In this document: positions 1-64,000 of the stretch, piece after piece
How positions within the stretch are numbered: the first letter of the stretch is position 1
How the letters are laid out: the number at the start of each line of letters is the position of its first letter
NCBI RefSeq assembly: GCF_900215155.1
Contig: NZ_LT907980.1
Span: 992,001 to 1,056,000, forward strand
Reading direction: 5' to 3'
DNA: 64,000 nt
Origin: Marinobacter sp. LV10R510-11A
Lineage (GTDB): Bacteria; Pseudomonadota; Gammaproteobacteria; Pseudomonadales; Oleiphilaceae
Made by a program: the position numbers and the translations under genes
The notes under the pieces: generated by a model
What the model was told of the DNA's origin: nothing
Databases searched by the model: none
Seen by the model: the letters and a program-made list of their open reading frames with translations, nothing else

Positions 1-618
1 TGTGAGTTGGTCAAATCCCTTGATGTTAGAGAAAGCATTCAGTTTTTCCTGATCTTCTGCCGACGGGTTGGCAATCTGATCGATGGAAGCAATCCCTGCA
101 TCCTTCATCTTTTTAGCCGTAGCCGGCCCTATGCCTTTCACTGAAGTAAGATCACTTCTGTCGACGGCATTTTTTGCCTTAGCAGCAGGTACTTTCTTTG
201 TTGCAGGCTTTTTGGCAGCTGCTTTCTTGGGTGCTGCTTTTTTTGCGGCAGGCTTCTTGGCAGATTTACTTGCAGCAGGTGCAGGCGATTTTTTGAGTTC
301 TTTTTTGCTTTCCTTTTCCGCTTTACGAATGTCTTCCCTAGAGGCTACACCCAAGCGTTCAAGTATGCTGGATTGCAGTTCGTGGAACTCATCCAAGCGG
401 CGCTCAAACTCGTCGGTAAAGCGTTTCATTTCACGCTCGCGGAGCTCATCGATTTCTTTCAGAAGCTTGCGAACCGGGTCTTGAACCTGGTGTTGCAAGG
501 TATCAAATTGTTTCATCGCATCATTGATCAGGCTTTCGATCTGAGATGACGTTTTCTCAAATTCCTTGTTGACCTTTTTTACGATCTTATCAACGTTCGA
601 GTTAGGTTTTTTCGCCAT
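1..618 (-). CDS. Phasin-like granule-associated protein with Lys/Ala-rich tail and HhH-like end (partial)
   Basis: The gene enters from the left edge, so its C-terminus is missing. The visible 206 codons start with MAKKPNSNVDKIVKK, preceded by a strong AAGGAGA site. Residues about 10-100 are a charged, helical, phasin-like region. A PAAKKAA-type Lys/Ala/Pro-rich stretch follows, typical of PhaF/PhaI-like granule proteins and histone-like tails. The last visible part (SVKGIGPATAKKMKDAGI) matches a helix-hairpin-helix or Rad51-N-like element. A role in binding polyhydroxyalkanoate granules, and possibly DNA, is inferred from this architecture. The domain order is seen directly; the exact family is not certain. 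Confidence 0.7.
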   Translation of the reverse strand, partial: MAKKPNSNVDKIVKKVNKEFEKTSSQIESLINDAMKQFDTLQHQVQDPVRKLLKEIDELREREMKRFTDEFERRLDEFHELQSSILERLGVASREDIRKAEKESKKELKKSPAPAASKSAKKPAAKKAAPKKAAAKKPATKKVPAAKAKNAVDRSDLTSVKGIGPATAKKMKDAGIASIDQIANPSAEDQEKLNAFSNIKGFDQLT

Positions 619-659
619 GGAATTGTCTCCTTGCAGGCAAATAGAACGGAAAATAGTGA

Positions 660-1058
660 TCAGGCAATCTGCCGGAAACCCGGCATGGAACCTGAGGAAC
701 GACGGGATTTTAGCGACTGCTTTTTGGAAAGTACTTCTCTGATACGGCGTAGTTTTTCTTCTAAATCTGTATCGCCATCAGATTTAAGATCTGCAAAATC
801 AATGGAGTAGAAGAAGTTGCTACAGTGCTTTCTACGTTCGGTGACCAGCCCAGTCAGGTTCTCGGCACGAATTTTATCGAACGGCATATCCATGATCAGA
901 TCCAGAACGATGGTATCGCCAGGATTGAACATTTTGTCCGTTTTCATAACGCAACCGTAGGAGTCCAGCTCAAAAATTTCGGCATGAACCCGCTCCTTAC
1001 GGAACAGGCCCTGCCGAACTTTGAAACGGGCTACAAGATCGGGTAACGCTTCCTTCAT
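660..1058 (-). CDS. PilZ-like domain protein
   Basis: This 132-residue protein has the layout of a single PilZ domain: an RKERVHAEI segment followed by a DSYGC turn, in the place where PilZ proteins carry RxxxR and D/NxSxxG for cyclic-di-GMP binding, then beta-rich sequence (TIVLDLIMDMPF) and a charged C-terminal helix. The motifs are degenerate, so ligand binding is doubtful. It lies just upstream of the phasin-like gene on the same strand. Motility or surface signalling is the likely field of action, by inference only. Confidence 0.5.
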   Translation of the reverse strand: MKEALPDLVARFKVRQGLFRKERVHAEIFELDSYGCVMKTDKMFNPGDTIVLDLIMDMPFDKIRAENLTGLVTERRKHCSNFFYSIDFADLKSDGDTDLEEKLRRIREVLSKKQSLKSRRSSGSMPGFRQIA

Positions 1059-1198
1059 GAATACAAAGTCTCTGCTTGGGCTGGCTTGATATTGATTAAG
1101 CTACTCATTGAGCTATTGGTTAAACAATAGACGCTGATTAAAAGTTCCGCAACGCCATCAGTGCCATACGGTAACTTTTTGAGGCAGCTCTTCAATGT

Positions 1199-2719
1199 CT
1201 ATGTAGTGATAATTTGGTACATATCAATTCGACGGTCTTTTAGGTTGGTTACGGAGCCTTCGTTGCGAACCAACGTGAGTTTTTCCAGATCCATATCCGA
1301 GAACATGATCATCTCTGTGTTAGGCGTTGTTTCTGCCAGCACGGCATCGTGGGGGAACGAAAAGTCAGACGGTGAGAACGCTGATGATTGAGCGTATTGT
1401 ATGTCGAGGTTTTCTACTTTCGGTAAGTTCCCTACGCTGCCGGTGATCACCACGTAGCATTCGTTTTCAATGGCACGTGCTTGGGCACAGTGACGAACCC
1501 GCAAATAACTGTTTTTGGTGTCGGTCCAGAAGGGCACACAAATGATATCCACACCTTTACTGGCCGCAATCCGCCCCAGTTCGGGAAATTCGATGTCGTA
1601 GCAGATAAGAATTGCGACGCGTCCCGCATCTGTTTCAAAGACTTCAAATTTGTTGCCGCCTTCTACCACCCAGTCACGGCGCTCGTGGGGCGTAATGTGG
1701 ATCTTACGCTGTTCGTCCACACGGCCATCGCGATGGCACAGGTAAGACACATTGTAGACTCGGTCGTTCTCAAGTAGAGGCATGGAGCCGGTTATGATGT
1801 TGATATTGTAGCTAACGGCCATGTCAGACATGCGATCCCGGAATTGCTGGGTAAACCCGGCAAGGAAGCGAATGGCGCGAGTTTGATCCACCTGATCGGT
1901 GAGGCCCATCAACGGCGCGTTGAAAAACTCGGGAAAGAGGGCGAAATCGCTCTTGTAATCAGACAGTGCGTCAACGAAATACTCGACTTGTTCAAGCACC
2001 TCTTCGACGGAGGAAAACTCACGCATTTGCCACTGAACAGCGCCCATACGAACTTGGGTTTTCTTTTCATTCAGGACTGAGGAGGGCGGGGTGTAAAGAA
2101 TATTCCGCCATTCCAGCAAAGTTGCGTACCCCTGGGATTTTTCATCCTCCGGGAGGTATTTGTGCATCAGCCGGGTGACCTGAAAGTCGTTCGAGAGTTG
2201 AAAGCTCAGAATCGGATCGTAAATATCTCTGCGGTCAACCCGGTCAATGTACTCGGCAGGTGAATACTGGTCTGAATACTTGAAGTAGCCGGGTATACGA
2301 CCACCCGCGAGGATGGCTCGCAGGTTTAACGAGCGACAGAGTTCCTTGCGGGCCTCATACAAACGTCGTCCAAGCCGGTAGCCTCGATAATCGGGATGAA
2401 TAAATACATCCAACCCATAGAGGGAGTCACCTTTTAGATTGTGCCGAATTTGTTCGTTCCGTTTAATTAGATCGTCATAGGTGTGGGGGTTACTAAACCG
2501 CTCATATTTGACCGATACGGTGAGGGCTACCGCAACCAGTTGGCCTTTATCCTCAATGCAGATCTGTCCATCGGGGAACTGTTCAACCAATGCCTTGATG
2601 GTATCCCTCGGCCAGGCGCCGCCAATGTCGTCATAAACGCGATCCATGAGTACTTGAAGCTGCTCGTAATCATCAAGCGTTAGGTTGCGTAGATTGAGAT
2701 GCAGTTCTTCATGTGCCAT
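1199..2719 (-). CDS. Bifunctional GNAT acetyltransferase / carbon-nitrogen hydrolase
   Basis: This is a 506-residue fusion. Residues about 8-190 form a GNAT N-acetyltransferase domain, with the acetyl-CoA loop around YRGYRLGRRLYEAR. Residues about 222-490 form a nitrilase-superfamily amidohydrolase with the Glu-Lys-Cys triad visible at E264 (FPEFF), K339 (EQRKIHI) and C373 (ILICYDIEFPE). Such fusions are common in proteobacteria, but the substrate is unknown. The hydrolase half would cleave an amide or nitrile in the cytoplasm. The gene is divergent from the chemoreceptor at 2835, with about 115 bp between them for both promoters. Confidence 0.88.
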   Translation of the reverse strand: MAHEELHLNLRNLTLDDYEQLQVLMDRVYDDIGGAWPRDTIKALVEQFPDGQICIEDKGQLVAVALTVSVKYERFSNPHTYDDLIKRNEQIRHNLKGDSLYGLDVFIHPDYRGYRLGRRLYEARKELCRSLNLRAILAGGRIPGYFKYSDQYSPAEYIDRVDRRDIYDPILSFQLSNDFQVTRLMHKYLPEDEKSQGYATLLEWRNILYTPPSSVLNEKKTQVRMGAVQWQMREFSSVEEVLEQVEYFVDALSDYKSDFALFPEFFNAPLMGLTDQVDQTRAIRFLAGFTQQFRDRMSDMAVSYNINIITGSMPLLENDRVYNVSYLCHRDGRVDEQRKIHITPHERRDWVVEGGNKFEVFETDAGRVAILICYDIEFPELGRIAASKGVDIICVPFWTDTKNSYLRVRHCAQARAIENECYVVITGSVGNLPKVENLDIQYAQSSAFSPSDFSFPHDAVLAETTPNTEMIMFSDMDLEKLTLVRNEGSVTNLKDRRIDMYQIITT

Positions 2720-2834
2720 TCAACGGACTCCTGTTTGGCGGTGAGATGAATTTATACGTTCAAGTTTATCAGAAGGCATTAAAGAGTTCGCACAAGCAGC
2801 CGAAAACCAATTAAATCACAATCGGGGGTTCGTC

Positions 2835-4721
2835 GTGCATCTTACATTCGGTAAAAAACTGTTGGTCGCTTTCAGCGTTCTGCTCATTCTGGTGATGGCT
2901 GCCTTTACCATTTCCGGCAACCTGCGCTTGCAGAACACAACAGAAACGTATGTGGATGCGTTGATTGAAAATACTGCGGAACAGAATACGGCCAGTATTG
3001 CCGATTGGCTCAATACGCGCTTGATGATGACCGAGGCCACCGCCAAAGCACTGACAACAACCACCGACGAAGAGCAGGCGCGCACACTATTGCAGGCAAT
3101 TTCGACCGGCGGTAGCTTTAAAGATGTGTATGTCGGCCGCGACAATGGCGACATGCTCATGAAAACAGAAGCCGACGAAGCCTCCCTGCCATCGGATTAC
3201 GACCCTCGCAGCCGCCCCTGGTACAAGAAGGCCATGGATCTCGGCCGCTCATCTTTTACCGAGCCTTACCTTGATGCCAGCACCGGCAAGATCGTCATTT
3301 CTACTCTCGCACCTATTAAGCGTGGCTCATACCTAGGTGTCGCAGGGGCTGATATCACCCTGAAAACCATCGATGACATGCTGTCTGTGATTAATCTAGC
3401 TGGCACCGGCTATGCAGCGCTTATTAGTGACAAAGGCACTGTGCTTTATCACCCGCAAAAGAGCTTGATTGGGCAGAACATCCATTCATTGCTCGGCGAA
3501 GCCCCGAAGCTGAACGGGGGCGAACATAGCTACCAGCAGGACGATGTCCCTTGGAGTGCCAGCTTTCACAACATCAGCCAAGCCCGGGGTGTGGACTGGT
3601 ACCTAGGTACTTTCGTGAACGAAGATAAAATACACGGCCCAGTACGCAGCGCCATCTTGACTGGCGTGATCATGGCTGTGATCGGCCTTCTGGTTTCCTT
3701 GGTTGTTCTTCACTTCGGCATCCGCGCCCTGATGAGCCCGGTTCGTAGGCTGAACGCAGCAATGGCTGATATTGGCTCAAACGATGCGGATCTCACCCAG
3801 CGCCTCGACGACAGCGCCCGTGATGAGTTTGGCCAGCTGGCCGCCAGCTTTAACTTGTTTGTGGAGAAAATCCACGAGGTGGTTAAGGAAGTACAGCAGG
3901 GGAGTACCGAACTGGCCACTAACGTAACCTCCCTAAGAGAGACCGCAAAGACCAGCCGGAGCAGCGTTGATAACCAGCAGGCTGAAGTGGATATGGTTGC
4001 GGCAGCAATTAATGAAATGTCCGCAGCTGCCGGAGAGATTGCTCAAAACGCACAGCAGACAGCCGATGCCGCCAACACTGCCGATGACGACAGCCGGGCT
4101 TCGCTGGAAACCGTATCTGCTTCTCGGGATGCTGTACAAAAACTGTCTCGTGAAGTCAGTGCCGCAGCAGACGTTATTGATGCGCTGGGCAGGGACGTTA
4201 CATCTATAACGTCTGTACTGGAGGTTATCCAGGGCATTGCTGAACAGACGAACTTATTGGCATTGAATGCGGCGATTGAGGCAGCACGTGCGGGAGACGC
4301 CGGGCGCGGTTTTGCGGTGGTTGCAGATGAGGTAAGAAACCTTGCTCAACGCACCCAAGCCAGCACCGAAGAGATCAATAACATGATCGTGCGGTTGCAA
4401 AAGGGCGCTAACGATGCGGTAGAGGTTATGAAGGCTTCAACGGCTGTCTCTAACGTGAGTATGGAGAAGGCTCAGGATGCCATGGATTCTCTGAACAGAA
4501 TCGCCGATGCCATCACTTCAATAAGCCAAATGACATCACAAATTGCGACGGCTTCGGAAGAGCAAACGTCCGTAACCGAAGAGCTGAACGCTTCGATTAC
4601 TCGCATTGCGGATCAGGGCCAAGAAGCGGCAGCGGCCGCAAGTGAAAACGATGTCTATAGTGGCCATATCGAGCGGATTGGCCAGACGCTCGACGGCAAC
4701 GTTTCCCGCTTTCGGGTTTGA
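2835..4721 (+). CDS. Methyl-accepting chemotaxis protein with periplasmic Cache sensor
   Basis: This is a 628-residue inner-membrane chemoreceptor starting at GTG behind a G-rich site. Transmembrane segment 1 is about residues 8-28. A periplasmic dCache-like sensor follows (about 35-270, containing [11 protein letters not shown]). Transmembrane segment 2 is about 273-297, then a HAMP domain and a long cytoplasmic signalling coiled coil. The tip is well conserved ([20 protein letters not shown], then [15 protein letters not shown]), where CheA and CheW dock. There is no C-terminal pentapeptide for CheR. Small organic ligands such as amino acids are usual for this sensor class; the actual ligand is unknown. 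The stop codon is 1 bp from the stop of the convergent gene. Confidence 0.93.
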
Positions 4722-4722
4722 T

Positions 4723-5622
4723 TCAGCGGTTAAGCAATTCGAGGCGCCGGCGCAGGTTATCCAGCGTGTGACGCCCGATGTTTTCCGACTCCTCACTTAG
4801 GAACGGGTTGGTCAGAATGATCATCGTGCGCTTATCTAGATCAAGCGCCTCAATAGCAGCACCGTAATATTGCTTCAGGAATTCTCCAAAGCTGCCATCC
4901 CGGATGGCTCTCTCCATGCCCAGTTCTAACCGGTGAGCCGTTGGCTGGTCATCACGCGCCACAAAAAGATATGACGGCATGGGGTAGGCCAACAGCAGCC
5001 CTGGTTCTATAACCAAATTTGGGTCGTTCTCAATCTCCAGATCATTCAAAACCTCACTGACTCCCCGGGCAAAACAGTCAAAACGATCTTTCCTTAACAT
5101 TCCAAACAGGATTTCATAGCGCGTGTGGGTTATAACCGGAATGCCGTTTTCCCGAAGAATCGAGGTATCTGGCCAGTGGGTTCCCTGGCCAATGCTTATA
5201 CCCTTGTCCCGAAGGTCTGCCAGAGAATGTATGCCTTTGAACTCAGGGAGGCTCTTTGGCGTTACAACGCACACGCGAAAGCCAAGCAACCCACCATCCA
5301 CGGGAATCGGGATGGGCATCAGAAAAAGCTCTCGGTTTGATGTCGTTGCAACATTCGCGATATCCAACAAGCGATGGTCACCTTGCGCCAACTCAAGTAG
5401 CGCTCGCCCCTGGCTCAACTCACTGCTGCGGAGGATTCGGAACTCCCCGTATTCGGGTGTTTTATTCAGCGCGAGATTGACCAAGGCGTAGATTGCAGGG
5501 CTGTCGTAGTTGCGGTACCAGAGTACATAGTCCTTAACGCTGCCGTTCGTGTTTGCTTGAGCCGCGCCACCCCAAAGCGAGGCAAAAAGGAGCCCTAGAC
5601 AGAGCGCAGTATTTGCAAGCAT
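4723..5622 (-). CDS. Periplasmic solute-binding-like protein
   Basis: I chose the start at 5622 because it gives a clean signal peptide (MLANTALCLGLLFASLWGG, cleavage near AQA). A longer frame to 5787 only adds basic sequence ahead of it. The mature part (about 275 residues) resembles the bacterial extracellular solute-binding family 3 fold used by amino-acid receptors and sensor domains, with the phrase DKGISIGQGTHWPDTSILREN. No ABC permease or ATPase lies nearby, so it may serve as an orphan receptor, possibly with the neighbouring chemoreceptor. That link is inference from proximity. Confidence 0.7.
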   Translation of the reverse strand: MLANTALCLGLLFASLWGGAAQANTNGSVKDYVLWYRNYDSPAIYALVNLALNKTPEYGEFRILRSSELSQGRALLELAQGDHRLLDIANVATTSNRELFLMPIPIPVDGGLLGFRVCVVTPKSLPEFKGIHSLADLRDKGISIGQGTHWPDTSILRENGIPVITHTRYEILFGMLRKDRFDCFARGVSEVLNDLEIENDPNLVIEPGLLLAYPMPSYLFVARDDQPTAHRLELGMERAIRDGSFGEFLKQYYGAAIEALDLDKRTMIILTNPFLSEESENIGRHTLDNLRRRLELLNR

Positions 5623-5910
5623 ACCGCCGCGTTCACGGCCATAAGGTAAAGAACAGTGGGCATATCGCAATGTCTGAATCCTTTTGGGAGTCTTTTCCGA
5701 ATCCGTTCCTGCAACCCGGTCCTGCAACCCGATTCTGCAACCAAAGAACCGGCCACATAGCGCTAACAATCTATTTAAGGCACCCACACTTTAGATCAGA
5801 AACAGGCGAGGGAACGGCGAACCCTTCAAAAATATTGTAAAAGAGTGTTGCGATGTGTCCGGGGCATTGTAATGATCCGGCTCAAGCAACACTTAGGTAG
5901 GAGCTGAATA

Positions 5911-6465
5911 ATGGCGTTAATCGACAGTATTATCGGCGCAACTGGGCAATGGGTTTCCACAACTAACCCCAAAGCGACCCTGGCCCAACCCCTAGAATGG
6001 TTGAAGAAAACGGGAGGCTATGCAGCCGTAAACCGCATTATCGGCCTTTCTATTCCGTTTGCGCCCCGTAACCGGTTCAGTGTTGAAGAAGTTCGCCCGG
6101 GATACGTGCGTGCACGCATCAAACTCAAAGGGAACAAGAACCACTTTGGCAGCCTGTATGCGGGAGCTTATTTTCTTGTGGCGGAAATTCCTGGTGGGGT
6201 GCTAGCGCTGTTTGATCTTGGCCCAGCCTACACACCGATCCTGAAGGAAATGACCCTTCAGTTCCTACTGCCGGCCAATTCGGATGTCACCGTAGAGTTT
6301 TCGTTGTCACCAGAAGACGTCGCGGGGATTCTCAAGGATGCCGATGCCACGGGCCGTGCGAAGTTCGCGTTAGAAGGGCAGCTGCGAGACATGGAGGGCA
6401 ACCACGTTGCCACCTCCATCGCGCAGTATCGGGTTCGTAAGAAAGGCTTCAAGCCAGCCGCATAA
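5911..6465 (+). CDS. DUF4442 hot-dog thioesterase-like protein
   Basis: This 184-residue protein starts behind TAGGAG. It has the hot-dog-fold pattern of the DUF4442/PaaI-like group: KNHFGSLYAGAYFLVAEIPG as the central helix region, then beta strands. It probably acts on an acyl-CoA or acyl-ACP thioester, but the substrate cannot be read from the sequence. It is convergent with recQ, 21 bp away. Confidence 0.75.
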   Translation: MALIDSIIGATGQWVSTTNPKATLAQPLEWLKKTGGYAAVNRIIGLSIPFAPRNRFSVEEVRPGYVRARIKLKGNKNHFGSLYAGAYFLVAEIPGGVLALFDLGPAYTPILKEMTLQFLLPANSDVTVEFSLSPEDVAGILKDADATGRAKFALEGQLRDMEGNHVATSIAQYRVRKKGFKPAA

Positions 6466-6486
6466 CCGTTAGCTGGAAGCCGCTCT

Positions 6487-8355
6487 TCAGGCTGGGGCCA
6501 GTTCGGCAACAGCGGCCAGAAAGATCGCGCCATACTTTTCCAGCTTGGCGGCTCCCACGCCGCTAACGCCGGCAAGTTCATCAAGGGTTTGCGGCTTGCG
6601 CTCAAGCATGTCAAACAGGGTAGTGTCGTGGAAAATAACGTAGGGCGGCACTCCCTGCTTTTCAGCCAGTTCTTTACGGCAGGCTCTAAGGGCCTCCCAA
6701 CCAACGTGGTCCGTAACCTGGTCTTTAACAGCGCTGCCTGATCTTCCGCTGGAAGAGCGGCTTGTTGATTTTTTAACCACGGGGTCTTTGCGCAATTCCA
6801 CCTTATTTTCGCCTTTCAACAACGGCCGGCATTCGTCTGTCAGTTGCAGGGCGCCGTAGCCTTCCGGATCTGCCCGCAAGTAGCCGTTAGCCACCAATTG
6901 CCGGAAAACGGATTTCCATTCGCTGGCAGACAGTTCGGTTCCAATGCCGTAGGTAGAAACTTGATGGTGCCCGGATTGTTGGATTCGCGCATTTTCTGAG
7001 CCGCGCAACACATCAATAAGGTAGGCAACTCCGAATCTTTGCCCGGTGCGATACACACAAGACAGCGCCTTTTGCACGGCAACCGTGCCATCCCAGGTTT
7101 CTGGTGGGTTAATGCAGGTGTCGCAGTTACCGCAGGGCGTTTCAAGTTCGTCACCAAAATAGTTCAGCAGAACTTGCCGGCGACATTTTGTAACTTCACA
7201 AAGGCCCAGCATGGCATCTAGCTTCTGCCTTTCTACCCGCTTGAAGTGGTCGTTACCCTGGGAAGTTTCCAGCATCTGCCGCAGTTTAATCACATCCTGC
7301 AGGCCATAAACCATCCAAGCAGTGGAGGGTTTGCTATCACGCCCGGCACGGCCTGTTTCCTGGTAATACGCTTCCAAACTTTTGGGGAGATCAAGATGCG
7401 CGACAAATCGCACATCGGGCTTATCAATGCCCATGCCAAAGGCGATGGTTGCTACGATAATCACCCCGTCTTCCCTAAGAAAGCGTTCTTGATTATGGGC
7501 TCGGTCGTTGGCGGGCAGCCCGGCGTGGTATGGCAGTGCTGTATAACCTTTCTGCGCCAGCATCTTTGCTGTGGCATCAACTTTGTTGCGTGACATGCAA
7601 TAAACGATGCCGCAATCTTCTTCATGTTCCGCTTTAATAAATTCCAGCAACTGCTTGTTTGCATTCGTTTTAGGCGCTATGCGGTATTGAATATTCGGGC
7701 GATCAAAGCCGCTTATAAAATGCCGTGCTTCGGTGAGAGAGAGCCGTTCGGCAATCTCCTTGCGGGTGCGCTCGTCGGCGGTCGCCGTTAGCGCAATCCG
7801 GGGAATTGCCGGGAATTCGTTAGCCAGCACTGCGAGCTGCAGGTAATCGGAACGAAAGTCATGCCCCCACTGGGACACGCAGTGAGCTTCGTCGATGGCA
7901 AACAACGAGATAGACGCATCGTGTAGCAACTCCAGAGTACGGGGTTGTATCAGCCGCTCTGGTGCGCAATAGAGAAGATCCAATTCGCCTGTACTCAGCG
8001 CATATTCCGTGGCGCGGGCCTGTTCAAAATCCATAGTGGAGTTTAGGAATGCCGCCCGCACACCCACCTCACGAAGTGCCGCAACCTGATCTTGCATCAA
8101 CGCGATCAATGGCGAGATAACAATGGCTGTACCGGAACGAACAAGGGCGGGGACCTGATAACAGAGGGATTTACCTCCACCAGTAGGCATCAGTACCAGG
8201 GCATTACCGCCGGAGACTAATTCACGGATAATCTCTCCCTGCAGCGGGCGGAAGGTTTCATATCCGAAAACCTCGTGCAAAACCTGCTCGGGGCTTCTGC
8301 CTGAAGTAGTGGGTCGCTCTGCAGAAAGCTGTTCAAAGTCCTGGTCGGGATACAT
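6487..8355 (-). CDS. recQ: ATP-dependent DNA helicase RecQ
   Basis: This 622-residue superfamily 2 helicase unwinds DNA 3' to 5' for recombinational repair and restart of forks. The Walker A motif is MPTGGGKS (K62) and the DEAH box is at 155-158, followed by the RecQ aromatic-rich loop ([11 protein letters not shown]). Motif VI reads [10 protein letters not shown] four-Cys zinc site is present (CEVTKCRRQ, then CGNCDTC). A winged-helix region follows, and a C-terminal HRDC domain (about 540-620, ending with the helix-hairpin [14 protein letters not shown]). Length and domain order are those of the full bacterial enzyme. Confidence 0.97.
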
Positions 8356-8542
8356 AGGATAACCGGTTAATCGCGAAGCGGAGGTGAAATCTGGTAGCGG
8401 ATCATATCAGATTCAGCACAAGGAATGGCCGAACAGACAGTCTATTGGGAGGCAAAGCCAAGGAAGAAACGGTACAATACGGCGGCTTTAAACTACCGCT
8501 TCACGGCTGATCATCATCGATACAGACAAGAACAGGGCATCC

Positions 8543-9748
8543 ATGCAGGAATTTGACGCCATCCGTCCCTATTCGGACGAAGAAACCGGCCCGGCAATTC
8601 AACGGTTGGTCAACGACCAAGAATTTCTGGACATGGTCGGGCGCTTCAAGTCGCCGGCACTGGCTCGCTGGGCCCCAGCACCTCTGCGGTTTTTCACGCG
8701 TCGCTGGCTGGCAAGCCGCTTTGGCCATTTCACACAGGTGGACGACCTACAGACAGCGCTTTCCGGCTATATCGGTGATCTGATTGAAGGCACCACCACC
8801 TGTGTGACCACCAGCGGCTTAGAAAATCTCAGTAAGCAGGGCGCTTACCTGTTTATATCCAACCATCGGGACATAGTGTTTGATCCCATGGTGATCAACT
8901 ATCTGTTGTTCCGAAACGATTTGCGCACCACACGGATCGCTATTGGCGACAACCTGCTGGCCAACCGCGTATTCGCTGAAATGATGCGGTTGAACAAAAG
9001 TTTTATTGTTCGCCGTGATATGACCAGCCCCCGTGAAATGCGCGACGCCTACATCACGCTTTCTGGTTTTATTAACCACAGCATCGCTAGCAATGAGAAT
9101 ATCTGGATCGCCCAACGGGAAGGGCGTGCTAAAGATGGTCTGGATTTTACCGATCCGGCGATCATCAAGATGTTTTACATGAGCAGCAAGAAGGACGGCC
9201 TGAGCTTTGCTGAGGCAATGAACAAGCTCCGAATCGTTCCTGTGTCCATATCCTACGAATACGACCCCTGCGACGGCGACAAAGCCCGCGAGCTGGAAAC
9301 CAAGGCCCGCGCCGGCAGCTATAAAAAAGCAGAAGGTGAAGACACAGAACAGATTATGAAAGGCCTGACTGAGTTCAAGGGCCATGTGCACGTTCACTTT
9401 GGCACTCCCATCATAGATGCGCCGGAAAACGCCAAAGAGCTTGCTGCGTTAATTGATCGGGAAATACACGCCAATTACCACTTGCACGCATCTAACCTTG
9501 TGGCCTACGAGAGTCGCGGGCTTCATTCCCAGGATGTTAAGGATTTGGACGCTGTTCGTGATTCCGTTGTAACCGCCGGGAACTGGTCTGAAGAAGACAT
9601 GCGGGCCGCCCGTTCAGAAATGGACAAAAGGTTGGAGGCTTGTGATACCGCTAGTCGCCCCTACCTATTGAACATGTATGCCAACCCGGTTCAAACCGCG
9701 TTGGATGCAAATGCCCGTCTAAACATTTCGGAGAAATCCGGACAATAA
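8543..9748 (+). CDS. Glycerolipid acyltransferase (PlsB/PlsC superfamily)
   Basis: This 401-residue protein carries the acyltransferase signature SNHRDIVFDP (about 106-115) and a later motif around IWIAQREGRAKDGLD. It would transfer an acyl chain to a glycerol-phosphate-type acceptor at the membrane. It is longer than PlsC, with an additional C-terminal region of about 100 residues of unclear role. It is followed 24 bp later by an esterase gene on the same strand, suggesting a small lipid-related operon. The acceptor substrate is not known. Confidence 0.85.
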   Translation: MQEFDAIRPYSDEETGPAIQRLVNDQEFLDMVGRFKSPALARWAPAPLRFFTRRWLASRFGHFTQVDDLQTALSGYIGDLIEGTTTCVTTSGLENLSKQGAYLFISNHRDIVFDPMVINYLLFRNDLRTTRIAIGDNLLANRVFAEMMRLNKSFIVRRDMTSPREMRDAYITLSGFINHSIASNENIWIAQREGRAKDGLDFTDPAIIKMFYMSSKKDGLSFAEAMNKLRIVPVSISYEYDPCDGDKARELETKARAGSYKKAEGEDTEQIMKGLTEFKGHVHVHFGTPIIDAPENAKELAALIDREIHANYHLHASNLVAYESRGLHSQDVKDLDAVRDSVVTAGNWSEEDMRAARSEMDKRLEACDTASRPYLLNMYANPVQTALDANARLNISEKSGQ

Positions 9749-9772
9749 TTCTTTTCAACAACGAGGTACTGC

Positions 9773-10432
9773 GTGCAGGATCTTCAGTATATTGAGCTAG
9801 AAACCCGAGCCAACCCAACAGCCGCCGTCATCTGGCTGCATGGGCTCGGTGCCAGTGGCCACGATTTTGAACCCGTAGTGCCGGAGCTCGGTTTACCGGA
9901 CGACGCTGCCGTACGTTTTATATTCCCGCACGCCCCTAATCTGCCGGTAACTATCAACGGGGGCATGAGCATGCCTGCCTGGTATGACATAAAAGCGATG
10001 GATATCGATCGGGTTGTGGACACTGACCAGTTGATGGATTCGTCTCGGGCCGTGGGCAAACTGGTTGACCGGGAAATCGAGCGTGGCATTCCTGCCGCGA
10101 ACATCGTTATTGCCGGGTTTTCACAGGGTGGGGCGGTTGCTTACGAACTTGGTTTAACATACCCGAAGCGACTGGCGGGCATTCTGGCACTATCCACCTA
10201 CTTCGCCACGGCGAAAACGGTGCAGCCTTCAGAAGCAAACGCAGGTATCCCCATCAACGTGTACCACGGAACAGCTGACCCCATGGTTCCGGAAGCACTT
10301 GGTGTTCGAAGCGTGGAAGCACTCAAGGGAATGGGCTACGAGCCAGCCTATATGACATTCCCCATGGAGCACAGCGTGTGCCTTGAGGAAATTCAGGAGA
10401 TCGGGCGCTTTATCCGCAAGCACGCTCTATAA
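9773..10432 (+). CDS. Carboxylesterase / lysophospholipase-like alpha/beta hydrolase
   Basis: This 219-residue protein starts at GTG. It is a compact alpha/beta hydrolase of the acyl-protein-thioesterase/EstB type. The oxyanion segment is WLHGLGASGHDF, the nucleophile S117 sits in GFSQGG, the acid is D169 (GTADPMVP) and the base H200 (MEHSVC), so the triad is complete. No signal peptide is visible, so it acts in the cytoplasm on short acyl esters or lysolipids. Confidence 0.92.
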   Translation: MQDLQYIELETRANPTAAVIWLHGLGASGHDFEPVVPELGLPDDAAVRFIFPHAPNLPVTINGGMSMPAWYDIKAMDIDRVVDTDQLMDSSRAVGKLVDREIERGIPAANIVIAGFSQGGAVAYELGLTYPKRLAGILALSTYFATAKTVQPSEANAGIPINVYHGTADPMVPEALGVRSVEALKGMGYEPAYMTFPMEHSVCLEEIQEIGRFIRKHAL

Positions 10433-10447
10433 GCATCAATGAAAACA

Positions 10448-10479
10448 CACCGGCATTCAGCTACGCCAGAATGCCGGTG
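10448..10479. terminator. Hairpin between convergent esterase and trkH
   Basis: A perfect 10-bp inverted repeat (CACCGGCATT with AATGCCGGTG) with a 12-base loop lies between two convergent genes and overlaps the trkH stop codon. It probably serves as a shared terminator. The T-tract is weak on both sides. Confidence 0.55.
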
Positions 10480-11908
10480 AAAACACGATCACCACGCTCA
10501 AAATCTCCAAACGCCCCATCAGCATGCCCACGGCCAAAATCCACTTAGCGGGATCTGGCAGGGGGCCGAAGTTCCCCGCGGGACCGATGATGTCACCCAG
10601 GCCTGGGCCTACGTTGGTAAGCGCGGTAAGTGCGCCAGATAAAGACGTGACAAAGTCGAGCTGCATAGCGGCAAGCGACACGGTAATCAGAAACAAACAC
10701 AGCAGAAAGATAAAGGTGTAGGCGATCATCGACGCAATAATGTCGTCACTAACCGCCCGACCGTTGTAGTTACGGGTTAGCACGGCGCGTGGGTGCAATA
10801 AACGGATCAATTGCTCACGTAGTATGATCAGTGAAAGCTGAAAACGGAAAATCTTCATGCCCCCGGACGTTGAGCCAGAACACCCGCCAATAAACATCAG
10901 AAAGAAAAACAGCACAAACGCCAATGGGCCCCAGGCCGAATAATCCTCTGACGCGTAACCAGTCGTTGTCACCACAGACGTAACGTTAAATAACGTGGCT
11001 ATGTAGTTGTGAATCGGGTCGAAAGGCACCGGAGACACTGCCCACCTGTAAAGCGCGAGAAGCGCTGGCACAACAAGCAGTATGGTAAGAAACAGCCTGA
11101 CCTGCTGATCCTTGAAAAGCACACCACGCTGGCCATGAAGCTCCCTTACAAAGAGAAAGAACGGCAAACTGCCAAGCATCATGAAAAACGAAGCTTCTAC
11201 CAGAATCAGATCATTGAACTGGCCCATGCTTTGGTCCGAGGTGGAAAACCCACCCGTTGCGATACTCGTTAACCCATGGTTGAAGGCATCAAACAGCGTC
11301 ATACCCGACAGCCAATAAGTGACGACCGCTGTGGTGGAAAAAATAAGGTAAACAAGGAGCAGCCCACGGCTCAGTGATTTCATCCGGGGAAGCGCTTTGT
11401 CCGTCCATTCTGAGGACTCTGTGGCAAACAACCGCATACCACCAACACGGAGAAACGGAAGTACGGCTACGAACATGCCAATTATGCCGATGCCGCCTAT
11501 CCACTGCAGGATTGAGCGCCAGAGCAGAAGGTCTCTATCCATGGTGTCCAGGCCACTGAACACCGTTGCGCCTGTGGTGGTTATGCCTGAAGCACCTTCA
11601 AAAAAAGCGTCCGTGGCAGAAATACCATCATCACTGAGGTAAAAAGGAAGCGCAGAGAGCAGCGCGATGATGAACCAGGACGAGACGGTAAGTACGAACA
11701 TATACCGTGGTTTCAAATCACGGGGCTTTCGGTACGTGGAAGCAATGCCCAGCATACCAATGCCGAAGACGATGGCAGCAGATTCCACAAACGACACCGC
11801 ATTGGGCGCGCCCGAGCCGATCAGGAGAAATATCGGTAGTGTCATGAATATGCTTAACAGCACAAACATGATGCTTACAATAAAAATTACAGGATAGAGG
11901 TTTCTCAA
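10457..11908 (-). CDS. trkH: TrkH-family potassium uptake channel subunit
   Basis: This 483-residue, multi-spanning inner-membrane protein imports K+ together with the cytoplasmic gating subunit TrkA, which is not in this window. Four pore-loop repeats with a central Gly are recognisable (TTGATVFSG, SIATGGFSTSDQ, VTTTGYASEDY, LTNVGPGLGD). This is the expected SKT-channel design. The length matches E. coli TrkH/TrkG. K+ uptake is central to salt tolerance, fitting a marine organism. Confidence 0.93.
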   Translation of the reverse strand: MRNLYPVIFIVSIMFVLLSIFMTLPIFLLIGSGAPNAVSFVESAAIVFGIGMLGIASTYRKPRDLKPRYMFVLTVSSWFIIALLSALPFYLSDDGISATDAFFEGASGITTTGATVFSGLDTMDRDLLLWRSILQWIGGIGIIGMFVAVLPFLRVGGMRLFATESSEWTDKALPRMKSLSRGLLLVYLIFSTTAVVTYWLSGMTLFDAFNHGLTSIATGGFSTSDQSMGQFNDLILVEASFFMMLGSLPFFLFVRELHGQRGVLFKDQQVRLFLTILLVVPALLALYRWAVSPVPFDPIHNYIATLFNVTSVVTTTGYASEDYSAWGPLAFVLFFFLMFIGGCSGSTSGGMKIFRFQLSLIILREQLIRLLHPRAVLTRNYNGRAVSDDIIASMIAYTFIFLLCLFLITVSLAAMQLDFVTSLSGALTALTNVGPGLGDIIGPAGNFGPLPDPAKWILAVGMLMGRLEILSVVIVFSPAFWRS

Positions 11909-12108
11909 TGGATGCCCGAGCTAGCTGAACCGAGAGAGGGCGTCAGAATACCTGTGGGGAAACTCATCCGCAAGGTAACTCGCGGCTTGCGGGTTGATTA
12001 CCTAGGTATTAAAACGCCGTCAGTAATCAGTTCTGGATATAGAAAAGCAGAGCAGATTAATGCAACCTCAATAACTGACAGTCACACGACCGCCCCAGGA
12101 AGCCAACT

Positions 12109-12684
12109 TTGAACCACCTCGCCCATCTTTTTCTTGCCCCAGACTCGCCAGAGGCGCGGGTGGGCAGCGTTCTTGGGGATTTCACCCGGGGCGTGGACGT
12201 AGCGGCACTCCCATATGCTGTAAGGCTGGGCGTTCGCCATCACCTCGCCGTGGACAGCTTTACCGATAAACACCCCGATGTGCTGGCCAGTAAGCGGCTT
12301 TTTTCCACACAGCGACGCAGGTTTGCAGGAGTAGCTCTGGATGTTCTTTACGACTACTTTCTCTTACGCCATTGGGCCAAATTTACCGATGCCGACCAAA
12401 ACACCTTTATACGCACCGTGTATGCACAGCTTCAGGATAACGAAAACCTGATGTCGCCCGGCATGAGCAGGACCACCCGCCATATGGTGTCCCACGACTG
12501 GTTTGGATCCTATCGCGATCTCGACAACATAGGTTATGCCCTGGACAGGGTGACAGAGCGCATCCGCTTCCAAAATGCGTTTGCCGGAATCATTCACGAG
12601 ATCCGGCCGCTGCATTCAGAGCTTGAAGAACGATTTTTATCATTTTTCCCAGATTTACAGTCATTTGCAGGAGGAATTGAATGA
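12109..12684 (+). CDS. acpH: Acyl-carrier-protein phosphodiesterase
   Basis: This 191-residue HD-like hydrolase begins with the family hallmark MNHLAHLFLA. It removes the 4'-phosphopantetheine arm from holo-ACP in the cytoplasm. The start codon is TTG: no ATG or GTG exists in the conserved N-terminus. The stop overlaps the start of the next gene in an ATGA arrangement, so the two are probably translationally coupled. Confidence 0.88.
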   Translation: MNHLAHLFLAPDSPEARVGSVLGDFTRGVDVAALPYAVRLGVRHHLAVDSFTDKHPDVLASKRLFSTQRRRFAGVALDVLYDYFLLRHWAKFTDADQNTFIRTVYAQLQDNENLMSPGMSRTTRHMVSHDWFGSYRDLDNIGYALDRVTERIRFQNAFAGIIHEIRPLHSELEERFLSFFPDLQSFAGGIE

Positions 12685-13298
12685 GATTTCTGATCCCCTT
12701 TTCACTCGCTACGGCGCTTATTATCCCGACCGCAGCCTTGGCAGACACAACGTCAAAAAGCGAAGCGACGGTTCCCGAGACTCTCGGGTTTGTAGAGTGG
12801 GTGGTAATGCACGACACCGGTCTTAGGCTTAAAGCTCGGCTGGATACCGGTGCAAAAACCTCATCGCTACACGCAGTGAATGTGGAAGAGTTCAAGCAAG
12901 ACGATCAGAAATGGGTGAAATTCCAGATTCCATTAGCAGATCACAAGGATCACCCTGCCGAAGGTGATATTAACCATGAAGAGATCATTCTAGAACTGGA
13001 GCTGCCAGTTGAGCGCACCGTACTTATAAAACGCAAAGGCGCGCCATCCCAAAGACGCTACGTTGTGATGATGGATTTTTGTATTTCTGGCATTCGCCAT
13101 GAAACCCAGTTTTCACTGACGGATCGCGGCAATTTCTCATACCCAGTTCTACTCGGGCGTCGGTTTATGAGGGACGACAACATATTGATCGACTCTGCCG
13201 ACAGCTTTATTGCCAGCAAAGAGTGTGAGTACATGAGCTTGGAAGAGCTTGTAGACAAGCAGCAGGCAAAAATTGTTACGGGCGATGAAACAACCTGA
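12681..13298 (+). CDS. Retropepsin-like protease of the RimB / ATP-dependent zinc protease family
   Basis: This 205-residue protein has a signal-like N-terminus (MRFLIPFSLATALIIPTAA, cleavage near ALA) and then a single retropepsin-like domain with the catalytic-type motif RLDTGAKTSSLHA. The family was annotated as ATP-dependent zinc protease, but the D-T-G motif points to an aspartic protease fold. Because of its leader this member probably acts in the periplasm, unlike cytoplasmic RimB. It overlaps acpH by 4 bp. Confidence 0.8.
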   Translation: MRFLIPFSLATALIIPTAALADTTSKSEATVPETLGFVEWVVMHDTGLRLKARLDTGAKTSSLHAVNVEEFKQDDQKWVKFQIPLADHKDHPAEGDINHEEIILELELPVERTVLIKRKGAPSQRRYVVMMDFCISGIRHETQFSLTDRGNFSYPVLLGRRFMRDDNILIDSADSFIASKECEYMSLEELVDKQQAKIVTGDETT

Positions 13299-13387
13299 AA
13301 ACGTTATCGAGACTAAAGCTTTAATATTCCTGAAATAATAAAAACTTAGACTCTTTTCCACGATCACACTCAATGGGAAAGGTTTAT

Positions 13388-15024
13388 ATGAAGCGCTTGT
13401 TTTTTGTGTCCATGGTTGCTGCCAGCGTTTTGCCGCTGGCAGCATGCTTTAATGACTCCGGCTCGTCAGGCAATGGCACGACGGCGGGTAACCCGGAAGT
13501 AGTCCCACCACTGGTTGAAGCGCAAGCCACCCGTTTTCGGGTTTTGCCTTATCTGCAAAACCCATCCGCAACCGGCACAACCGTTGTTTGGTTTACTGAC
13601 ACCGATGTGTCTGGCAGCATCGAGGTAGAGGGGATTGGCTCATTCGATTCTCGCCCGGTACTGGCTGAGCACCTGAGTTATGGTGCCTCTGAAGTAGACT
13701 ACATCCACGGCGATAAAAACTACGGTAACACCCTACCCATACACGGTCATTCAGCCTGGGGCTGACGCCGACTTCACCTCAGAATTTAAAACGGCCGCAG
13801 TAACGGGCAGCCGCACACCGGTTCGCTTCATCACTATGTCTGATATGGAAACAGAACCCGAGTCCACCCAAAAAACGGTTCGCTGGACGGCTAATGGGCT
13901 TACGGCTGATGGCTGATGGCGGCAAGCTGGGCACAGATCCTTCAACTTACACCCGGCAGTATCCGGTCGACCAGACCACAGGCTTTAAAGCCAATATTCA
14001 ATACGCAACGGAACGTAACCCTGACTTTTTGGTAATCGCGGGCGATCTGGTTGAAAAGGGCGGGCGCCAGCTCGACTGGGACGAATTCTGGCGCCATACC
14101 GCAGGTGAGTGGAGCACCTTAGCCTCCACAACGCCTATCTTCCCGGCGCTGGGCAACCATGAGAACTATTGGCACCCGGAAAGCCCCGGCTACAACGCCG
14201 CCGCATCCATGCTTTCCTATGACAAATGGAATACCTATTGGGAGCTGCCCCGAAATTTTGGAACCGATGAGCGCTATGAAAAGCGTTATTACCGTGCTGA
14301 TTACGGCCCGGTGACCCTGATTATACTGGACTCATCAAACGGTGATGACAGCGATCCGTCAAAAGACACCAATCTGATGATTAACGGGACAGAATCCAGA
14401 ATTCCGGATTTTAACAAAGGTAGTGAACAGTGGAATTGGGCAGTGCGGGAACTGGCCAACGCTCAGGCCACGGGACAAATCATCTTTGTGCAATTTCACC
14501 ATACTGCCTTTGGCACCGGTGTTCACAGCATGACCCCAGGCTCTGCTGGCATTGCCAATGGCGAAGACAATCAGTCTGGCATGCCCATGCGAATCTATCG
14601 AGACCTGTTCGAACGGTATGCCGTAACGGCGGTACTTTCAGGGCATGATGAACTGCTCGAATACGTAGAAATGAATGGCGTGCACTACTGGGATGTTGGA
14701 TTTTCCGGCGACGGCCTGCGTGGCTCGGGCTACCCGCCAACGACAACCTACGTTCCCTTTGACCTGCTGCCAGCCGAGGCCCAGGCAACACACTGGAGTG
14801 CTCACAGTGATGCACCTGAAATATGGAGTGGGAACCAGCTTATCGACGGTGGCAAGCACTACGGTTTTGTTGAGGTGGACGTGCGCCCCATGGGTGATTA
14901 CGACTACGAGGTAGTGATGACCCCGCGCTATGTCTTTCCGCTGATGAACGAAGCAGGGGACGTTACCGGCGAATTCGATTATCGGCAGTACAGCAAGGTG
15001 GTGAGTGTGACGGTTAAGCGCTGA
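13388..15024 (+). pseudogene. Exported lipoprotein metallophosphoesterase, broken by two frame disruptions
   Basis: The start gives a lipoprotein leader (MKRLFFVSMVAAS, lipobox LAAC), then an Fn3/purple-acid-phosphatase-like N-domain. The metallophosphoesterase core follows, with GDLVEKGG, GNHE, QFHHTAFG and SGHDE as metal-ligand motifs. The frame is broken twice. Near 13735-13765 the first frame hits TGA and homology continues one frame over, apparently with some residues missing. At 13905-13918 the heptamer GCTGATG is present twice in tandem; removing one copy restores the frame exactly (TADGGKLGTD). About 1.1 kb of intact core lies downstream. The product would have been an envelope phosphatase or phosphodiesterase. 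A sequencing error cannot be excluded. Confidence 0.85.
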
Positions 15025-15060
15025 TAGTCCTTGTTGGACTATTTGCGCCCATCTTAACGG

Positions 15061-15083
15061 GCCGCTGCGCGAGGCGCAGCGGC
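15061..15083. other. Perfect 10-bp hairpin after the metallophosphoesterase gene
   Basis: GCCGCTGCGC and its reverse complement are separated by GAG, 37 bp after the stop codon. It has no T-tract, so it may be an RNA-stabilising or Rho-linked 3' hairpin rather than a simple terminator. The remaining sequence up to 15225 shows nothing I recognise. Confidence 0.5.
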
Positions 15084-15225
15084 AACTCTACAGTTCGGTA
15101 TGAGAATCAGAGATCCAAGTCAATAAACACGGCCTCATCTTCTGAGGTAGCTACACAATATTATTGATTCACTAGCGTCGCCAGCATCCATCTGCAATGA
15201 TTCACTGCCACTCGCCTAATTTTTA

Positions 15226-15870
15226 ATGGGTATCCTTCACGTGTCTTTTTTGAATATTTCTTTGTTATCCGCCTTTATTCCGACCTTTTTTGTCGTGTCT
15301 ATTACCCCCGGCATGTGCATGACGCTGGCACTGTCTTTGGGCATTACTATCGGTGTGCGTCGCGCGATGTGGATGATGGCAGGGGAGCTATTAGGGGTGG
15401 GGATTGTGGCAGCCACCTCCGCCGTGGGCGTAGCTACGTTTATGCTGCAGTATCCGACCGCATTTGAGCTCTTCAAGTACGCCGGTGGCGCTTACCTGGC
15501 TTGGTTAGGAATTCAGATGTGGCGCTCTCGAGGCAAGATGGCTATGCCCGAAGCGGATGCAGAGCCGGTTACGGCGTCACGCTGGGAATTGGCAGCCCAG
15601 GGGTTTGTCACAGCCATAGCCAATCCGAAAGGTTGGGCATTTTTTGTTGTGCTACTACCACCGTTTATTGATAGCACCCTGCCGATGACACCGCAACTGG
15701 CGGCATTGGTATTGATTATTCTCACCTTGGAGTTTTTGTGTCTGCAGTTATACGCCCATGGCGGACGCACACTACGCCGGGCGCTAAGCAAAGGTGGCAG
15801 TGTTCGGTTGGCCAATCGGGTTTCTGGCAGTTTGATGGTACTGGTGGGTGCTTGGTTAGCGTTTGGCTAG
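15226..15870 (+). CDS. LysE-family amino-acid exporter
   Basis: This 214-residue inner-membrane protein has about six transmembrane segments and the LysE/RhtB signature near the N-terminus (PTFFVVSITPGMCMTLALSLG). It then carries a second conserved patch (QGFVTAIANPKGWAFFV). Members export amino acids or homoserine lactones; the substrate here is unknown. A GTG 15 bp downstream of the chosen ATG is an alternative start. Confidence 0.85.
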   Translation: MGILHVSFLNISLLSAFIPTFFVVSITPGMCMTLALSLGITIGVRRAMWMMAGELLGVGIVAATSAVGVATFMLQYPTAFELFKYAGGAYLAWLGIQMWRSRGKMAMPEADAEPVTASRWELAAQGFVTAIANPKGWAFFVVLLPPFIDSTLPMTPQLAALVLIILTLEFLCLQLYAHGGRTLRRALSKGGSVRLANRVSGSLMVLVGAWLAFG

Positions 15871-15907
15871 GCAGACGGTGAGGCGTTTAAAGAGTAGTTG
15901 TAATAAA

Positions 15908-15929
15908 GCCCAGCACGGGGGTGCTGGGC
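15908..15929. terminator. Bidirectional hairpin between lysE-like and ATP-grasp genes
   Basis: A perfect 9-bp stem (GCCCAGCAC with GTGCTGGGC) around a GGGG loop sits between convergent genes. An A-rich run precedes it, giving a partial T-tract for the minus-strand transcript. Confidence 0.65.
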
Positions 15930-15967
15930 CAGTATAAAGTGATAATCAGGCGCAGTGGACCAAATCG

Positions 15968-17275
15968 TTAAACATAGAAATCCAGCTCTTCCTGGGCTTT
16001 CAACAGATCCCGCATCTTGATGGGGTCGTCACCAAAGAAGAAGATCAGGCCCCAATGAGTGCCGAAAGCTGCCCGGTCAGGAACCGTCTCTTCTGTCGGC
16101 GCGACCAATTCGTGAGACTCAAAGTAAGGGTGATCAACGGTTTCACTGGGCATTTCCAGCTTGCTGACCACACGACGTCTTGGGTACACGCCAAAGCAAC
16201 CTGCGTAGCATTTCGCATCAACCACTTCCCGTGGGAAGAAGGCAGCCACTTCCTCTTTCGTGCTCTTCGGATCAAACACCAACATTGAGGCCTGGTATGC
16301 GCTGAACCCGTAAGCTCTCTCTATAAGCTCGAACGCTTTGAATCCGGGCGGGCGATACGCAACCTCGCCAAAGTACATCTCACCATCTGCAGTGACGAAG
16401 TACTCGGGATGAATCAAACCGAATTTTATCTCGAACGTTTTGATCAACAACTCGATCTGCTTGGTGATCGCGTTGCGCCAGCTCTCGAGTTGCGCGGTAG
16501 CGGGTACAAATACCGAATAGCCCAAGGTTACATATTCGGAAATATTGAGAAACTGGATTTTACCATCGTGGATCCACGCCTCAACGGCAAACTCCCAGCC
16601 ATCTAGGTGACTTTCCATCAGTAGCGGATATTCTTCCGCCGGAATGTTGTCGATTTCTTCTACTTTTCGGATCATTCGGTGGCCAAGGCAACCGGCCTTG
16701 TCGAATGCTTTAACGTGTATCGGGTCGTCCGGGTCACCATCCAGCTTGAGCAGCGTCTGGTTGACTCGCTTCATAAAGCGCACGATGTCTTCTTTCTCGT
16801 GCGCTTCCTCGAAGATACCCACACGAATTCCGCCAAGCTGTGCACGGCGCTTCATCAGAGCCTTGTCGCGGAACAGAATAGACTGCCCGAACATACGAGG
16901 GCTATCGAGGAGGACAGAGTTGATCGCCCCCGACCACTCGACGGTTTCCTCGAACAGCGGTATCGCCACATCAACACCTTCCGCCTTAAGCCTTTTTGCA
17001 ATCTCCAGGGACCGATCGTTCAGACGGAGAAAATCCCATGGGATGAAAGGTATCTTGTTTGCAGTACAGAAATCAGCAGCCCACTCGGGGGCAACCACTA
17101 TATAGCGGCGGTCAAACTTTTGTGCCGCCTTGATCGCATTGACGCTCCAGCCAAGCAGGGCGATGTAGCCTTTGTTCGGATCCTTGGGAGTCTCGGTTCC
17201 TTTGACTGAGTCCATGTTGGGATCGAGCCAAGCTGCTACTTCTTTGCGTAATTGAGTTTCTGGTGTTATCGACAT
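15968..17275 (-). CDS. ATP-grasp carboxylate-amine ligase-like protein
   Basis: This 435-residue protein has the three-part ATP-grasp layout. The N-terminal pre-ATP domain starts GYIALLGWSVNAIKAAQKF. The central lid follows, with VKAFDKAGCLGHRMIRK. The metal/ATP-binding C-lobe contains GLIHPEYFVTADGEMYFGEV, where the Glu pair would bind Mg-ATP. It should join a carboxylate to an amine or thiol, but the substrates are unknown. It lies divergent from the 667-residue unknown gene and selO, with about 210 bp of shared upstream sequence, which suggests co-regulation. Confidence 0.8.
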   Translation of the reverse strand: MSITPETQLRKEVAAWLDPNMDSVKGTETPKDPNKGYIALLGWSVNAIKAAQKFDRRYIVVAPEWAADFCTANKIPFIPWDFLRLNDRSLEIAKRLKAEGVDVAIPLFEETVEWSGAINSVLLDSPRMFGQSILFRDKALMKRRAQLGGIRVGIFEEAHEKEDIVRFMKRVNQTLLKLDGDPDDPIHVKAFDKAGCLGHRMIRKVEEIDNIPAEEYPLLMESHLDGWEFAVEAWIHDGKIQFLNISEYVTLGYSVFVPATAQLESWRNAITKQIELLIKTFEIKFGLIHPEYFVTADGEMYFGEVAYRPPGFKAFELIERAYGFSAYQASMLVFDPKSTKEEVAAFFPREVVDAKCYAGCFGVYPRRRVVSKLEMPSETVDHPYFESHELVAPTEETVPDRAAFGTHWGLIFFFGDDPIKMRDLLKAQEELDFYV

Positions 17276-17486
17276 TCGTGGTTCTCCTTACTGATTAGCA
17301 CAGACAAACGGCGTGGATATTTAAACACACCCGATAAATTGGGTGATTTGGCTCCGACGTTTACCTCAATATAGTCGTCGTGGTTACAATTGGAAACAAA
17401 AGTCTCAGAATAGTTTGCTTCCGAAACGCCTTAAGAGCATCTTTGGGCGATTCGAAGCAGCCAATTGCTTAGGCAAGGACATTATT

Positions 17487-19490
17487 GTGACTATTTCCAG
17501 TTCTGAATCAGATACTAATGTTTTGCTTGCAACCTTTGACGGGGCGCTGGAACAGCTTGCGCTTGCCCGAAAGACCGCTCCCATGGCGTCTAACAGGGAA
17601 GTACTGGACGCAGCACTCCTCGTTATGGAAGCTCCGGGCGGGCTGGACGCGCTGTACGCCCGAGTACCGGCAATGGAGGCCAAGGGCATATTTACCAACG
17701 GTGATTGGGGCCAACCCGCTATCCTGAGGCCCGCGCTCGCCGTGCGCACGTTACGCCAGGGTGCGCCAGACTTCACGGCCATCGAAGCCCTGAGTGAGCT
17801 TAGGCTGCTTGCTGTAGCTATGGGTGATTTTCGCCATCCCGGAATTTCAGCAGAGCAGGCCAAGCGGTTTTTGACTCAGGTGACGGCATTGAATCTGGAT
17901 CTGCTGTCAGGCCAGATGAGCGAAGCGGATCGGGAGCGGCCACAGGGGCTAGGACAAATCGTCAACTCGCTCTATCAGTATCTGCTCAGCAGGCTGGGCT
18001 ACGAGAGTATTCTCGACAGCTTGGTGGATGAAGTGCGCCGTTTGCTGGCCCAGCGACCAATACAAACAGACAGCATTAAGCAGATGGTCAGCCAAATTGC
18101 CAAATGTCTGTTTGATCCGGCAATAGAGACGTCGGGTATGGATAAAGCAGCGCGCCTTGTGAGCGCTTTATTCGGCCCAGCTGCAGGCTGCCGCGATGAC
18201 CCGGGCTTTGCAGTCTATAGCGAGCGCCTGGCGGCCATGGACGAACTCGCGCTATCTAAAGAGGCCCAGGGCTTTGCCAGTGCAATGCACGAAACGGGCA
18301 TGGTTTCTCCCTACCATCCCATGTTGTTACGACACCTGCTCGCTCACTGGGATCATCTGATACCTTTGGCACTGGGCCTGAGCATCACCGGCAACGACGC
18401 CCTTCAATGCTACCGCCAGATTGTCCTCAAACTGATAGACGAAGTTGTACACCCGGAAACCAGTCAGGCTGTATACGGGCTGGCCATGCTTCTTGAACGC
18501 GGCTCTCTATTCACCCCACCAGTGGCTTCGGGCTTATGGCGGCACGTCGAAATGAAGCTGTGCTCGGCGGCATCTGAACAACTGAGCGAAGTTTTCGGCA
18601 ATGCACACCCTCCGCGGGTGTATTTACTCGCCGGTGTATTGAGCCTGCTAGGGCAACCTTTGGGTGTTGGCCAGGGTAACAACCCGACGTGTCAGTCGGT
18701 TATCGGCCTTTCAATGTGGGCCTTCAACAACGCTGATTATCTGTTGCAGTTGGTGGCCTGGGCCGCCCGTGATGATGATGTCGTTATGCGTTTCGAGGGT
18801 CACCAAATAACCTCTCAACACCTGGAAGCCGGCCTTGCGAAAGAACCTCCAACAGATGTGGACCCGGTTTCACTGGTTCTGGTGCCCCACCTTGATCGGA
18901 TTTATGGCGAGATGGGGCGCTTGTGCGGCGTGCGGGACGACGACCTGCACCGCTGGATAAACCCTGAAATGTATGGCTGGTGGGTAGGGCATGGGTTTCT
19001 TAGTGTCATAAGCCGGGAGACAGGGAAAATCCACGACTATCAGTACTTTATACGCCACTTTTATGCCTGCTATCACCCATATTACAATGGCAACATACCG
19101 GTTATCCATCCACAACCAGCCGGCATCGCAGTTACCGACAGTGGAGGGCGCCTAGTTGGACGCCATGCCATAACCATCATCCGGGTGAACCTTGATCGAC
19201 ATGGCGAAATACGCATCTATTTTTTCAATCCCAACAACGACAGCGGCCAGGATTGGGGCCAGGGTATTAATTGCTCGACCCAGAGTAATGGAGAACGCTA
19301 CGGCGAAGCGTCGCTACCGTTCGCTGAATTTGCTTCACGCTTGTGCGTATTTCATTACGACGCGAGAGAACTGGGAGACATGTCGATGGTTCCCGAAGCA
19401 GACGTTGCATGCGCCACAGAACTCGGCCGCGACAGTTGGGCCGCGAGCTATGAGAAAGGCGCAGAAAACATAATCAAACCCACGCATTAG
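17487..19490 (+). CDS. Uncharacterised 667-residue protein with a putative papain-fold C-terminus
   Basis: I do not recognise the family. The GTG start at 17487 is preceded by AAGGA at good spacing; an upstream extension reads as non-coding. Residues 1-380 look all-helical and repeat-like. The C-terminal third has three patches that resemble a Cys-peptidase or transglutaminase site: C402 in [10 protein letters not shown] followed by a helix, H560 in [10 protein letters not shown], and N581/N583 in [10 protein letters not shown]. Conserved aromatic sequence ([17 protein letters not shown]) lies between them. There is no signal peptide or membrane segment. selO follows 14 bp downstream and an ATP-grasp ligase is divergent upstream. 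Catalysis is inferred from the pattern only. Confidence 0.75.
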
Positions 19491-19504
19491 GAGTCCCACC
19501 CGCT

Positions 19505-21187
19505 ATGGTCGCGACCCTCGATGATCTCGCAAAGTTGGCAAACTATTCGCTCATGGATTCTCTCAACTGCGACCCTGACGCGAAAGCAAACGGGCGCGAC
19601 CATGAACCGCGACAAGTGTTCACGGGTCACTATGTTCCCGTTAATCCCACGCCAATCGAAAACCCGGAGTACGTCGCCCATAGCAAAGACTTATTTCGCG
19701 AACTGGGCTTTGCCGACAGCATGGCGCAGTCGGCTGACTTCGTACGTGTGTTCTCCGGCGACCTTACGGGCGTTCCAGAGCCGATGCGTAAGGTCGGTTG
19801 GGCGTGTGGCTACGCACTGTCTATCTACGGAACCGAATACAACCAGCAATGTCCGTTCCAAACCGGCAACGGATACGGCGACGGGCGCGCAATTTCAGTG
19901 CTAGAGGCCGTCATCAGTGGTCGACGCTGGGAAATGCAATTAAAAGGCGGTGGCCGGACGCCATACTGCCGTGGGGCCGACGGTCGGGCCGTTCTACGCT
20001 CGAGTGTCCGGGAGTTTCTGGCACAGGAGCACATGCACGCACTCGGGGTGCCAACGTCACGTTCCCTAAGCTTGTACGTCTCGAAAACGGAGAAGGTCAG
20101 GCGGCCGTGGTACTCACAGGGCTCACATTCGAAGGATCCAGACATACTTATATCTGAGCCAGTCGCCATCTCAACGCGCGTCGCACCGTCGTTCCTTCGG
20201 GTTGGCCAACTTGAGCTCTTCAGTCGTCGCGCCCGCAAGAAGGAACACCCGCACGCGATGGAGGAGCTCGAGAAGATTGTGTTACACTTGATCGATCGTG
20301 AGTACGCAGACGCAATCGACCAGACACTAGCCACCGCCGAAAAAGTGGTGTTGCTTGCCCGCGAGTTCCTCGGCCGACTCACGTCGCTTGTGGCGAACTG
20401 GATCCGCGTTGGCTACTGCCAAGGCAACTTCAACAGCGACAACTGTGCCGCCGGCGGCTTCACACTCGACTACGGGCCATTCGGATTTTGCGATGTGTTT
20501 GATCCGCATTACCAGCCATGGACCGGTGGCGGACATCATTTCGCGTTCCTGAATCAACCAGAGGCAGCAAAGCGCAACTTCCACATGTTTTGTTCAGCGC
20601 TGCGGCCGTTGCTGACGTCGCATCAGGATTGCTTGCAACAGCTCGACGAGATTCAAAGTGATTTTCCAAAGGTGATGCAAACGCAAATGGAGAAGATGTG
20701 GGCTGCCAAACTTGGGCTTGATGCTTTTCACCCGGCGCTGTTCAGCGAGCTCGCAACGCTGATGGAGCAAACGTCTGTTGATTACACCATTTTCTTCCGC
20801 GAGCTCTCGAGGGTGCCTGACGATATTGGCTTACTCAAAACGAGCTTCTACGAGGGCTCGACGTACGATACAGACCCAGAAGGCATGGACAAGCGCTGGT
20901 CTGAGTGGCTCACAAAATGGAAATCGCTCACTCGACCGCGCTCTCGTGAGGAGCTTTCTCGACAGATGAAGCTCGTCAATCCAAAATACAGTTTGCGGGA
21001 GTGGTTTGTTGTGCCTGCGTATCAACAGGCGGCTGGGGGGAACTATTCTTTAATTCGAGAGCTGCAGGAAGTCATGACGCAGCCATACGCCGAGCAATCG
21101 AAGACCGTGGAGGAGCAGTACTATAGGCTGAAGCCGTCGGAGTTCTTTGAGGTCGGTGGATCGTCGCATTATAGCTGCTCGTCGTGA
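19505..21187 (+). CDS. selO: SelO/YdiU-type protein adenylyltransferase, divergent
   Basis: This 560-residue pseudokinase transfers AMP from ATP to Ser, Thr or Tyr of target proteins in redox stress. The core is recognisable: the Gly-rich [19 protein letters not shown], then [20 protein letters not shown], and the DFG-like [10 protein letters not shown] (Asp322). The catalytic loop reads [11 protein letters not shown] (D312, N313), where most SelO proteins have HGVxNTDN, so this is an unusual branch. It ends CSS, with Cys in the position of the selenocysteine of animal SelO; the terminal TGA is a normal stop. GGAG precedes the ATG, 14 bp after the upstream gene, so they form one operon. Confidence 0.93.
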
Positions 21188-21232
21188 TACGCGCGCTAAT
21201 AGCGCCCGCACCAGAACAATCCCATTTACGTC

Positions 21233-21312
21233 GCCAGGGGAGTCCTGCCCACAGCAGGACTGAGAATGCTAAACCCTGGAACCTGATCCGGTTAATACCG
21301 GCGGAGGAAGTG
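21233..21312 (+). promoter_or_regulatory. TPP (THI-box) riboswitch
   Basis: The sequence carries the conserved THI-element blocks in order: GGGGAGTCCTG, a short variable hairpin, CTGAGA at 21260-21265, ACCCTGGAACCTGATC, and TAATACCGGCGGAGGAAG. The ribosome-binding GGAGG is inside the 3' strand, and the ATG follows at 21317, so TPP binding should block translation of the downstream symporter. Confidence 0.95.
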
Positions 21313-21316
21313 CGAC

Positions 21317-22687
21317 ATGTTAGTACCTGCTTCTCTGGCGCTTTCAGGCGCCCTCATTCTGTTTGCCTGGCTGGGTCTGCGAGCCCGTTTAGCTGACGGC
21401 GGTCTTGATGACTATATCACCGCCCGTAACAGCCAGGGTGCCCAGGCCATTGGCCTGTCTTTTTGTGCCTCGGGCATGGGCGCCTGGATTCTGTTTGCGC
21501 CACCGGAAGTTGGCGCTCTGGTCGGGCCAGTCGCACTTGCAGGTTATGCTGTCGGTGCTGCGCTGCCGTTTATTGTATTCGCCTTCTGTGGCCCCGCGAT
21601 TCGTCGATACTTGCCAGAAGGGCGCAGCATTGGCGAGTTTGCCCAGGCCTGTTACGGCAACGGCGTACGCCGCTGGGTAACGACTATCTCCGTACTCTAC
21701 ATGCTGTGTTTCCTGACTGCGGAACTGACCGCAATCGGTGCCATCACCAATCTGTTGTCCGAGCTTGACGGTAGTATCGCTATTGTCGCTGTCGCCGTGA
21801 CCACGCTGATCTACACCGCATGGGGCGGTCTGCGGGCCAGTCTTGAAACCGACCGCTGGCAGGCATTGCTGTTGCTGGCGCTGCTAATCGTCGTAGCCGT
21901 CGTGGCCTTGCCGCAACTGCCGAATGCACTCGATACGGCCAAACTGCCCGATATTCCGTTGTCCGCCTCACTGAGCGTTGCGCTGACGCTGGTGATTGCC
22001 GTAACCGCCGCTAATTTATTCCATCAGGGCTACTGGCAAAGACTCTGGGCAGCCGAGGATGATGGCGCGCTGGGCCGGGGGGCCATTCTGGGTGGCGGTA
22101 TTACCGTACTGGTAGTTGGGCTGGTTGGCGCACTGGGTATTGCGGCATCACTGAGCCTGGACGATATCGGCACTCCGCCGATCCCGTTCTTTGCCTTGCT
22201 GACACAGGCACCGGCCTGGCTCGGGATTGTCGCGCTGGTACTGGCGCTCTGTCTGGTAGCGTCGTCGGTGGATACCCTCCAGAACGCTCTGGCTTCAATG
22301 GCCGTTACAGAAAAGAAGGGCCTTTCACTGACATCCGCCCGCTGGATTACCTGCTTGTTGATGGTTCCGGTCGTGCTGGTTGCCTTGCAGGGTTACTCGG
22401 TGCTCCGGCTATTCCTGATCGCGGACCTGTTGTGCGCAACCTCGGTTATTCCGGTATTTCTGGGGCTCTGGTCGCGGATGACAACATCGGCCGCCGTTGC
22501 CGGTGCGATGGCAGGAATTGTGGGCGCGGTGCTGCCCGGTGCCGTGAGCACTGGCAGCGTAATGGCCGGTTTTGAAGCCGCCAGCTTCCCCGGCGGCATT
22601 CCCACACTGGTGCCTTTCCTGGGGGCGTTATGCGCCTCCGCTGTTGTCAGCGTCGCAGTGGCTTTGATGACACCAAGGAGCTGCTGA
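21317..22687 (+). CDS. SSS-family Na+ symporter under a TPP riboswitch (ThiV-like)
   Basis: This 456-residue inner-membrane protein has about 12-13 transmembrane segments in the solute:sodium symporter (PutP/PanF) pattern, including FCASGMGAWILFAPPEVGAL and SVDTLQNALASMA. Control by a TPP riboswitch makes thiamine or a precursor the likely cargo. Rodionov-type comparative work named such THI-regulated SSS proteins ThiV, with substrate unproven. No thiamine biosynthesis gene follows. The 110 bp to mqo hold a short open stretch I cannot assign and two TTGACG promoter-like hexamers. Confidence 0.85.
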   Translation: MLVPASLALSGALILFAWLGLRARLADGGLDDYITARNSQGAQAIGLSFCASGMGAWILFAPPEVGALVGPVALAGYAVGAALPFIVFAFCGPAIRRYLPEGRSIGEFAQACYGNGVRRWVTTISVLYMLCFLTAELTAIGAITNLLSELDGSIAIVAVAVTTLIYTAWGGLRASLETDRWQALLLLALLIVVAVVALPQLPNALDTAKLPDIPLSASLSVALTLVIAVTAANLFHQGYWQRLWAAEDDGALGRGAILGGGITVLVVGLVGALGIAASLSLDDIGTPPIPFFALLTQAPAWLGIVALVLALCLVASSVDTLQNALASMAVTEKKGLSLTSARWITCLLMVPVVLVALQGYSVLRLFLIADLLCATSVIPVFLGLWSRMTTSAAVAGAMAGIVGAVLPGAVSTGSVMAGFEAASFPGGIPTLVPFLGALCASAVVSVAVALMTPRSC

Positions 22688-22798
22688 CCTGATTGACCGT
22701 TCCTTCCCGCCCTATGTGGGCGTAGTCTATGAGTGCAAATATGGTGACACTGCCATTTTGACGAATGTCTAAAAACTTGACGCGAGCGAGTAGACTTT

Positions 22799-24262
22799 AT
22801 GAACGTAGTCATTATAGGCGCGGGGATTATGGGAACCACTTTTGCCACCTTGGCAAAAGAGATAGCACCGGATCTGGATATCACCATTTTAGAGAGACTG
22901 GACAGTGCCGGCGGAGGAAACTCCTCTCCATTCTGGAACGCCGGTACGGGACATGAAGCTAACTGTGAGCTTAATTATACTCCAGTGGATGGAGAGGCCA
23001 TTTCGATTGAAAAAGCTTATAAGATTCATGCCCAGTTCAATGTTGCCAAGCAGTTTTGGGCATATTTGATCGAAAAAGGGGCCATCAAAGACCCTAAAAC
23101 GTTTATTAATCAAACCAAGCATTGCACCATTGTTTCCGAATCCGCTATTGAAGAACTGCGATTACGGTTCAAGGAAATGTCGGCTCATCATTTTTTTGAG
23201 CACATGCGGTACTCCGAAGACTTTGATGAAATCAAGAGCTGGATTCCTTACACCATGGACGAGCGCCCACGCCATGAAAAAATGGCGGCTACCGTCATTG
23301 AGACAGGTACGGATGTTAATTTTGGTGCGTTAACGGAGCAAATGGCGGCCCACGCAATGCAGGACTTGGGTGTAAAGTTTGAGTATGGCACCCACGTTAA
23401 GCGCGTGCACAGGAGCCCGACCGAGCGGTGGGTTATCGAGGCTGAATGCAAAGGGAAACCGGTTCAGTACAAAGCGGATGTGCTTTTTGTCGGTGCCGGT
23501 GGGGGCGCATTTCCCCTTCTGAAAAAAAGCCACTTGCCGTTTCGAAACCGCTTCACCGGCTTTCCTGTGGGTGGGCGCTTTCTTCGGGCGCCGATCAGTG
23601 AAGAGCAGGCCGGGTATTACCAGGCTAAAACCTATGGCAAAGCGAAAGTGGGCGCGCCTCCCATGTCCGTGCCGCATCTGGATTTGCGGGTGGTTGACGG
23701 TAAGCATTACTTATTGTTTGGTCCTTTCGCCTCATTCAAACCTCTGCTTGAGAGAGGCCGTGGGTTTTTTGATTACCTCAGATCCATTCGGCCGCACGAC
23801 ATCCCGGGTTTGCTGAATGTAGCCTTAGAGAATTTCCCCTTGGTTAAATATCTGGTTTCAGAGACGTTCAAAGGCGAAAAGAGCATGTTCGAGGAGCTTG
23901 ATAGCTTTGCTCCGGGCTTGAGTAAACGATTTGACTGGAAACCGATTCAAGCCGGCCAGCGAGTGCAAATCATCAAAGACCGTGGTTTGCAGATGGGCAC
24001 AGAAATCATTGTGTCCAAGGACAAAACTTACGGGACCTTACTGGGGGCATCGCCCGGGGCGTCGGTTTCGCCTGAGGTTATGTTGCGCTGTCTGGAACAA
24101 TTGATACCGTCTATCTTTTATAAAGAGGAAGCTAAGAAAAAGAAGAATGAGATTTTTCCTGAGGATGATCTGGATACATTGATCAGTAATCCTGATCGTT
24201 ACCGGGAGATTCGCGATGCAGCTAACAAGCAGTTGGGGATAACTCAGACCAAGGCGCAATGA
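22799..24262 (+). CDS. mqo: Malate:quinone oxidoreductase
   Basis: This 487-residue FAD-dependent peripheral membrane enzyme oxidises malate to oxaloacetate and passes electrons to quinone. The N-terminal dinucleotide-binding motif is VVIIGAGIMGTTFA. The Mqo hallmark appears as NAGTGHEANCELNYTP, and the C-terminal substrate/FAD region as GTLLGASPGASVSPEVMLRC. The length matches the family. It appears monocistronic and stands at the left edge of the copper cluster. Confidence 0.95.
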   Translation: MNVVIIGAGIMGTTFATLAKEIAPDLDITILERLDSAGGGNSSPFWNAGTGHEANCELNYTPVDGEAISIEKAYKIHAQFNVAKQFWAYLIEKGAIKDPKTFINQTKHCTIVSESAIEELRLRFKEMSAHHFFEHMRYSEDFDEIKSWIPYTMDERPRHEKMAATVIETGTDVNFGALTEQMAAHAMQDLGVKFEYGTHVKRVHRSPTERWVIEAECKGKPVQYKADVLFVGAGGGAFPLLKKSHLPFRNRFTGFPVGGRFLRAPISEEQAGYYQAKTYGKAKVGAPPMSVPHLDLRVVDGKHYLLFGPFASFKPLLERGRGFFDYLRSIRPHDIPGLLNVALENFPLVKYLVSETFKGEKSMFEELDSFAPGLSKRFDWKPIQAGQRVQIIKDRGLQMGTEIIVSKDKTYGTLLGASPGASVSPEVMLRCLEQLIPSIFYKEEAKKKKNEIFPEDDLDTLISNPDRYREIRDAANKQLGITQTKAQ

Positions 24263-24421
24263 GTTCGACCTTCACTGCCAATAGTCCTGACCCGCAGGCG
24301 CAATTTATGATTCATATCAAATAGCCATTTAAAAACCGGCGTTGCTCACCGATTTTCAGTATCAGTTCAGGTTGAGATGTTGTGATAGGGGCATTGCAAA
24401 TTGGCTAAGAGGTGCAAAGCC

Positions 24422-24775
24422 ATGATCCATGCTCATAAAGCAACAAACCAGGCGCAATTTCTGCTTCGACGTAAACTGACTGTTGACGGAATGATCGACA
24501 GCCAGTGGGAGGACTTGATTCAGGAGCTGAACCATCATCCGTGCGTTGATTTTGCCGAGCGCAAATCGAAAAATCGGTTGATTGCCACTTTTGACGCCAC
24601 CCATTGGTCTACCGACGCTCTGATTGAGCTTGTTGGGGCGAATGGCGGTCATTTGGAAGGCGGCTGGTGGGAGCGTCAAAAACTGGCGCGGTACCGATTC
24701 GGTGATGAAAACATTCGGGCCAACGCCAACCTTGATCCCTTCTGCTGTTCAAAAATTCCACCGATGAAAAAGTAA
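24422..24775 (+). CDS. Small protein of unknown function at the head of the copper cluster
   Basis: About 117 residues from the internal ATG at 24422 (an ATG or TTG further upstream would add 7). The alternation QFLLRRKLTVDGMIDSQWEDL, then RLIATFDATHWSTDALIELV, suggests a beta-alpha-beta-beta-alpha fold like heavy-metal-associated domains but without the CxxC metal site. A CC pair occurs near the C-terminus (DPFCCSKIP). It is 11 bp upstream of the APC permease, so probably in its operon. Function unknown. Confidence 0.6.
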   Translation: MIHAHKATNQAQFLLRRKLTVDGMIDSQWEDLIQELNHHPCVDFAERKSKNRLIATFDATHWSTDALIELVGANGGHLEGGWWERQKLARYRFGDENIRANANLDPFCCSKIPPMKK

Positions 24776-24786
24776 CGGGAGGCTAC

Positions 24787-26145
24787 ATGGGAGTTAGCAA
24801 GGAGCAGGATAGGAAGTCCCGCTACAAAGAGGGCAGTTTGACGTTATCCGGCACAGTTATGCTGGGCACCGGCGTCATGATCGGCGCCGGCATCTTTGCG
24901 CTTACCGGGCAGATGGCCGAAATGACAGGAGCGCTGTTCCCGCTGGCGTTTCTGGCTGCGGCGGTGATCGTTTCCTTTAGTTCGTATTCCTACATCAAAA
25001 TCTCCAATGCTTATCCGTCAGCCGGCGGTATTGGCATGTACCTGCATAAAGCTTACGGCGATCGCTTACCCACAGCCTTCCACGCCCTGCTCATGTATTT
25101 CTCGATGGTGATCGCCCAGAGCTTTCTGGCTCGTACCTTCGGCTCCTACACCATGCAGCTGTTCGGCGGCGATGATAGTGGGCTTATGGTGCCCATTCTC
25201 GGGGTGTCACTCATTTTGGTAGCGTTTGTGATCAACCTGTTGGGCAACCGGATGGTTCAGGGGGTGGCGTCCTTCATTGGTGTGTTAAAGATCGGCGGCA
25301 TTCTGATTATTGGACTGGTCGGTGTCTGGTTGGCCGACAGCCTTGCCGTCGACTTTTCCAATACGGGAGAGGCCGGTGCCGTTGGCAATTTCCTGGGCGC
25401 AACGGCGTTGGGCATACTGGCGTTTAAGGGTTTTACCACGATTACAAACAGCGGCTCCGAAGTTAAAGACCCGCATCGCAATGTTGGCCGCGCCATCGTG
25501 ATTTCAATTGCCGCCTGCGTGGTAATTTACACCTTGGTTGGTTTCGCCGTTTCAAGCAATCTTTCCCTCGCCGAAATTATTGAGAGCCGGGATTACTCCT
25601 TGGCGGCCGCCGCACGCCCGGCGCTGGGCGAGTATGGTGTGTGGTTCACGGTAGCCATTGCCATGATGGCAACGGCGGGTGGCATTCTTGCCAGCATATT
25701 TGCGGTGTCTCGCATGTTGGCCATGCTGACCGAAATGAAACTGGTCCCCCACAGCCACTTCGGCATGTCCGGAAGCATTCAGAAACACACACTTGTCTAC
25801 ACGGTGGTGCTGGGCCTGATTCTAACCGCCTTTTTCGATCTTTCACGGATTGCAGCGCTCGGGATTATCTTCTATCTGATTATGGATATCGCCATTCATT
25901 GGGGGGTGTTGCGTTACCTGCGTGAGGATGTGAAGGCGACGATATGGGTGCCATCTGTGGCGATCGTTCTGGATCTGATGGTGCTGGGTGGTTTTGTCTG
26001 GGTAAAGCTGAGTTCAGATCCCTTCGTGCTTGGTGTAGCAATTGCCACCATGATCGTGATCGCGATTGGCGAACAGATTTTTTTGAAATCTTCAGCAAGA
26101 AAAAAAGCGATGGACGATGAAGATTCTCACGCGCATCACCATTAA
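24787..26145 (+). CDS. APC-superfamily permease with His-rich C-terminus
   Basis: This 452-residue membrane protein has about 12 transmembrane segments and the APC motif GTGVMIGAGIFALTGQMAEM in helix 1. A central region (ALGILAFKGFTTITNSGSEVKDP) is conserved in amino-acid permeases. The C-terminus ends DDEDSHAHHH, a likely metal-touching tail. It lies in a run with the copper ATPase. Amino-acid uptake, perhaps to supply metal-chelating residues, is a guess from context. Confidence 0.85.
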   Translation: MGVSKEQDRKSRYKEGSLTLSGTVMLGTGVMIGAGIFALTGQMAEMTGALFPLAFLAAAVIVSFSSYSYIKISNAYPSAGGIGMYLHKAYGDRLPTAFHALLMYFSMVIAQSFLARTFGSYTMQLFGGDDSGLMVPILGVSLILVAFVINLLGNRMVQGVASFIGVLKIGGILIIGLVGVWLADSLAVDFSNTGEAGAVGNFLGATALGILAFKGFTTITNSGSEVKDPHRNVGRAIVISIAACVVIYTLVGFAVSSNLSLAEIIESRDYSLAAAARPALGEYGVWFTVAIAMMATAGGILASIFAVSRMLAMLTEMKLVPHSHFGMSGSIQKHTLVYTVVLGLILTAFFDLSRIAALGIIFYLIMDIAIHWGVLRYLREDVKATIWVPSVAIVLDLMVLGGFVWVKLSSDPFVLGVAIATMIVIAIGEQIFLKSSARKKAMDDEDSHAHHH

Positions 26146-26175
26146 TATCTTCAAAAAAAGGGAAAGGGCAATCTC

Positions 26176-26403
26176 ATGATGGACGAGAACATGTTTGGGA
26201 ACACCATGTGGGCCGGGCATTGGCTGTGGATGCTGGTGATTGCGATTGTAGTCGTTATACCGGTATGGCGAATCTGTCAGCGTGCGGGATATCCAGGCTG
26301 GCTGGGATTCCTGATGCTGGTTCCGATGGTCAATCTGGCGTTGTTGTATTTCATCGCTTTTGCCAACTGGCCCGCTGATAAGACAGGAGCACGAAATGGG
26401 TGA
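26176..26403 (+). CDS. Small two-helix membrane protein
   Basis: This 75-residue protein has two hydrophobic helices separated by [12 protein letters not shown], and an N-terminus rich in Met, His and Trp. It overlaps the copper ATPase start by 8 bp (ATGGGTGA), so the two are translationally coupled. It may be an accessory to the ATPase; no characterised homologue comes to mind. Confidence 0.7.
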
Positions 26404-28702
26404 GCATTCTGTAAAAGACCCCGTGTGCGGGATGTCCGTCGATCCCCATACCGCAGAGCATCGCAGCAAGCATGCGGGCAAGACCTGGTATTTCTGTTCG
26501 TCCGGATGCCAGTCGAAGTTCGAAGGCGATCCACAGAAGTACCTCGGTGACAAGAGTGAACCGGCAGAGCCGGTAGCGCCCGGCACCATGTACACCTGCC
26601 CGATGCATCCGGAGATTCGTCAGCAGGGGCCAGGCGATTGCCCTATTTGTGGGATGGCGCTTGAGCCGGAGGAGGTGAGTCTTGATGACGGACCCTCCGA
26701 AGAACTCACTGACATGACTCGTCGTTTCTGGATCGGTCTGGCCCTGGCGCTTCCTGTTTTTTTGCTTGAAATGGGTGGTCACTTTTTTGGGATTGACCAG
26801 ATTGTGTCGCCACAAATCTCCAATTGGATTCAGTTGATTCTGGCCACGCCAGTGGTCGTCTGGTGTGGCGCGCCATTCTTCGTTCGTGGCTGGAAATCAG
26901 TCCTCAGCCGCAACTTGAATATGTTCACATTGATTGCCATTGGCACTGGCGTCGCGTTGATTTATAGCCTTGTCGCTACCTTGGTGCCGCAAATCTTTCC
27001 GGATGCCTTCCGGCAGGCGGATGGTTCGGTTGCGGTGTATTTCGAGGCCGCTGCCGTCATTGTGGTGCTGGTTTTGCTCGGGCAGGTACTGGAACTGCGG
27101 GCCCGGGAGAAGACCTCCGGCGCCATCAAGGCCCTGCTCGATCTCGCACCAGCAACCGCGAGAAAGCTGGGCGATGAAGGCGACGAGTCCGATGTTTCCC
27201 TCGACCAGGTAAAAGTCGGCGACCGCCTCCGGGTTCGCCCCGGCGACAAGGTGCCATTGGATGGCGAAGTCCTTGAAGGTAGCTCGAATGTGGATGAATC
27301 CATGGTGACCGGAGAGCCTTTGGCGGTCAGCAAAAAGACGGGCGACCAGGTGGTTGGTGGCAGCATCAATCAGCAGGGCAGCTTCATCATGCGCGCCGAC
27401 AAAGTGGGGCGCGACACCATGCTGTCGCAGATCGTGCAGATGGTGGCCAGCGCACAACGTAGTCGTGCGCCGATTCAGGGCCTGGCGGACAAAGTTGCCG
27501 GCTGGTTTGTTCCTGTGGTCATCGTCATCGCTGCTATTGCGTTTATTGTCTGGTCCATTTTCGGGCCGCCACCATCAATGGCGTTCGGGCTTATTGCAGC
27601 GGTCAGTGTGTTGATCATTGCCTGCCCCTGCGCACTCGGTCTGGCAACCCCCATGTCCATCATGGTCGGCGTTGGACGCGGCGCCCAGAGCGGTGTTCTG
27701 ATCAGAGATGCGGAAGCTTTGGAGCGCATGGAGAAAGTCGATACTGTGGTGGTGGATAAAACCGGCACCCTGACCGAGGGCAAACCTCAGGTGACGAGGT
27801 TGGTTCCGGCAAACGGTTTCAGCGATGATGACCTGATGCGATACGCCGGTGGTCTCGAAAAGGGCAGTGAGCATCCTTTGGCTCATGCCATTCTCGAAAA
27901 AGCCAAAACCATGGAGTTGAAATTGCCGGACGCTGAGGATTTCGACTCCCCGAACGGTAAAGGCGTCACCGGCAAGATCGATGGAAAAAAGGTTCTGCTT
28001 GGCAATCGGTTGCTGATGGAGGCAGAAAGCGTCGATACCTCCGACTTCGATGAAGAAGCGGACCAGCTGAGAAAAGACGGCGCTACCGTGATCTTTGCGT
28101 CCGTGGATGGAAAAATATGTGGTTTGCTAGCGATTGCGGACCCGGTCAAGGAGACCACGGCAGCGGCAATAACGGCTCTGCAAAAGGAAGGGATTCGGGT
28201 GGTGATGCTGACCGGAGACAACCGAACCTCCGCCGAAGCCGTGGCCCGCAAGCTCCATATTGATGAGGTGGAAGCGGAAGTACTGCCGGAAGACAAGGGC
28301 AAAATCATTCAGCGTCTGAAGGATGAGGGTCGCATTGTGGTTATGGCCGGCGATGGTGTGAACGATGCACCAGCCCTGGCCACTGCAGACGTCGGTATTG
28401 CCATGGGAACCGGGACGGACGTGGCCATTGAAAGCGCGGGTATTACGCTGTTGCGCGGCGATCTGATGGGTATTGTTGAAGCACGGAAGTTGTCAAAGGC
28501 AACTATGCGCAATATCCGGCAGAACCTGTTTTTCGCGTTTGTTTACAACACCGCTGGCGTGCCGATTGCGGCGGGGGTCTTGTATCCAGTTGCCGGCATC
28601 CTGCTGTCGCCCATCATTGCGGCTGCGGCAATGTCGTTGTCTTCGGTAAGCGTCATTACGAATGCCCTACGATTGAGGGTAGTGAAACTATCAGACGACT
28701 AG
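26396..28702 (+). CDS. P1B-type copper-exporting ATPase
   Basis: This 768-residue pump exports Cu(I) (or Ag(I)) from the cytoplasm using ATP. I chose the ATG at 26396 because AGGAG precedes it. Instead of CxxC HMA domains the N-terminus has a YHS-type domain ([10 protein letters not shown]) and a heavy-metal-binding YTCPMHPEI...CPICGMAL module. Eight transmembrane segments follow, with the CPC metal site at 410-412, the phosphorylation site D454 in DKTGTLT, the SEHPLAHA nucleotide-binding motif and GDGVND at 652-657. All catalytic elements are intact. It is the centre of the 24.4-29.7 kb cluster. Confidence 0.95.
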
Positions 28703-28737
28703 GCTGATGGAGCCTCCCCCGGAAAAAGGAGATGTGT

Positions 28738-29124
28738 ATGTCTTATACAATGGATCGCGTTATTCAGGATGCCGATTTTGCTGAAGTGGACGAACGAACC
28801 CGTAAGGCCCTTGCCGATCGGGGCTTTGGGATTTTGACGGAAATAGACGTCAAGGCGACCATGAAAAAGAAACTGGACAAGGATATGCTCGCCTACACAA
28901 TTCTCGGGGCATGTAATCCAGACATGGCTTGGGAAGCGATCGGCGTAGAACCTCGGGTAGGAGCAATGTTGCCATGCAACGTTATTCTTCGCGAGACAAC
29001 CGAGGGTGTTGAAGTCAGTGCGGTTGATCCCGTTTCATCCATGAGCGCAATCGACAATGAGCAGCTCAAGCAGGTTGCGGGTGAGGTGAGAGATACGCTG
29101 TCTGAAGTTATCAACGCAATCTGA
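28738..29124 (+). CDS. DUF302 protein
   Basis: This protein of about 128 residues matches the DUF302 pattern: FGILTEIDVKATMKKKL, then YTILGACNPDMAWEAI and GAMLPCNVILRE. The start at 28738 has AAAGGAG at correct spacing; an ATG 6 bp earlier is too close to that site. DUF302 proteins often accompany copper and sulfur-stress genes, but their activity is not established. It lies 35 bp after the copper ATPase. Confidence 0.85.
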   Translation: MSYTMDRVIQDADFAEVDERTRKALADRGFGILTEIDVKATMKKKLDKDMLAYTILGACNPDMAWEAIGVEPRVGAMLPCNVILRETTEGVEVSAVDPVSSMSAIDNEQLKQVAGEVRDTLSEVINAI

Positions 29125-29257
29125 CGGCTGAATCGACCAGCCAAAGAAATTGATGTACAGCAATCGAGAGGTTGATTTGAGCATAAATTCAGGTCCGATT
29201 CAGGTGGATGCAGTTAACTGGATATGTCGCAAATCGACCTCGTTAAGGAGCTTCGCT

Positions 29258-29731
29258 ATGAAGAGTTTCACCAAAGTAATCGCAATCTCGTTGATTATGG
29301 CCACACCGGTTGTCTGGGCGCAGGGTTCAGGTAACCAGCAGAGGTCCGGTGGCATGATGATGTCCTCAGAACAAACGCAGGAAATGCAGCAGAATATGTC
29401 CCGCATGCAGAATATGACCGGCCAGATGCGGCAAAATCCCGGACAAGACCATCAAGGGCTCATGCAGGAGCATATGGAGCGCATGCAAGAGCAGATGCGC
29501 ATGATGCGGGACGGTATGATGGGCAACCGGGGCATGATGGATGGCCAAGGAATGATGAAAGGCGAGGGAATGATGAATGATCAAGGTATGCAGGGGAATC
29601 CCAGCCAGGCCCAACCTGCAATTAAACCGGAGGATCGCTTCCAGTTTATGGAAAAACGCATGGATCAGATGCAGTTGATGATGGAGCAAATGCTGGAGCA
29701 TCAGCAGGAGTTGCAAGGCCGCTCGAAATAA
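29258..29731 (+). CDS. Exported Met/Gln-rich protein, probable periplasmic copper binder
   Basis: The ATG at 29258 has AAGGAG 11 bp upstream and starts a Sec signal peptide (MKSFTKVIAISLIMATPVVW, cleavage near AQG). The mature part (about 135 residues) is exceptionally rich in Met, Gln and Gly, with repeated MMxGxGMM and MQEQMRMMRDG patterns ideal for Cu(I) thioether ligation. A final amphipathic helix (MDQMQLMMEQMLEHQQELQ) may form a coiled coil. It closes the copper ATPase cluster. Function is inferred from composition and context. Confidence 0.75.
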   Translation: MKSFTKVIAISLIMATPVVWAQGSGNQQRSGGMMMSSEQTQEMQQNMSRMQNMTGQMRQNPGQDHQGLMQEHMERMQEQMRMMRDGMMGNRGMMDGQGMMKGEGMMNDQGMQGNPSQAQPAIKPEDRFQFMEKRMDQMQLMMEQMLEHQQELQGRSK

Positions 29732-30057
29732 TTCTCTGACATTGACGATCATCTGGAATGCCCGAGCTTTCTGGACACTTCGAAGCCTCACGCTGAAGCT
29801 GTCTCGAAAGCCTCTGGGCTTAATCGGCCCAGATGGCTGTGGCGCCGGTTTCGATTATAGAATGTTCTAGGCTTTATGGATCGCTTGCGATGCTTAAAGC
29901 AGATTACACATGGTGCGCACCGGAAATTCGCCGCTATTGTCAGCCGTCAGAGATAAACCGATCGGCTTGTTCACCATCAGGTTCAATCCCGACGCGTGCG
30001 CAGATGTCCTCAATCTGTGCGGTTAACTCTCCGAAACTGAAACGTAATAAAATTCGA
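29732..30057. other. Gene-poor stretch left of the IS66 element
   Basis: No gene is supported here. On the minus strand between about 29950 and 30050 there is an open stretch of about 33 codons (including GELTAQIEDICARVG) ending at TGA. It could be the 3' remnant of a gene cut by the IS element at 30058, but I cannot name it. A small GGGC/GCCC hairpin lies near 29820. Confidence 0.4.
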
Positions 30058-31527
30058 GTAACTATTCAGCTCACATCTGCAACGATCATTAAAATTGAGT
30101 CTCATCGGTATCCATAAACGCAGGGTTTTTCCCTGAAAGAGTAAAGCCAGAGCCTCTGTGGCTGACATCCCCTGCTTACGGCACGTTGACAGGTAACTGC
30201 GAACGCGACAAAAGATCTTCGCCCCCGTCGTGGATCGAAAACAACCGGATATTTTCTGCTGCACTTTCGTCATGCACAGGTCGTTCTCCCCCTGATTGTT
30301 AGTGAAGGGGACGTACTCGACATCCATAAAACGCAGAACGTCGTGCTCAAAGTTGCGCAACCTTTCCAGCAAGTTTCGGGCTTTTGATCGTTTTAGCCTG
30401 CCTCGTTTCCCTGCCTCTCGCAGGCTCTCATCGGGTGGTGGACATTCACTATCTGCCTCTTCGAGAAGTTGTCGATAGCGCTGTCGCCACCGTTCAGCGT
30501 CAGTGGCTGGCAAGCGGCCACCGGCATCCGCTACCGTTGTGTTCATATCGATCAGCAGTGCTTTCATCGCCTTGGCCCAGTGTTGATCGTCCTGCTCCCA
30601 TGCCCTCTCCAGCTCCCGAAGATGGTGCGCATTGCACAGGGAATGGGTGCACGCGTAACGGTAGTACGGCTTCCAATGATCGTGACACAGCACCCCGCTG
30701 AAGAAGGGTAAAGCGCCCATCTCGTCCATGGCCTCGGTGCCACGCTTGGTGTGGGGATAGAGCAGCGTCAATGCGCTATTGGACGCGCAGTGCAACCAGT
30801 GGCGCTTCCCGTCCAGGTTGATGCCGGTCTCATCAACATGCATGAGCTCAGATTTGGCGAGCTGAGCTTTCGCCCACTGCTCAAAATGATCCAGCTTCTC
30901 GTAAGCCTCTTTGTCGAAATTGAAGACAGAGCCGGCACTGACCGGAATACCCATCTGCTCCTGAAAGTGGTCACGGATTCGGTCATAGGGCAGTAGCTGA
31001 AACTGCGACATATAGACTGCATTGGCCTTGATGCCGATGCCATACTGAACCGACCGACTGACCCTGTCCGGAAAGGCAGCAACAAATCGATTCCCCTGGT
31101 CGTCTTTAATAACCTGTGCTCGGTATTCAGTCACGAATCGCGCGATATCAATATCGATGACCTGCCGTGTTTCATAACCGTCCTCTTGATACCGCCGTCC
31201 TTTTGGCAGAGAGCGTCGATCGACTTTCAGCTCTTTCACGGCATCAGGATCATCGACTGGCCGCAAGGTGGTTCCGATACGCCCCTTCTGTCCGCCAGGC
31301 TTGCTATTGCTGGAACCCTTTCTGGAAGATTTGTCACGGTTCGGATCCGTTGAGGGCGGCTTACTACTATTTTTGCTATTGAGCGTCGTGCGGTTGAGCA
31401 GTAGCGCCACCAAAACGAGCAGCACTTCCAGAGCGGCCTTGAGTGAAGGCGACAGGTCACGCTCTTTCTCAAGAAGGTTCTTGACGGAGGCGATTGCCGA
31501 ATCAATGTCGATATTGTCTATTTTCAA
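30010..31527 (-). CDS. tnpC: IS66-family transposase
   Basis: This 505-residue DDE transposase has an N-terminal helical and basic zone (NRTTLNSKNSSKPPSTDPNR, then GGQKGRIGTTL). The catalytic core shows MHVDETGINLDG (first Asp), CHDHWKPYYRY (second Asp) and FTNNQGENDLCM (Glu). Oddly, the frame reads through the left inverted repeat and stops 48 bp outside the element, so the last 16 residues come from host DNA. The core looks intact and could be active. Confidence 0.9.
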   Translation of the reverse strand: MKIDNIDIDSAIASVKNLLEKERDLSPSLKAALEVLLVLVALLLNRTTLNSKNSSKPPSTDPNRDKSSRKGSSNSKPGGQKGRIGTTLRPVDDPDAVKELKVDRRSLPKGRRYQEDGYETRQVIDIDIARFVTEYRAQVIKDDQGNRFVAAFPDRVSRSVQYGIGIKANAVYMSQFQLLPYDRIRDHFQEQMGIPVSAGSVFNFDKEAYEKLDHFEQWAKAQLAKSELMHVDETGINLDGKRHWLHCASNSALTLLYPHTKRGTEAMDEMGALPFFSGVLCHDHWKPYYRYACTHSLCNAHHLRELERAWEQDDQHWAKAMKALLIDMNTTVADAGGRLPATDAERWRQRYRQLLEEADSECPPPDESLREAGKRGRLKRSKARNLLERLRNFEHDVLRFMDVEYVPFTNNQGENDLCMTKVQQKISGCFRSTTGAKIFCRVRSYLSTCRKQGMSATEALALLFQGKTLRLWIPMRLNFNDRCRCELNSYSNFITFQFRRVNRTD

Positions 31528-31794
31528 TGTCTGCTCGCACCGGGATGGCTTTGTAAGACAGCCATTATCGCACGGGTTTTCAGGGCGACATTTTTGGCTC
31601 TGAGCGCCCTTATACGGCGATTAAAAAACCGGGGCTGCCCCGTGATCGCCATCGGTCATTGAAGCCCTCCAATCGCTCTCATGTCGTCGTTTATGGCCTG
31701 TCTAGTAGCATCGGTGCGTATGCCGATAAGGTGAAGAGATTCAAGCAAAAACCCTGTCAAGAACTTTCACAGATTTTTTGAGCTGAATAGTTAC
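30058..31794 (-). mobile_element. IS66-family element (single-transposase type)
   Basis: A perfect 16-bp inverted repeat (GTAACTATTCAGCTCA) bounds the element at 30058-30073 and 31779-31794. It begins GTAA as is usual for IS66 members. The 1,737-bp unit holds only one transposase gene and no TnpA/TnpB, like the ISBst12 group. The flanking octamers (AAATTCGA and CCTTAAGG) are not a target duplication, so one flank has probably been rearranged since insertion. Confidence 0.85.
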
Positions 31795-31903
31795 CCTTAA
31801 GGGTACTATGTACGCCATCGCACCGATCGAGCCGCCCGTTCGGCGTACTAATAAATCCCGCGGTGAAACCCATTTGGATTACCGCCGGAGAGGAGATGAG
31901 CAC

Positions 31904-32224
31904 ATGTTACGCAGCGTGCATGATATTCAGGACTACGCCATCCATGCGACTGACGGCGTCATTGGTCACGTGAAGGATTTCTATTTCGATGACGAAGCGT
32001 GGGTCATCCGGTACATAATTGTGAATACCAGCAACTGATGACTTGGTCATCAAGTGCTGATTGCGCCGCAATGGATCAAGAGCGTCAGCTGGTCCGAGGC
32101 CACCGTCTCGATCGATCTGATCCGGCAGGCAGTGAAAGACGCCCCGCCGTACTACTCGACGGCGCAATTAGATCGAACGCAGGCAATGGGCATCCACGAA
32201 CACTATGGTCATCCTGGCTATTGG
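31904..32224 (+). pseudogene. PRC-barrel protein interrupted by tandem TGA codons
   Basis: The start at 31904 (MLRSVHDIQDYAIHATDG) has a GGAGAGGAG site. The PRC-barrel pattern continues (GHVKDFYFDDEAWVIRYIIV, then NTSN), but codons 45 and 46 are TGA TGA at 32036-32041. The same frame then resumes with LGHQVLIAPQWIKSVSWSEA and runs to about GHPGYW. Family members usually have Trp-Trp at this spot, so both TGG codons seem to have become TGA, with no frameshift. After the domain there is no in-frame stop before the next gene. PRC-barrel proteins are ribosome- or membrane-associated adaptors of unclear role. Confidence 0.8.
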
Positions 32225-32281
32225 ACGACCCAGGTGATGCACTGTACCTTTCTGGAAACGATAGCCAAAAAAGGGATAAGC

Positions 32282-33142
32282 ATGATGAACATCAAAGCAA
32301 GTGTCGTTTTTTCTTCAATTCTACTGATGTTTTCTACGTCGGTTCTAGCGGATCTCCCGGCGTCAAACCAGGCGCAGTTACGCGCCGCCATTGAGGGTAA
32401 CCAGCGAAGCAAAGTTCATCAGGCTCGTGATCAGTACCGGCATCCTTTGCAAACGTTAAGTTTCTTCGGCGTAACACCATCGATGCGAGTCATTGAGGTA
32501 CTACCAGGAGGTGGCTGGTATACCGAGATACTGGCGCCCTATCTCCACGATCAAGGTCAGCTCATTGAAGCCAGTTTCCCAGAGATAAGCGACAATCCGT
32601 TCTTCCGGAAAATGGCCAACCGTTTTCAGCACAAGTTGGACGGGGCGCCAGAGATTTACGGCAGAGTCCATCTCGAACCGTTTTCTCCACCTGAGTATCT
32701 GGCGTTGGGCGCCCCCAATTCCGCTGACAGAGTCCTCACGTTCAGAAGCGTCCACGACCTCGTGTTCGTCAACCCCCATGGGGAGCCTACCAGCGCCGTG
32801 ATACAACAATTCTTCGGTAGCGCCTACCAAGTATTAAAGCCGGGAGGCGTGCTCGGCGTTGTCGCCCATCGTGCCGCCCCCGATATGCCTGTGGGGGAAA
32901 GTGATAAAATGGGCCGTCTGCCCCAATCGTATGTAATTGAACAGGCTCGTCGGGCCGGTTTCACCCTTGCTGCGAGTTCCGAAATCAATGCCAACCCGAA
33001 AGACGATCACAAACTGCCGGTCTGGTACCTGCCACCCTCGCTGAAGCAGGGAGACAGGAATCGTGCGCGGTACCAAATGATCGGTGAGGCGGACAACATG
33101 ACATTGAAATTCGTCAAGCCCGCCGAGCCCGACTCCCCTTGA
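32282..33142 (+). CDS. Exported class I methyltransferase-fold protein
   Basis: This 286-residue protein has a clear Sec signal peptide (MMNIKASVVFSSILLMFSTS, cleavage near VLA) ahead of a Rossmann methyltransferase fold: motif I VIEVLPGGGWYTEILAPYL, the acidic post-I residue (IEASFPE), and motif III-like VLKPGGVLGVVAHR. An exported methyltransferase fold is odd because SAM is cytoplasmic. Such proteins are known in proteobacterial genomes, but I know of no demonstrated role. It lies in frame after the broken PRC-barrel gene, with its own AAGGGAT site. Confidence 0.85.
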   Translation: MMNIKASVVFSSILLMFSTSVLADLPASNQAQLRAAIEGNQRSKVHQARDQYRHPLQTLSFFGVTPSMRVIEVLPGGGWYTEILAPYLHDQGQLIEASFPEISDNPFFRKMANRFQHKLDGAPEIYGRVHLEPFSPPEYLALGAPNSADRVLTFRSVHDLVFVNPHGEPTSAVIQQFFGSAYQVLKPGGVLGVVAHRAAPDMPVGESDKMGRLPQSYVIEQARRAGFTLAASSEINANPKDDHKLPVWYLPPSLKQGDRNRARYQMIGEADNMTLKFVKPAEPDSP

Positions 33143-33232
33143 TGGGACTGAATGCTGGATTAATTAAGGTAGTAAACTGTCCGCTCTCGTTTTGATTTAA
33201 TTCCATGTTTCCTGAAAGGAGGACCAACAGAC

Positions 33233-33454
33233 ATGATGGGCATAGGAGGGGGTATTGTGATGTGGCTACTGGGGATACTGCTTGTTATCGCGGTTTTCTA
33301 CTTCATTTTTCGGCCGTCGGCTTCGAGCAGTGGGGAAAAGCGGATAGAGGCTCCGCACCAAGAAGCGCTGGATATCCTAGCCGCACGTTATGCCCGTGGT
33401 GAAATCGACCGAGATGAATTCGAGAAGAAGAAACGGGATCTAACGGGGTCTTGA
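33233..33454 (+). CDS. SHOCT-domain small membrane protein
   Basis: This 73-residue protein starts behind AAAGGAGG. One transmembrane helix (VMWLLGILLVIAVFYFIF) is followed by a SHOCT motif at the C-terminus (ALDILAARYARGEIDRDEFE). Such proteins are frequent in copper and metal-resistance islands; the role is unknown. Confidence 0.85.
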   Translation: MMGIGGGIVMWLLGILLVIAVFYFIFRPSASSSGEKRIEAPHQEALDILAARYARGEIDRDEFEKKKRDLTGS

Positions 33455-34014
33455 CCCCGTTGACCCCGGGTGCCGATATTGCACGTACTCCTGCCTGTTG
33501 GCCGCTTTGGCCAATAAAACTGACCCACCATCCAGACCGTGCGTCAGGTTGATACGCTTGATGATCGTGACGACGAAGGCCAATCGTGTTGTGGACAGCA
33601 CCAGGCCGCCCAGGTTAATAACCGGTGGCATGACTTTCTCGGTGGCTTTTACTAGAAAAAACGCCAGTGATTTTCTGCTCTTTGCCTCTGTGGGCCTCGC
33701 TCCCTCCACATTGTCGAAGGCCATAACATTGCCCCAAAAGTTTCAGGGATTTTGATCTGCGGCGCAGAGGTGACTTATGACGTCTCTTTATGCAGCGGGG
33801 GTGAGAGGCGCCCTTTTTTTATCTTTGTCTGGAAACCGTTTCGGATATGGCTTATCTTTTAATGACAATCAGTGCGGTTGTTAAGTAACCATGCCTAATG
33901 GCTTTAAATTAAATCGGTTCACCGACGAGCCTGCGGAAAAGATCCAAAAGCCACCCGCATATTGCCAGAGACTCTGCGCCGGTTGCATTCGCTCACGTAC
34001 AGGGAGCCCTCCCC
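33455..34014. other. 560-bp stretch without a supported gene
   Basis: Both strands have open frames of 85-95 codons, but they are mutual shadows without ribosome sites or recognisable domains. A T-rich run at about 33812-33820 after a GC-rich imperfect hairpin could be a terminator. The end of the interval contains GGGAG, the ribosome site for the gene at 34015. Confidence 0.4.
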
Positions 34015-34875
34015 ATGACTGATTCCACACCGCCCCTGGTGCACGTCTCCCGCCGCAACCTTATCCAGTCGGCCATAATCGGTACCGCCGCTCTTTCGAC
34101 GATGTCGCCGAGCATGGCTTTGGCAAAGGCAAAAATGCCAGACCACGAAGGCCTTGTCTTTCGCGGCGAGGGCTTCCAGCCTATGGTCCTGAAACTGGTC
34201 GCGGGTGAGAGCCTGCCGATCGTCAACCGAGGTAACCAAGGTCTGAGCTTGGTCAGCGCGCCCGGAGCTCCCGAGCCAATCAAGGCGCAAATCAAGCCCG
34301 GAGAAAAAAAGAACCTCAAGTGGCCTAAGCCGGGCATATACCTGCTTTACGACGACCAAACGACCCGGTTCGACAGCAAGGTAGGGCAGGTCGTCGCTCG
34401 CAATGAGTCACCCTACTTCCCGCTACCGGCTTATGCGGCAGTGGTGGTCACTGATGAGCATGGCGGCGGCATTCCCTTCTCGGCAAAGGCGCAGGTCGAT
34501 ATTCCCGACTCCTATTTGACCTTTGAGCCCTGGGCGCTGGTGGTCAAAGCCGGCGCGCCCATTCAGTTTGTCAACGAAGACATGGACATGCACATCGCCA
34601 TGCCGTCGGTCGAACCTATGCTTATGCCGGATCGAAAAGCGGGTCCTGGTGAGGGAAATCAACCTTGGATGGAGCAGATGGAGGCATTTGCGCCGGTCAA
34701 CCTGCCCGGTAATGGAGGAAAGGGAATAGTGACCTTGGGCACTCCTGGCGTCTACCACTATTACTGCCCGATTCATGCCGCTTATAATGCAACTGCGGGT
34801 ACTTATGCGCCACTGAAGAGCTACGGAGGCTATCCTTTCATCATGGATGGGCTATTGGTAGTCGAACCGGTGTGA
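34015..34875 (+). CDS. Tat-exported cupredoxin-like protein
   Basis: This 286-residue protein has a Tat signal (SRRNLIQSAIIGTAALS, cleavage after ALA). Two cupredoxin-like beta domains follow, about 50-125 and 145-286. The second shows a likely copper site: His in MDMHIAMPSVEPM and Cys/His in GVYHYYCPIHAAY. Tat export suggests cofactor loading before transport, or folding with metal. An electron-transfer or copper-carrier role in the periplasm is inferred; it stands alone between a SHOCT gene and a broken Rieske gene. Confidence 0.8.
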   Translation: MTDSTPPLVHVSRRNLIQSAIIGTAALSTMSPSMALAKAKMPDHEGLVFRGEGFQPMVLKLVAGESLPIVNRGNQGLSLVSAPGAPEPIKAQIKPGEKKNLKWPKPGIYLLYDDQTTRFDSKVGQVVARNESPYFPLPAYAAVVVTDEHGGGIPFSAKAQVDIPDSYLTFEPWALVVKAGAPIQFVNEDMDMHIAMPSVEPMLMPDRKAGPGEGNQPWMEQMEAFAPVNLPGNGGKGIVTLGTPGVYHYYCPIHAAYNATAGTYAPLKSYGGYPFIMDGLLVVEPV

Positions 34876-35105
34876 AAGTTAAAGAGATAAAGCCGGCTGC
34901 ATCCCGCACCTGCCGCTGCATTCGATTTGTTAGGTGGCAGGTAGCGGGCGAGGGGAGCGGGGGCACGGGCACTCCCTTCTCCAACCGTTCCTGTGTAAAC
35001 TGATTCAGAGTCTTTGATACTGATTGATTATTATGCCGAGTGGCTCCGACGCCCGCACCATTAGGGAAGCAATATAGCGAAGAATCAGAATGGAGTTTTA
35101 AGGCC

Positions 35106-35702
35106 ATGACGAAGATCAATGAACCCAATTTACAGCGGCGGCGTTTTTTGACTGCTGCAACATCGTTTGTGGCCGGCGCGGGCTTGGTTGGGGCCGCTAT
35201 ACCCTTCGTGCAATCGTGGAATCCCAGTGCCAAAGCAAAGGCTGCTGGAGCTCCAGTCAAATTTAATCCAGGAAAAATTGAACCTGGCGCCATGATTACC
35301 GTGGCGTGGCAGAGCAAACCCGTATGGGTACTTCGGCCCACGCCCGAAAATTTGAAGAATTTGACTGCGAAAGCGCATCGAGCTGAATTGCGAGACCCCG
35401 ATTCCCAGGTCAATCACCAGCCTGACTACGCGAAAAATGACTATCGAAGCATCAAATAAGAGCTGTTTGTTGCGGTCGGTATTTGCACCCATTTAGGTTG
35501 CGTGCCGAACTATGAGCCACAAGGGTGGGCAGAGGTGCAACACGCACTGTTTTTTTGTCCATGTCACGGTTCAAAGTTCGATCTTGCTGGACGGGTATTT
35601 AAGGGTGTGCCGGCACCGACCAATTTGATTATTCCTCCCCACCAATATCTTGATAACGGCATGCTTGAAATCGGTGCTGATGAGAAAACGAGTTCGAGTT
35701 AG
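35106..35702 (+). pseudogene. petA: Rieske iron-sulfur subunit with an in-frame TAA
   Basis: One uninterrupted frame of 199 codons encodes a ubiquinol-cytochrome c reductase Rieske subunit except for TAA at 35457-35459. The N-terminal half has the Tat/anchor segment (QRRRFLTAATSFVAGAGLVG). The C-terminal half has both cluster motifs, CTHLGC near 35484 and CPCHGS near 35556. The stop lies just before the cluster domain, in a context (SIK-stop-ELFVAVG) that is otherwise conserved. No cytochrome b or c1 gene follows, so it was a stand-alone copy, perhaps cargo for copper-damaged respiration. It is likely dead unless the stop is read through. Confidence 0.85.
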
Positions 35703-35755
35703 CCTATAAACAGCTGAGCCAAACCACCCGAAAGGCCGGGCTGCGGGCTGCACCG

Positions 35756-36706
35756 TTAGCAGGGATAGATGGTGGAGCTCCTGAACGCTTTCCCCTTGGC
35801 TCCAGCGGCGGCTTTGCCGTGTTGGTGGGCCCACGCTACTAGGGCGATCGCCGCGAGCACTAGGGCGAAGCCGACCAGGTGAATCCAGTGGAAGGCTTCG
35901 CCGAGCCAGACATACGATACTAGCAGGCCGCTGGCCGGCATCGCTCCCATGAAGCCCGCGGCTGTGCTCGCCTGCACCGACTTTAGGCCATAGAACCACA
36001 GCATCGTGCCGATCCCGTATGGCCCGACCCCCCACCAGGCGAGGGCGCTCCACTGCTCGATGCTTGGGGCGCCGAAGTCGAAATTAGCCGCTTGGTATAA
36101 GCCCGGTGCGGCGAAGATGCCGACGGCAATCCACGCCGCCAGCGGGATTAAGAGAACCGGCCTCACCTCGCTGGTGACGCGTTTGGCAAAGAGGGAGTAG
36201 GCTGTCGCGCTAGCCACCGCTCCTAGCATAAGAAGACTCCCGAGAATCGAGATCCAGACGCCTTGGCCGCCCGCCTCGGCTCCAGAGGTGTTGATGACCA
36301 AGACACCCGCGATCGACAGTCCAACCGCCATCAGCTTCGCTGGACCGAGTGTGTCTCCCAGAAACCAGGCCGCCCCAACGGCGACGGCAGCGGGGCTAGT
36401 GCTCATCACCACCGCACCGATGACACCGCTGACCAAGGCCATGCCGCTGAGTAGGAACAAGCTGAAAGCGACGAGGCCAATCGCTCCGATCCCACCGATC
36501 AGCAGCCAGTTGCGCTGGCTGATTCCGCGTAGCTCCCGGCGGTAGATAATCAGCAGCGGCGTAGTGAGCAGGGCGGCCAGTAACAGCCGCAAGAACGGTG
36601 CCAGGAAAATGGGGAACCCTTCTGTCACGATCTTGGCGGTCGGCGTGCCGCTCCCAAAAAATAACATACCGAAGAGCAGCGCCGTAAATACACCAATTCC
36701 CTGCAT
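35756..36706 (-). CDS. EamA/DMT-family transporter
   Basis: This 316-residue inner-membrane protein has ten hydrophobic helices in two EamA repeats (FGMLFFGSGTPTAKIVTEG opening, SALAWWGVGPYGIGTMLWFY in the second half). It probably exports a small metabolite; substrate unknown. It is convergent with the broken Rieske gene and co-directional with the downstream-read arsR-type gene. Confidence 0.85.
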   Translation of the reverse strand: MQGIGVFTALLFGMLFFGSGTPTAKIVTEGFPIFLAPFLRLLLAALLTTPLLIIYRRELRGISQRNWLLIGGIGAIGLVAFSLFLLSGMALVSGVIGAVVMSTSPAAVAVGAAWFLGDTLGPAKLMAVGLSIAGVLVINTSGAEAGGQGVWISILGSLLMLGAVASATAYSLFAKRVTSEVRPVLLIPLAAWIAVGIFAAPGLYQAANFDFGAPSIEQWSALAWWGVGPYGIGTMLWFYGLKSVQASTAAGFMGAMPASGLLVSYVWLGEAFHWIHLVGFALVLAAIALVAWAHQHGKAAAGAKGKAFRSSTIYPC

Positions 36707-36844
36707 TCAAAAAATCCCTGTTGCCCGAAATTCATAAAGTAGAGCGCCTTTCGTGTTAAAAAGTCAACGAAAGGCGGTTCGACCAAGCCATTTTTCAGCG
36801 CTGCGTAGTGGAGACGTCAGCGTAGCCGAGTCGGTGAATGTTCG

Positions 36845-37159
36845 TTACTCGGCGGTTCCTGCCTCATTACCACAGTACAACTCGTAGAGAAGCTCGATAA
36901 CTCGACGTGCCTCATCTCCTGCGAGGGAGTAGTGCATGTTTCGCGCCTCACGTCGGACAAACACCAAGCCGTCTTTTCGCAATAGAGAGAGTTGCTGGGA
37001 GATCGCCGCGTGGCGCATCTCCAGCGCTTCCGCTAGCTCGCCCACCGTTCTCTCGCCGTTGACCAGTTGGCACAGAATCATCAGCCTGCTGTGCCCGGAA
37101 AGTGCCTTTAACAAATTGGTGGCTCGATCCGCCGCTTCCAACATACGATCTTGGTTCAT
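36845..37159 (-). CDS. ArsR-family repressor of the BigR/SqrR persulfide-sensing type
   Basis: This 104-residue winged-helix repressor has the recognition helix around MRHAAISQQLSLLRKDGL. Cys30 (LMILCQL) and Cys96 (LYELYCG) are 66 residues apart, the same spacing as the sensing pair I recall in BigR and SqrR, which form a polysulfide bridge with reactive sulfur species. Metal-binding motifs of ArsR or SmtB are absent. It is divergent from a YgaP-like membrane protein gene, a typical target of this family. The start codon lies in a short tandem repeat, see 37155-37186. Confidence 0.85.
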   Translation of the reverse strand: MNQDRMLEAADRATNLLKALSGHSRLMILCQLVNGERTVGELAEALEMRHAAISQQLSLLRKDGLVFVRREARNMHYSLAGDEARRVIELLYELYCGNEAGTAE

Positions 37160-37186
37160 ATCTTCATATCTTCATATCTTCATATC
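37155..37186. repeat. Four tandem copies of an 8-bp unit over the arsR-type start codon
   Basis: TTCATATC is repeated four times without error. Read on the minus strand, each unit contains ATG, and the first (37157-37159) is the start codon of the repressor. Because 8 is not a multiple of 3, gain or loss of units changes the frame of upstream ATGs and the distance to the ribosome site. No good Shine-Dalgarno is visible other than GAAGAT in the repeat itself. Confidence 0.9.
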
Positions 37187-37395
37187 TATACAAGTGTGAA
37201 TATGTTAGGTTCGCTGAGCGAGCATTGGATCGTAAGGCCTTGCTTGCCTCTCGTCGTTTGGCCGCTTCGGTAAGTGGTGGGTACACGACCGGAACCTTGC
37301 AAACTCTATGCGTGCGGTACTCTTACGTGACTACGTGACTACGTGACGGAGACCGCCGAAACGCCAAAGATTCGTCAATATAGCAGGAGATACCC

Positions 37396-37599
37396 ATGTC
37401 GATCGACCGTCTCGTACTCGCATTCGCCGGTACTTTCGTTCTCGTGAGCCTCGCCCTTTCCCAGTTTCACTCGACATACTGGCTATGGTTTACCGCGTTT
37501 GTAGGCGCCAATATGCTGCAGTCTGCCTTCACCGGGTTCTGTCCACTGGCAAAGATCCTTAAGGCACTGGGTAAGAAGCCCGGCAATGCCTTTGACTGA
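37396..37599 (+). CDS. DUF2892 (YgaP-type) membrane protein
   Basis: This 67-residue protein has two transmembrane helices and the conserved ending [18 protein letters not shown], which matches the membrane part of YgaP without a rhodanese domain. AGGAG precedes the ATG. Divergent pairing with a BigR-like repressor suggests a role in sulfide or sulfane-sulfur stress. Confidence 0.88.
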
Positions 37600-37616
37600 C
37601 GCTGGGGGCTCCGCAA

Positions 37617-37949
37617 ATGTCTGAAAAGATTGATAGATCGTGGAGATCTGTCGCGACCGACCGTCCTCGCCTGATCGTATGGGCCATGGTGCTCGTCACA
37701 CTGACGTTAGTGGCTCTGGCGGCGCTACCGAGCCTCTGGCTCGAGCGGTTCAGCCTGCTCAATCCACTGGCTGTTGATACCGACCCGGAGAACATGCTTG
37801 CCGCCGATGAGCCGGTACGAGTCTTCCATGACGAAATGAAGGCACGGTTCTCGCTTTATGACATGGTGGTTGTGGGTGTCGTCAACGAGACCAATCCCGA
37901 CGGGGTTTTAAACGTCGACTCGCTGCGGCGAATCTACGAATTGACCTAG
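37617..37949 (+). pseudogene. N-terminal fragment of an RND/MMPL-family exporter
   Basis: Only 110 residues remain of a protein that should be about 800-900 long: transmembrane helix 1 (LIVWAMVLVTLTLVALAAL) and the start of the periplasmic loop (TDPENMLAADEPVRVFHDEM). The frame ends at TAG right at a junction with unrelated sequence. Genes of this type commonly sit with BigR and YgaP homologues, so an operon was cut here. Confidence 0.85.
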
Positions 37950-38234
37950 AGTTCGTCCCCTTCGCTGAAAAGTTCGAATTCAGGCGCTAACGGTTCACCG
38001 GTATCGATCACCGAGAGCTGACTCTGCAGGATGGACTCTGAGTGCCCCTTCATATCAATGGCCTTGAGGCTAGGTTGAACAGAGCCATTCCGTTGCATTC
38101 AATACGGTTAAGTATGGCGTGACATGGCTTCTCTGTCTTGACGTGTTTGATGGCGGCGGTGAGCTCAACTCTACACGTTAGACCATCCTATAAATTGAAA
38201 CTGAACCTTAGGCGATCTCGACTTCGTTGTCTGC
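37950..38234. other. Junction region between broken genes
   Basis: On the minus strand, 37946-38098 is open for 50 codons (contains SESILQSQLSVIDTGEPLAP) and stops at TAG exactly where the RND fragment ends. I do not recognise it; it may be the tail of a lost gene. The rest shows nothing definite until the sigma-factor remnant. Confidence 0.35.
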
Positions 38235-38477
38235 ATGTGGTTTTACAAACTCCTGCCAACCCTTAAACCAGAGTACGCCAATATTTTGTGGCACGCGGAG
38301 CTGGTTGGTGAATCCCACGAAAGCATCGCGGTAGTGTTTGATATCTCCGAGGGTAATTTGAGGGAGCGGTTGCATCGGTCGCGAGAGGCTCTGCGAAAAC
38401 GGCTGGAAGAGACGTGTCAGAGCTGCCGAATTCATGGCTATCTGGATTGTGGTTGCGTCGCGCAAGCAGTCAGATAA
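38235..38477 (+). pseudogene. C-terminal remnant of an ECF-type sigma factor
   Basis: The reading frame covers sigma region 4 (LKPEYANILWHAELVGESHE, then DISEGNLRERLHRSREALRK) and a Cys/His tail CQSCRIHGYLDCGC, seen in a zinc-containing ECF subgroup. Region 2, needed for promoter opening, is missing, so it cannot act as a sigma factor. The 3' end overlaps the convergent cfa gene by 40 bp. Confidence 0.75.
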
Positions 38478-39658
38478 TATCGAGTGAGAGGCACCGCGTC
38501 CTGTTTTTTAGCAAGCTGGATTTGAAAGACGACATGGCCGTTGTGCCGGAATGCTACTTCGCTGGCAACAAGGTAGAACCGCCACATGCGACAGAACCGC
38601 TCGTCATAGATTGACCGTACTTGATCCAGTTTGGCCTCGAACCGATTGCGCCACTCCTTCAGCGTCTCCGCATAATGAAGTCGCCACACTTCGACATCGG
38701 TAACATAGAGACCGGACTGTTCCACGATGGCAAGTACCTCCGATAGGGCAGGGCTGTAGCCACCGGGGAAAATATAATTGGCGATCCAGGGATTGGTTGA
38801 TCCCGGTCCGTCGGCCCGGCCGATCGTGTGCAGCAGGGCGACACCATCGTCTTTGAGGCGGTCTCGCAGGGTGGCGAAGAACTCCTTGTAGTGTGGAACC
38901 CCGACATGCTCGAACATGCCGACTGATACGATCCGATCAAAAGTGCCGTCGATGTCGCGGTAGTCTTGCAGACAAAATTGCACGCGGTCGCCAAAACCTT
39001 CGGCCCGAGCACGCTCTTCCGCGATCTTGTGTTGCTCATGCGAGAGGGTCACCCCGGTGACGCGGGCACCATAGTCACGAGCGAGATGAAGCCCGAGCCC
39101 GCCCCAGCCACAGCCGATATCAAGAACCCGTTGTTCTGGCGACAGGAGGAGTTTGGCGGCGATCAGCGTTTTCTTATTGCTTTGCGCTGTCTCAAGAGTG
39201 TCACCTGCATCTCGAAAATAGGCACAGGAGTATTGACGGTCGGCGTCTAGGAACAGGTCGTATAGCGCACCGGACAGATCATAATGATGCGCCACGTTGC
39301 GCTGAGCTCGCCCGGCAGGGTTGAACTGCGAGAGCCTGCGGTAAAGCCGCCGGAGGTGTGCTAACCAGTGGTAATGCCATACGTCGGGCTGGAGTCTCAG
39401 ATTGACGACCAACAATTCGACCAGATCATAGATATCATCCTGGTCGACAGTGAGTGTGCCGTCCATATAGGCCTCGCCCAATGCGAGGTCGGGATTGATC
39501 AGGAGTTTGCGTGGCAGCGCGCGCACGTGCAAACGCATGGTGACGGCAGGTGTCAACCCATCACCGTATCGTATTGACCTCCCGTCAGGGTAGACGACGA
39601 CCAAGGCCCCCTGATTGATCAGGCGCTTCAAAAAAATAGAGAGCAATCTTGTCCACAT
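38438..39658 (-). CDS. cfa: Cyclopropane-fatty-acyl-phospholipid synthase
   Basis: This 406-residue SAM-dependent enzyme methylenates cis double bonds of membrane phospholipids, a stress adaptation. The N-terminal lipid-binding domain (about 1-120) is followed by the methyltransferase core with VLDIGCGWGGLGLHLA, and then conserved MFEHVGVPHYKEFF and NYIFPGGYSPALSE. The protein is complete. The last residues past PLTRYYL are extra and overlap the sigma remnant, which suggests the native 3' end was altered by the rearrangement. Confidence 0.95.
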   Translation of the reverse strand: MWTRLLSIFLKRLINQGALVVVYPDGRSIRYGDGLTPAVTMRLHVRALPRKLLINPDLALGEAYMDGTLTVDQDDIYDLVELLVVNLRLQPDVWHYHWLAHLRRLYRRLSQFNPAGRAQRNVAHHYDLSGALYDLFLDADRQYSCAYFRDAGDTLETAQSNKKTLIAAKLLLSPEQRVLDIGCGWGGLGLHLARDYGARVTGVTLSHEQHKIAEERARAEGFGDRVQFCLQDYRDIDGTFDRIVSVGMFEHVGVPHYKEFFATLRDRLKDDGVALLHTIGRADGPGSTNPWIANYIFPGGYSPALSEVLAIVEQSGLYVTDVEVWRLHYAETLKEWRNRFEAKLDQVRSIYDERFCRMWRFYLVASEVAFRHNGHVVFQIQLAKKQDAVPLTRYYLTACATQPQSR

Positions 39659-40413
39659 CGTTTTTCCTCGTCGTTATGGTTTCTCAGCTGTTGAAAGAAT
39701 GACTTCTTCTTCCAAATCGTTGTCACGGATGGGCCTGAGATATATTCGGTAGCCTCGACCGTTTCCCGATAACACCATAACCATTGATTGATACTCGCAG
39801 TGTCGGCTGCTGTGTCATGTAACTTCTCCGCTTGGTCGCGTGAATCGATGGCAGCGAGGTAACCTTGCTCCTATCCTAGTCTATACTGTGAAACTGAACC
39901 CTGTCTGAATGCCTTCAACCGTAACCCTTCAATTTCCTACGTCCTGACGAAACGCTGAACAATCGCCAGCAGTCTGGCTCTTGTTCGGAAAACAATTCCG
40001 GAACAGCAATGCGCTGTTTTTGAGAGTCGTTTGGCAAATTGGCGAGCCACTTCGTCCACCTAAGACAGGCATTCGCTCTAGAGGAAGGGTGTTGCCCCGT
40101 CATCTGATATTTCTGGCTGGTGTTGAATCGCTCAATGGATTTCTACTCATTTCCTGTTCTACCTCATTTATCTTTTTGCTGATGTCAGGCAATCACTTGA
40201 ATGCCTCCGCTGACTGATAGGTCAGTAAAATAACGGCTTCATTTGTGAAAACCGCCGTGCTCGGGCGGCCTCAAAACAAGTGGTGTTGCACCTATTACTT
40301 GAACTTAGGAATACGAGCAGTGCTGCACTTATTACTTGAACTCAGGCGTGACTGGAAAACATCTTATGGTATTAGCGCTTATTGTGTTTGAGAGCATGAA
40401 CTTTTTGATGGAT
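39659..40413. other. Long stretch without a supported gene
   Basis: Open frames of 60-78 codons on both strands at 39915-40217 overlap each other and show no domains, so I do not call them. AT content is higher than the flanks. The interval ends with a 27-bp direct repeat pair and the beginning of a dispersed repeat. Confidence 0.4.
40283..40346. repeat. 27-bp direct repeat pair
   Basis: Two copies (40283-40309 and 40320-40346) share 24 of 27 bases around the core ATTACTTGAACT, separated by 10 bp. They lie just ahead of dispersed-repeat copy 1. They could be a recombination footprint or a tandem operator. Confidence 0.75.
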
Positions 40414-40630
40414 TTAGTTTGACGAATCCTGAGGAATCCATCGTTCAGATTTGCTCATTTTCATGTGTATCTGTTTATGATGAATATTCAGCGCCCTCGT
40501 ATCTACTTTCTCGACCGTTTTGTTCGGATAGCTTCGCGCCTCGTTCATTCGATCCGCCAAGACAGAATTGGCATTTTCCATAGTAGAGAACATCTCTGTG
40601 GTTGCTGCTGCGATAATTGTTTTCCATATT
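40346..40630. repeat. Dispersed repeat, copy 1
   Basis: About 280 bp closely similar to 43634-43920 and, in its left part, to 55276-55395. Shared blocks include ATCTTATGGTATTAGCGCT, TTTGACGAATCCTGA and CGCCCTCGTATCTACTTTCT. It contains the small minus-strand frame at 40414-40593. Confidence 0.85.
40414..40593 (-). CDS. Small His/Met-rich peptide, copy 1 (likely 5'-damaged)
   Basis: A 59-codon frame within the dispersed repeat. Its product shares about three quarters of its residues with copy 2 at 43703-43882, including NEARSYPNKTVEKVDTRAL. It has a metal-ligand-like patch HHKQIHMKMSK. Upstream in frame are TIIAAA-type hydrophobic codons that look like a signal peptide, but the expected ATG is lost and a TAA precedes. 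Matching frames in two diverged copies argue for a former or actual gene. Copper or silver binding is a guess from composition. Confidence 0.45.
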   Translation of the reverse strand: MFSTMENANSVLADRMNEARSYPNKTVEKVDTRALNIHHKQIHMKMSKSERWIPQDSSN

Positions 40631-40795
40631 TAATACTAGTTTCCAAATTACCGAAATTAGTTTAGTAATTCAGTTTGGTTTCAGGTTTGTATGTTGTAAT
40701 GCTTAAGCTCAAGGCGTCACCAGCACGGGATAATGATGTCGGTGCTTTCGGGCGCGGATTTCTCATTCGAACAACGATTTCAGGAGAACAAAGCT

Positions 40796-41344
40796 ATGTC
40801 AACGACGAACGGAGTCGACGTCGAGCAACTCGGCCAAGCGACCCAAGCGATCACGCAAGCACCGAACGCCGGGCAGTTCACGTTTCGTGCCCGCACGAAC
40901 TGGACTGGCGCCCTGCAGAGTGTGACGACCATCGACGGCTTCGATCAAGCCGGTGAACACGTCACTACACGGCAATTCGAAATCGAAGGCGACGAACCGG
41001 AACAGATTCTTGGCCAGCGCGCTGCGCCGAACGCGGTCGAACTTCTTCTCGCGGCGCTGGGTTCATGTCTAAGCGTTGGGTACGCGGCGAACGCCGCCGC
41101 CATGGGCATCAAACTGGACCACCTGCGGTTCGACCTCGAAGGCGACCTGGACCTACGGGGATTTCTCGGGATATCCCAAGACGTCCGTCCCGGCTACGGG
41201 TCCATCCGATGTGTCGCACACGTCGATACGGACGCCTCGGAGAAAGAGCTCGCCGAACTCCGAAGACGAGTCGAAGCGACGTCTCCGTTGGTGGACAACA
41301 TCACCAACGCCGTGAACCTCGAAATCGAACTGGTCGTCGACTGA
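40796..41344 (+). CDS. OsmC-family peroxidase-like protein
   Basis: This 182-residue protein starts behind CAGGAGAA. It has the OsmC/Ohr fold signature around LLLAALGSCLSVGYAANAAAMG with the reactive Cys, and a second Cys in SIRCVAHVDT. Members reduce organic hydroperoxides or bind persulfides using thiols. Its codon use is GC-rich (CGAA and GACG rich) and unlike the AT-richer flanks, so it may have arrived separately. Confidence 0.85.
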   Translation: MSTTNGVDVEQLGQATQAITQAPNAGQFTFRARTNWTGALQSVTTIDGFDQAGEHVTTRQFEIEGDEPEQILGQRAAPNAVELLLAALGSCLSVGYAANAAAMGIKLDHLRFDLEGDLDLRGFLGISQDVRPGYGSIRCVAHVDTDASEKELAELRRRVEATSPLVDNITNAVNLEIELVVD

Positions 41345-41369
41345 CGGAAGAAATGCGAACCAATAAGTT

Positions 41370-42238
41370 GCTCGCCGAACACGAGTTGGTGCGCCATCTG
41401 TCGGCGCCATGCCCTGATCCGGCGCTGTAACGTGCGCAGCTGGTCATCTGGAAAGATCCCGGGGTAGTCACTCTGCAGTCGCGTGAACAGGTCTCTGCCC
41501 GTTCGATCGGGCTCTTTATCCAGCCATTGTCAGATTGTCGGCCAGACGGTTTCGAAGGGATCTTTGCGCGTGCGCCCGTATTGGCAAGCGCTGAGTTTGG
41601 CTTGGTGTGTCGGTCGCACCTCACCCTCGTGCCACGCGCTCGACAGGCCAGCGAGGAATCGGGTGAGGTCGTCCTTGGGCGGCGCGGGTACTGACGGTTG
41701 GCCGCCATCCGCCAGTAACGCGAGCTAGCGCTGTCGATCGCGGATTGGGTCGAGCAGCAGCAACGGATCGAGGGTTTCAGTCATGTCGTGTAGACGGGCC
41801 TTCACCTGCTCGGAAATATCGTTCGATGACAACAGTCTTGCGCAAGGGGTCTGCGGTGCATCGTAGTGCTTGACGATGCGCCTGCTGCGGCGGACTTTTT
41901 CTTTGAGCTTGAACGACGGTTGGAAAAAGTTGACAAATAATCGGGCAAACGCATAAAGCTGCGCGAAGGTATCGACGGCGATTTGGCCCTTGAGTCGGCG
42001 GTAACCGACCAGGCGCCTGACCACGGATCCGTTTTTCTGCTCAATCCACGCCTGATCGTTCTTGTGATAGGGTCGCGAGCGTGTGAACTTGATGTCGTGA
42101 CTCGCGCAATACTGCACGAGTGCGTCGTTGATGAACGCCGAGCCATTGTCGACATCAAGGCCGGGAAGGGCAGACCCCGAATGGTGGTTGTCGCGATTCT
42201 TTGGGCCATCAGCTTTCCGTTCATAACCGTTGGGTTAC
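41370..42238 (-). pseudogene. Remnant of an rve-type (integrase-core) transposase
   Basis: One minus-strand frame shows integrase-core sequence (GLDVDNGSAFIND, RPYHKNDQAWIEQKNGSVVR) and then a helical C-terminus (DDQLRTLQRRIRAWRRQM). It is interrupted only by TAG at 41725-41727 and TGA at 41530-41532. The N-terminal DNA-binding part and first catalytic Asp are missing at the junction near 42238. It abuts the OsmC gene on the left and a truncated EamA gene on the right. Confidence 0.8.
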
Positions 42239-43112
42239 CGGATCGCCTCCCTTACTGTTCGCGTCTCTGAGGGCACTGTTGGCGGGAGGATGTTTAATTG
42301 TTGTAGGAATGAAAATGGGGCGAGGCCCCATTACTCGTTTCGGGGTTTGATGATGCTTGCGCTGATTGGTTTCAGTTACACCGGAAGGGGCCTCGGCGGC
42401 ATGTTTCTCGGGGCGAGTAACGTAGGGCCAGGCGTCGCAACTGTGCTGGCGAATGCGCAACCTCTGTTCGCCGCGATACTGTCGCTTTTTATACTTAAGG
42501 AAGTAATTACCGTTTGTTTGTATTTGGGCTTGTTCATCGGCTTTGTCGGGGTTGTTATTCTCGCTCTACCCGGTTTTGACTTTGGTGCAGATCGTTCTAT
42601 CGGCGCGCTGTATGTACTTGGTGGGGCCGTTGGGACGGCAATTGGTAATGTTCTGTTGAAACTTCAGGCCGGCGAGGGAGATGTGTACTGGCCGATGGGG
42701 ATTCAGCTCATTCTTGGGGCAGCATTTCTTTTTGTCACTTCATTGTTAGCGGGTGAAGGCTTTGAAGTTGACTGGACATGGTCATTTGCCGGAGCGGTCT
42801 TCGTGCTTGCAGCTCCGGCGACCGCGTTAATGGTTGTGCTCTGGTATGAGCTTCTGGCCAGAGCACCGTTAAATAAACTCAACTCTTTTACTTTTCTAAC
42901 ACCGGTGTTCGGTTTACTTATCGGGACTCTATTTTTCAATGAAACGTTTCGGTGGTGGAGCTCGCCGGGATCGCGGTCACTGTTTTAGGGTTAATGGTAA
43001 TCATCATAATTCCAAATCAGGAAAACATACGCAATGCTAATAATAGCGACAGCAAATTTGGAAGGCTGGAGCGCTTGGCCTCGTTGGAGATGAAATGGGT
43101 TCTCTGAATGTT
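42236..43112 (+). pseudogene. Truncated EamA permease joined to an outer-membrane-protein tail
   Basis: The frame begins inside the transposase junction and carries most of an EamA permease (SNVGPGVATVLANAQPLFAA onward), lacking its first helices. Near 42955 a one-base slip in GGTGGTGG sends it to an early stop at 42986. In the ancestral frame it continues as LAGIAVTVLGLMVIIIIPNQ and then runs directly into NNSDSKFGRLERLASLEMKW plus two residues, the same tail as the outer-membrane fragment at 50843-51328. So two gene ends are fused here. Confidence 0.75.
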
Positions 43113-43595
43113 TCGCGTAGACCAAGGGCCGCAGCCGTGCTCGCTCTAATGGTCTGGGGTGTAAGCTTCTTTCTGCATTTTTTCTGGGAAATGGCACAAG
43201 TACCGTTTTTCCTTGGTATGGCCGAAGCGCGTCACTGGGATGTAGTCTGGCTCTGTACACGTGCGACCCTCGGAGACGCGAATATAGCCTTTGGCGCTTA
43301 CACGATGGCGGCATGTTTATCCCGGGATTGGTTCTGGGTGGCGAAATCCTGGAGCCGGTCGACTCTGTTGGTCTATCTCTGTGTCGGACTGATCGTGACG
43401 ATTATTTTTGAGTATTGGGCAACGGGAGACGGACAAAGATGGAGTTACAGTGAACGGATGCCCGAACTTGCTGTGACCGGCACAGGAATATTGCCTCTAG
43501 CCCAGTGGGTGGTCTTGCCAATGTTGCTAGCTTATTCCACAAGATGGATGTTTCTTGGGTGGTTGGTTTCGAAGCGTGAGGAAGAGCACATTTAG
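43095..43595 (+). CDS. Multi-pass membrane protein of unknown function
   Basis: This 166-residue protein has four to five transmembrane helices, with conserved-looking polar patches FLHFFWEMAQVPFF and FEYWATGDGQRWSYSERMPE. It starts with an ATG inside the preceding remnant; no ideal ribosome site is visible. Its 3' end is duplicated as relics at 51331 and 55160. I do not know a function; the setting is the copper island. Confidence 0.65.
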   Translation: MGSLNVSRRPRAAAVLALMVWGVSFFLHFFWEMAQVPFFLGMAEARHWDVVWLCTRATLGDANIAFGAYTMAACLSRDWFWVAKSWSRSTLLVYLCVGLIVTIIFEYWATGDGQRWSYSERMPELAVTGTGILPLAQWVVLPMLLAYSTRWMFLGWLVSKREEEHI

Positions 43596-43618
43596 AGTAT
43601 ATTCAGAGTAAAATAATC

Positions 43619-43642
43619 AGCCACGCTCTTCTTAGCGTGGCT
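43619..43642. terminator. Hairpin after the membrane-protein gene
   Basis: A perfect 9-bp stem (AGCCACGCT with AGCGTGGCT) and 6-base loop, 24 bp past the stop. A sequence-varied version with a compensated stem (AGCCACGTT/AACGTGGCT) occurs at 55261-55284, so the structure is conserved while the bases change. Confidence 0.75.
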
Positions 43643-43921
43643 GGAAAATATCTTATGGTATTAGCGCTCATTGTATGTGAGCGCGTGGGTTTAAAAATAT
43701 TTTTAGTTTGACGAATCCTGATGATCCCTTAGTTCAGATTTACTCATTTTCATATGCATCTGTTTATGGTGAATAGTCAACGCCCTCGTATCTACTTTCT
43801 CGACCGTTTTGTTCGGGTAGGTTCGCGCCTCGTTTATTCGATCCGCCAAACCAGAATTGGCATTTGCCATAGTAGAGAGCATGGCTGTGATTGCTGCTGC
43901 GATAATTGTTTTTCCTGATTA
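43634..43921. repeat. Dispersed repeat, copy 2
   Basis: Similar to 40346-40630 over its whole length. It lies between the terminator hairpin and the IS1595-like fragment and contains the minus-strand frame at 43703-43882. Confidence 0.85.
43703..43882 (-). CDS. Small His/Met-rich peptide, copy 2 (likely 5'-damaged)
   Basis: A 59-codon frame parallel to copy 1, with NEARTYPNKTVEKVDTRAL and HHKQMHMKMSKSE. In-frame codons upstream (KTIIAAAITAM) look like the hydrophobic core of a signal peptide ending near ANA, but TAA precedes them and no ATG remains, so the start seems lost. If made from an unusual start it would be a periplasmic, metal-binding peptide of about 50 residues. Confidence 0.45.
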   Translation of the reverse strand: MLSTMANANSGLADRINEARTYPNKTVEKVDTRALTIHHKQMHMKMSKSELRDHQDSSN

Positions 43922-44005
43922 GCAACGATCGTCAGCCCAGCTTTCCTTCATGACGACAAGCGCTATACTGTATATACGTATAGCTGACCGATGGAGGATG
44001 ACACC

Positions 44006-44236
44006 ATGGCGATGAACCCCATCCAGTTCCAGCCCGGCCTGTCGATGCCCGAGTTTTTCGAGCGCTATGGGAGCGAAACGCAGTGTGCGGCGGCGTTAGA
44101 GCAGACGCGCTGGCCGAACGGCTTTCGCTGCCCACGCTGCGAGGGCACGGCCTATTCTCGGGTGCGTCGGCGGCACCACACGCTATTCCAGTGCCGCGCC
44201 TGTCGCCACCATCGAACCATTGCGCCCCAGCGGTAA
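44006..44236 (+). pseudogene. N-terminal fragment of an IS1595-like transposase
   Basis: The first 70 or so residues are present: MPEFFERYGSETQCAAALEQ, then the zinc ribbon CPRCEGTAYS...CRACRHH. The catalytic ISXO2 domain is absent; after CRACRHH the sequence switches to an inverted outer-membrane-protein fragment. Confidence 0.85.
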
Positions 44237-44260
44237 AATAAGTTTCGTAGACCACCTGCA
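44204..44260 (-). pseudogene. Fragment of an outer-membrane protein gene, inverted
   Basis: On the minus strand these bases encode VVYETYFTAGAQWFDGGD, which matches RETYLTAGAQWFGGDDD in the fragment at 50843-51328. It lies downstream, in minus-strand sense, of the EamA tail at 44286-44430, the same order as at 42.2-43.1 kb. Confidence 0.7.
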
Positions 44261-44285
44261 CCTCTCGATTACAGCTCCTAATATC

Positions 44286-44430
44286 CTAAATGATACGTTT
44301 TTCCTGATTTGGAACTACGATTATCACCAGTAGCCCCACAACCGTGATCGCAATTCCCGTAATTTTCACGGTACTGAATGTCTCATCAAAAAATAGAGTC
44401 CCGATAAGTAAACCGAAGATCGCTGGCAGA
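44286..44430 (-). pseudogene. C-terminal EamA permease fragment, inverted
   Basis: The minus strand encodes LPAIFGLLIGTLFFDETFST and ITVVGLLVIIVVPNQEKRII, a diverged copy of the EamA end at about 42,900-43,015. It is cut at 44430 by the IS91-like fragment. Confidence 0.75.
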
Positions 44431-44439
44431 CTTTCACCG

Positions 44440-45090
44440 CCACCCCGGCATGCAAGGAAAAGCCGGCCACGTTACCGGGATCGCCAGTCGCCCAATCCTC
44501 CTCATCACAGGTCGGCATAGTCTGGAGCGTAAACACCTTGCGACCCCGGTGCGGGCCCACAGCAATGCAGTAGGTGATGGAGTGGCCCACCAGATCGGGC
44601 ATCGGGTCGTCTTCGTCCAGCACCTTGCCCAGGTCAAGCTGTTCGGTGTCGCGTTCGAGCAGCTGGCCCACCCGGCGGGCGATGGTGTGGGCCAGTTGCG
44701 TCAGTTGCGGAAACGTCGGCCTGCGCACCCACTGGAAACGCAGGCGGGTGCCGTCAGGCGCCACCTGGTAGACGCCGTCGAGAAAGAGCATGTGGAAGTG
44801 GACGTTGAGGTTCAGGGCCGAACCGAAGCGCTGAATCAACGTGACCGCGCCAGTGCGGGCTGACTGTTGCGTGTAGCCGGCCTGTTTGATCAGGTGCGCG
44901 GCGATGACGCGATACACGATACCAAGCACCCGGCCAATCAATGTCGGATGGGTGGCCAACAGAAACCGCATTGGAAAAGGGAGGCTCAACACCCATTGTC
45001 GGATCGGCCGCTCGGGCAGCACCTGATCGACCAGCCACGCCGCGCCATCGACCATGCCGCGGTGGCCAGCAATCGCGAAGAAAGTGCGGT
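44440..45090 (-). pseudogene. IS91-like transposase fragment
   Basis: About 215 codons match the rolling-circle IS91 transposase: LVDQVLPERPIRQWVLSLPF, AVTLIQRFGSALNLNVHFHM (HUH-type His pair) and KVFTLQTMP, ending at GFSLHAGV. The N-terminal zinc domain and the C-terminus with the catalytic Tyr region are incomplete. Both ends are sharp junctions. Confidence 0.85.
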
Positions 45091-45107
45091 GGCCACCATG
45101 GCCTGGT

Positions 45108-45446
45108 ACGGCCCACAACGGCGAAGCCAGCGAGAATCGGATCAAGGAACTCAAGATCGGCTTTGGCATGGAACGCATGCCCTGCGGCCAGTTCGCTGCC
45201 AACGCGGTGTTCTTTCGTCTGGGTGGGCTCGCCTACAACCTGTTCAAAGGCTTCACGCAATGGACTTTGGACAGCACCTGGCATCGGCATCAGATCCAGA
45301 CACTACGCTGGCGGGTCTACCAGACCGCCGGCAAGGTGGTGCGTCACGCGGGGCAACTGTGTCTGAAGGTCAACCGCGAAGCCGTGGCGCTGTTCAATAC
45401 CATCCGACATCGCTGCTGGGAATTGGCCGTGCGTGGCGCGACGTAA
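45108..45446 (+). pseudogene. C-terminal fragment of an IS1380-like transposase
   Basis: About 112 codons match the DDE group-1 transposase end: ENRIKELKIGFGMERMPCGQ, AVFFRLGGLAYNLFKGF and GKVVRHAGQLCLKV. The catalytic N-terminal two thirds are gone. The following 45447-45740 holds no gene and is probably IS tail plus unknown DNA. Confidence 0.85.
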
Positions 45447-45740
45447 CCCCAGGCGCGTGATCGACACGCCAAACCCGCACCTGAAAACGGTGCAGGGGTT
45501 GCTCTGCGCCAATATCGAGCCCGTGCGCGATCAAAGCACAAATGCCTGCGATTTTCATTGCCTTCGGCCTGGGTTGCGCCCGTAAGGCGAGCCCACAACC
45601 GATAAATTACGCAAAACGCCGGCTTCGGCATCGATCATCGGCACTGCCGCCAGGGCAATCGCGGATTTTGGGCAAAGGGACAACGTGCCGGCAGCCATCG
45701 TCATCGTGGCGTATCTCGGCGATGCGTCTTCGTGTTTGAT

Positions 45741-46367
45741 CTAAGCGGGAACACGGGTGCACCGGGCGGTCATGAGCCCCCATCGCCAGTTGATTTTGTA
45801 GGCGTCGATTTCCACTGCTGCGAAACCGGCCTGTTCGAGCAGTCGCTTGCAGTCACGCGCTCGATAGATCCGGGCGTGCGCGCGACCGCGCAGGCGCTGA
45901 TATCGCTCAAACAGCCGGCACGTCAGGTAGTCCCCGCACCAATCCGTGACGACGAGTTGCCCGCCGGGCCGCAAAACGCGCTGTATCTCGCCTAATGCAT
46001 CGCTAGGCCGGTCGATATAATGGAACATGCTGCAGGAAACAACGATGTCGAACTGCGAATCGGCAAACGGCAACTGTTCGGCCCAGCCTTGACGAAGCTC
46101 GATCGCCGGCGAGAGCTTGTCACGCGCAACTTCCAGCATCTCGGGCACGGGATCCACCCCGGCCAGTCGGGAGACCGGATGCACCGCGGCGAGGCGATGC
46201 AGCAAGGCGCCGGTACCACAGCCGATATCGAGCAATCGACCCTCGGCATGTAATGACAGGCGCGCGATCGTTTCGCGCGTGGTCGCTTCGATATAGAACG
46301 ACCACTTCCTGTCATAAGCGTTCGCGAGCCTCCTGTATTCCGTGACGACCTGATTTTGTGTCTTCAC
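45741..46367 (-). CDS. Class I SAM-dependent methyltransferase
   Basis: This 208-residue cytoplasmic protein has motif I LLDIGCGTGALLHRLA, an acidic post-I residue in AGVDPVPEML, and the motif II/III region FDIVVSCSMFHYIDRP and VLRPGGQLVVTDW. It resembles UbiE/arsenite-type Methyltransf_11 proteins, but lacks an obvious Cys set for arsenite. It follows the copper oxidase operon on the same strand with a gap of 46 bp. Confidence 0.88.
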   Translation of the reverse strand: MKTQNQVVTEYRRLANAYDRKWSFYIEATTRETIARLSLHAEGRLLDIGCGTGALLHRLAAVHPVSRLAGVDPVPEMLEVARDKLSPAIELRQGWAEQLPFADSQFDIVVSCSMFHYIDRPSDALGEIQRVLRPGGQLVVTDWCGDYLTCRLFERYQRLRGRAHARIYRARDCKRLLEQAGFAAVEIDAYKINWRWGLMTARCTRVPA

Positions 46368-46413
46368 TGCGGATCAGCTTCGTATCGTGGTTCGCGCAGG
46401 CGGCCCCGGGCCA

Positions 46414-47985
46414 TCATGCGCGCACTCTGTAATAGCGCATCATACCGTTGTCCTCGTGCTCCATGTTGTGGCAGTGGTAGATATAGAGGCCTTTGAAATC
46501 GTTGAAGGTCAGCGCCACACGTACACGTTCGCCCGGAAGCACCAGCACCGTGTCGTGCAGGCCGGCATCCACCAGCCCTGCGTCCAGGCCCGACCAGCCG
46601 CGCCGACCGCTAAAAGTCTGGCGTCCGATCACCGCGAACTGCAGGCCGTGCACATGCATCGGATGCGGCATCCTGGTGTCATTGGCGAATTCCCAGATTT
46701 CGGTGTCGCCCAACGCTACGATTTCGTCATCGGCAACCTTCGCGCCTTCGAATTGGCGCCCGTTGATGGAAAAGCCGCGCATCATCCGCATCCCGAGTTC
46801 GAAACGGCGTATTGGCGTAGCCGCTGTTACAGGTGGTGTCGCAAGCTCAGGATCCAGGCTCTGGGGTAGCGAACGCCCATCGCGCGCACGATCTGTTACG
46901 CGCAGGCCCAGCAGATCGAATCGCGCGCCTGCAGGCAACGCCGACCTGCCCATCATGCCGCCCATCATCCCACCGCGGTATTGCTCGCTGACAAGGCTTA
47001 GTTGCTGACCGACATCCGCCTGAGACAGGTCGATCCACACATCCACGCGCTGCGCCGGCGCCAAGGTCACGTATGGCAATTGCCGCGGTTTTGCGAGCAG
47101 TCCGCCGTCCGTGCCGATAACCGTCACCGGCTGACCGTCGCTCCAGGCCAGCTTGTAAATACGCGCATTGGAACCGTTGAGAATCCGCAGGCGATAGGCC
47201 CGGGTGCCGACATCACGGGTTTCCGGCGGGCGGCCGTTGACCAGAACACGGTCGCCGAGAAACCCCTGCATGCGGGTCATCATCGATCCCATGCCGCCGA
47301 GATAGGTCAATTCGTTGTCACCGGCGAAACTGCGATCCTGCAGTATCAGGATCAGTTCCTGCTCGCCGTCGGGCAGGCCAAGCGCGCTTTCGATGTCGTC
47401 CTCGATCACCAGTGGGCCGGCCAGCCCCGCATAGCTTTGAAAGCCCACGCGACCGCCATCCGCGCCGTGGGGGTGCGGGTGATACCAGTACAAGCCCGCG
47501 CGGTCGCGCACGTCGAACGTGACCGTCATGTCATCGCCAGGTTTGATCGGCAGGCGCGGCTGACCATCCACGTCAGGCGGCACGTGTAAGCCGTGCCAGT
47601 GTATCGTGGTGTCCTCGGGCAACCGGTTTTCCAGCCTTGCACGTACGCGCTGTCCGCGGCGTAGTCGAATCAGTGGCCCGGGGTAGCTCTCGCTCACCGG
47701 CGTTAGCGTATTCGCGGGGCCGTGGAACATAGCGGCTTCATAACGCCAGACCTCGCTTGGCGCGCCGGGCAGTATCGGCACGGTATCGCGGCGGGCACGC
47801 AGTCGAAAATCGACATCAACCTCGTCTTTGTCAGCCTCGGACGCCGATACCACACCCGTACTACTATCTGCTGACAAGTCGTTTCCGCAGGCACTAAGTA
47901 GCAGCGACGGCGACAAGGCAGCAACACCTGCAACACCGCCGATACCACCCAACAGACTTCGGCGCCTTTGATCAATACGCTTCAT
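46414..47985 (-). CDS. CueO-like periplasmic multicopper oxidase
   Basis: This 523-residue enzyme starts at 47985, with AAGGGT upstream, and has a Tat-like leader (IDQRRRSLLGGIGGVAG) with a possible lipobox (LLSAC). The three cupredoxin domains carry all copper motifs: IHWHGLHVP, YWYHPHPHG, HPMHVHGLQF and YHCHNMEHEDNGMMRYY. A Met-rich insert (MMGGMMGRS) fits Cu(I) oxidase function. It would oxidise periplasmic Cu(I) to Cu(II). The glutaredoxin-like and Met-rich membrane genes precede it in the same operon. Confidence 0.92.
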   Translation of the reverse strand: MKRIDQRRRSLLGGIGGVAGVAALSPSLLLSACGNDLSADSSTGVVSASEADKDEVDVDFRLRARRDTVPILPGAPSEVWRYEAAMFHGPANTLTPVSESYPGPLIRLRRGQRVRARLENRLPEDTTIHWHGLHVPPDVDGQPRLPIKPGDDMTVTFDVRDRAGLYWYHPHPHGADGGRVGFQSYAGLAGPLVIEDDIESALGLPDGEQELILILQDRSFAGDNELTYLGGMGSMMTRMQGFLGDRVLVNGRPPETRDVGTRAYRLRILNGSNARIYKLAWSDGQPVTVIGTDGGLLAKPRQLPYVTLAPAQRVDVWIDLSQADVGQQLSLVSEQYRGGMMGGMMGRSALPAGARFDLLGLRVTDRARDGRSLPQSLDPELATPPVTAATPIRRFELGMRMMRGFSINGRQFEGAKVADDEIVALGDTEIWEFANDTRMPHPMHVHGLQFAVIGRQTFSGRRGWSGLDAGLVDAGLHDTVLVLPGERVRVALTFNDFKGLYIYHCHNMEHEDNGMMRYYRVRA

Positions 47986-48027
47986 ACGGAAACCCTTGGC
48001 CAGAGATACTCCAGACATGAATATGAC

Positions 48028-48264
48028 TCACCGATCCCCACCACGCAGGTACTTGATCAACGACAAGACGGCTAGCACTAGCAAGACAATGATCAGCAAG
48101 AGGAACAGCATGCAGACAAACATCATCGGGCCGCCCATCATGCTGCCTTGCGTCATCCAGTCTCCCATCATGCTGGTGTCATCCATTCTGCCGGGCCCCT
48201 GCGCAAGGGCCGCGGCCGGCGCGACCGTGAGCAACATCAGCAAAATAGTGTCGATAAATTTCAT
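48028..48264 (-). CDS. Small Met-rich exported membrane protein
   Basis: This 78-residue protein has a signal peptide (MKFIDTILLMLLTVAPAAA, cleavage near ALA), a Met/Gly-rich segment (DDTSMMGDWMTQGSMMGG) and a C-terminal transmembrane helix. The start overlaps the upstream stop as ATGA and has AAGGA. It likely tethers Cu(I) at the periplasmic face. Confidence 0.8.
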   Translation of the reverse strand: MKFIDTILLMLLTVAPAAALAQGPGRMDDTSMMGDWMTQGSMMGGPMMFVCMLFLLLIIVLLVLAVLSLIKYLRGGDR

Positions 48265-48887
48265 GATTTGGTTTTCCTTGAGTTGATCAGGCATAAATAA
48301 ACGAGAGCATGGCGACAGGATTGCAATACGAGCACGTCAGTACGTGGCATAGATTTCGCCGCCCAGCGCCCGGATGACAAAGGATAGACATAGCCATAAC
48401 GCACCCAGCGCTTCGCCAGTAAATCGTAGTTCAGGAACATGGTCGAGAAGCTCTCGATGTCCTTCAACTTCTGCAGACCCAGCAGGACCATGGATATTGA
48501 GATGAACCAACCCAGCGTCTGCCATGCGAACACCGATGGTAGCGCGACCCAGGCGAAAGCCAGTGCAAGCAATACCGTGATCGAGAACAGCGCGATAATC
48601 GGCTGATAGGTTGTGTCGTCGGCGTCCGGGTTCTTCTTGCCGAAATGGACCTGAAGGTCGTCATAGCCGCCGATCCGCTCATCATCGATGAAAGTCTGTG
48701 GCGTAGTCTTAACGTCATGCTCGCGCATGAAGGCGTCCGTATCTTCGCGGGTCTCCAGGTAGTGATCCTCAACCTCGAAGCCCTCACGCTCCAGCAAGTC
48801 CTTGGACTTCAGGCCAAAAGGGCAGGTATGCTCAGGCATAACCATCCGGTACAGGACGGCCTTCTTCATCTGAGTATCGCTTGGCAT
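48261..48887 (-). CDS. Glutaredoxin-MauE fusion, truncated at the C-terminus
   Basis: The start at 48887 has AAGGAGG. The glutaredoxin domain comes first (MPEHTCPFGLKSKDLLEREG, then TTPQTFIDDERIGGYDDL), followed by membrane helices of the MauE/DoxX-like domain. Homologues continue after RWVRYGYVYP with a further 70 or so residues; here the sequence turns into low-quality basic residues and ends at RKTKS, suggesting a deletion near 48390. It probably reduced periplasmic or membrane thiols. Function may be lost or reduced. Confidence 0.7.
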   Translation of the reverse strand: MPSDTQMKKAVLYRMVMPEHTCPFGLKSKDLLEREGFEVEDHYLETREDTDAFMREHDVKTTPQTFIDDERIGGYDDLQVHFGKKNPDADDTTYQPIIALFSITVLLALAFAWVALPSVFAWQTLGWFISISMVLLGLQKLKDIESFSTMFLNYDLLAKRWVRYGYVYPLSSGRWAAKSMPRTDVLVLQSCRHALVYLCLINSRKTKS

Positions 48888-49077
48888 AAAGCCTCCTTCA
48901 GCTGCAGGTCCAGTAGCCGTCCAAATCTGCGCGCAGCGGCTCGATCATCAGATCAAAAATTAGACCGGCGCCTTCGCCCGCATCGGTCTCGGGGGGGGGC
49001 GGCAGGTTCAAGATAAAAAGTGTAGGTAACCTTTTTGATAGTTCAACCAGCTGACGTGATGTGTGAGAGGTAGACAA

Positions 49078-50034
49078 TCACACCTGAAACACAGGCGCGA
49101 AACCACCACCAGGCGTACGAAAGTTGGTGGTCTGGCCCTGGTACACGCGAGCAGCGGTAAGAAGAAGTTTCCCCGCGTAGGTGTAAAGGCGAATGTCGAC
49201 CTTTCTCTTTGTCACGATGCCATCAATTCTCAGACTTCGTTCCCCCGCAGGAACGAATTCCTGCGCGATATAGTCGCCGTTCACAATGTTTTCGAAAACG
49301 CGCCGGGTCCTTGGCACGGCTTGCTCCAGATAGCCTGCATCAGCATCACTCAGCCCCCAGTCGCGCAGGGTCTGGGGATCGGACAGCAGAGCGAGGTTCC
49401 GTTTGTCGGCCATGAGCGCATGCACACGGGGGTTGGGTGTTACCACCACCGCGCGGTCGAGATACGCGCGCCTTAGCGCGTCATGAGCCGGGGCGTCCAG
49501 TGCGAAGTCCACCAGCCGGTTGTACACCATGTCGATGGGCTTGCCCTCTGCTATCAATGCACCATCGACGTATTCAAGCTCTGATGGGTCGAGTATCAAA
49601 GTATCAATTCCTCTGGCCTGGAGTAGCTGTTGGGCCAGCTGGAATTCGGGAAACATAAATTGGGTCTCCGGGGCATCGTCCACAATGGCCAAGCGGCTGG
49701 GCATCGAGTCAGTGCGCTGTTTCTGCCACTCCTGTTGAAACATGTCGAACACCGCGTCCTTAAATCCATCCAGAGCCTGCTTGGCGGCTGATTCGATCGC
49801 CTGAACGATCCGTTCCATCGTCTCAATGTCAGCTTGGGGGACGAAAACCGGTGTGTTTGAAAAAAGATGATCGAGCTCAGGGGTCGCTGATACTTCGTTT
49901 CCTGCGTCCACAAATTGTTTCCTGAGACTCTCGTTGAGGGCTTTGCGGTCAAGAGTGACGCAGTAGCACTGCCGGTTGAGCTGGTCTGCGCGAGTATTGG
50001 TGATTCGTTGGTTTTTCTGAGTCACGTCTTCCAT
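49078..50034 (-). CDS. Circularly permuted ATP-grasp-like protein, apparently missing its nucleotide-binding strand
   Basis: This protein of about 318 residues (start at 50034 chosen; 50094 also possible) resembles the circularly permuted ATP-grasp family in its middle (PIDMVYNRLVDFALDAPAHD, then TPNPRVHALMADKRNLALL) and end (GDYIAQEFVPAGERSL, RVYQGQTTNFRTPGGGF). Between VPRTRR and FENIVNGDY I expect about 30-40 residues, including the Lys-containing FKPxxGYGSKA strand that holds ATP. It is missing without a frame change. The protein may be inactive or a binding relic. Confidence 0.6.
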   Translation of the reverse strand: MEDVTQKNQRITNTRADQLNRQCYCVTLDRKALNESLRKQFVDAGNEVSATPELDHLFSNTPVFVPQADIETMERIVQAIESAAKQALDGFKDAVFDMFQQEWQKQRTDSMPSRLAIVDDAPETQFMFPEFQLAQQLLQARGIDTLILDPSELEYVDGALIAEGKPIDMVYNRLVDFALDAPAHDALRRAYLDRAVVVTPNPRVHALMADKRNLALLSDPQTLRDWGLSDADAGYLEQAVPRTRRVFENIVNGDYIAQEFVPAGERSLRIDGIVTKRKVDIRLYTYAGKLLLTAARVYQGQTTNFRTPGGGFAPVFQV

Positions 50035-50117
50035 TTGGAGCCCGTAGTGTAAGTAAGTTGTTCGGACTGTAGTTTCGGCCTTGATCCTCGTCAAACAAGT
50101 ACATATTTGGCAACTTT

Positions 50118-50859
50118 TTTCAGGTCTAATTCAGCTTCGTGTGTTGGACTACTAGAACCCAACTTGCTCTAAACTGATACATTTAAGATATATCGTACCT
50201 GTATTAGTTTGGAGAAAGCATTTTAGATTTTGGAGGATTTTTATGGGTTGGTTAACAAAAAACAAGTTCCTATCCCACAAGGAGATTTGTCATGATCATC
50301 AATTATAGAAGCATATTTCGCCGAATTCCCCGCATCTTCTTTGCGGCCGTCTATATGGTCCTGATGTCTGTACCTGCAGGAGCAGCCGGGTACGATAATG
50401 CTCTGAAGAGCGTTAAAAACTATGACGCTGTCTACGAGGTGAGCCAAGGTGATCCCAAGGTCGTCAACCCCGTTTTCATGGTAATAAAGAACTCCTACGA
50501 AGCACCTGAAGTGCAGGCACTTGCGAAAGATCCCAACATCGCCATCGTTTTTCACGGGCCGGTGGTGAAACTGCTCTCGACTGACAGCGCACCCTTTAAT
50601 GAGGCAGAACTGGTCGAGGTACAGAAATTCCAGGCGACTCTTAAACAAATGAAGAAGGACGGGGTGACGCTGGAAGTTTGCCGTTACGCTTTGAAAGGGA
50701 TGGGTGTAGATGAGGCGACGATCATTCCGGAGATCGACCCGGTAGATAATGGTTTCGTCTCGGTCATCGGCTATCAGATGCAGGGGTACGCGGTTGTCCG
50801 AATCCCCTAAACAAAAAAGGTTGTTTCAGGCCTGTTTCAGTTTTGTGTGTTGGACTGCC
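50118..50859. repeat. Imperfect direct repeats flanking the dsrE-like gene
   Basis: About 38 bp at 50118-50155 and 50822-50859 share TTTCAGG, TTCAG and GTGTGTTGGACT in the same order. They bracket the gene at 50292-50810 and its promoter, as if the gene had been inserted within a duplicated sequence. Confidence 0.6.
50292..50810 (+). CDS. Exported DsrE/F-like protein
   Basis: This 172-residue protein has a signal peptide (FFAAVYMVLMSVPAGAAG) and a DsrE fold: VNPVFMVIKNSY, IAIVFHGPVVKLL and VTLEVCRYALKGMGVDE with the single conserved Cys. Cytoplasmic DsrE proteins trade sulfane sulfur; an exported version would act in the periplasm. It fits the sulfur-stress flavour of the BigR-like repressor and YgaP-like gene elsewhere in the island. 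Confidence 0.85.
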   Translation: MIINYRSIFRRIPRIFFAAVYMVLMSVPAGAAGYDNALKSVKNYDAVYEVSQGDPKVVNPVFMVIKNSYEAPEVQALAKDPNIAIVFHGPVVKLLSTDSAPFNEAELVEVQKFQATLKQMKKDGVTLEVCRYALKGMGVDEATIIPEIDPVDNGFVSVIGYQMQGYAVVRIP

Positions 50860-51328
50860 AGGTAATGACCACGCACGGTTGGAGCCCTTGCCAGCCGGCC
50901 GGGGAAACGAGATGGTCTGGAGCGACCGTGATGAGGCGGATGACTACTGGCAGGCTGTAACCAACCTCAACTGGTCTCTGCGCAACGGTGTCAACCTGGC
51001 CCTGGAATACTATTACAATGGTCAGACGGTGCAGCCAAGAGCGCTTGACTTGAGTCGCTTGACGACCAGCGAACCCCTTGATGCAGGCCGTCACTATACC
51101 GGCATGCTTGTATCGCAGGACATCAATCCACTTTGGGATTATCGGATAGTGATGATACGCAATGCTGATGACGCCAGCTGGGTGTTCTATCCCCGTTCAA
51201 CGTGGGCTCTGCCGGTGGCCCGGGAAACTTATCTTACAGCCGGGGCACAATGGTTCGGTGGTGACGACGACAGCGAGTTCGGGAGGCTGAAGCCTCTGGC
51301 CCTGTTGGAGGTGCAATGGTTTTTCTGA
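50843..51328 (+). pseudogene. C-terminal fragment of an outer-membrane beta-barrel protein
   Basis: No signal peptide is present; the sequence is alternating beta-strand (NLALEYYYNGQTVQPRAL, WDYRIVMIRNADD, ETYLTAGAQWFGGDDDSEFG) ending in Phe (LLEVQWFF), as outer-membrane barrels do. Pieces of relatives occur at 43,020-43,112 and 44,204-44,260. A full porin would need another 200 or more residues. Confidence 0.75.
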
Positions 51329-51330
51329 AT

Positions 51331-51417
51331 CCTGCTGGTGTTGCTTACCTATTCCACAAAATGGATGTTTTTTGGGCAGTTGGTTTAGAAACATGAGGAA
51401 GAGCACATTTGGAGTAT
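51331..51417. repeat. Relic of the 3' end of the 43095-43595 membrane-protein gene
   Basis: Sequence closely matches the end of that gene (TATTCCACAAAATGGATG and GAGGAAGAGCACATTT) directly after the stop of the outer-membrane fragment. The following bases up to 51509 can be read as a 3' gene remnant (VVVYLRGRTESEDYRGLAH) of unknown identity. Confidence 0.7.
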
Positions 51418-51531
51418 CCCGGTGGTGGTGTACCTGAGAGGCCGAACGGAATCAGAGGACTATCGCGGTCTGGCTCATCAGCCGGATCTCTATGAGTCAG
51501 GCCAATAGGCTATTTATTTGAGGTTAGTACT

Positions 51532-53364
51532 ATGAGTCACAGTTACAGCAAAAATCGGCGGCAACTGCTGAAGGCAATGGCTGCCACAGGAATGCTTGCG
51601 GGTTTTGAGGCGTTGCTTCCTGGCTATGCCCGGGCAGGGGTTAACCGTCGATTGCTTGAAAATGGAGCCAGGGTTCCCGGGGGCCAGCCGCGGTCAGTAG
51701 AAATGGACCTTCATATTCGCCGTGAGACGATTGATATTGCCGGAGGCCAGACCTCAGCTATTACCATTAACCATTCGGTTCCGGGCCCACTGGTAGAGCT
51801 TTGGGAGGGATACAGCGCCCTTTTACGTGTTCATAATCATTTGACGGCTGAGGATACGTCCATCCACTGGCACGGAATTCTCCTGCCGTTTCAGATGGAC
51901 GGCGTCCCTGGGGTCGCGTTTCCCGGGATCAAACCCGGCGAAACCTTCGAAGCGAACTTCCCGGTCCGTCAGGCTGGCACCTATTGGTATCATAGCCACT
52001 CAGGGCTTCAGGAACAGGTTGGTCAGACCGGCCCTATTGTGATTCATCCGGCGAAGCCGGAACCAGTCAAATCGGACCGCGAATATGTGGTCGTGCTGAA
52101 TGACTGGACCTTTGAAGATCCCCATCGCTTGCTCGCCAAGCTGAAAGAAATGAGTGACTACTATAATTTCAGTCGGCGGACAGCGGTCGACTTCGTTGAA
52201 GACGTTGAGAAAGCAGGTTGGTCCAAAACCATCCAGGATCGTCTTGCCTGGGGCAGAATGCGGATGAGTCCGCGTGACATCGCGGATGTTACCGGTCATA
52301 CCTACACTTATCTGATCAATGGTGTGCACCCGGACGCCAACTGGACCGGTACTTTTGAACCCGGAGAGAGAGTGAGGCTGCGGGTAATCAATGCATCCGC
52401 GATGAGCTATTTCAACTTCCGTATTCCAGGCCTTCCCATGACGGTTGTCAGCTCGGATGGGCAGAACGTCCAGCCAGTGGAGACCGACGAGTTCCAGATT
52501 GGCGTTGCCGAAACCTACGATGTCATCGTCGAACCAAAAGACAGCAAAGCCTACACTCTGATGGTCGAGTCTATGGATCGCTCTGGCTATGCTCGCGGGA
52601 CTCTGGCCCCCCGGCAAGGTCTGAGCGCCGCAGTTCCGCCACTGAGGTCCCAGCCCCAGCGTACTATGGTGGACATGGGCATGGACATGAGCGGAATGGA
52701 CATGTCTGGCGATCAAGCTGCGGTGAAGGACATGACTGGCATGAAGCACGGCTCAAGTAGCATGGGCGGGATGGCAAAGGGCGGTGGCACTGGTGCCATG
52801 ATGGAAAAATCGGGACCTGTCATAGCCCGACACGGCCCCGGTGAGCATGGACCGGGTAATCTGACGGTGGCGGACGTTCAGCGCTATCGACTGGACGAGC
52901 GAGGTACCGGGTTGGAAGAGGTGGATCACCGGGTACTGACCTACAGCCAGTTGCGTAACGTCAAACCGATGGCGGACAAACGCCCGCCGTCGCGAACTAT
53001 CGAGGTTCATCTAACGGGAAATATGGACCGTTATATGTGGTCGTTCGACGGCGTGAAATATTCTGATTCGACCCCCATCGAGTTTCCATACGGTGAGCGT
53101 ATTCGCCTGGTTATGGTGAACGACACCATGATGGAGCACCCTATACATCTACACGGTATGTTTATGGAGTTGGAGAATAATCAGGGTGATCACCTGCCTT
53201 TCAAACATACCATCAGCGTTCTGGGCGGGTCGCGGGTATCACTATTGGTTACGGCTGACGAACCAGGACGCTGGGCCTTCCATTGTCATTTGCTCTATCA
53301 CATGGAAATGGGCATGTTCCGTGTCGTCCGTGTCAGCAACAAATTAGGGGTCGATAATGCGTAA
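51532..53364 (+). CDS. copA: Copper-resistance multicopper oxidase CopA (PcoA-type)
   Basis: This 610-residue protein has a Tat signal (KNRRQLLKAMAATGMLAG) and three cupredoxin domains with TSIHWHGILLP, TYWYHSHSG, HPIHLHGMFMEL and the terminal WAFHCHLLYHMEMGMFR, giving type 1, 2 and 3 copper sites. Between domains 2 and 3 there is a Met/His-rich linker (GMDMSGMDMSGDQ and further) for Cu binding. It oxidises or sequesters periplasmic copper. copB follows with an 8-bp overlap. No CopRS regulator is in the window. Confidence 0.96.
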   Translation: MSHSYSKNRRQLLKAMAATGMLAGFEALLPGYARAGVNRRLLENGARVPGGQPRSVEMDLHIRRETIDIAGGQTSAITINHSVPGPLVELWEGYSALLRVHNHLTAEDTSIHWHGILLPFQMDGVPGVAFPGIKPGETFEANFPVRQAGTYWYHSHSGLQEQVGQTGPIVIHPAKPEPVKSDREYVVVLNDWTFEDPHRLLAKLKEMSDYYNFSRRTAVDFVEDVEKAGWSKTIQDRLAWGRMRMSPRDIADVTGHTYTYLINGVHPDANWTGTFEPGERVRLRVINASAMSYFNFRIPGLPMTVVSSDGQNVQPVETDEFQIGVAETYDVIVEPKDSKAYTLMVESMDRSGYARGTLAPRQGLSAAVPPLRSQPQRTMVDMGMDMSGMDMSGDQAAVKDMTGMKHGSSSMGGMAKGGGTGAMMEKSGPVIARHGPGEHGPGNLTVADVQRYRLDERGTGLEEVDHRVLTYSQLRNVKPMADKRPPSRTIEVHLTGNMDRYMWSFDGVKYSDSTPIEFPYGERIRLVMVNDTMMEHPIHLHGMFMELENNQGDHLPFKHTISVLGGSRVSLLVTADEPGRWAFHCHLLYHMEMGMFRVVRVSNKLGVDNA

Positions 53365-54169
53365 AGAATTACTGACTATTGCACTCTCAGGACTTATCGG
53401 GGGAGGCCTCGTTAATGTTGCCAAAGCGGCGGATGATGGTAAGAGTGATCTTAACGCGGTAATTCCGCAAGGGGATGTCGACCGGTCAAGCGGGGCGCCG
53501 GTGGGCTGGAAAAAACCCGTCACGGATGAAAAGATTTATCAGTTCTCGCTGCTTGATCGGTTTGAGTACCATGATGGAAACGACGGTTCGAAAAGCTATG
53601 TCTGGAGCGGTCAGGGGTGGGTCGGTGGTGACATCAACAAGTTTTGGTGGAAGACAGAAGGCGAGGGCGGAGTGAACAATGGGAAATCGCCGGAGAGCAC
53701 CGAATTTCAGGCTCTGTACAATAGAACTATTGCTCCTTTCTGGAGCGTGCAGGCGGGTATTCGCTACGACGTTAACCCGAATCCTGATCGCGCCTTTGGT
53801 GTCTTGGGCATCCAAGGCCTGGCACCTTATCGGCTTGGGAGCGACACGTCTCTGTATGTCAGCGAGGATGGGGATGTCAGCTTTCGCGGAGAATTCGAGT
53901 ATGACCAGCGCCTCACTCAACGTTTGATACTACAACCGCGACTGGAAATTAATGCCTCAGCACAGGATGTGCCTGAGTACGGACTTGGGGAGGGTTTTAA
54001 CAACACTGAAATGGGCCTCCGATTGCGCTATGAAATCTGGCGCGAGTTCGCTCCCTATCTCGGTGTAAGCTACACACAGAAATATGGAGATACCAAAGAC
54101 TATGCATTAAGAGCTGGAGAAAGTTCGTCCTCAACGGCGTTTGTTGTTGGTATACGTGCCTGGTACTAA
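53357..54169 (+). CDS. copB: Copper-resistance outer-membrane protein CopB
   Basis: This 270-residue protein has a signal peptide (LTIALSGLIGGGLVNVAKAA) and a beta-barrel body with the CopB pattern (SLLDRFEYHDGNDG, FWWKTEGEGGVNNGK, SVQAGIRYDVNPNPDRAF), ending WY. It lacks the long Met-rich N-terminal part of pseudomonad CopB. Its start overlaps the copA stop (ATGCGTAA), so expression is coupled. Confidence 0.95.
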   Translation: MRKELLTIALSGLIGGGLVNVAKAADDGKSDLNAVIPQGDVDRSSGAPVGWKKPVTDEKIYQFSLLDRFEYHDGNDGSKSYVWSGQGWVGGDINKFWWKTEGEGGVNNGKSPESTEFQALYNRTIAPFWSVQAGIRYDVNPNPDRAFGVLGIQGLAPYRLGSDTSLYVSEDGDVSFRGEFEYDQRLTQRLILQPRLEINASAQDVPEYGLGEGFNNTEMGLRLRYEIWREFAPYLGVSYTQKYGDTKDYALRAGESSSSTAFVVGIRAWY

Positions 54170-54540
54170 ACTGGCTCAGTAATAGGAGTTCTCACTTGCT
54201 CGTAAGTCCAAATTTAATTTGGATGGGCTGGATAATATCTTTCCGTCTCACTGAGCTCAGTCTCAGCTATTCCGATCGAGCGTGACTCAACTATTTGATG
54301 GTCTTTGGTTGAATCCTTTTTTATTTCTTTAATCGTTTCCTCCGTACACATTTCAGTGCCTTCGTGTCGAATACTGTCCGGAGTCAGTTAACCACGATAC
54401 TGCTCAGCGTCATAGTATGCAGACGCGCACTTTGATTTTCGACATGGTCTAAAGGTCTCTCATACTGTGGTAACGTAGAGCTAATCAATGGCAATCTTCA
54501 TATCGTATAGCCACCGACCATCTTTGAATAGGGATCACCA
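54170..54540. other. 370-bp gap between copB and the prenyltransferase gene
   Basis: No gene or clear regulatory motif is seen. The sequence is AT-richer than copAB, with T-runs at about 54318-54335. No good Shine-Dalgarno is visible directly ahead of 54541 beyond AGGGAT. Confidence 0.4.
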
Positions 54541-55155
54541 ATGGCAGCAAATAATACGCCCCGTCATATCGGTTTCATTCCCGATGGAAATCGCCGCTGG
54601 GCTGTAGGCCACGGCCTGCCGAAAGAGGCTGGATATGCTTTTGGTATCGATCCAGGATTGTTGTTGTACGAGAAATGCAAGGAACACCGAATCGCGGAAG
54701 CTTCCATCTATTGCTTTACCCAAGATAATACCAAGCGGTCTGTCATTCAGAAACAGGCATTCAGCGATGCCAGCGTTGCATTCGCTCGTGAAATTGCGCG
54801 TCGTGGCGCAGCCTTGCTTGTCGTTGGTGATGAGACCTCGGCGCAATTCCCTGAGGAGTTAAAAGAATTCCGGCAGCGCAAGGGCAGTGGAATGAAAGTA
54901 AATCTACTCGTCAATTATGGCTGGGAATGGGATCTGGCCGGCCTTAAAAATGGTGACTTGCGCTCAAATGACGTGTCACGTCTGGATTTGATTGTGCGCT
55001 GGGGCGGGGGTCGGCGCTTGAGCGGTTTTCTCCCGGTGCAATCCGTTTACGCGGATTTTTATGTCCGGGACGAATATTGGCCAGATTACCAGCCACAGCA
55101 TTTTGAACAGGCCCTCTCTTGGTTTAAAAACCAGGACCAAACACTCGGCGGTTAA
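54541..55155 (+). CDS. Short cis-prenyltransferase (undecaprenyl-diphosphate-synthase family)
   Basis: This 204-residue protein has the catalytic-loop signature HIGFIPDGNRRWA near the N-terminus, where Asp binds Mg-pyrophosphate, and the C-terminal RLDLIVRWGGGRRLSGFLPV plus YADFYVRDEYWPDY that bind the isopentenyl substrate. It is about 40-50 residues shorter than housekeeping UppS and diverged (GNRRWA for GNGRWA), so it is an accessory enzyme making some prenyl diphosphate. Its place beside copAB and repeat DNA is unusual. Confidence 0.88.
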   Translation: MAANNTPRHIGFIPDGNRRWAVGHGLPKEAGYAFGIDPGLLLYEKCKEHRIAEASIYCFTQDNTKRSVIQKQAFSDASVAFAREIARRGAALLVVGDETSAQFPEELKEFRQRKGSGMKVNLLVNYGWEWDLAGLKNGDLRSNDVSRLDLIVRWGGGRRLSGFLPVQSVYADFYVRDEYWPDYQPQHFEQALSWFKNQDQTLGG

Positions 55156-55159
55156 TCCG

Positions 55160-55395
55160 GCTGGTGTTGCTGACCTATTCCACAAAATGGATGTTTTTGG
55201 GTAATTGGGTTAGAAACATGAGGAAGAGCACATTCAGAGTATATTCAGGGTAAAATAATTAGCCACGTTACCATGAACGTGGCTGAAATATATCTTATGG
55301 TATCAGTGCTCATTGTGTTTTAGGGCGTGGTTTTAAATATTTTATTTTGACGAATCCTGAGGATCCCTTAGTTCAGTTTTACTCATTTTTATGAA
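55160..55395. repeat. Composite repeat copy 3 (membrane-gene tail, hairpin, dispersed repeat)
   Basis: This stretch repeats the end of the 43095-43595 gene, then the hairpin (55261-55284, compensated stem) and about 110 bp of the dispersed repeat, in the same order as 43530-43750. The His/Met-rich peptide frame is reduced to its last 15 or so codons (minus strand, KMSKTELRDPQDSSK). Confidence 0.8.
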
Positions 55396-55573
55396 GGCGT
55401 TGCATATTCTCATTCTTGATAACCTCTGTTTGCGCCGCTTCTTTGCCCATGCCGCTATACATCGAATTCATGTTTTTGCATAAGCTGGCGAATCAGACAC
55501 CCGTGCTGGTCGTTCTCGGCACGATCGACGACAGCGATCAGCAGACGCTTTGATGCCGGCGATCAAAGCGGCA
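55396..55573. other. Gap with possible gene relics
   Basis: On the minus strand there is a Met-containing open stretch (MNSMYSGMGKEAAQTEVIKN) that could be part of a small metal-related protein joined to the repeat, but it is frame-broken on both sides. No intact gene is supported. Confidence 0.3.
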
Positions 55574-55604
55574 AGGGCGCGTTACCCATTGAGTAACGCG
55601 CCCT
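55574..55604 (-). terminator. Strong 12-bp hairpin after the DUF6488 gene
   Basis: AGGGCGCGTTAC pairs perfectly with GTAACGCGCCCT around a 7-base loop, 18 bp beyond the stop codon of the minus-strand operon 55623-57339. It is likely the operon terminator, although the U-tract is weak. Confidence 0.75.
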
Positions 55605-55622
55605 AACTATGCTTCTTGACTT

Positions 55623-55970
55623 TTACAATTCGCCGGTGTGGTTCGCTCCAACGGGGTTACCGAACTCATCCACAAACACGAACAGCTTGGCCTTATTCTC
55701 ATCAGCGGCCTGTGGGTTTGCGTACTCAATAACCCACAGATTACCGGCCGAGGTAGAACGCTGCTGCGGGCTGCCAGCCTCAACACCCTTCCACTCGGAG
55801 GACACCTGCTCCGAGCTGACCAGTTGCTGCTTTATGGCCTCAGCTTTCTGGGTTGCCTGTGCTTCGGAGATAGGCTCTGAAACACCGTGGCTATGGCCTG
55901 CGCCAGCAAATGCCTGGCCCGAGAATGACAAAACGATAGCGGTCGTGAACGAAAGAATGAACTTTTTCAT
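55623..55970 (-). CDS. DUF6488 family periplasmic protein
   Basis: This 115-residue protein has a signal peptide (KKFILSFTTAIVLSFSGQAF, cleavage after AFA) and a mature N-terminus with GAGHSHG, an ATCUN-like or His metal site. The compact alpha/beta domain ends in FVFVDEFGNPVGANHTGEL. It is the last gene of the operon with the anchor protein and HupE; a metal-chaperone role is inferred. Confidence 0.8.
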   Translation of the reverse strand: MKKFILSFTTAIVLSFSGQAFAGAGHSHGVSEPISEAQATQKAEAIKQQLVSSEQVSSEWKGVEAGSPQQRSTSAGNLWVIEYANPQAADENKAKLFVFVDEFGNPVGANHTGEL

Positions 55971-55999
55971 GGAATAACTCCTTAACGATTATTGATTGA

Positions 56000-56596
56000 T
56001 TACTTCTTGCTGATGCCGTCATAAAAACCGCTGGTCTGGAGGACGATGGTGACCGTCTCGTCGCCGCGATTACGCCAATACCAGCCATGGGTACCGTCAA
56101 ATGGCGCCTCGAAGGCACCGTTTGCGGCGGGTTCATTTCTTCCCTGCCAGTAGCTGGTAAAATTGTCGCCGTCATTAAAACGCTCACCGTGCATGTCAAA
56201 ATTAACCGGGCCGCCTTCTGAGGCCCAGTTGAAGACCATACGGTCACCGGCGTTCATGGTGGCCTTCACTTCAAGGCCTTCATCCGGTTTCAGCGTGACG
56301 GTCGTGGTGTCGGAGCTGAGCGTGCTCTGAGTCTTCCACACAGGACCTGCTGAAAGCGCGAGCAGGTTGTCTGAGGAGGAACCGGCTTCGGGAGATGCAG
56401 GCTCCGCAGCCTCTGCCTGGCTGAGCATAGTCAGCCCCATCTTCTGGCCCAACCCGGTCGGATCAATGCCATATTCCGCAGGCAGAATAGCCGTAATCAG
56501 AGCCAGCAGGCCGATGAGCGCCGCAACGCCGGTTGCCTTGATCAGGCTCTTTGTCGAAGGCAGCCCTTCACGATTCATATTTGAAATGTCTTGCAT
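56000..56596 (-). CDS. Membrane-anchored periplasmic protein of the HupE cluster
   Basis: This 198-residue protein has one transmembrane anchor (ATGVAALIGLLALITAILPA) and a periplasmic beta-rich domain with Trp-rich lines (MVFNWASEGGPVNFDMHGER, GTHGWYWRNRGDETVTIVLQ). It recurs next to HupE/UreJ homologues as a so-called transmembrane anchor protein; biochemical role unknown. It lies 11 bp after hupE, so same transcript. Confidence 0.8.
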   Translation of the reverse strand: MQDISNMNREGLPSTKSLIKATGVAALIGLLALITAILPAEYGIDPTGLGQKMGLTMLSQAEAAEPASPEAGSSSDNLLALSAGPVWKTQSTLSSDTTTVTLKPDEGLEVKATMNAGDRMVFNWASEGGPVNFDMHGERFNDGDNFTSYWQGRNEPAANGAFEAPFDGTHGWYWRNRGDETVTIVLQTSGFYDGISKK

Positions 56597-56607
56597 GATC
56601 TATCTCC

Positions 56608-57339
56608 TCAGGAAACCGAGTACAGGCCAGTCAGCTGATAACCCATCAGCATAAAACCGGTGCTCATTAACAGGACGTTGGCGGCGAACGCCTGGCGGGG
56701 AAAGAGGTCTGTTCTGCGCCAGAAATTCATGGCGATCAGAATGACGCCCAAGGCCATCAGCTGACCGATCTCGACGCCTACATTGAACGCGAGGATATTT
56801 GCCACCAGGCCATCTTCAGACAACGTGAAGTCCTGGAGCTTTGTGGCCAGACCAAATCCGTGAAAGAACCCGAAGATGAGAACAGCTGCTTTGGTATTGG
56901 GTTGAAACCCAAACCAGCGTCGAAAAGCCCCCAGGTTATCCATCGCCTTGTAGACAACGGAAAAACCGATAATGGCATCGACCATGTAAGCGTTAACGTT
57001 GGTTTCACTGAGCACGCCATACAGCAGCGTGACACTGTGGCCCACGGCAAACAGAGTCACATAGATGCCCACATCCTTCATGCGGTACAGGAAGAAAATG
57101 ACCCCCGCCAGGAACAGCAGGTGGTCATAACCGGTCACCATGTGTTTGGCGCCCAGATAGATAAAGGGCAACAACTGTGCCCCGCTTGCTTGTTCAATGA
57201 ACAGGGCATCACCTTCTTCAACGCCATGAGCAAAGAGCAGAGGGGAAAAGAACAGGCAGGCGAAGGCTCCAGCAAAAAGCAAAAGCCCACGCACACACCT
57301 TTCTACGCCTGAAACGCGCAGTAACGGCAAAAACGTCAT
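56608..57339 (-). CDS. HupE/UreJ-family metal permease
   Basis: This 243-residue protein has an N-terminal signal-like helix, a periplasmic lead and about six helices with the HupE core YLGAKHMVTGYDHLLFLAGV and the conserved GFFHGFGLA. HupE/UreJ proteins carry Ni2+ or other divalent metal ions through the inner membrane. With DUF6488 and the anchor protein it forms a compact metal operon. Confidence 0.88.
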   Translation of the reverse strand: MTFLPLLRVSGVERCVRGLLLFAGAFACLFFSPLLFAHGVEEGDALFIEQASGAQLLPFIYLGAKHMVTGYDHLLFLAGVIFFLYRMKDVGIYVTLFAVGHSVTLLYGVLSETNVNAYMVDAIIGFSVVYKAMDNLGAFRRWFGFQPNTKAAVLIFGFFHGFGLATKLQDFTLSEDGLVANILAFNVGVEIGQLMALGVILIAMNFWRRTDLFPRQAFAANVLLMSTGFMLMGYQLTGLYSVS

Positions 57340-57407
57340 TCGGTGATCTCCGAATTATGGAATCAAAACGTGTGAACGGCGGTATTACGCCAACATCAGG
57401 TGTGAAT

Positions 57408-57800
57408 TCAGGCTTTTGGAGGGCGATATAACACGGACGCCTGCTCAGGCAGTGGTGATGGCGGCCGTTGCAATTCGGGCATAGCCTGCCCAGGGGGAAG
57501 TGGCACCGCTGCAAGATCCAATGGCATGTGGTTTTCAAACGCGCCCAGCGCATGGAGCAGCAGGTGATCGCCGTCACTCATCTCGACTGTGTCGACATGG
57601 AGGTGATCGAGAGACGAGGGGTGAAAATGCCCATGATCTTCAGCAAATTCGATCAGAGACAGCCTCTGTGAGGCTTGATGTGCGTTCTGGTCCGAGGCCC
57701 ACGCTCCTTGAAAAAGGATCAGCAACGACAGTGCTGTGACGATCAAAATCGCTCTGCCGGTGGTGGATTGAGTTTGGCTCAGAAACACGGAGTCTCTCAT
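57408..57800 (-). CDS. His-rich exported or membrane-anchored protein (DUF2946-like)
   Basis: From the ATG at 57800 the product is about 130 residues: a hydrophobic leader (AILIVTALSLLILFQGAWAS), then His-rich sequence (EDHGHFHPSSLDHLHVDTVE, DGDHLLLHALG) and a Pro-rich end (LQRPPSPLPEQASVLYRPPK). Such proteins accompany HupE and Czc-type systems. Metal binding is inferred from composition. Confidence 0.65.
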   Translation of the reverse strand: MRDSVFLSQTQSTTGRAILIVTALSLLILFQGAWASDQNAHQASQRLSLIEFAEDHGHFHPSSLDHLHVDTVEMSDGDHLLLHALGAFENHMPLDLAAVPLPPGQAMPELQRPPSPLPEQASVLYRPPKA

Positions 57801-57974
57801 CAGTTGCGGGATTAACGCTCGGAGATTATCTAAATCTCGCAAGCATTGCAAAGGTATGTTTTTGCTACAGGAGGATCGTGACAAAGGCTGAGTCCACTTT
57901 CCGGTGGTGCAAGAGGTTCGCGGTTAAGTTAACCGCCTTCCAGTTTGATTCGTAAGGCGACTGTGCTAAATTTA

Positions 57975-58140
57975 GCGCTCTTTGGGGAGTAGCCTGCTTC
58001 CGGCACACGGAAGAGTTCGTATCAACATACCTGGCCAAACGCCATGGTGCGAACACCTCTCGGTTGGCGAGACCATCGATATATCCATGCCTGATGGTCG
58101 GGCGTGTGCATATATCGTGGACTCAACGCCCGGCCGGAGA
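57975..58140 (+). promoter_or_regulatory. Manganese (yybP-ykoY) riboswitch
   Basis: The conserved loops are recognisable: TTTGGGGAGTAGCC near the 5' side, CTTCC, TATCAACATACCTGG, GGTGCGAACACCTCTCGGTT, GGCGAGACCATCGA, and a closing strand before the ribosome site. mntP starts 8 bp after. Mn2+ binding would switch on translation or transcription of the exporter. Confidence 0.92.
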
Positions 58141-58147
58141 ACATCGA

Positions 58148-58705
58148 ATGAACCCCATAGCCCTTCTGTTGTTGGCTCTTTCAATGTCTACTGATGCGTT
58201 TGCAGTAGCCATATGCAAGGGAGCAAGCCTTAAAAATCCCCGGTTCTTCGAAGCGTTAAGAATGGGCCTCATTTTTGGATTAATTGAGGCCATCACGCCC
58301 CTTATCGGTTGGTTAATCGGCAATGTCGCCGCGTCTTATGTGGATGTTTGGGGTCACTGGATAGCGTTCGCGTTATTGGTGGCTCTTGGCTTTCACATGC
58401 TCTATGAAGGTCTGAAACCATGTAGGGAAGCGATAGAAAAGCCCTCTAGACATTCTTTTCTCAAGATCGTTTTGACCGCATTTGGCACCAGTATTGATGC
58501 AATGGCAGTGGGTGTAAGCTTGGCATTTGTAGAGGTGAACATATTTCTGGCTGCTGGGCTCATTGGCCTGGCCACAACGGTAATGGTTACGCTAGGCGTC
58601 ATGTTGGGACGAGTCGTGGGTTCACTGATCGGCCAGAAGGCTGAAATTATGGGCGGCCTGACACTGATTGCCGTTGGTGCATGGATCTTGTCAGGCAATC
58701 TTTAA
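58148..58705 (+). CDS. mntP: Manganese efflux protein MntP
   Basis: This 185-residue inner-membrane protein has six helices in two repeats, each with an acidic metal site: [17 protein letters not shown] in the first, and [18 protein letters not shown] in the second. It pumps Mn2+ out of the cytoplasm. The start after the riboswitch fits a length of about 188 for E. coli MntP. Confidence 0.96.
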
Positions 58706-58749
58706 CTCTCAGCAATTGATCTATCCCACGCCCTTGAGTGGCAGCTCCG

Positions 58750-59694
58750 TTAGGAATGCGATGGGCAGCTTTCGACTTCCACTGTCACGTGTACGAGGGA
58801 CGAGTGGCCGGTTTGGATTCGGTCACGGTAATGGCCGGGAGACTGCGGATAATGGGCAACGATCGCGACAATAGCGGCGTACAGATTGGGTCCAATCGAC
58901 CAGACATGGAGGTCACTCACATGCGTATCCTCACATTCCACCGTACGTTTGATGTCTTGGACGATACTTGCCTGCTGTTCGTCGAGTAATACACTCGCCG
59001 TGGTCCGCAGTAGGGTCCAAGACCAGCGGGTGATAAGTATGGCTCCAACAATGCCCATAACCGGGTCCATCCAATTCCATCCCGCATATTTGCCGGCAAG
59101 CAGGGCTATGATGGCTAGGAGAGACGTGAGCGCGTCGGCCAGCACGTGGAAATAAGCCGCTTGGCGATTATGATCGTGATGGCTGTGGTGATGGTGGTTG
59201 CGTGATCCATCTTCATGATAGGCGTGGCTGTGATCATGATCGTCGCCAAGAATCCAGGCCGATACGCCATTTACGATCAAACCTATAACCGCAACAAAAA
59301 TAGCTCCGTTGAACGAAATGACAACCGGATTCATAAAACGGTCGACGCTTTCAATCACCATAAAAAGTGCGAATCCAGCTAAAAGTATGGCACCGGTGAA
59401 TCCTCCCAGTGCATTCACCTTGCCGGTACCAAAACTGAAACGGGCGTTAGTGGCGTTCTTCCTGGCGTACGCGTATGCGAACGCAGCGATGCCCAGCGCC
59501 GTCGCATGCGAGCCCATGTGCAGGCCATCGGCAAGCAGTGCCATGGAGCCATAGACCAAGCCGGCTGCAATTTCCCAGACCATCATCACCAGAGTCAGTC
59601 CGACGACGATTAATGTGCGTTTTTCACCAGACCGTTTCTGATCTTGCCCAAAGGCGTGATCGTGATGCCATTGTGCAATATGTTCGTCGTGCAT
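58750..59694 (-). CDS. dmeF: Cation diffusion facilitator, Co/Ni efflux type (DmeF)
   Basis: This 314-residue CDF exporter has six helices with metal-site residues HMGSHATAL and HVLADALTS (CDF usually HxxxD and DxxxD; the first site is varied as in DmeF). A His-rich cytoplasmic loop (HDHSHAYHEDG, then HHHHSHHDHN) lies between helices 4 and 5. The C-terminal domain reads VSDLHVWSIGPNLYAAIVAI. It is directly downstream of a DmeR-type repressor on the same strand (41 bp), the standard Co/Ni resistance pair. Confidence 0.93.
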   Translation of the reverse strand: MHDEHIAQWHHDHAFGQDQKRSGEKRTLIVVGLTLVMMVWEIAAGLVYGSMALLADGLHMGSHATALGIAAFAYAYARKNATNARFSFGTGKVNALGGFTGAILLAGFALFMVIESVDRFMNPVVISFNGAIFVAVIGLIVNGVSAWILGDDHDHSHAYHEDGSRNHHHHSHHDHNRQAAYFHVLADALTSLLAIIALLAGKYAGWNWMDPVMGIVGAILITRWSWTLLRTTASVLLDEQQASIVQDIKRTVECEDTHVSDLHVWSIGPNLYAAIVAIVAHYPQSPGHYRDRIQTGHSSLVHVTVEVESCPSHS

Positions 59695-59735
59695 ACGTCA
59701 GTGTCCTGAAAAAAATTGGCTTTGGTTGAGTGCGT

Positions 59736-60014
59736 CTACTTGAGGTAAGTCCGAATGACGTCCATCAGCTCATTGGCACCCTGGTTGCGTTCGGCGTCGC
59801 TTGTAATACTGGGATTGGCGACATGCATTTGCATATGGTCTTCCATGACTTCTGCCATAAGACCATTCGTGGCACCGCGGACGGCGGCGATCTGATGTAA
59901 CACTTCAGCGCAGCCTTTATCTGTATCGAGGGCTCGCTCCAATGCTTCAACTTGGCCGCGTATACGGCGCACGCGGCCCAGCAATTTCGATTTGTTATGT
60001 GTGATGTGGCTCAT
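59736..60014 (-). CDS. dmeR: RcnR/DmeR-type metal-sensing repressor
   Basis: This 92-residue all-helical CsoR-family repressor starts at 60014, giving H3 (MSHITHNK), C35, H60 and H64. These are exactly the four side chains that bind Ni/Co in RcnR. It dissociates from DNA on Ni or Co binding and controls itself and dmeF. The operator is at 60031-60055. Confidence 0.93.
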   Translation of the reverse strand: MSHITHNKSKLLGRVRRIRGQVEALERALDTDKGCAEVLHQIAAVRGATNGLMAEVMEDHMQMHVANPSITSDAERNQGANELMDVIRTYLK

Positions 60015-60030
60015 TAATGACCAGTCAAGA

Positions 60031-60055
60031 ATATAGGATAGGGGGGTAGGGTATC
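60031..60055. promoter_or_regulatory. G-tract operator for the DmeR repressor
   Basis: The sequence ATAGGATA, six G, then TAGGGTAT, 16 bp upstream of dmeR, follows the RcnR/DmeR pattern of an A/T-rich inverted half-site on each side of a G6 tract. It likely overlaps the dmeRF promoter. Confidence 0.8.
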
Positions 60056-60247
60056 TGGAGCGATGGAAAATTGCCATGGACTGTAAGTCAGGGACTAAAA
60101 TGTCGAGCTAGACGACTGCAGCTTTTTCCGGACTGTCGCCGAATTGATTCGGATCAAATGCGATGCTTTGACAATCTGCGCATTCGGTTTGAATTCAGGT
60201 CGTTGTGGTTCACTGATCCATTCTCTCGTTCAGGGATCTGAAAACCA

Positions 60248-61048
60248 ATGCTTAACTATCCAAAAATCGATCCGATAGCGATTTCATTGGGCCCGTTGCA
60301 AATCCATTGGTACGGCCTGATGTACCTGGTGGGCTTTCTGGCTGCCTGGTGGCTGGCACGTCGCCGGGCTCTTCGATTGGGGTTGAGCACCGATGCAGTC
60401 GAAACGCTGATTTTCTACTGCGTGATGGGTGTCATATTGGGCGGTCGCCTCGGGTATGCGCTGTTCTACGGTTTAGACAAGTTGGCCGACAATCCGCTTT
60501 GGTTACTCAAAATCTGGGAAGGCGGCATGAGTTTTCATGGGGGCTTTGTCGGGGTATTGGTCGCGGCTCTGGTCTTTGCCCGCAAACAAAACTTACGTTT
60601 TTTTCGGCTTACGGACTTTATCGCGCCACTGGTGCCGATTGGCCTAGGGGCAGGGCGCATCGGTAACTTTATCAATCACGAACTTCCGGGGCGTGCCAGC
60701 GATGTACCCTGGGCCATGGTGTTCCCCAATCTGGGGCCGGCGCCACGCCACCCGTCGTCACTGTATGAGTTTGCACTGGAAGGTGTTGTGTTGTTCGCTG
60801 TGCTGTGGTGGTTCTCGGTCAATCCTCGCCGAAATGGAACAACCTCCGGCTTGTTCTTGTTGCTCTACGGGCTTTTTCGTTTTTCTGTCGAGTTTGTTCG
60901 CCTTCCCGACTCGCAGCTGGGGTTCATCGCCTTTGGCTGGATGACCATGGGGCAGTTGTTAACTCTGCCTATGATCATTGGTGGACTTGTCTTGATTGTT
61001 TGGTCGAGATACCAGCCCATTAATATGACAAAGGCGGCGAAAACCTGA
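60248..61048 (+). CDS. lgt: Prolipoprotein diacylglyceryl transferase
   Basis: This 266-residue inner-membrane enzyme moves diacylglycerol from phosphatidylglycerol onto the lipobox Cys of prelipoproteins. The Lgt signature is present ([18 protein letters not shown]), and [12 protein letters not shown] with the catalytic His. It is full length. Because this lies beside the island boundary it may be a second copy; a genome check would tell. Confidence 0.96.
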
Positions 61049-61128
61049 TAGAGAATTGCCGATTCAGCGCACATGGAGTCACTATTGACGATGGAAAAAA
61101 GCGAGTTCAAACGGATAGCCATAGGATT

Positions 61129-62379
61129 ATGATAAAACGTTTGTCAGTGCTGTTCTTCTGTTTGTTCCTGGTCATGATCGGCTTCGGCATGACGCTGCCG
61201 GTGTTTGCATTTTATACCGAGCGTCTTGCTATTGAGGGCGGGGCATCCGTGCGGGAAGCAGCGATGCACGTGGGGCTGCTGACCGGAATCTTCGCACTGA
61301 TGCAATTTCTCTTCGCTCCGCTCTGGGGGCGCTGGTCGGACCGCGTTGGACGGAAACCGCTGGTGTTGATTGGGATCGGGGGTTTTGCGATCGCGCAGGT
61401 GATGTTTGGATTGGCGGACTCACTGTGGTTGTTTTACGGTGCCCGGATCATCGGGGGCATCCTCTCCGCGGCAATGTTCCCCGCAGTAACAGCTTACGTG
61501 GCCGATTTGACATCCGAGGATGAACGAAGCCGTGGCATGGCATGGGAAGGCACCGCGATGAGCTTGGGCGTCATGTTTGGTCCGGCCTTTGGCGGTTTGC
61601 TGGCTGGTAGCGATCTGCAACTCGGCATGGGACCCGATCCGTTCATTATCCCTGCCTTCTCGCTCCCGTTCTTTGCGGCCGCCCTCCTGGCTTTACTCAC
61701 GCTTCCGGTGGTTGTTCTGTGGCTGCCCGAAACGCTGCCTTGCGCCAACGCGTTCACCCCCGGGAAGCAGTCGGCTACCAATTGGCGTGATCTGGGTATT
61801 CAGCTCTGGCCGCTTCTGGCCCTTGCGCTGGCGGCGCAATTCGGATTGACGATGTTCGAGGCAACCTTTGCGCTCCACGCACGGGAAATGTTGCAGTACG
61901 GACCTGAAATGGTCGGTGTTATTTTCACGATCTGCGCTCTGGTGATGGCTGTATTTCAAGGTGGGGCTGTTGGCTATCTTGCGCCGAGGGTGAGGGCGGG
62001 GTATCAGATTGCAGGGGGGTTTGTCCTGATGGGACTCGCTCTGGCGATCCTCCTGTTCGCTCGTGGAACTACCATGATCCTGACCATTGTAGCACTACTG
62101 GCGTTCGGCATGGCGGTGATCACGCCAAACCTTACTGCGCTTACATCCAAGGGGCAAAGGCAACAAACCGGAGCGGCGCTCGGTTTGATAAATGCCGCCA
62201 ACAGTTTGGGTCAAGCCACAGGAGCGGGACTTGGCGGCCTGCTCTTTGCGTTGAACATGAACGCCGCCTACTGGATCACAGGGGCGATGCTGGTGGCTAC
62301 CGGAATTGTCTCTGGAAGAGTTGTTCAACGAGGCAACGTTGCCAGTTCAGATGAACAAATCTCAGGGAGAAGGTCATGA
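61129..62379 (+). CDS. MFS drug/metabolite exporter
   Basis: This 416-residue, 12-helix major-facilitator transporter has motif A between helices 2 and 3 (GRWSDRVGRKPLVLIGIG) and the antiporter-type motif C-like region AMSLGVMFGPAFGGLLAG. It resembles the TetA/12-TMS drug:H+ antiporters. Substrate unknown. It lies 80 bp after lgt on the same strand. Confidence 0.9.
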   Translation: MIKRLSVLFFCLFLVMIGFGMTLPVFAFYTERLAIEGGASVREAAMHVGLLTGIFALMQFLFAPLWGRWSDRVGRKPLVLIGIGGFAIAQVMFGLADSLWLFYGARIIGGILSAAMFPAVTAYVADLTSEDERSRGMAWEGTAMSLGVMFGPAFGGLLAGSDLQLGMGPDPFIIPAFSLPFFAAALLALLTLPVVVLWLPETLPCANAFTPGKQSATNWRDLGIQLWPLLALALAAQFGLTMFEATFALHAREMLQYGPEMVGVIFTICALVMAVFQGGAVGYLAPRVRAGYQIAGGFVLMGLALAILLFARGTTMILTIVALLAFGMAVITPNLTALTSKGQRQQTGAALGLINAANSLGQATGAGLGGLLFALNMNAAYWITGAMLVATGIVSGRVVQRGNVASSDEQISGRRS

Positions 62380-62526
62380 GCGATCAAACACCGGCCATGG
62401 AGATGGCTTTCCCACGGATCCGTTGCCCTGCGTAACAGTGTGCCTCTGGCACGAAGAAGTAAGCCTCGGCGTTTTAGAGCTGTCAGAGTGCGAACGATTG
62501 ATGTCGTGTTGGCATAGAAAACATTA

Positions 62527-63483
62527 CTATGAACCCTGACATGGATGAACGGCAGGATTCTTCGCCGTTTTCGACATCTCCCATGACAGCCAGAACCCGG
62601 CACTGAGCAGCATCGCACCGCCATAAAGCATCCCTTCTCCGGGCACTTCGGCAAAGATCAGATAGCCCAATGTCGAGGCCACAACGGGCGAGACAATGAT
62701 ATCGGTGAGTGCATAGACATTGGCGTTGATTGTCTTCAACACAATGGAGATACCGAAGTAGGCAAACCCGGTAGAGATGATGCCCAAGCCAGCCGCCCAG
62801 ATCATGACTGGCACCTCTATCCCAAGCATCGTATACGGGATGGTTGCCGCCACCTTGCCAGGGCCGGCAAGTATCAGGGCGGGCGAGAGCACCAGCGCGG
62901 CGACCAGCAGCGACCAGGCAATATCGTTACCCGTCTCGGTCTTACCCTCATAGCGCATATAGGTCACCATCGCGGCATAGATAGCACCGGTCGCCAGTGC
63001 CACGAAATTACCCAGCATATTGCCACTGCCAAGTGGATTGGCAATGACAATGCCGATCAGGGCGATTGCGAAGATAAGGAGATAACTCCTGCGCGCCTTC
63101 TCGCCCAAAAACAGCGCCGAAAAAATGAATACGAAAAATGGTGCGATGCTCCAGAAGATCACCGCGTTGGCAATTGGCACCAATGTCATGGCGAAGTTGA
63201 AGGCGCCGCCCTGAGCGGCGATCAATACTCCAATGAGGGCCGTGTCACGCACATTGCCTTTGGGGAATCGCGGCCATTCGCCGCTCGCCAGAGCACGCGC
63301 GATGAACAGAAAGCCGGCCGCGAAAGCCATCGCATAGAACGTTAGCGTGTGAACGGCAATCAGCCCGTCCGTGAGCTTGACGAATACCCCGATGGTCGCC
63401 TCGGAGATCGTAATCAGCGCCAGTAGGAGCAAGGTCTTCATATTCAGCCCTCGCTGGCCGTGACTGCTGCTTTTAGGATTCAT
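62527..63483 (-). CDS. EamA/DMT-family transporter
   Basis: This protein of about 318 residues starts at 63483, where AAGGA stands 9 bp upstream. Two EamA repeats with ten helices are seen (ITISEATIGVFVKLTDGLIA and IISTGFAYFGISIVLKTINA). It likely exports a small metabolite; unrelated in sequence to the EamA at 35756. Confidence 0.87.
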   Translation of the reverse strand: MNPKSSSHGQRGLNMKTLLLLALITISEATIGVFVKLTDGLIAVHTLTFYAMAFAAGFLFIARALASGEWPRFPKGNVRDTALIGVLIAAQGGAFNFAMTLVPIANAVIFWSIAPFFVFIFSALFLGEKARRSYLLIFAIALIGIVIANPLGSGNMLGNFVALATGAIYAAMVTYMRYEGKTETGNDIAWSLLVAALVLSPALILAGPGKVAATIPYTMLGIEVPVMIWAAGLGIISTGFAYFGISIVLKTINANVYALTDIIVSPVVASTLGYLIFAEVPGEGMLYGGAMLLSAGFWLSWEMSKTAKNPAVHPCQGS

Positions 63484-63582
63484 ACGACTTATCCTTGTCT
63501 TGAAACAGAATTGATAGTGCCGCACACGCCTTCGAGAGCTGCTTGGCGCCGTGGGAGACATGCAGGCGAGGTGGCCTCAAGC

Positions 63583-63921
63583 TCATCTTCGCTGATTGAT
63601 ACGAGCGGCAAAGAAGTTGTAGAGGGGGCCGAAGATTAGCGCCACGTACCAGCCGTAGCCGAAGCTTTCCGCCAGGCCCAGGAAAAAACTTGGCCAGCTC
63701 AACCAAGTGAAGCCAGGCAGCAGGCGCAACCAACTCTCATACATCGCCCGGTCGGGAAATAGCAGGTCGAAACCGACGCAAAGAATGAAGGTCACGGCCA
63801 GGAACAGACCGAGGCTCATCCCCAGGGCGATCACCGGGATCCGTGGCACGGCTTGAACCGGCAAGGGTGTGCCATAACGCAATTTAAGCTTGGTGCTCGA
63901 AGCGGTCTCGACGTCAGACAT
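63583..63921 (-). CDS. DUF5676-type membrane protein
   Basis: This 112-residue protein starts at 63921 behind GGAG. Two transmembrane helices flank the conserved WLRLLPGFTWLSWPSFFLGL, ending YVALIFGPLYNFF. Such proteins follow YHS-domain genes in metal clusters. Its start overlaps the stop of the upstream YHS gene by 8 bp. Confidence 0.8.
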   Translation of the reverse strand: MSDVETASSTKLKLRYGTPLPVQAVPRIPVIALGMSLGLFLAVTFILCVGFDLLFPDRAMYESWLRLLPGFTWLSWPSFFLGLAESFGYGWYVALIFGPLYNFFAARINQRR

Positions 63922-64000
63922 GTTCGTTCTCCGGTTGGGCGTGTGGGTGCTTGGCATCATCACCGGCGAGATATTGCTCGGGTGCAGCCTCGAAGCGTTC
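63914..64000 (-). CDS. YHS-domain protein, C-terminal end only (partial)
   Basis: The 28 visible residues begin ERFEAAPEQYLAG, the typical end of a YHS metal-binding domain, followed by a short His-rich tail (AKHPHAQPENEH). The gene continues beyond the right edge. It is translationally coupled to the DUF5676 gene. Confidence 0.7.
   Translation of the reverse strand, partial: ERFEAAPEQYLAGDDAKHPHAQPENEHV

What the first reader, a model, noticed from the sequence alone, without database searches (positions are those of the whole stretch)
15968..21187. Candidate undescribed system: SelO AMPylase, putative Cys-enzyme and ATP-grasp ligase
Seen: a 667-residue protein of no recognised family, 14 bp ahead of selO, with an ATP-grasp ligase divergent 210 bp upstream. 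Its C-terminal third has C402 (NNPTCQS), H560 (GRHAI) and N581/N583 (FFNPNN), in the order of papain-fold proteases and transglutaminases. Known: SelO adenylylates proteins; ATP-grasp enzymes form amide or thioester bonds. Inference: the three may attach and remove a modification, for example ligation of a peptide or amino acid, cleavage, and AMPylation as control.
Basis: partly seen in the sequence, partly recalled or inferred. Interest (0 to 1): 0.72.

Follow-up and report, generated by a model that had tools for sequence, protein, structure and literature searches.

The report
ATP-grasp ligase paired with papain-like enzyme
Two neighbouring genes of a salt-water bacterium, one for an enzyme that should join molecules and one for an enzyme that looks able to cut or transfer such joints, form a previously unnamed pair that the genomes examined keep or lack together, while the third gene in the original guess looks like a chance neighbour.

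Summary
In detail: an ATP-grasp protein (ATPG), a 667-aa protein without a Pfam family (CYS) and a SelO-type protein lie as stated. CYS is a predicted papain-fold enzyme: Q396, C402, H560 and N583 are invariant in 102 aligned sequences, and its last 291 residues match calpains and other papain-like proteases, with modest scores. The three-gene system is not supported: SelO lies within the fetched flank in 3 of 105 loci, directly behind CYS only here. The ATPG-CYS pair is strongly supported. Each gene is found in 55 of 97 relatives, 11 of 398 phylum genomes and 147 of 201 genomes of a family I take to be Halomonadaceae, the same genomes each time (22, 31; 66, 67). In some genomes the ligase beside CYS is gone or a remnant, while an intact second ligase stands elsewhere, so one ligase apparently serves a distant CYS in trans. 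Best reading: ATPG makes an amide-linked product, and CYS, through a thioester, transfers or cleaves that bond. Substrate unknown; no activity shown. New variant of the ATP-grasp plus cysteine-amidase theme.

The parts
15968..17275 (-). ATPG: ATP-grasp ligase resembling L-amino acid ligases
   Evidence: PF13535 E 6e-6; the only solved chains matched are L-amino acid ligases 4wd3 (E 3.2e-4) and 3vot/BL00235 (E 6.1e-3); the region of the ATP-grasp core residues is conserved in 52 aligned sequences
17276..17486 (.). Divergent intergenic region between ATPG and CYS
   Evidence: sequence; the divergent arrangement recurs in many close relatives, such as L016-L020, L022-L025, L156-L159
17487..19490 (+). 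CYS: 667-aa protein, helical N-terminal part plus papain-like C-terminal part
   Evidence: open frame; AlphaFold model, mean pLDDT 80.2, pTM 0.76
17487..18581 (+). N-terminal all-helical part of CYS (residues 1-365), no known family
   Evidence: secondary structure of the model; only weak matches to helical-repeat proteins, mostly over residues 72-176
18582..19454 (+). Papain-like catalytic part of CYS (residues 366-656)
18672..18692 (+). Q396-GNNPT-C402: predicted oxyanion-hole Gln and nucleophile Cys, six residues apart as in papain Q19/C25 (papain numbering recalled)
   Evidence: both in 102 of 102 sequences; C402 is the first residue of a helix in the model
19164..19166 (+). H560: predicted catalytic His, in a beta strand
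   Evidence: 102 of 102; strand 556-569
19227..19238 (+). N581-P-N-N584: predicted third residue of the triad
   Evidence: N583 102 of 102, N581 and N584 101 of 102; follows strand 575-580
19505..21187 (+). SelO-type protein: a neighbour, judged NOT part of the system
   Evidence: PF02696; no matching distribution and no conserved adjacency

Best explanation
ATPG and CYS are a two-enzyme system for one kind of amide (or peptide) bond. Step 1 (inferred): ATPG, an ATP-grasp ligase of the L-amino acid ligase type, activates a carboxylate as an acyl phosphate and joins it to an amine, giving a soluble product or a tagged protein. Step 2 (inferred): CYS, a papain-fold enzyme with the catalytic set Q396-C402-H560-N583, attacks that bond to form a thioester on C402 and then hands the acyl group to a new acceptor or to water. 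I slightly favour transfer, the logic of glutathione synthesis followed by phytochelatin synthase (recalled), because the two genes depend on each other and because a number of genomes hold more CYS copies than ligases. Shown by computation: the invariant residues, a probable papain-like fold, the joint presence and absence, and the replacement of a lost neighbouring ligase by a distant one. Not shown: any catalytic activity, the substrate, or that the two enzymes act on the same bond. SelO is not part of it.
For: Joint presence: 55 of 97 relatives for CYS and for ATPG, 11 of 398 in the phylum sample and 147 of 201 in G143's family, taken as Halomonadaceae; the positive handles are the same in each pair, 204 distinct positive genomes with no discordant one seen. 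Operon: ATPG just before CYS on the same strand in 15 of 20 core loci that I chose and in 7 of 8 loci from other families (L145-L149, L151, L152; L150 is divergent). In trans: in G022, G040 and G060 (L197-L199) the core locus has Mqo and CYS without ATPG, while their only ligase stands elsewhere beside just a short CYS remnant. In 6 genomes of G143's family, chosen because the tables suggested it (L203-L208), CYS is there, the ligase in front is gone (2 of 6) or a 40- to 105-residue remnant (4 of 6), and an intact second ligase lies on another contig or 125 kb to 2.3 Mb away. Fold and residues. Ligase.
Confidence: 0.55

Rival explanations
1. Protein-modification cycle: ATPG adds an amino acid to a protein and CYS removes it, like tubulin tyrosine ligase and vasohibin (recalled). 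The large helical N-terminal part of CYS would bind the target protein.
Against: No target protein gene recurs beside the pair. The only solved ligases matched are L-amino acid ligases, which make dipeptides rather than protein tags (recalled). Helical matches at this Z may mean only a common arrangement, as the tool's note says.
Confidence: 0.25
2. CYS is the substrate or activated partner of ATPG: the ligase modifies CYS itself, for example an acidic or C-terminal residue, to mature it, and CYS acts on something unrelated.
For: Would also explain strict dependence in both directions and one ligase serving a CYS in trans.
Against: The last residues of CYS are poorly conserved; no particular acceptor site is suggested.
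Confidence: 0.1
3. The first reader's three-part system with SelO AMPylation as control.
For: SelO is 14 bp behind CYS here, with a Shine-Dalgarno-like AGGAG at the junction, and keeps the NSDN and DYGPFG motifs of the typical copy (the motifs' role in SelO is recalled). It lies 1.3 and 3.3 kb from CYS in two further loci, L018 and L036.
Against: Presence of this SelO does not follow the pair in 97 relatives. It lies within the flank in 3 of 105 loci and directly behind CYS in one. The genome has a second copy, 88% identical, beside an Nfu-type and an Mrp/NUBPL-type gene.
Confidence: 0.03
4. The pair is a selfish or defence cassette that travels as a unit, and joint presence reflects linkage only.
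For: Patchy copies, signs of transfer (Halomonas and Vreelandella copies inside the Marinobacter window-type clade), remnants of lost copies.
Against: Genomes keep both genes even when they are far apart or on different contigs; no PADLOC match; no relative confirmed in viral contigs or phage records; one plasmid record in 72,556, a 1.8-Mb replicon.
Confidence: 0.07

Closest known systems
L-amino acid ligases RizA (4WD3; gene name recalled) and BL00235 (3VOT)
   Same: Only solved relatives of ATPG found by sequence; the region with the metal-binding Glu residues and Arg aligns.
   Different: E-values only 3e-4 and 6e-3; those enzymes are not known to need a papain-like partner (recalled); substrate of ATPG unknown.
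Papain-like cysteine peptidases (calpain, staphopain, C39, bleomycin hydrolase)
   Same: Predicted fold, order Q-C-H-N, Gln-Cys spacing of six.
   Different: No sequence match to a Pfam family or a solved chain; carries a 365-residue helical part; kept together with an ATP-grasp ligase.
Glutathionylspermidine synthetase/amidase (recalled)
   Same: ATP-grasp-type ligase joined with a papain-like cysteine amidase acting on the same bond.
   Different: There both are one polypeptide; here two genes, sometimes far apart, in unequal copy number.
Glutathione synthetase plus phytochelatin synthase (recalled)
   Same: ATP-grasp enzyme makes a peptide that a papain-like transpeptidase then uses.
   Different: No Pfam match of CYS to phytochelatin synthase.
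Rim and Rlo systems of Pseudomonas (PMC12239564, passages seen)
   Same: ATP-grasp protein encoded with a protease and, in Rlo, an inactive transglutaminase; RimK adds glutamates to a ribosomal protein.
   Different: Their proteases are retropepsin-like; CYS is predicted papain-like and keeps its catalytic residues. ATPG was not compared directly with RimK or RloC.

Membership tests
Papain-like cysteine peptidase superfamily | Catalytic Cys, His, Asn/Asp in this order with an oxyanion-hole Gln ahead of Cys | tested here: met
   Q396, C402, H560, N583 each in 102 of 102 sequences
Papain-like cysteine peptidase superfamily | Papain-like fold | tested here: met
Papain-like cysteine peptidase superfamily | Cysteine-dependent cleavage or acyl transfer | not testable with these tools
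   needs protein assay
Transglutaminase family | Cys-His-Asp triad and family profile | tested here: inconclusive
   No Pfam match; the expected third position is Asn, though Asp585 close by is also conserved (101 of 102)
L-amino acid ligase / ATP-grasp_4 (PF13535) | Score above Pfam's cut-off | tested here: not met
   26.4 bits against 27
L-amino acid ligase / ATP-grasp_4 (PF13535) | Metal-binding Glu pair and following Arg of the ATP-grasp core | tested here: met
   HPEYF...YFGEVAYRPPG aligned with 3VOT and 4WD3 and conserved in 52 aligned sequences; roles of residues recalled
L-amino acid ligase | ATP-dependent dipeptide formation | not testable with these tools
   needs enzyme assay
SelO protein adenylyltransferase | PF02696 above cut-off | tested here: met
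   228.8 bits against 22.8; NCBIfam cut-offs not reached: 304 of 431, 233 of 850 and 198 of 900 bits
Three-gene SelO/CYS/ATPG system | Conserved co-occurrence or adjacency of SelO with the pair | tested here: not met
Rlo/Rim systems | Retropepsin-like protease plus RimK-like ATP-grasp in one operon | tested here: not met
   CYS is papain-like; the retropepsin-like gene at 12681-13298 is 2.7 kb from ATPG on the other strand, and recurs in 4 of 30 ligase loci
Known anti-phage defence proteins | Match in PADLOC-DB | tested here: not met
   no match at E 0.01 for the three proteins

The most novel reading that the evidence does not exclude
A new kind of modular amide-bond metabolism: one shared ATP-grasp ligase makes a diffusible peptide-like donor, and a set of exchangeable papain-like transferases (three intact copies in this genome), each with its own helical recognition part, moves the acyl group to different acceptors, perhaps proteins, as a cytosolic tagging system of salt-loving Gammaproteobacteria.
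Probability: 0.25. Interest if true: 0.82.

Novelty: new variant of a known kind. Interest (0 to 1): 0.6.

Why it matters
A pair of enzymes, one of them without a Pfam or NCBIfam family, is present in 147 of 201 sampled genomes of one family and in 53 of 61 genomes of the window's genus. The natural replacement of a lost ligase by a distant one predicts a testable dependence: CYS without any ATPG should be useless or harmful. It would add a product or a protein modification not yet known in salt-loving bacteria, and give a cysteine enzyme family with an unusual helical partner domain.

Tried and rejected
SelO as third member: rejected. Defence or phage origin: no PADLOC match, no relative in viral contigs (39 pattern matches, none confirmed) or phage records. 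A recurring third partner: neighbours of CYS loci include transporters, acyl-CoA ligases, a polyamine-type binding protein and acetylpolyamine-amidohydrolase-like genes (my reading of the sequences, not profile-tested), but each only in subsets of loci that look like local synteny. Behind CYS in three core loci of G143's family lies a TlyA-like methyltransferase and beyond it a mechanosensitive-channel-like gene (names from my reading); both recur in the six core loci; judged synteny. Malate:quinone oxidoreductase lies upstream on the same strand (about 0.1-0.6 kb from ATPG or CYS) in 15 of 20 core loci that I chose, stays beside CYS in L197-L199 where ATPG is missing, but is absent in L188, L194-L196 and L200 and from the core loci of G143's family, so I do not take it as a partner.

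My first ORF caller let antisense ORFs hide ATPG in some loci; I recounted by tblastn, and the earlier counts are not used. The 39 of 105 loci with ATPG include one cut by the contig end (L021) and one fragment (L036).

Papers: searches listed none that, by title and start of abstract, describes an ATP-grasp plus papain-like pair in these bacteria; the library lacks most subscription papers, and Iyer et al. 2009 (PMC3268129), the review I recall as most relevant, was not held. PMC10318531 (classification of papain-like enzymes): two passages seen. PMC12239564: passages. PMC10364804 (SelO neighbourhoods): passages; the term ATP-grasp has no occurrence in its main text.

Fold search of the whole CYS model gave no significant Foldseek match (best E 0.19); the catalytic part was therefore modelled alone. 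ATPG was not modelled, because the two structure jobs went to CYS.

Full report
What is there. The window is part of a 4.44-Mb genome, contig 1, 992001-1056000. In the same way I take G143's family (f36) as Halomonadaceae, because its CYS groups with one from a Halomonas plasmid. CYS has no Pfam or NCBIfam family, SelO does, and ATPG is a weak ATP-grasp_4 match. The genome has three intact CYS genes and one broken one, two ATPG genes and three SelO-like genes.

ATPG is a probable amide-forming ligase. The only solved sequences matched are two L-amino acid ligases, and the aligned metal-binding region is conserved in 52 aligned sequences. ATPG is more conserved than CYS: between this window and the core loci L145-L149 and L125, ATPG shares 76-79% and CYS 53-55%.

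The two genes go together. In 97 relatives, 55 have CYS and 55 have ATPG, the same handles; within the window's genus 53 of 61 have both and 8 neither. In 398 genomes drawn from the phylum, 11 and 11, the same handles. In 201 genomes of G143's family, 147 and 147, the same handles (34 negatives are not listed by name in either). Removing overlaps this is 204 distinct positive genomes, and I saw none with only one of the two. Thresholds were E 1e-3 (CYS), 1e-60 (ATPG; both) and 1e-30 (ATPG). One genome (G055) has its only CYS in two overlapping pieces, which may be an assembly error. Relatedness makes the genomes dependent, so I give no p-value.

The link does not rest on neighbourhood. The core arrangement is ATPG followed by CYS on one strand. 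In G022, G040 and G060 (one clade in the CYS tree) the ligase is missing from that locus (L197-L199), and their single ligase is of the window type at another locus, next to which only short CYS remnants remain. G004 and G026, another clade, also lack the core ligase (L196, L200) and have the window-type ligase. In G143's family, nine genomes in the tables have exactly one ligase match, of the window type, and one CYS match of core-type score (G524, G546, G565, G602, G609, G641, G663, G669, G671; for G602, G663 and G669 the place of CYS was not listed). I checked six in DNA, chosen because the tables suggested this: in four the core locus keeps a piece of 40 to 105 residues of the old ligase directly before CYS, in two nothing is left, and the intact ligase elsewhere has no CYS within the 12-13 kb fetched. 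So the resident ligase was lost where a second one was available. This supports action in trans and a need for at least one ligase.

SelO is not part of the system. This SelO matches in 48 of 97 relatives at E 1e-60 and does not follow the pair (against 11 and 29). It lies within the flank in 3 of 105 loci (WIN, L018, L036) and in the operon-like position only here. In several relatives it lies about 5-39 kb from CYS or ATPG on the same contig (G034, G026, G010, G057, G040, G049), which suggests shared regional synteny. The second copy in this genome sits beside Nfu-type and Mrp/NUBPL-type genes. The passages I saw of a SelO neighbourhood study do not mention ATP-grasp (PMC10364804).

How it may work. 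ATPG should make an amide or peptide bond from a carboxylate and an amine with ATP. CYS should form a thioester from an amide and pass it on or hydrolyse it. That both act on one bond is inferred from their strict joint retention. Transfer fits genomes with more CYS copies than ligases better than pure breakdown does, but a modification-removal cycle on proteins is a serious rival because of the large helical part of CYS. Neither has been shown.

Novelty. The theme, an ATP-grasp ligase with a cysteine amidase or protease, is known (recalled). No description of this pair appeared in the listings of the searches I made, with the limit that the review I recall as most relevant was not held. I rate it a new variant of a known kind.

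Noticed in passing
L013 (own genome C1:1895170-1896589): A fourth, broken CYS copy: pieces in the same order with a stop and missing parts.
   Followed up: partly
window 22799-24262 and L012:4113-5594: A malate:quinone oxidoreductase gene lies near both ATPG-CYS loci of this genome (38% alike); in 15 of 20 chosen core loci one lies just upstream.
   Followed up: partly
L014:6674-10405: Second long SelO copy (88% identical to the window's) abutting an Nfu-type gene and an Mrp/NUBPL-type gene fused to a GBBH-like domain.
   Followed up: partly
window 12681-13298: Retropepsin-like protein (PF05618, 117 bits), the kind found in Rim/Rlo systems, 2.7 kb from ATPG; no RimK-like gene was sought.
   Followed up: no
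window 13373-15024: A lipoprotein-like ORF and a metallophosphoesterase ORF (PF00149) in a row look like two parts of one phosphatase gene, possibly interrupted.
   Followed up: no
L209-L217: In G143's family the window-type ATPG stands without CYS in the 12-13 kb fetched, in 9 of 9 loci looked at, as if transferred singly.
   Followed up: partly
L031, L033: Copies of the window-type CYS in Vreelandella rituensis and Halomonas salinarum fall inside the Marinobacter clade of the tree, suggesting transfer.
   Followed up: no
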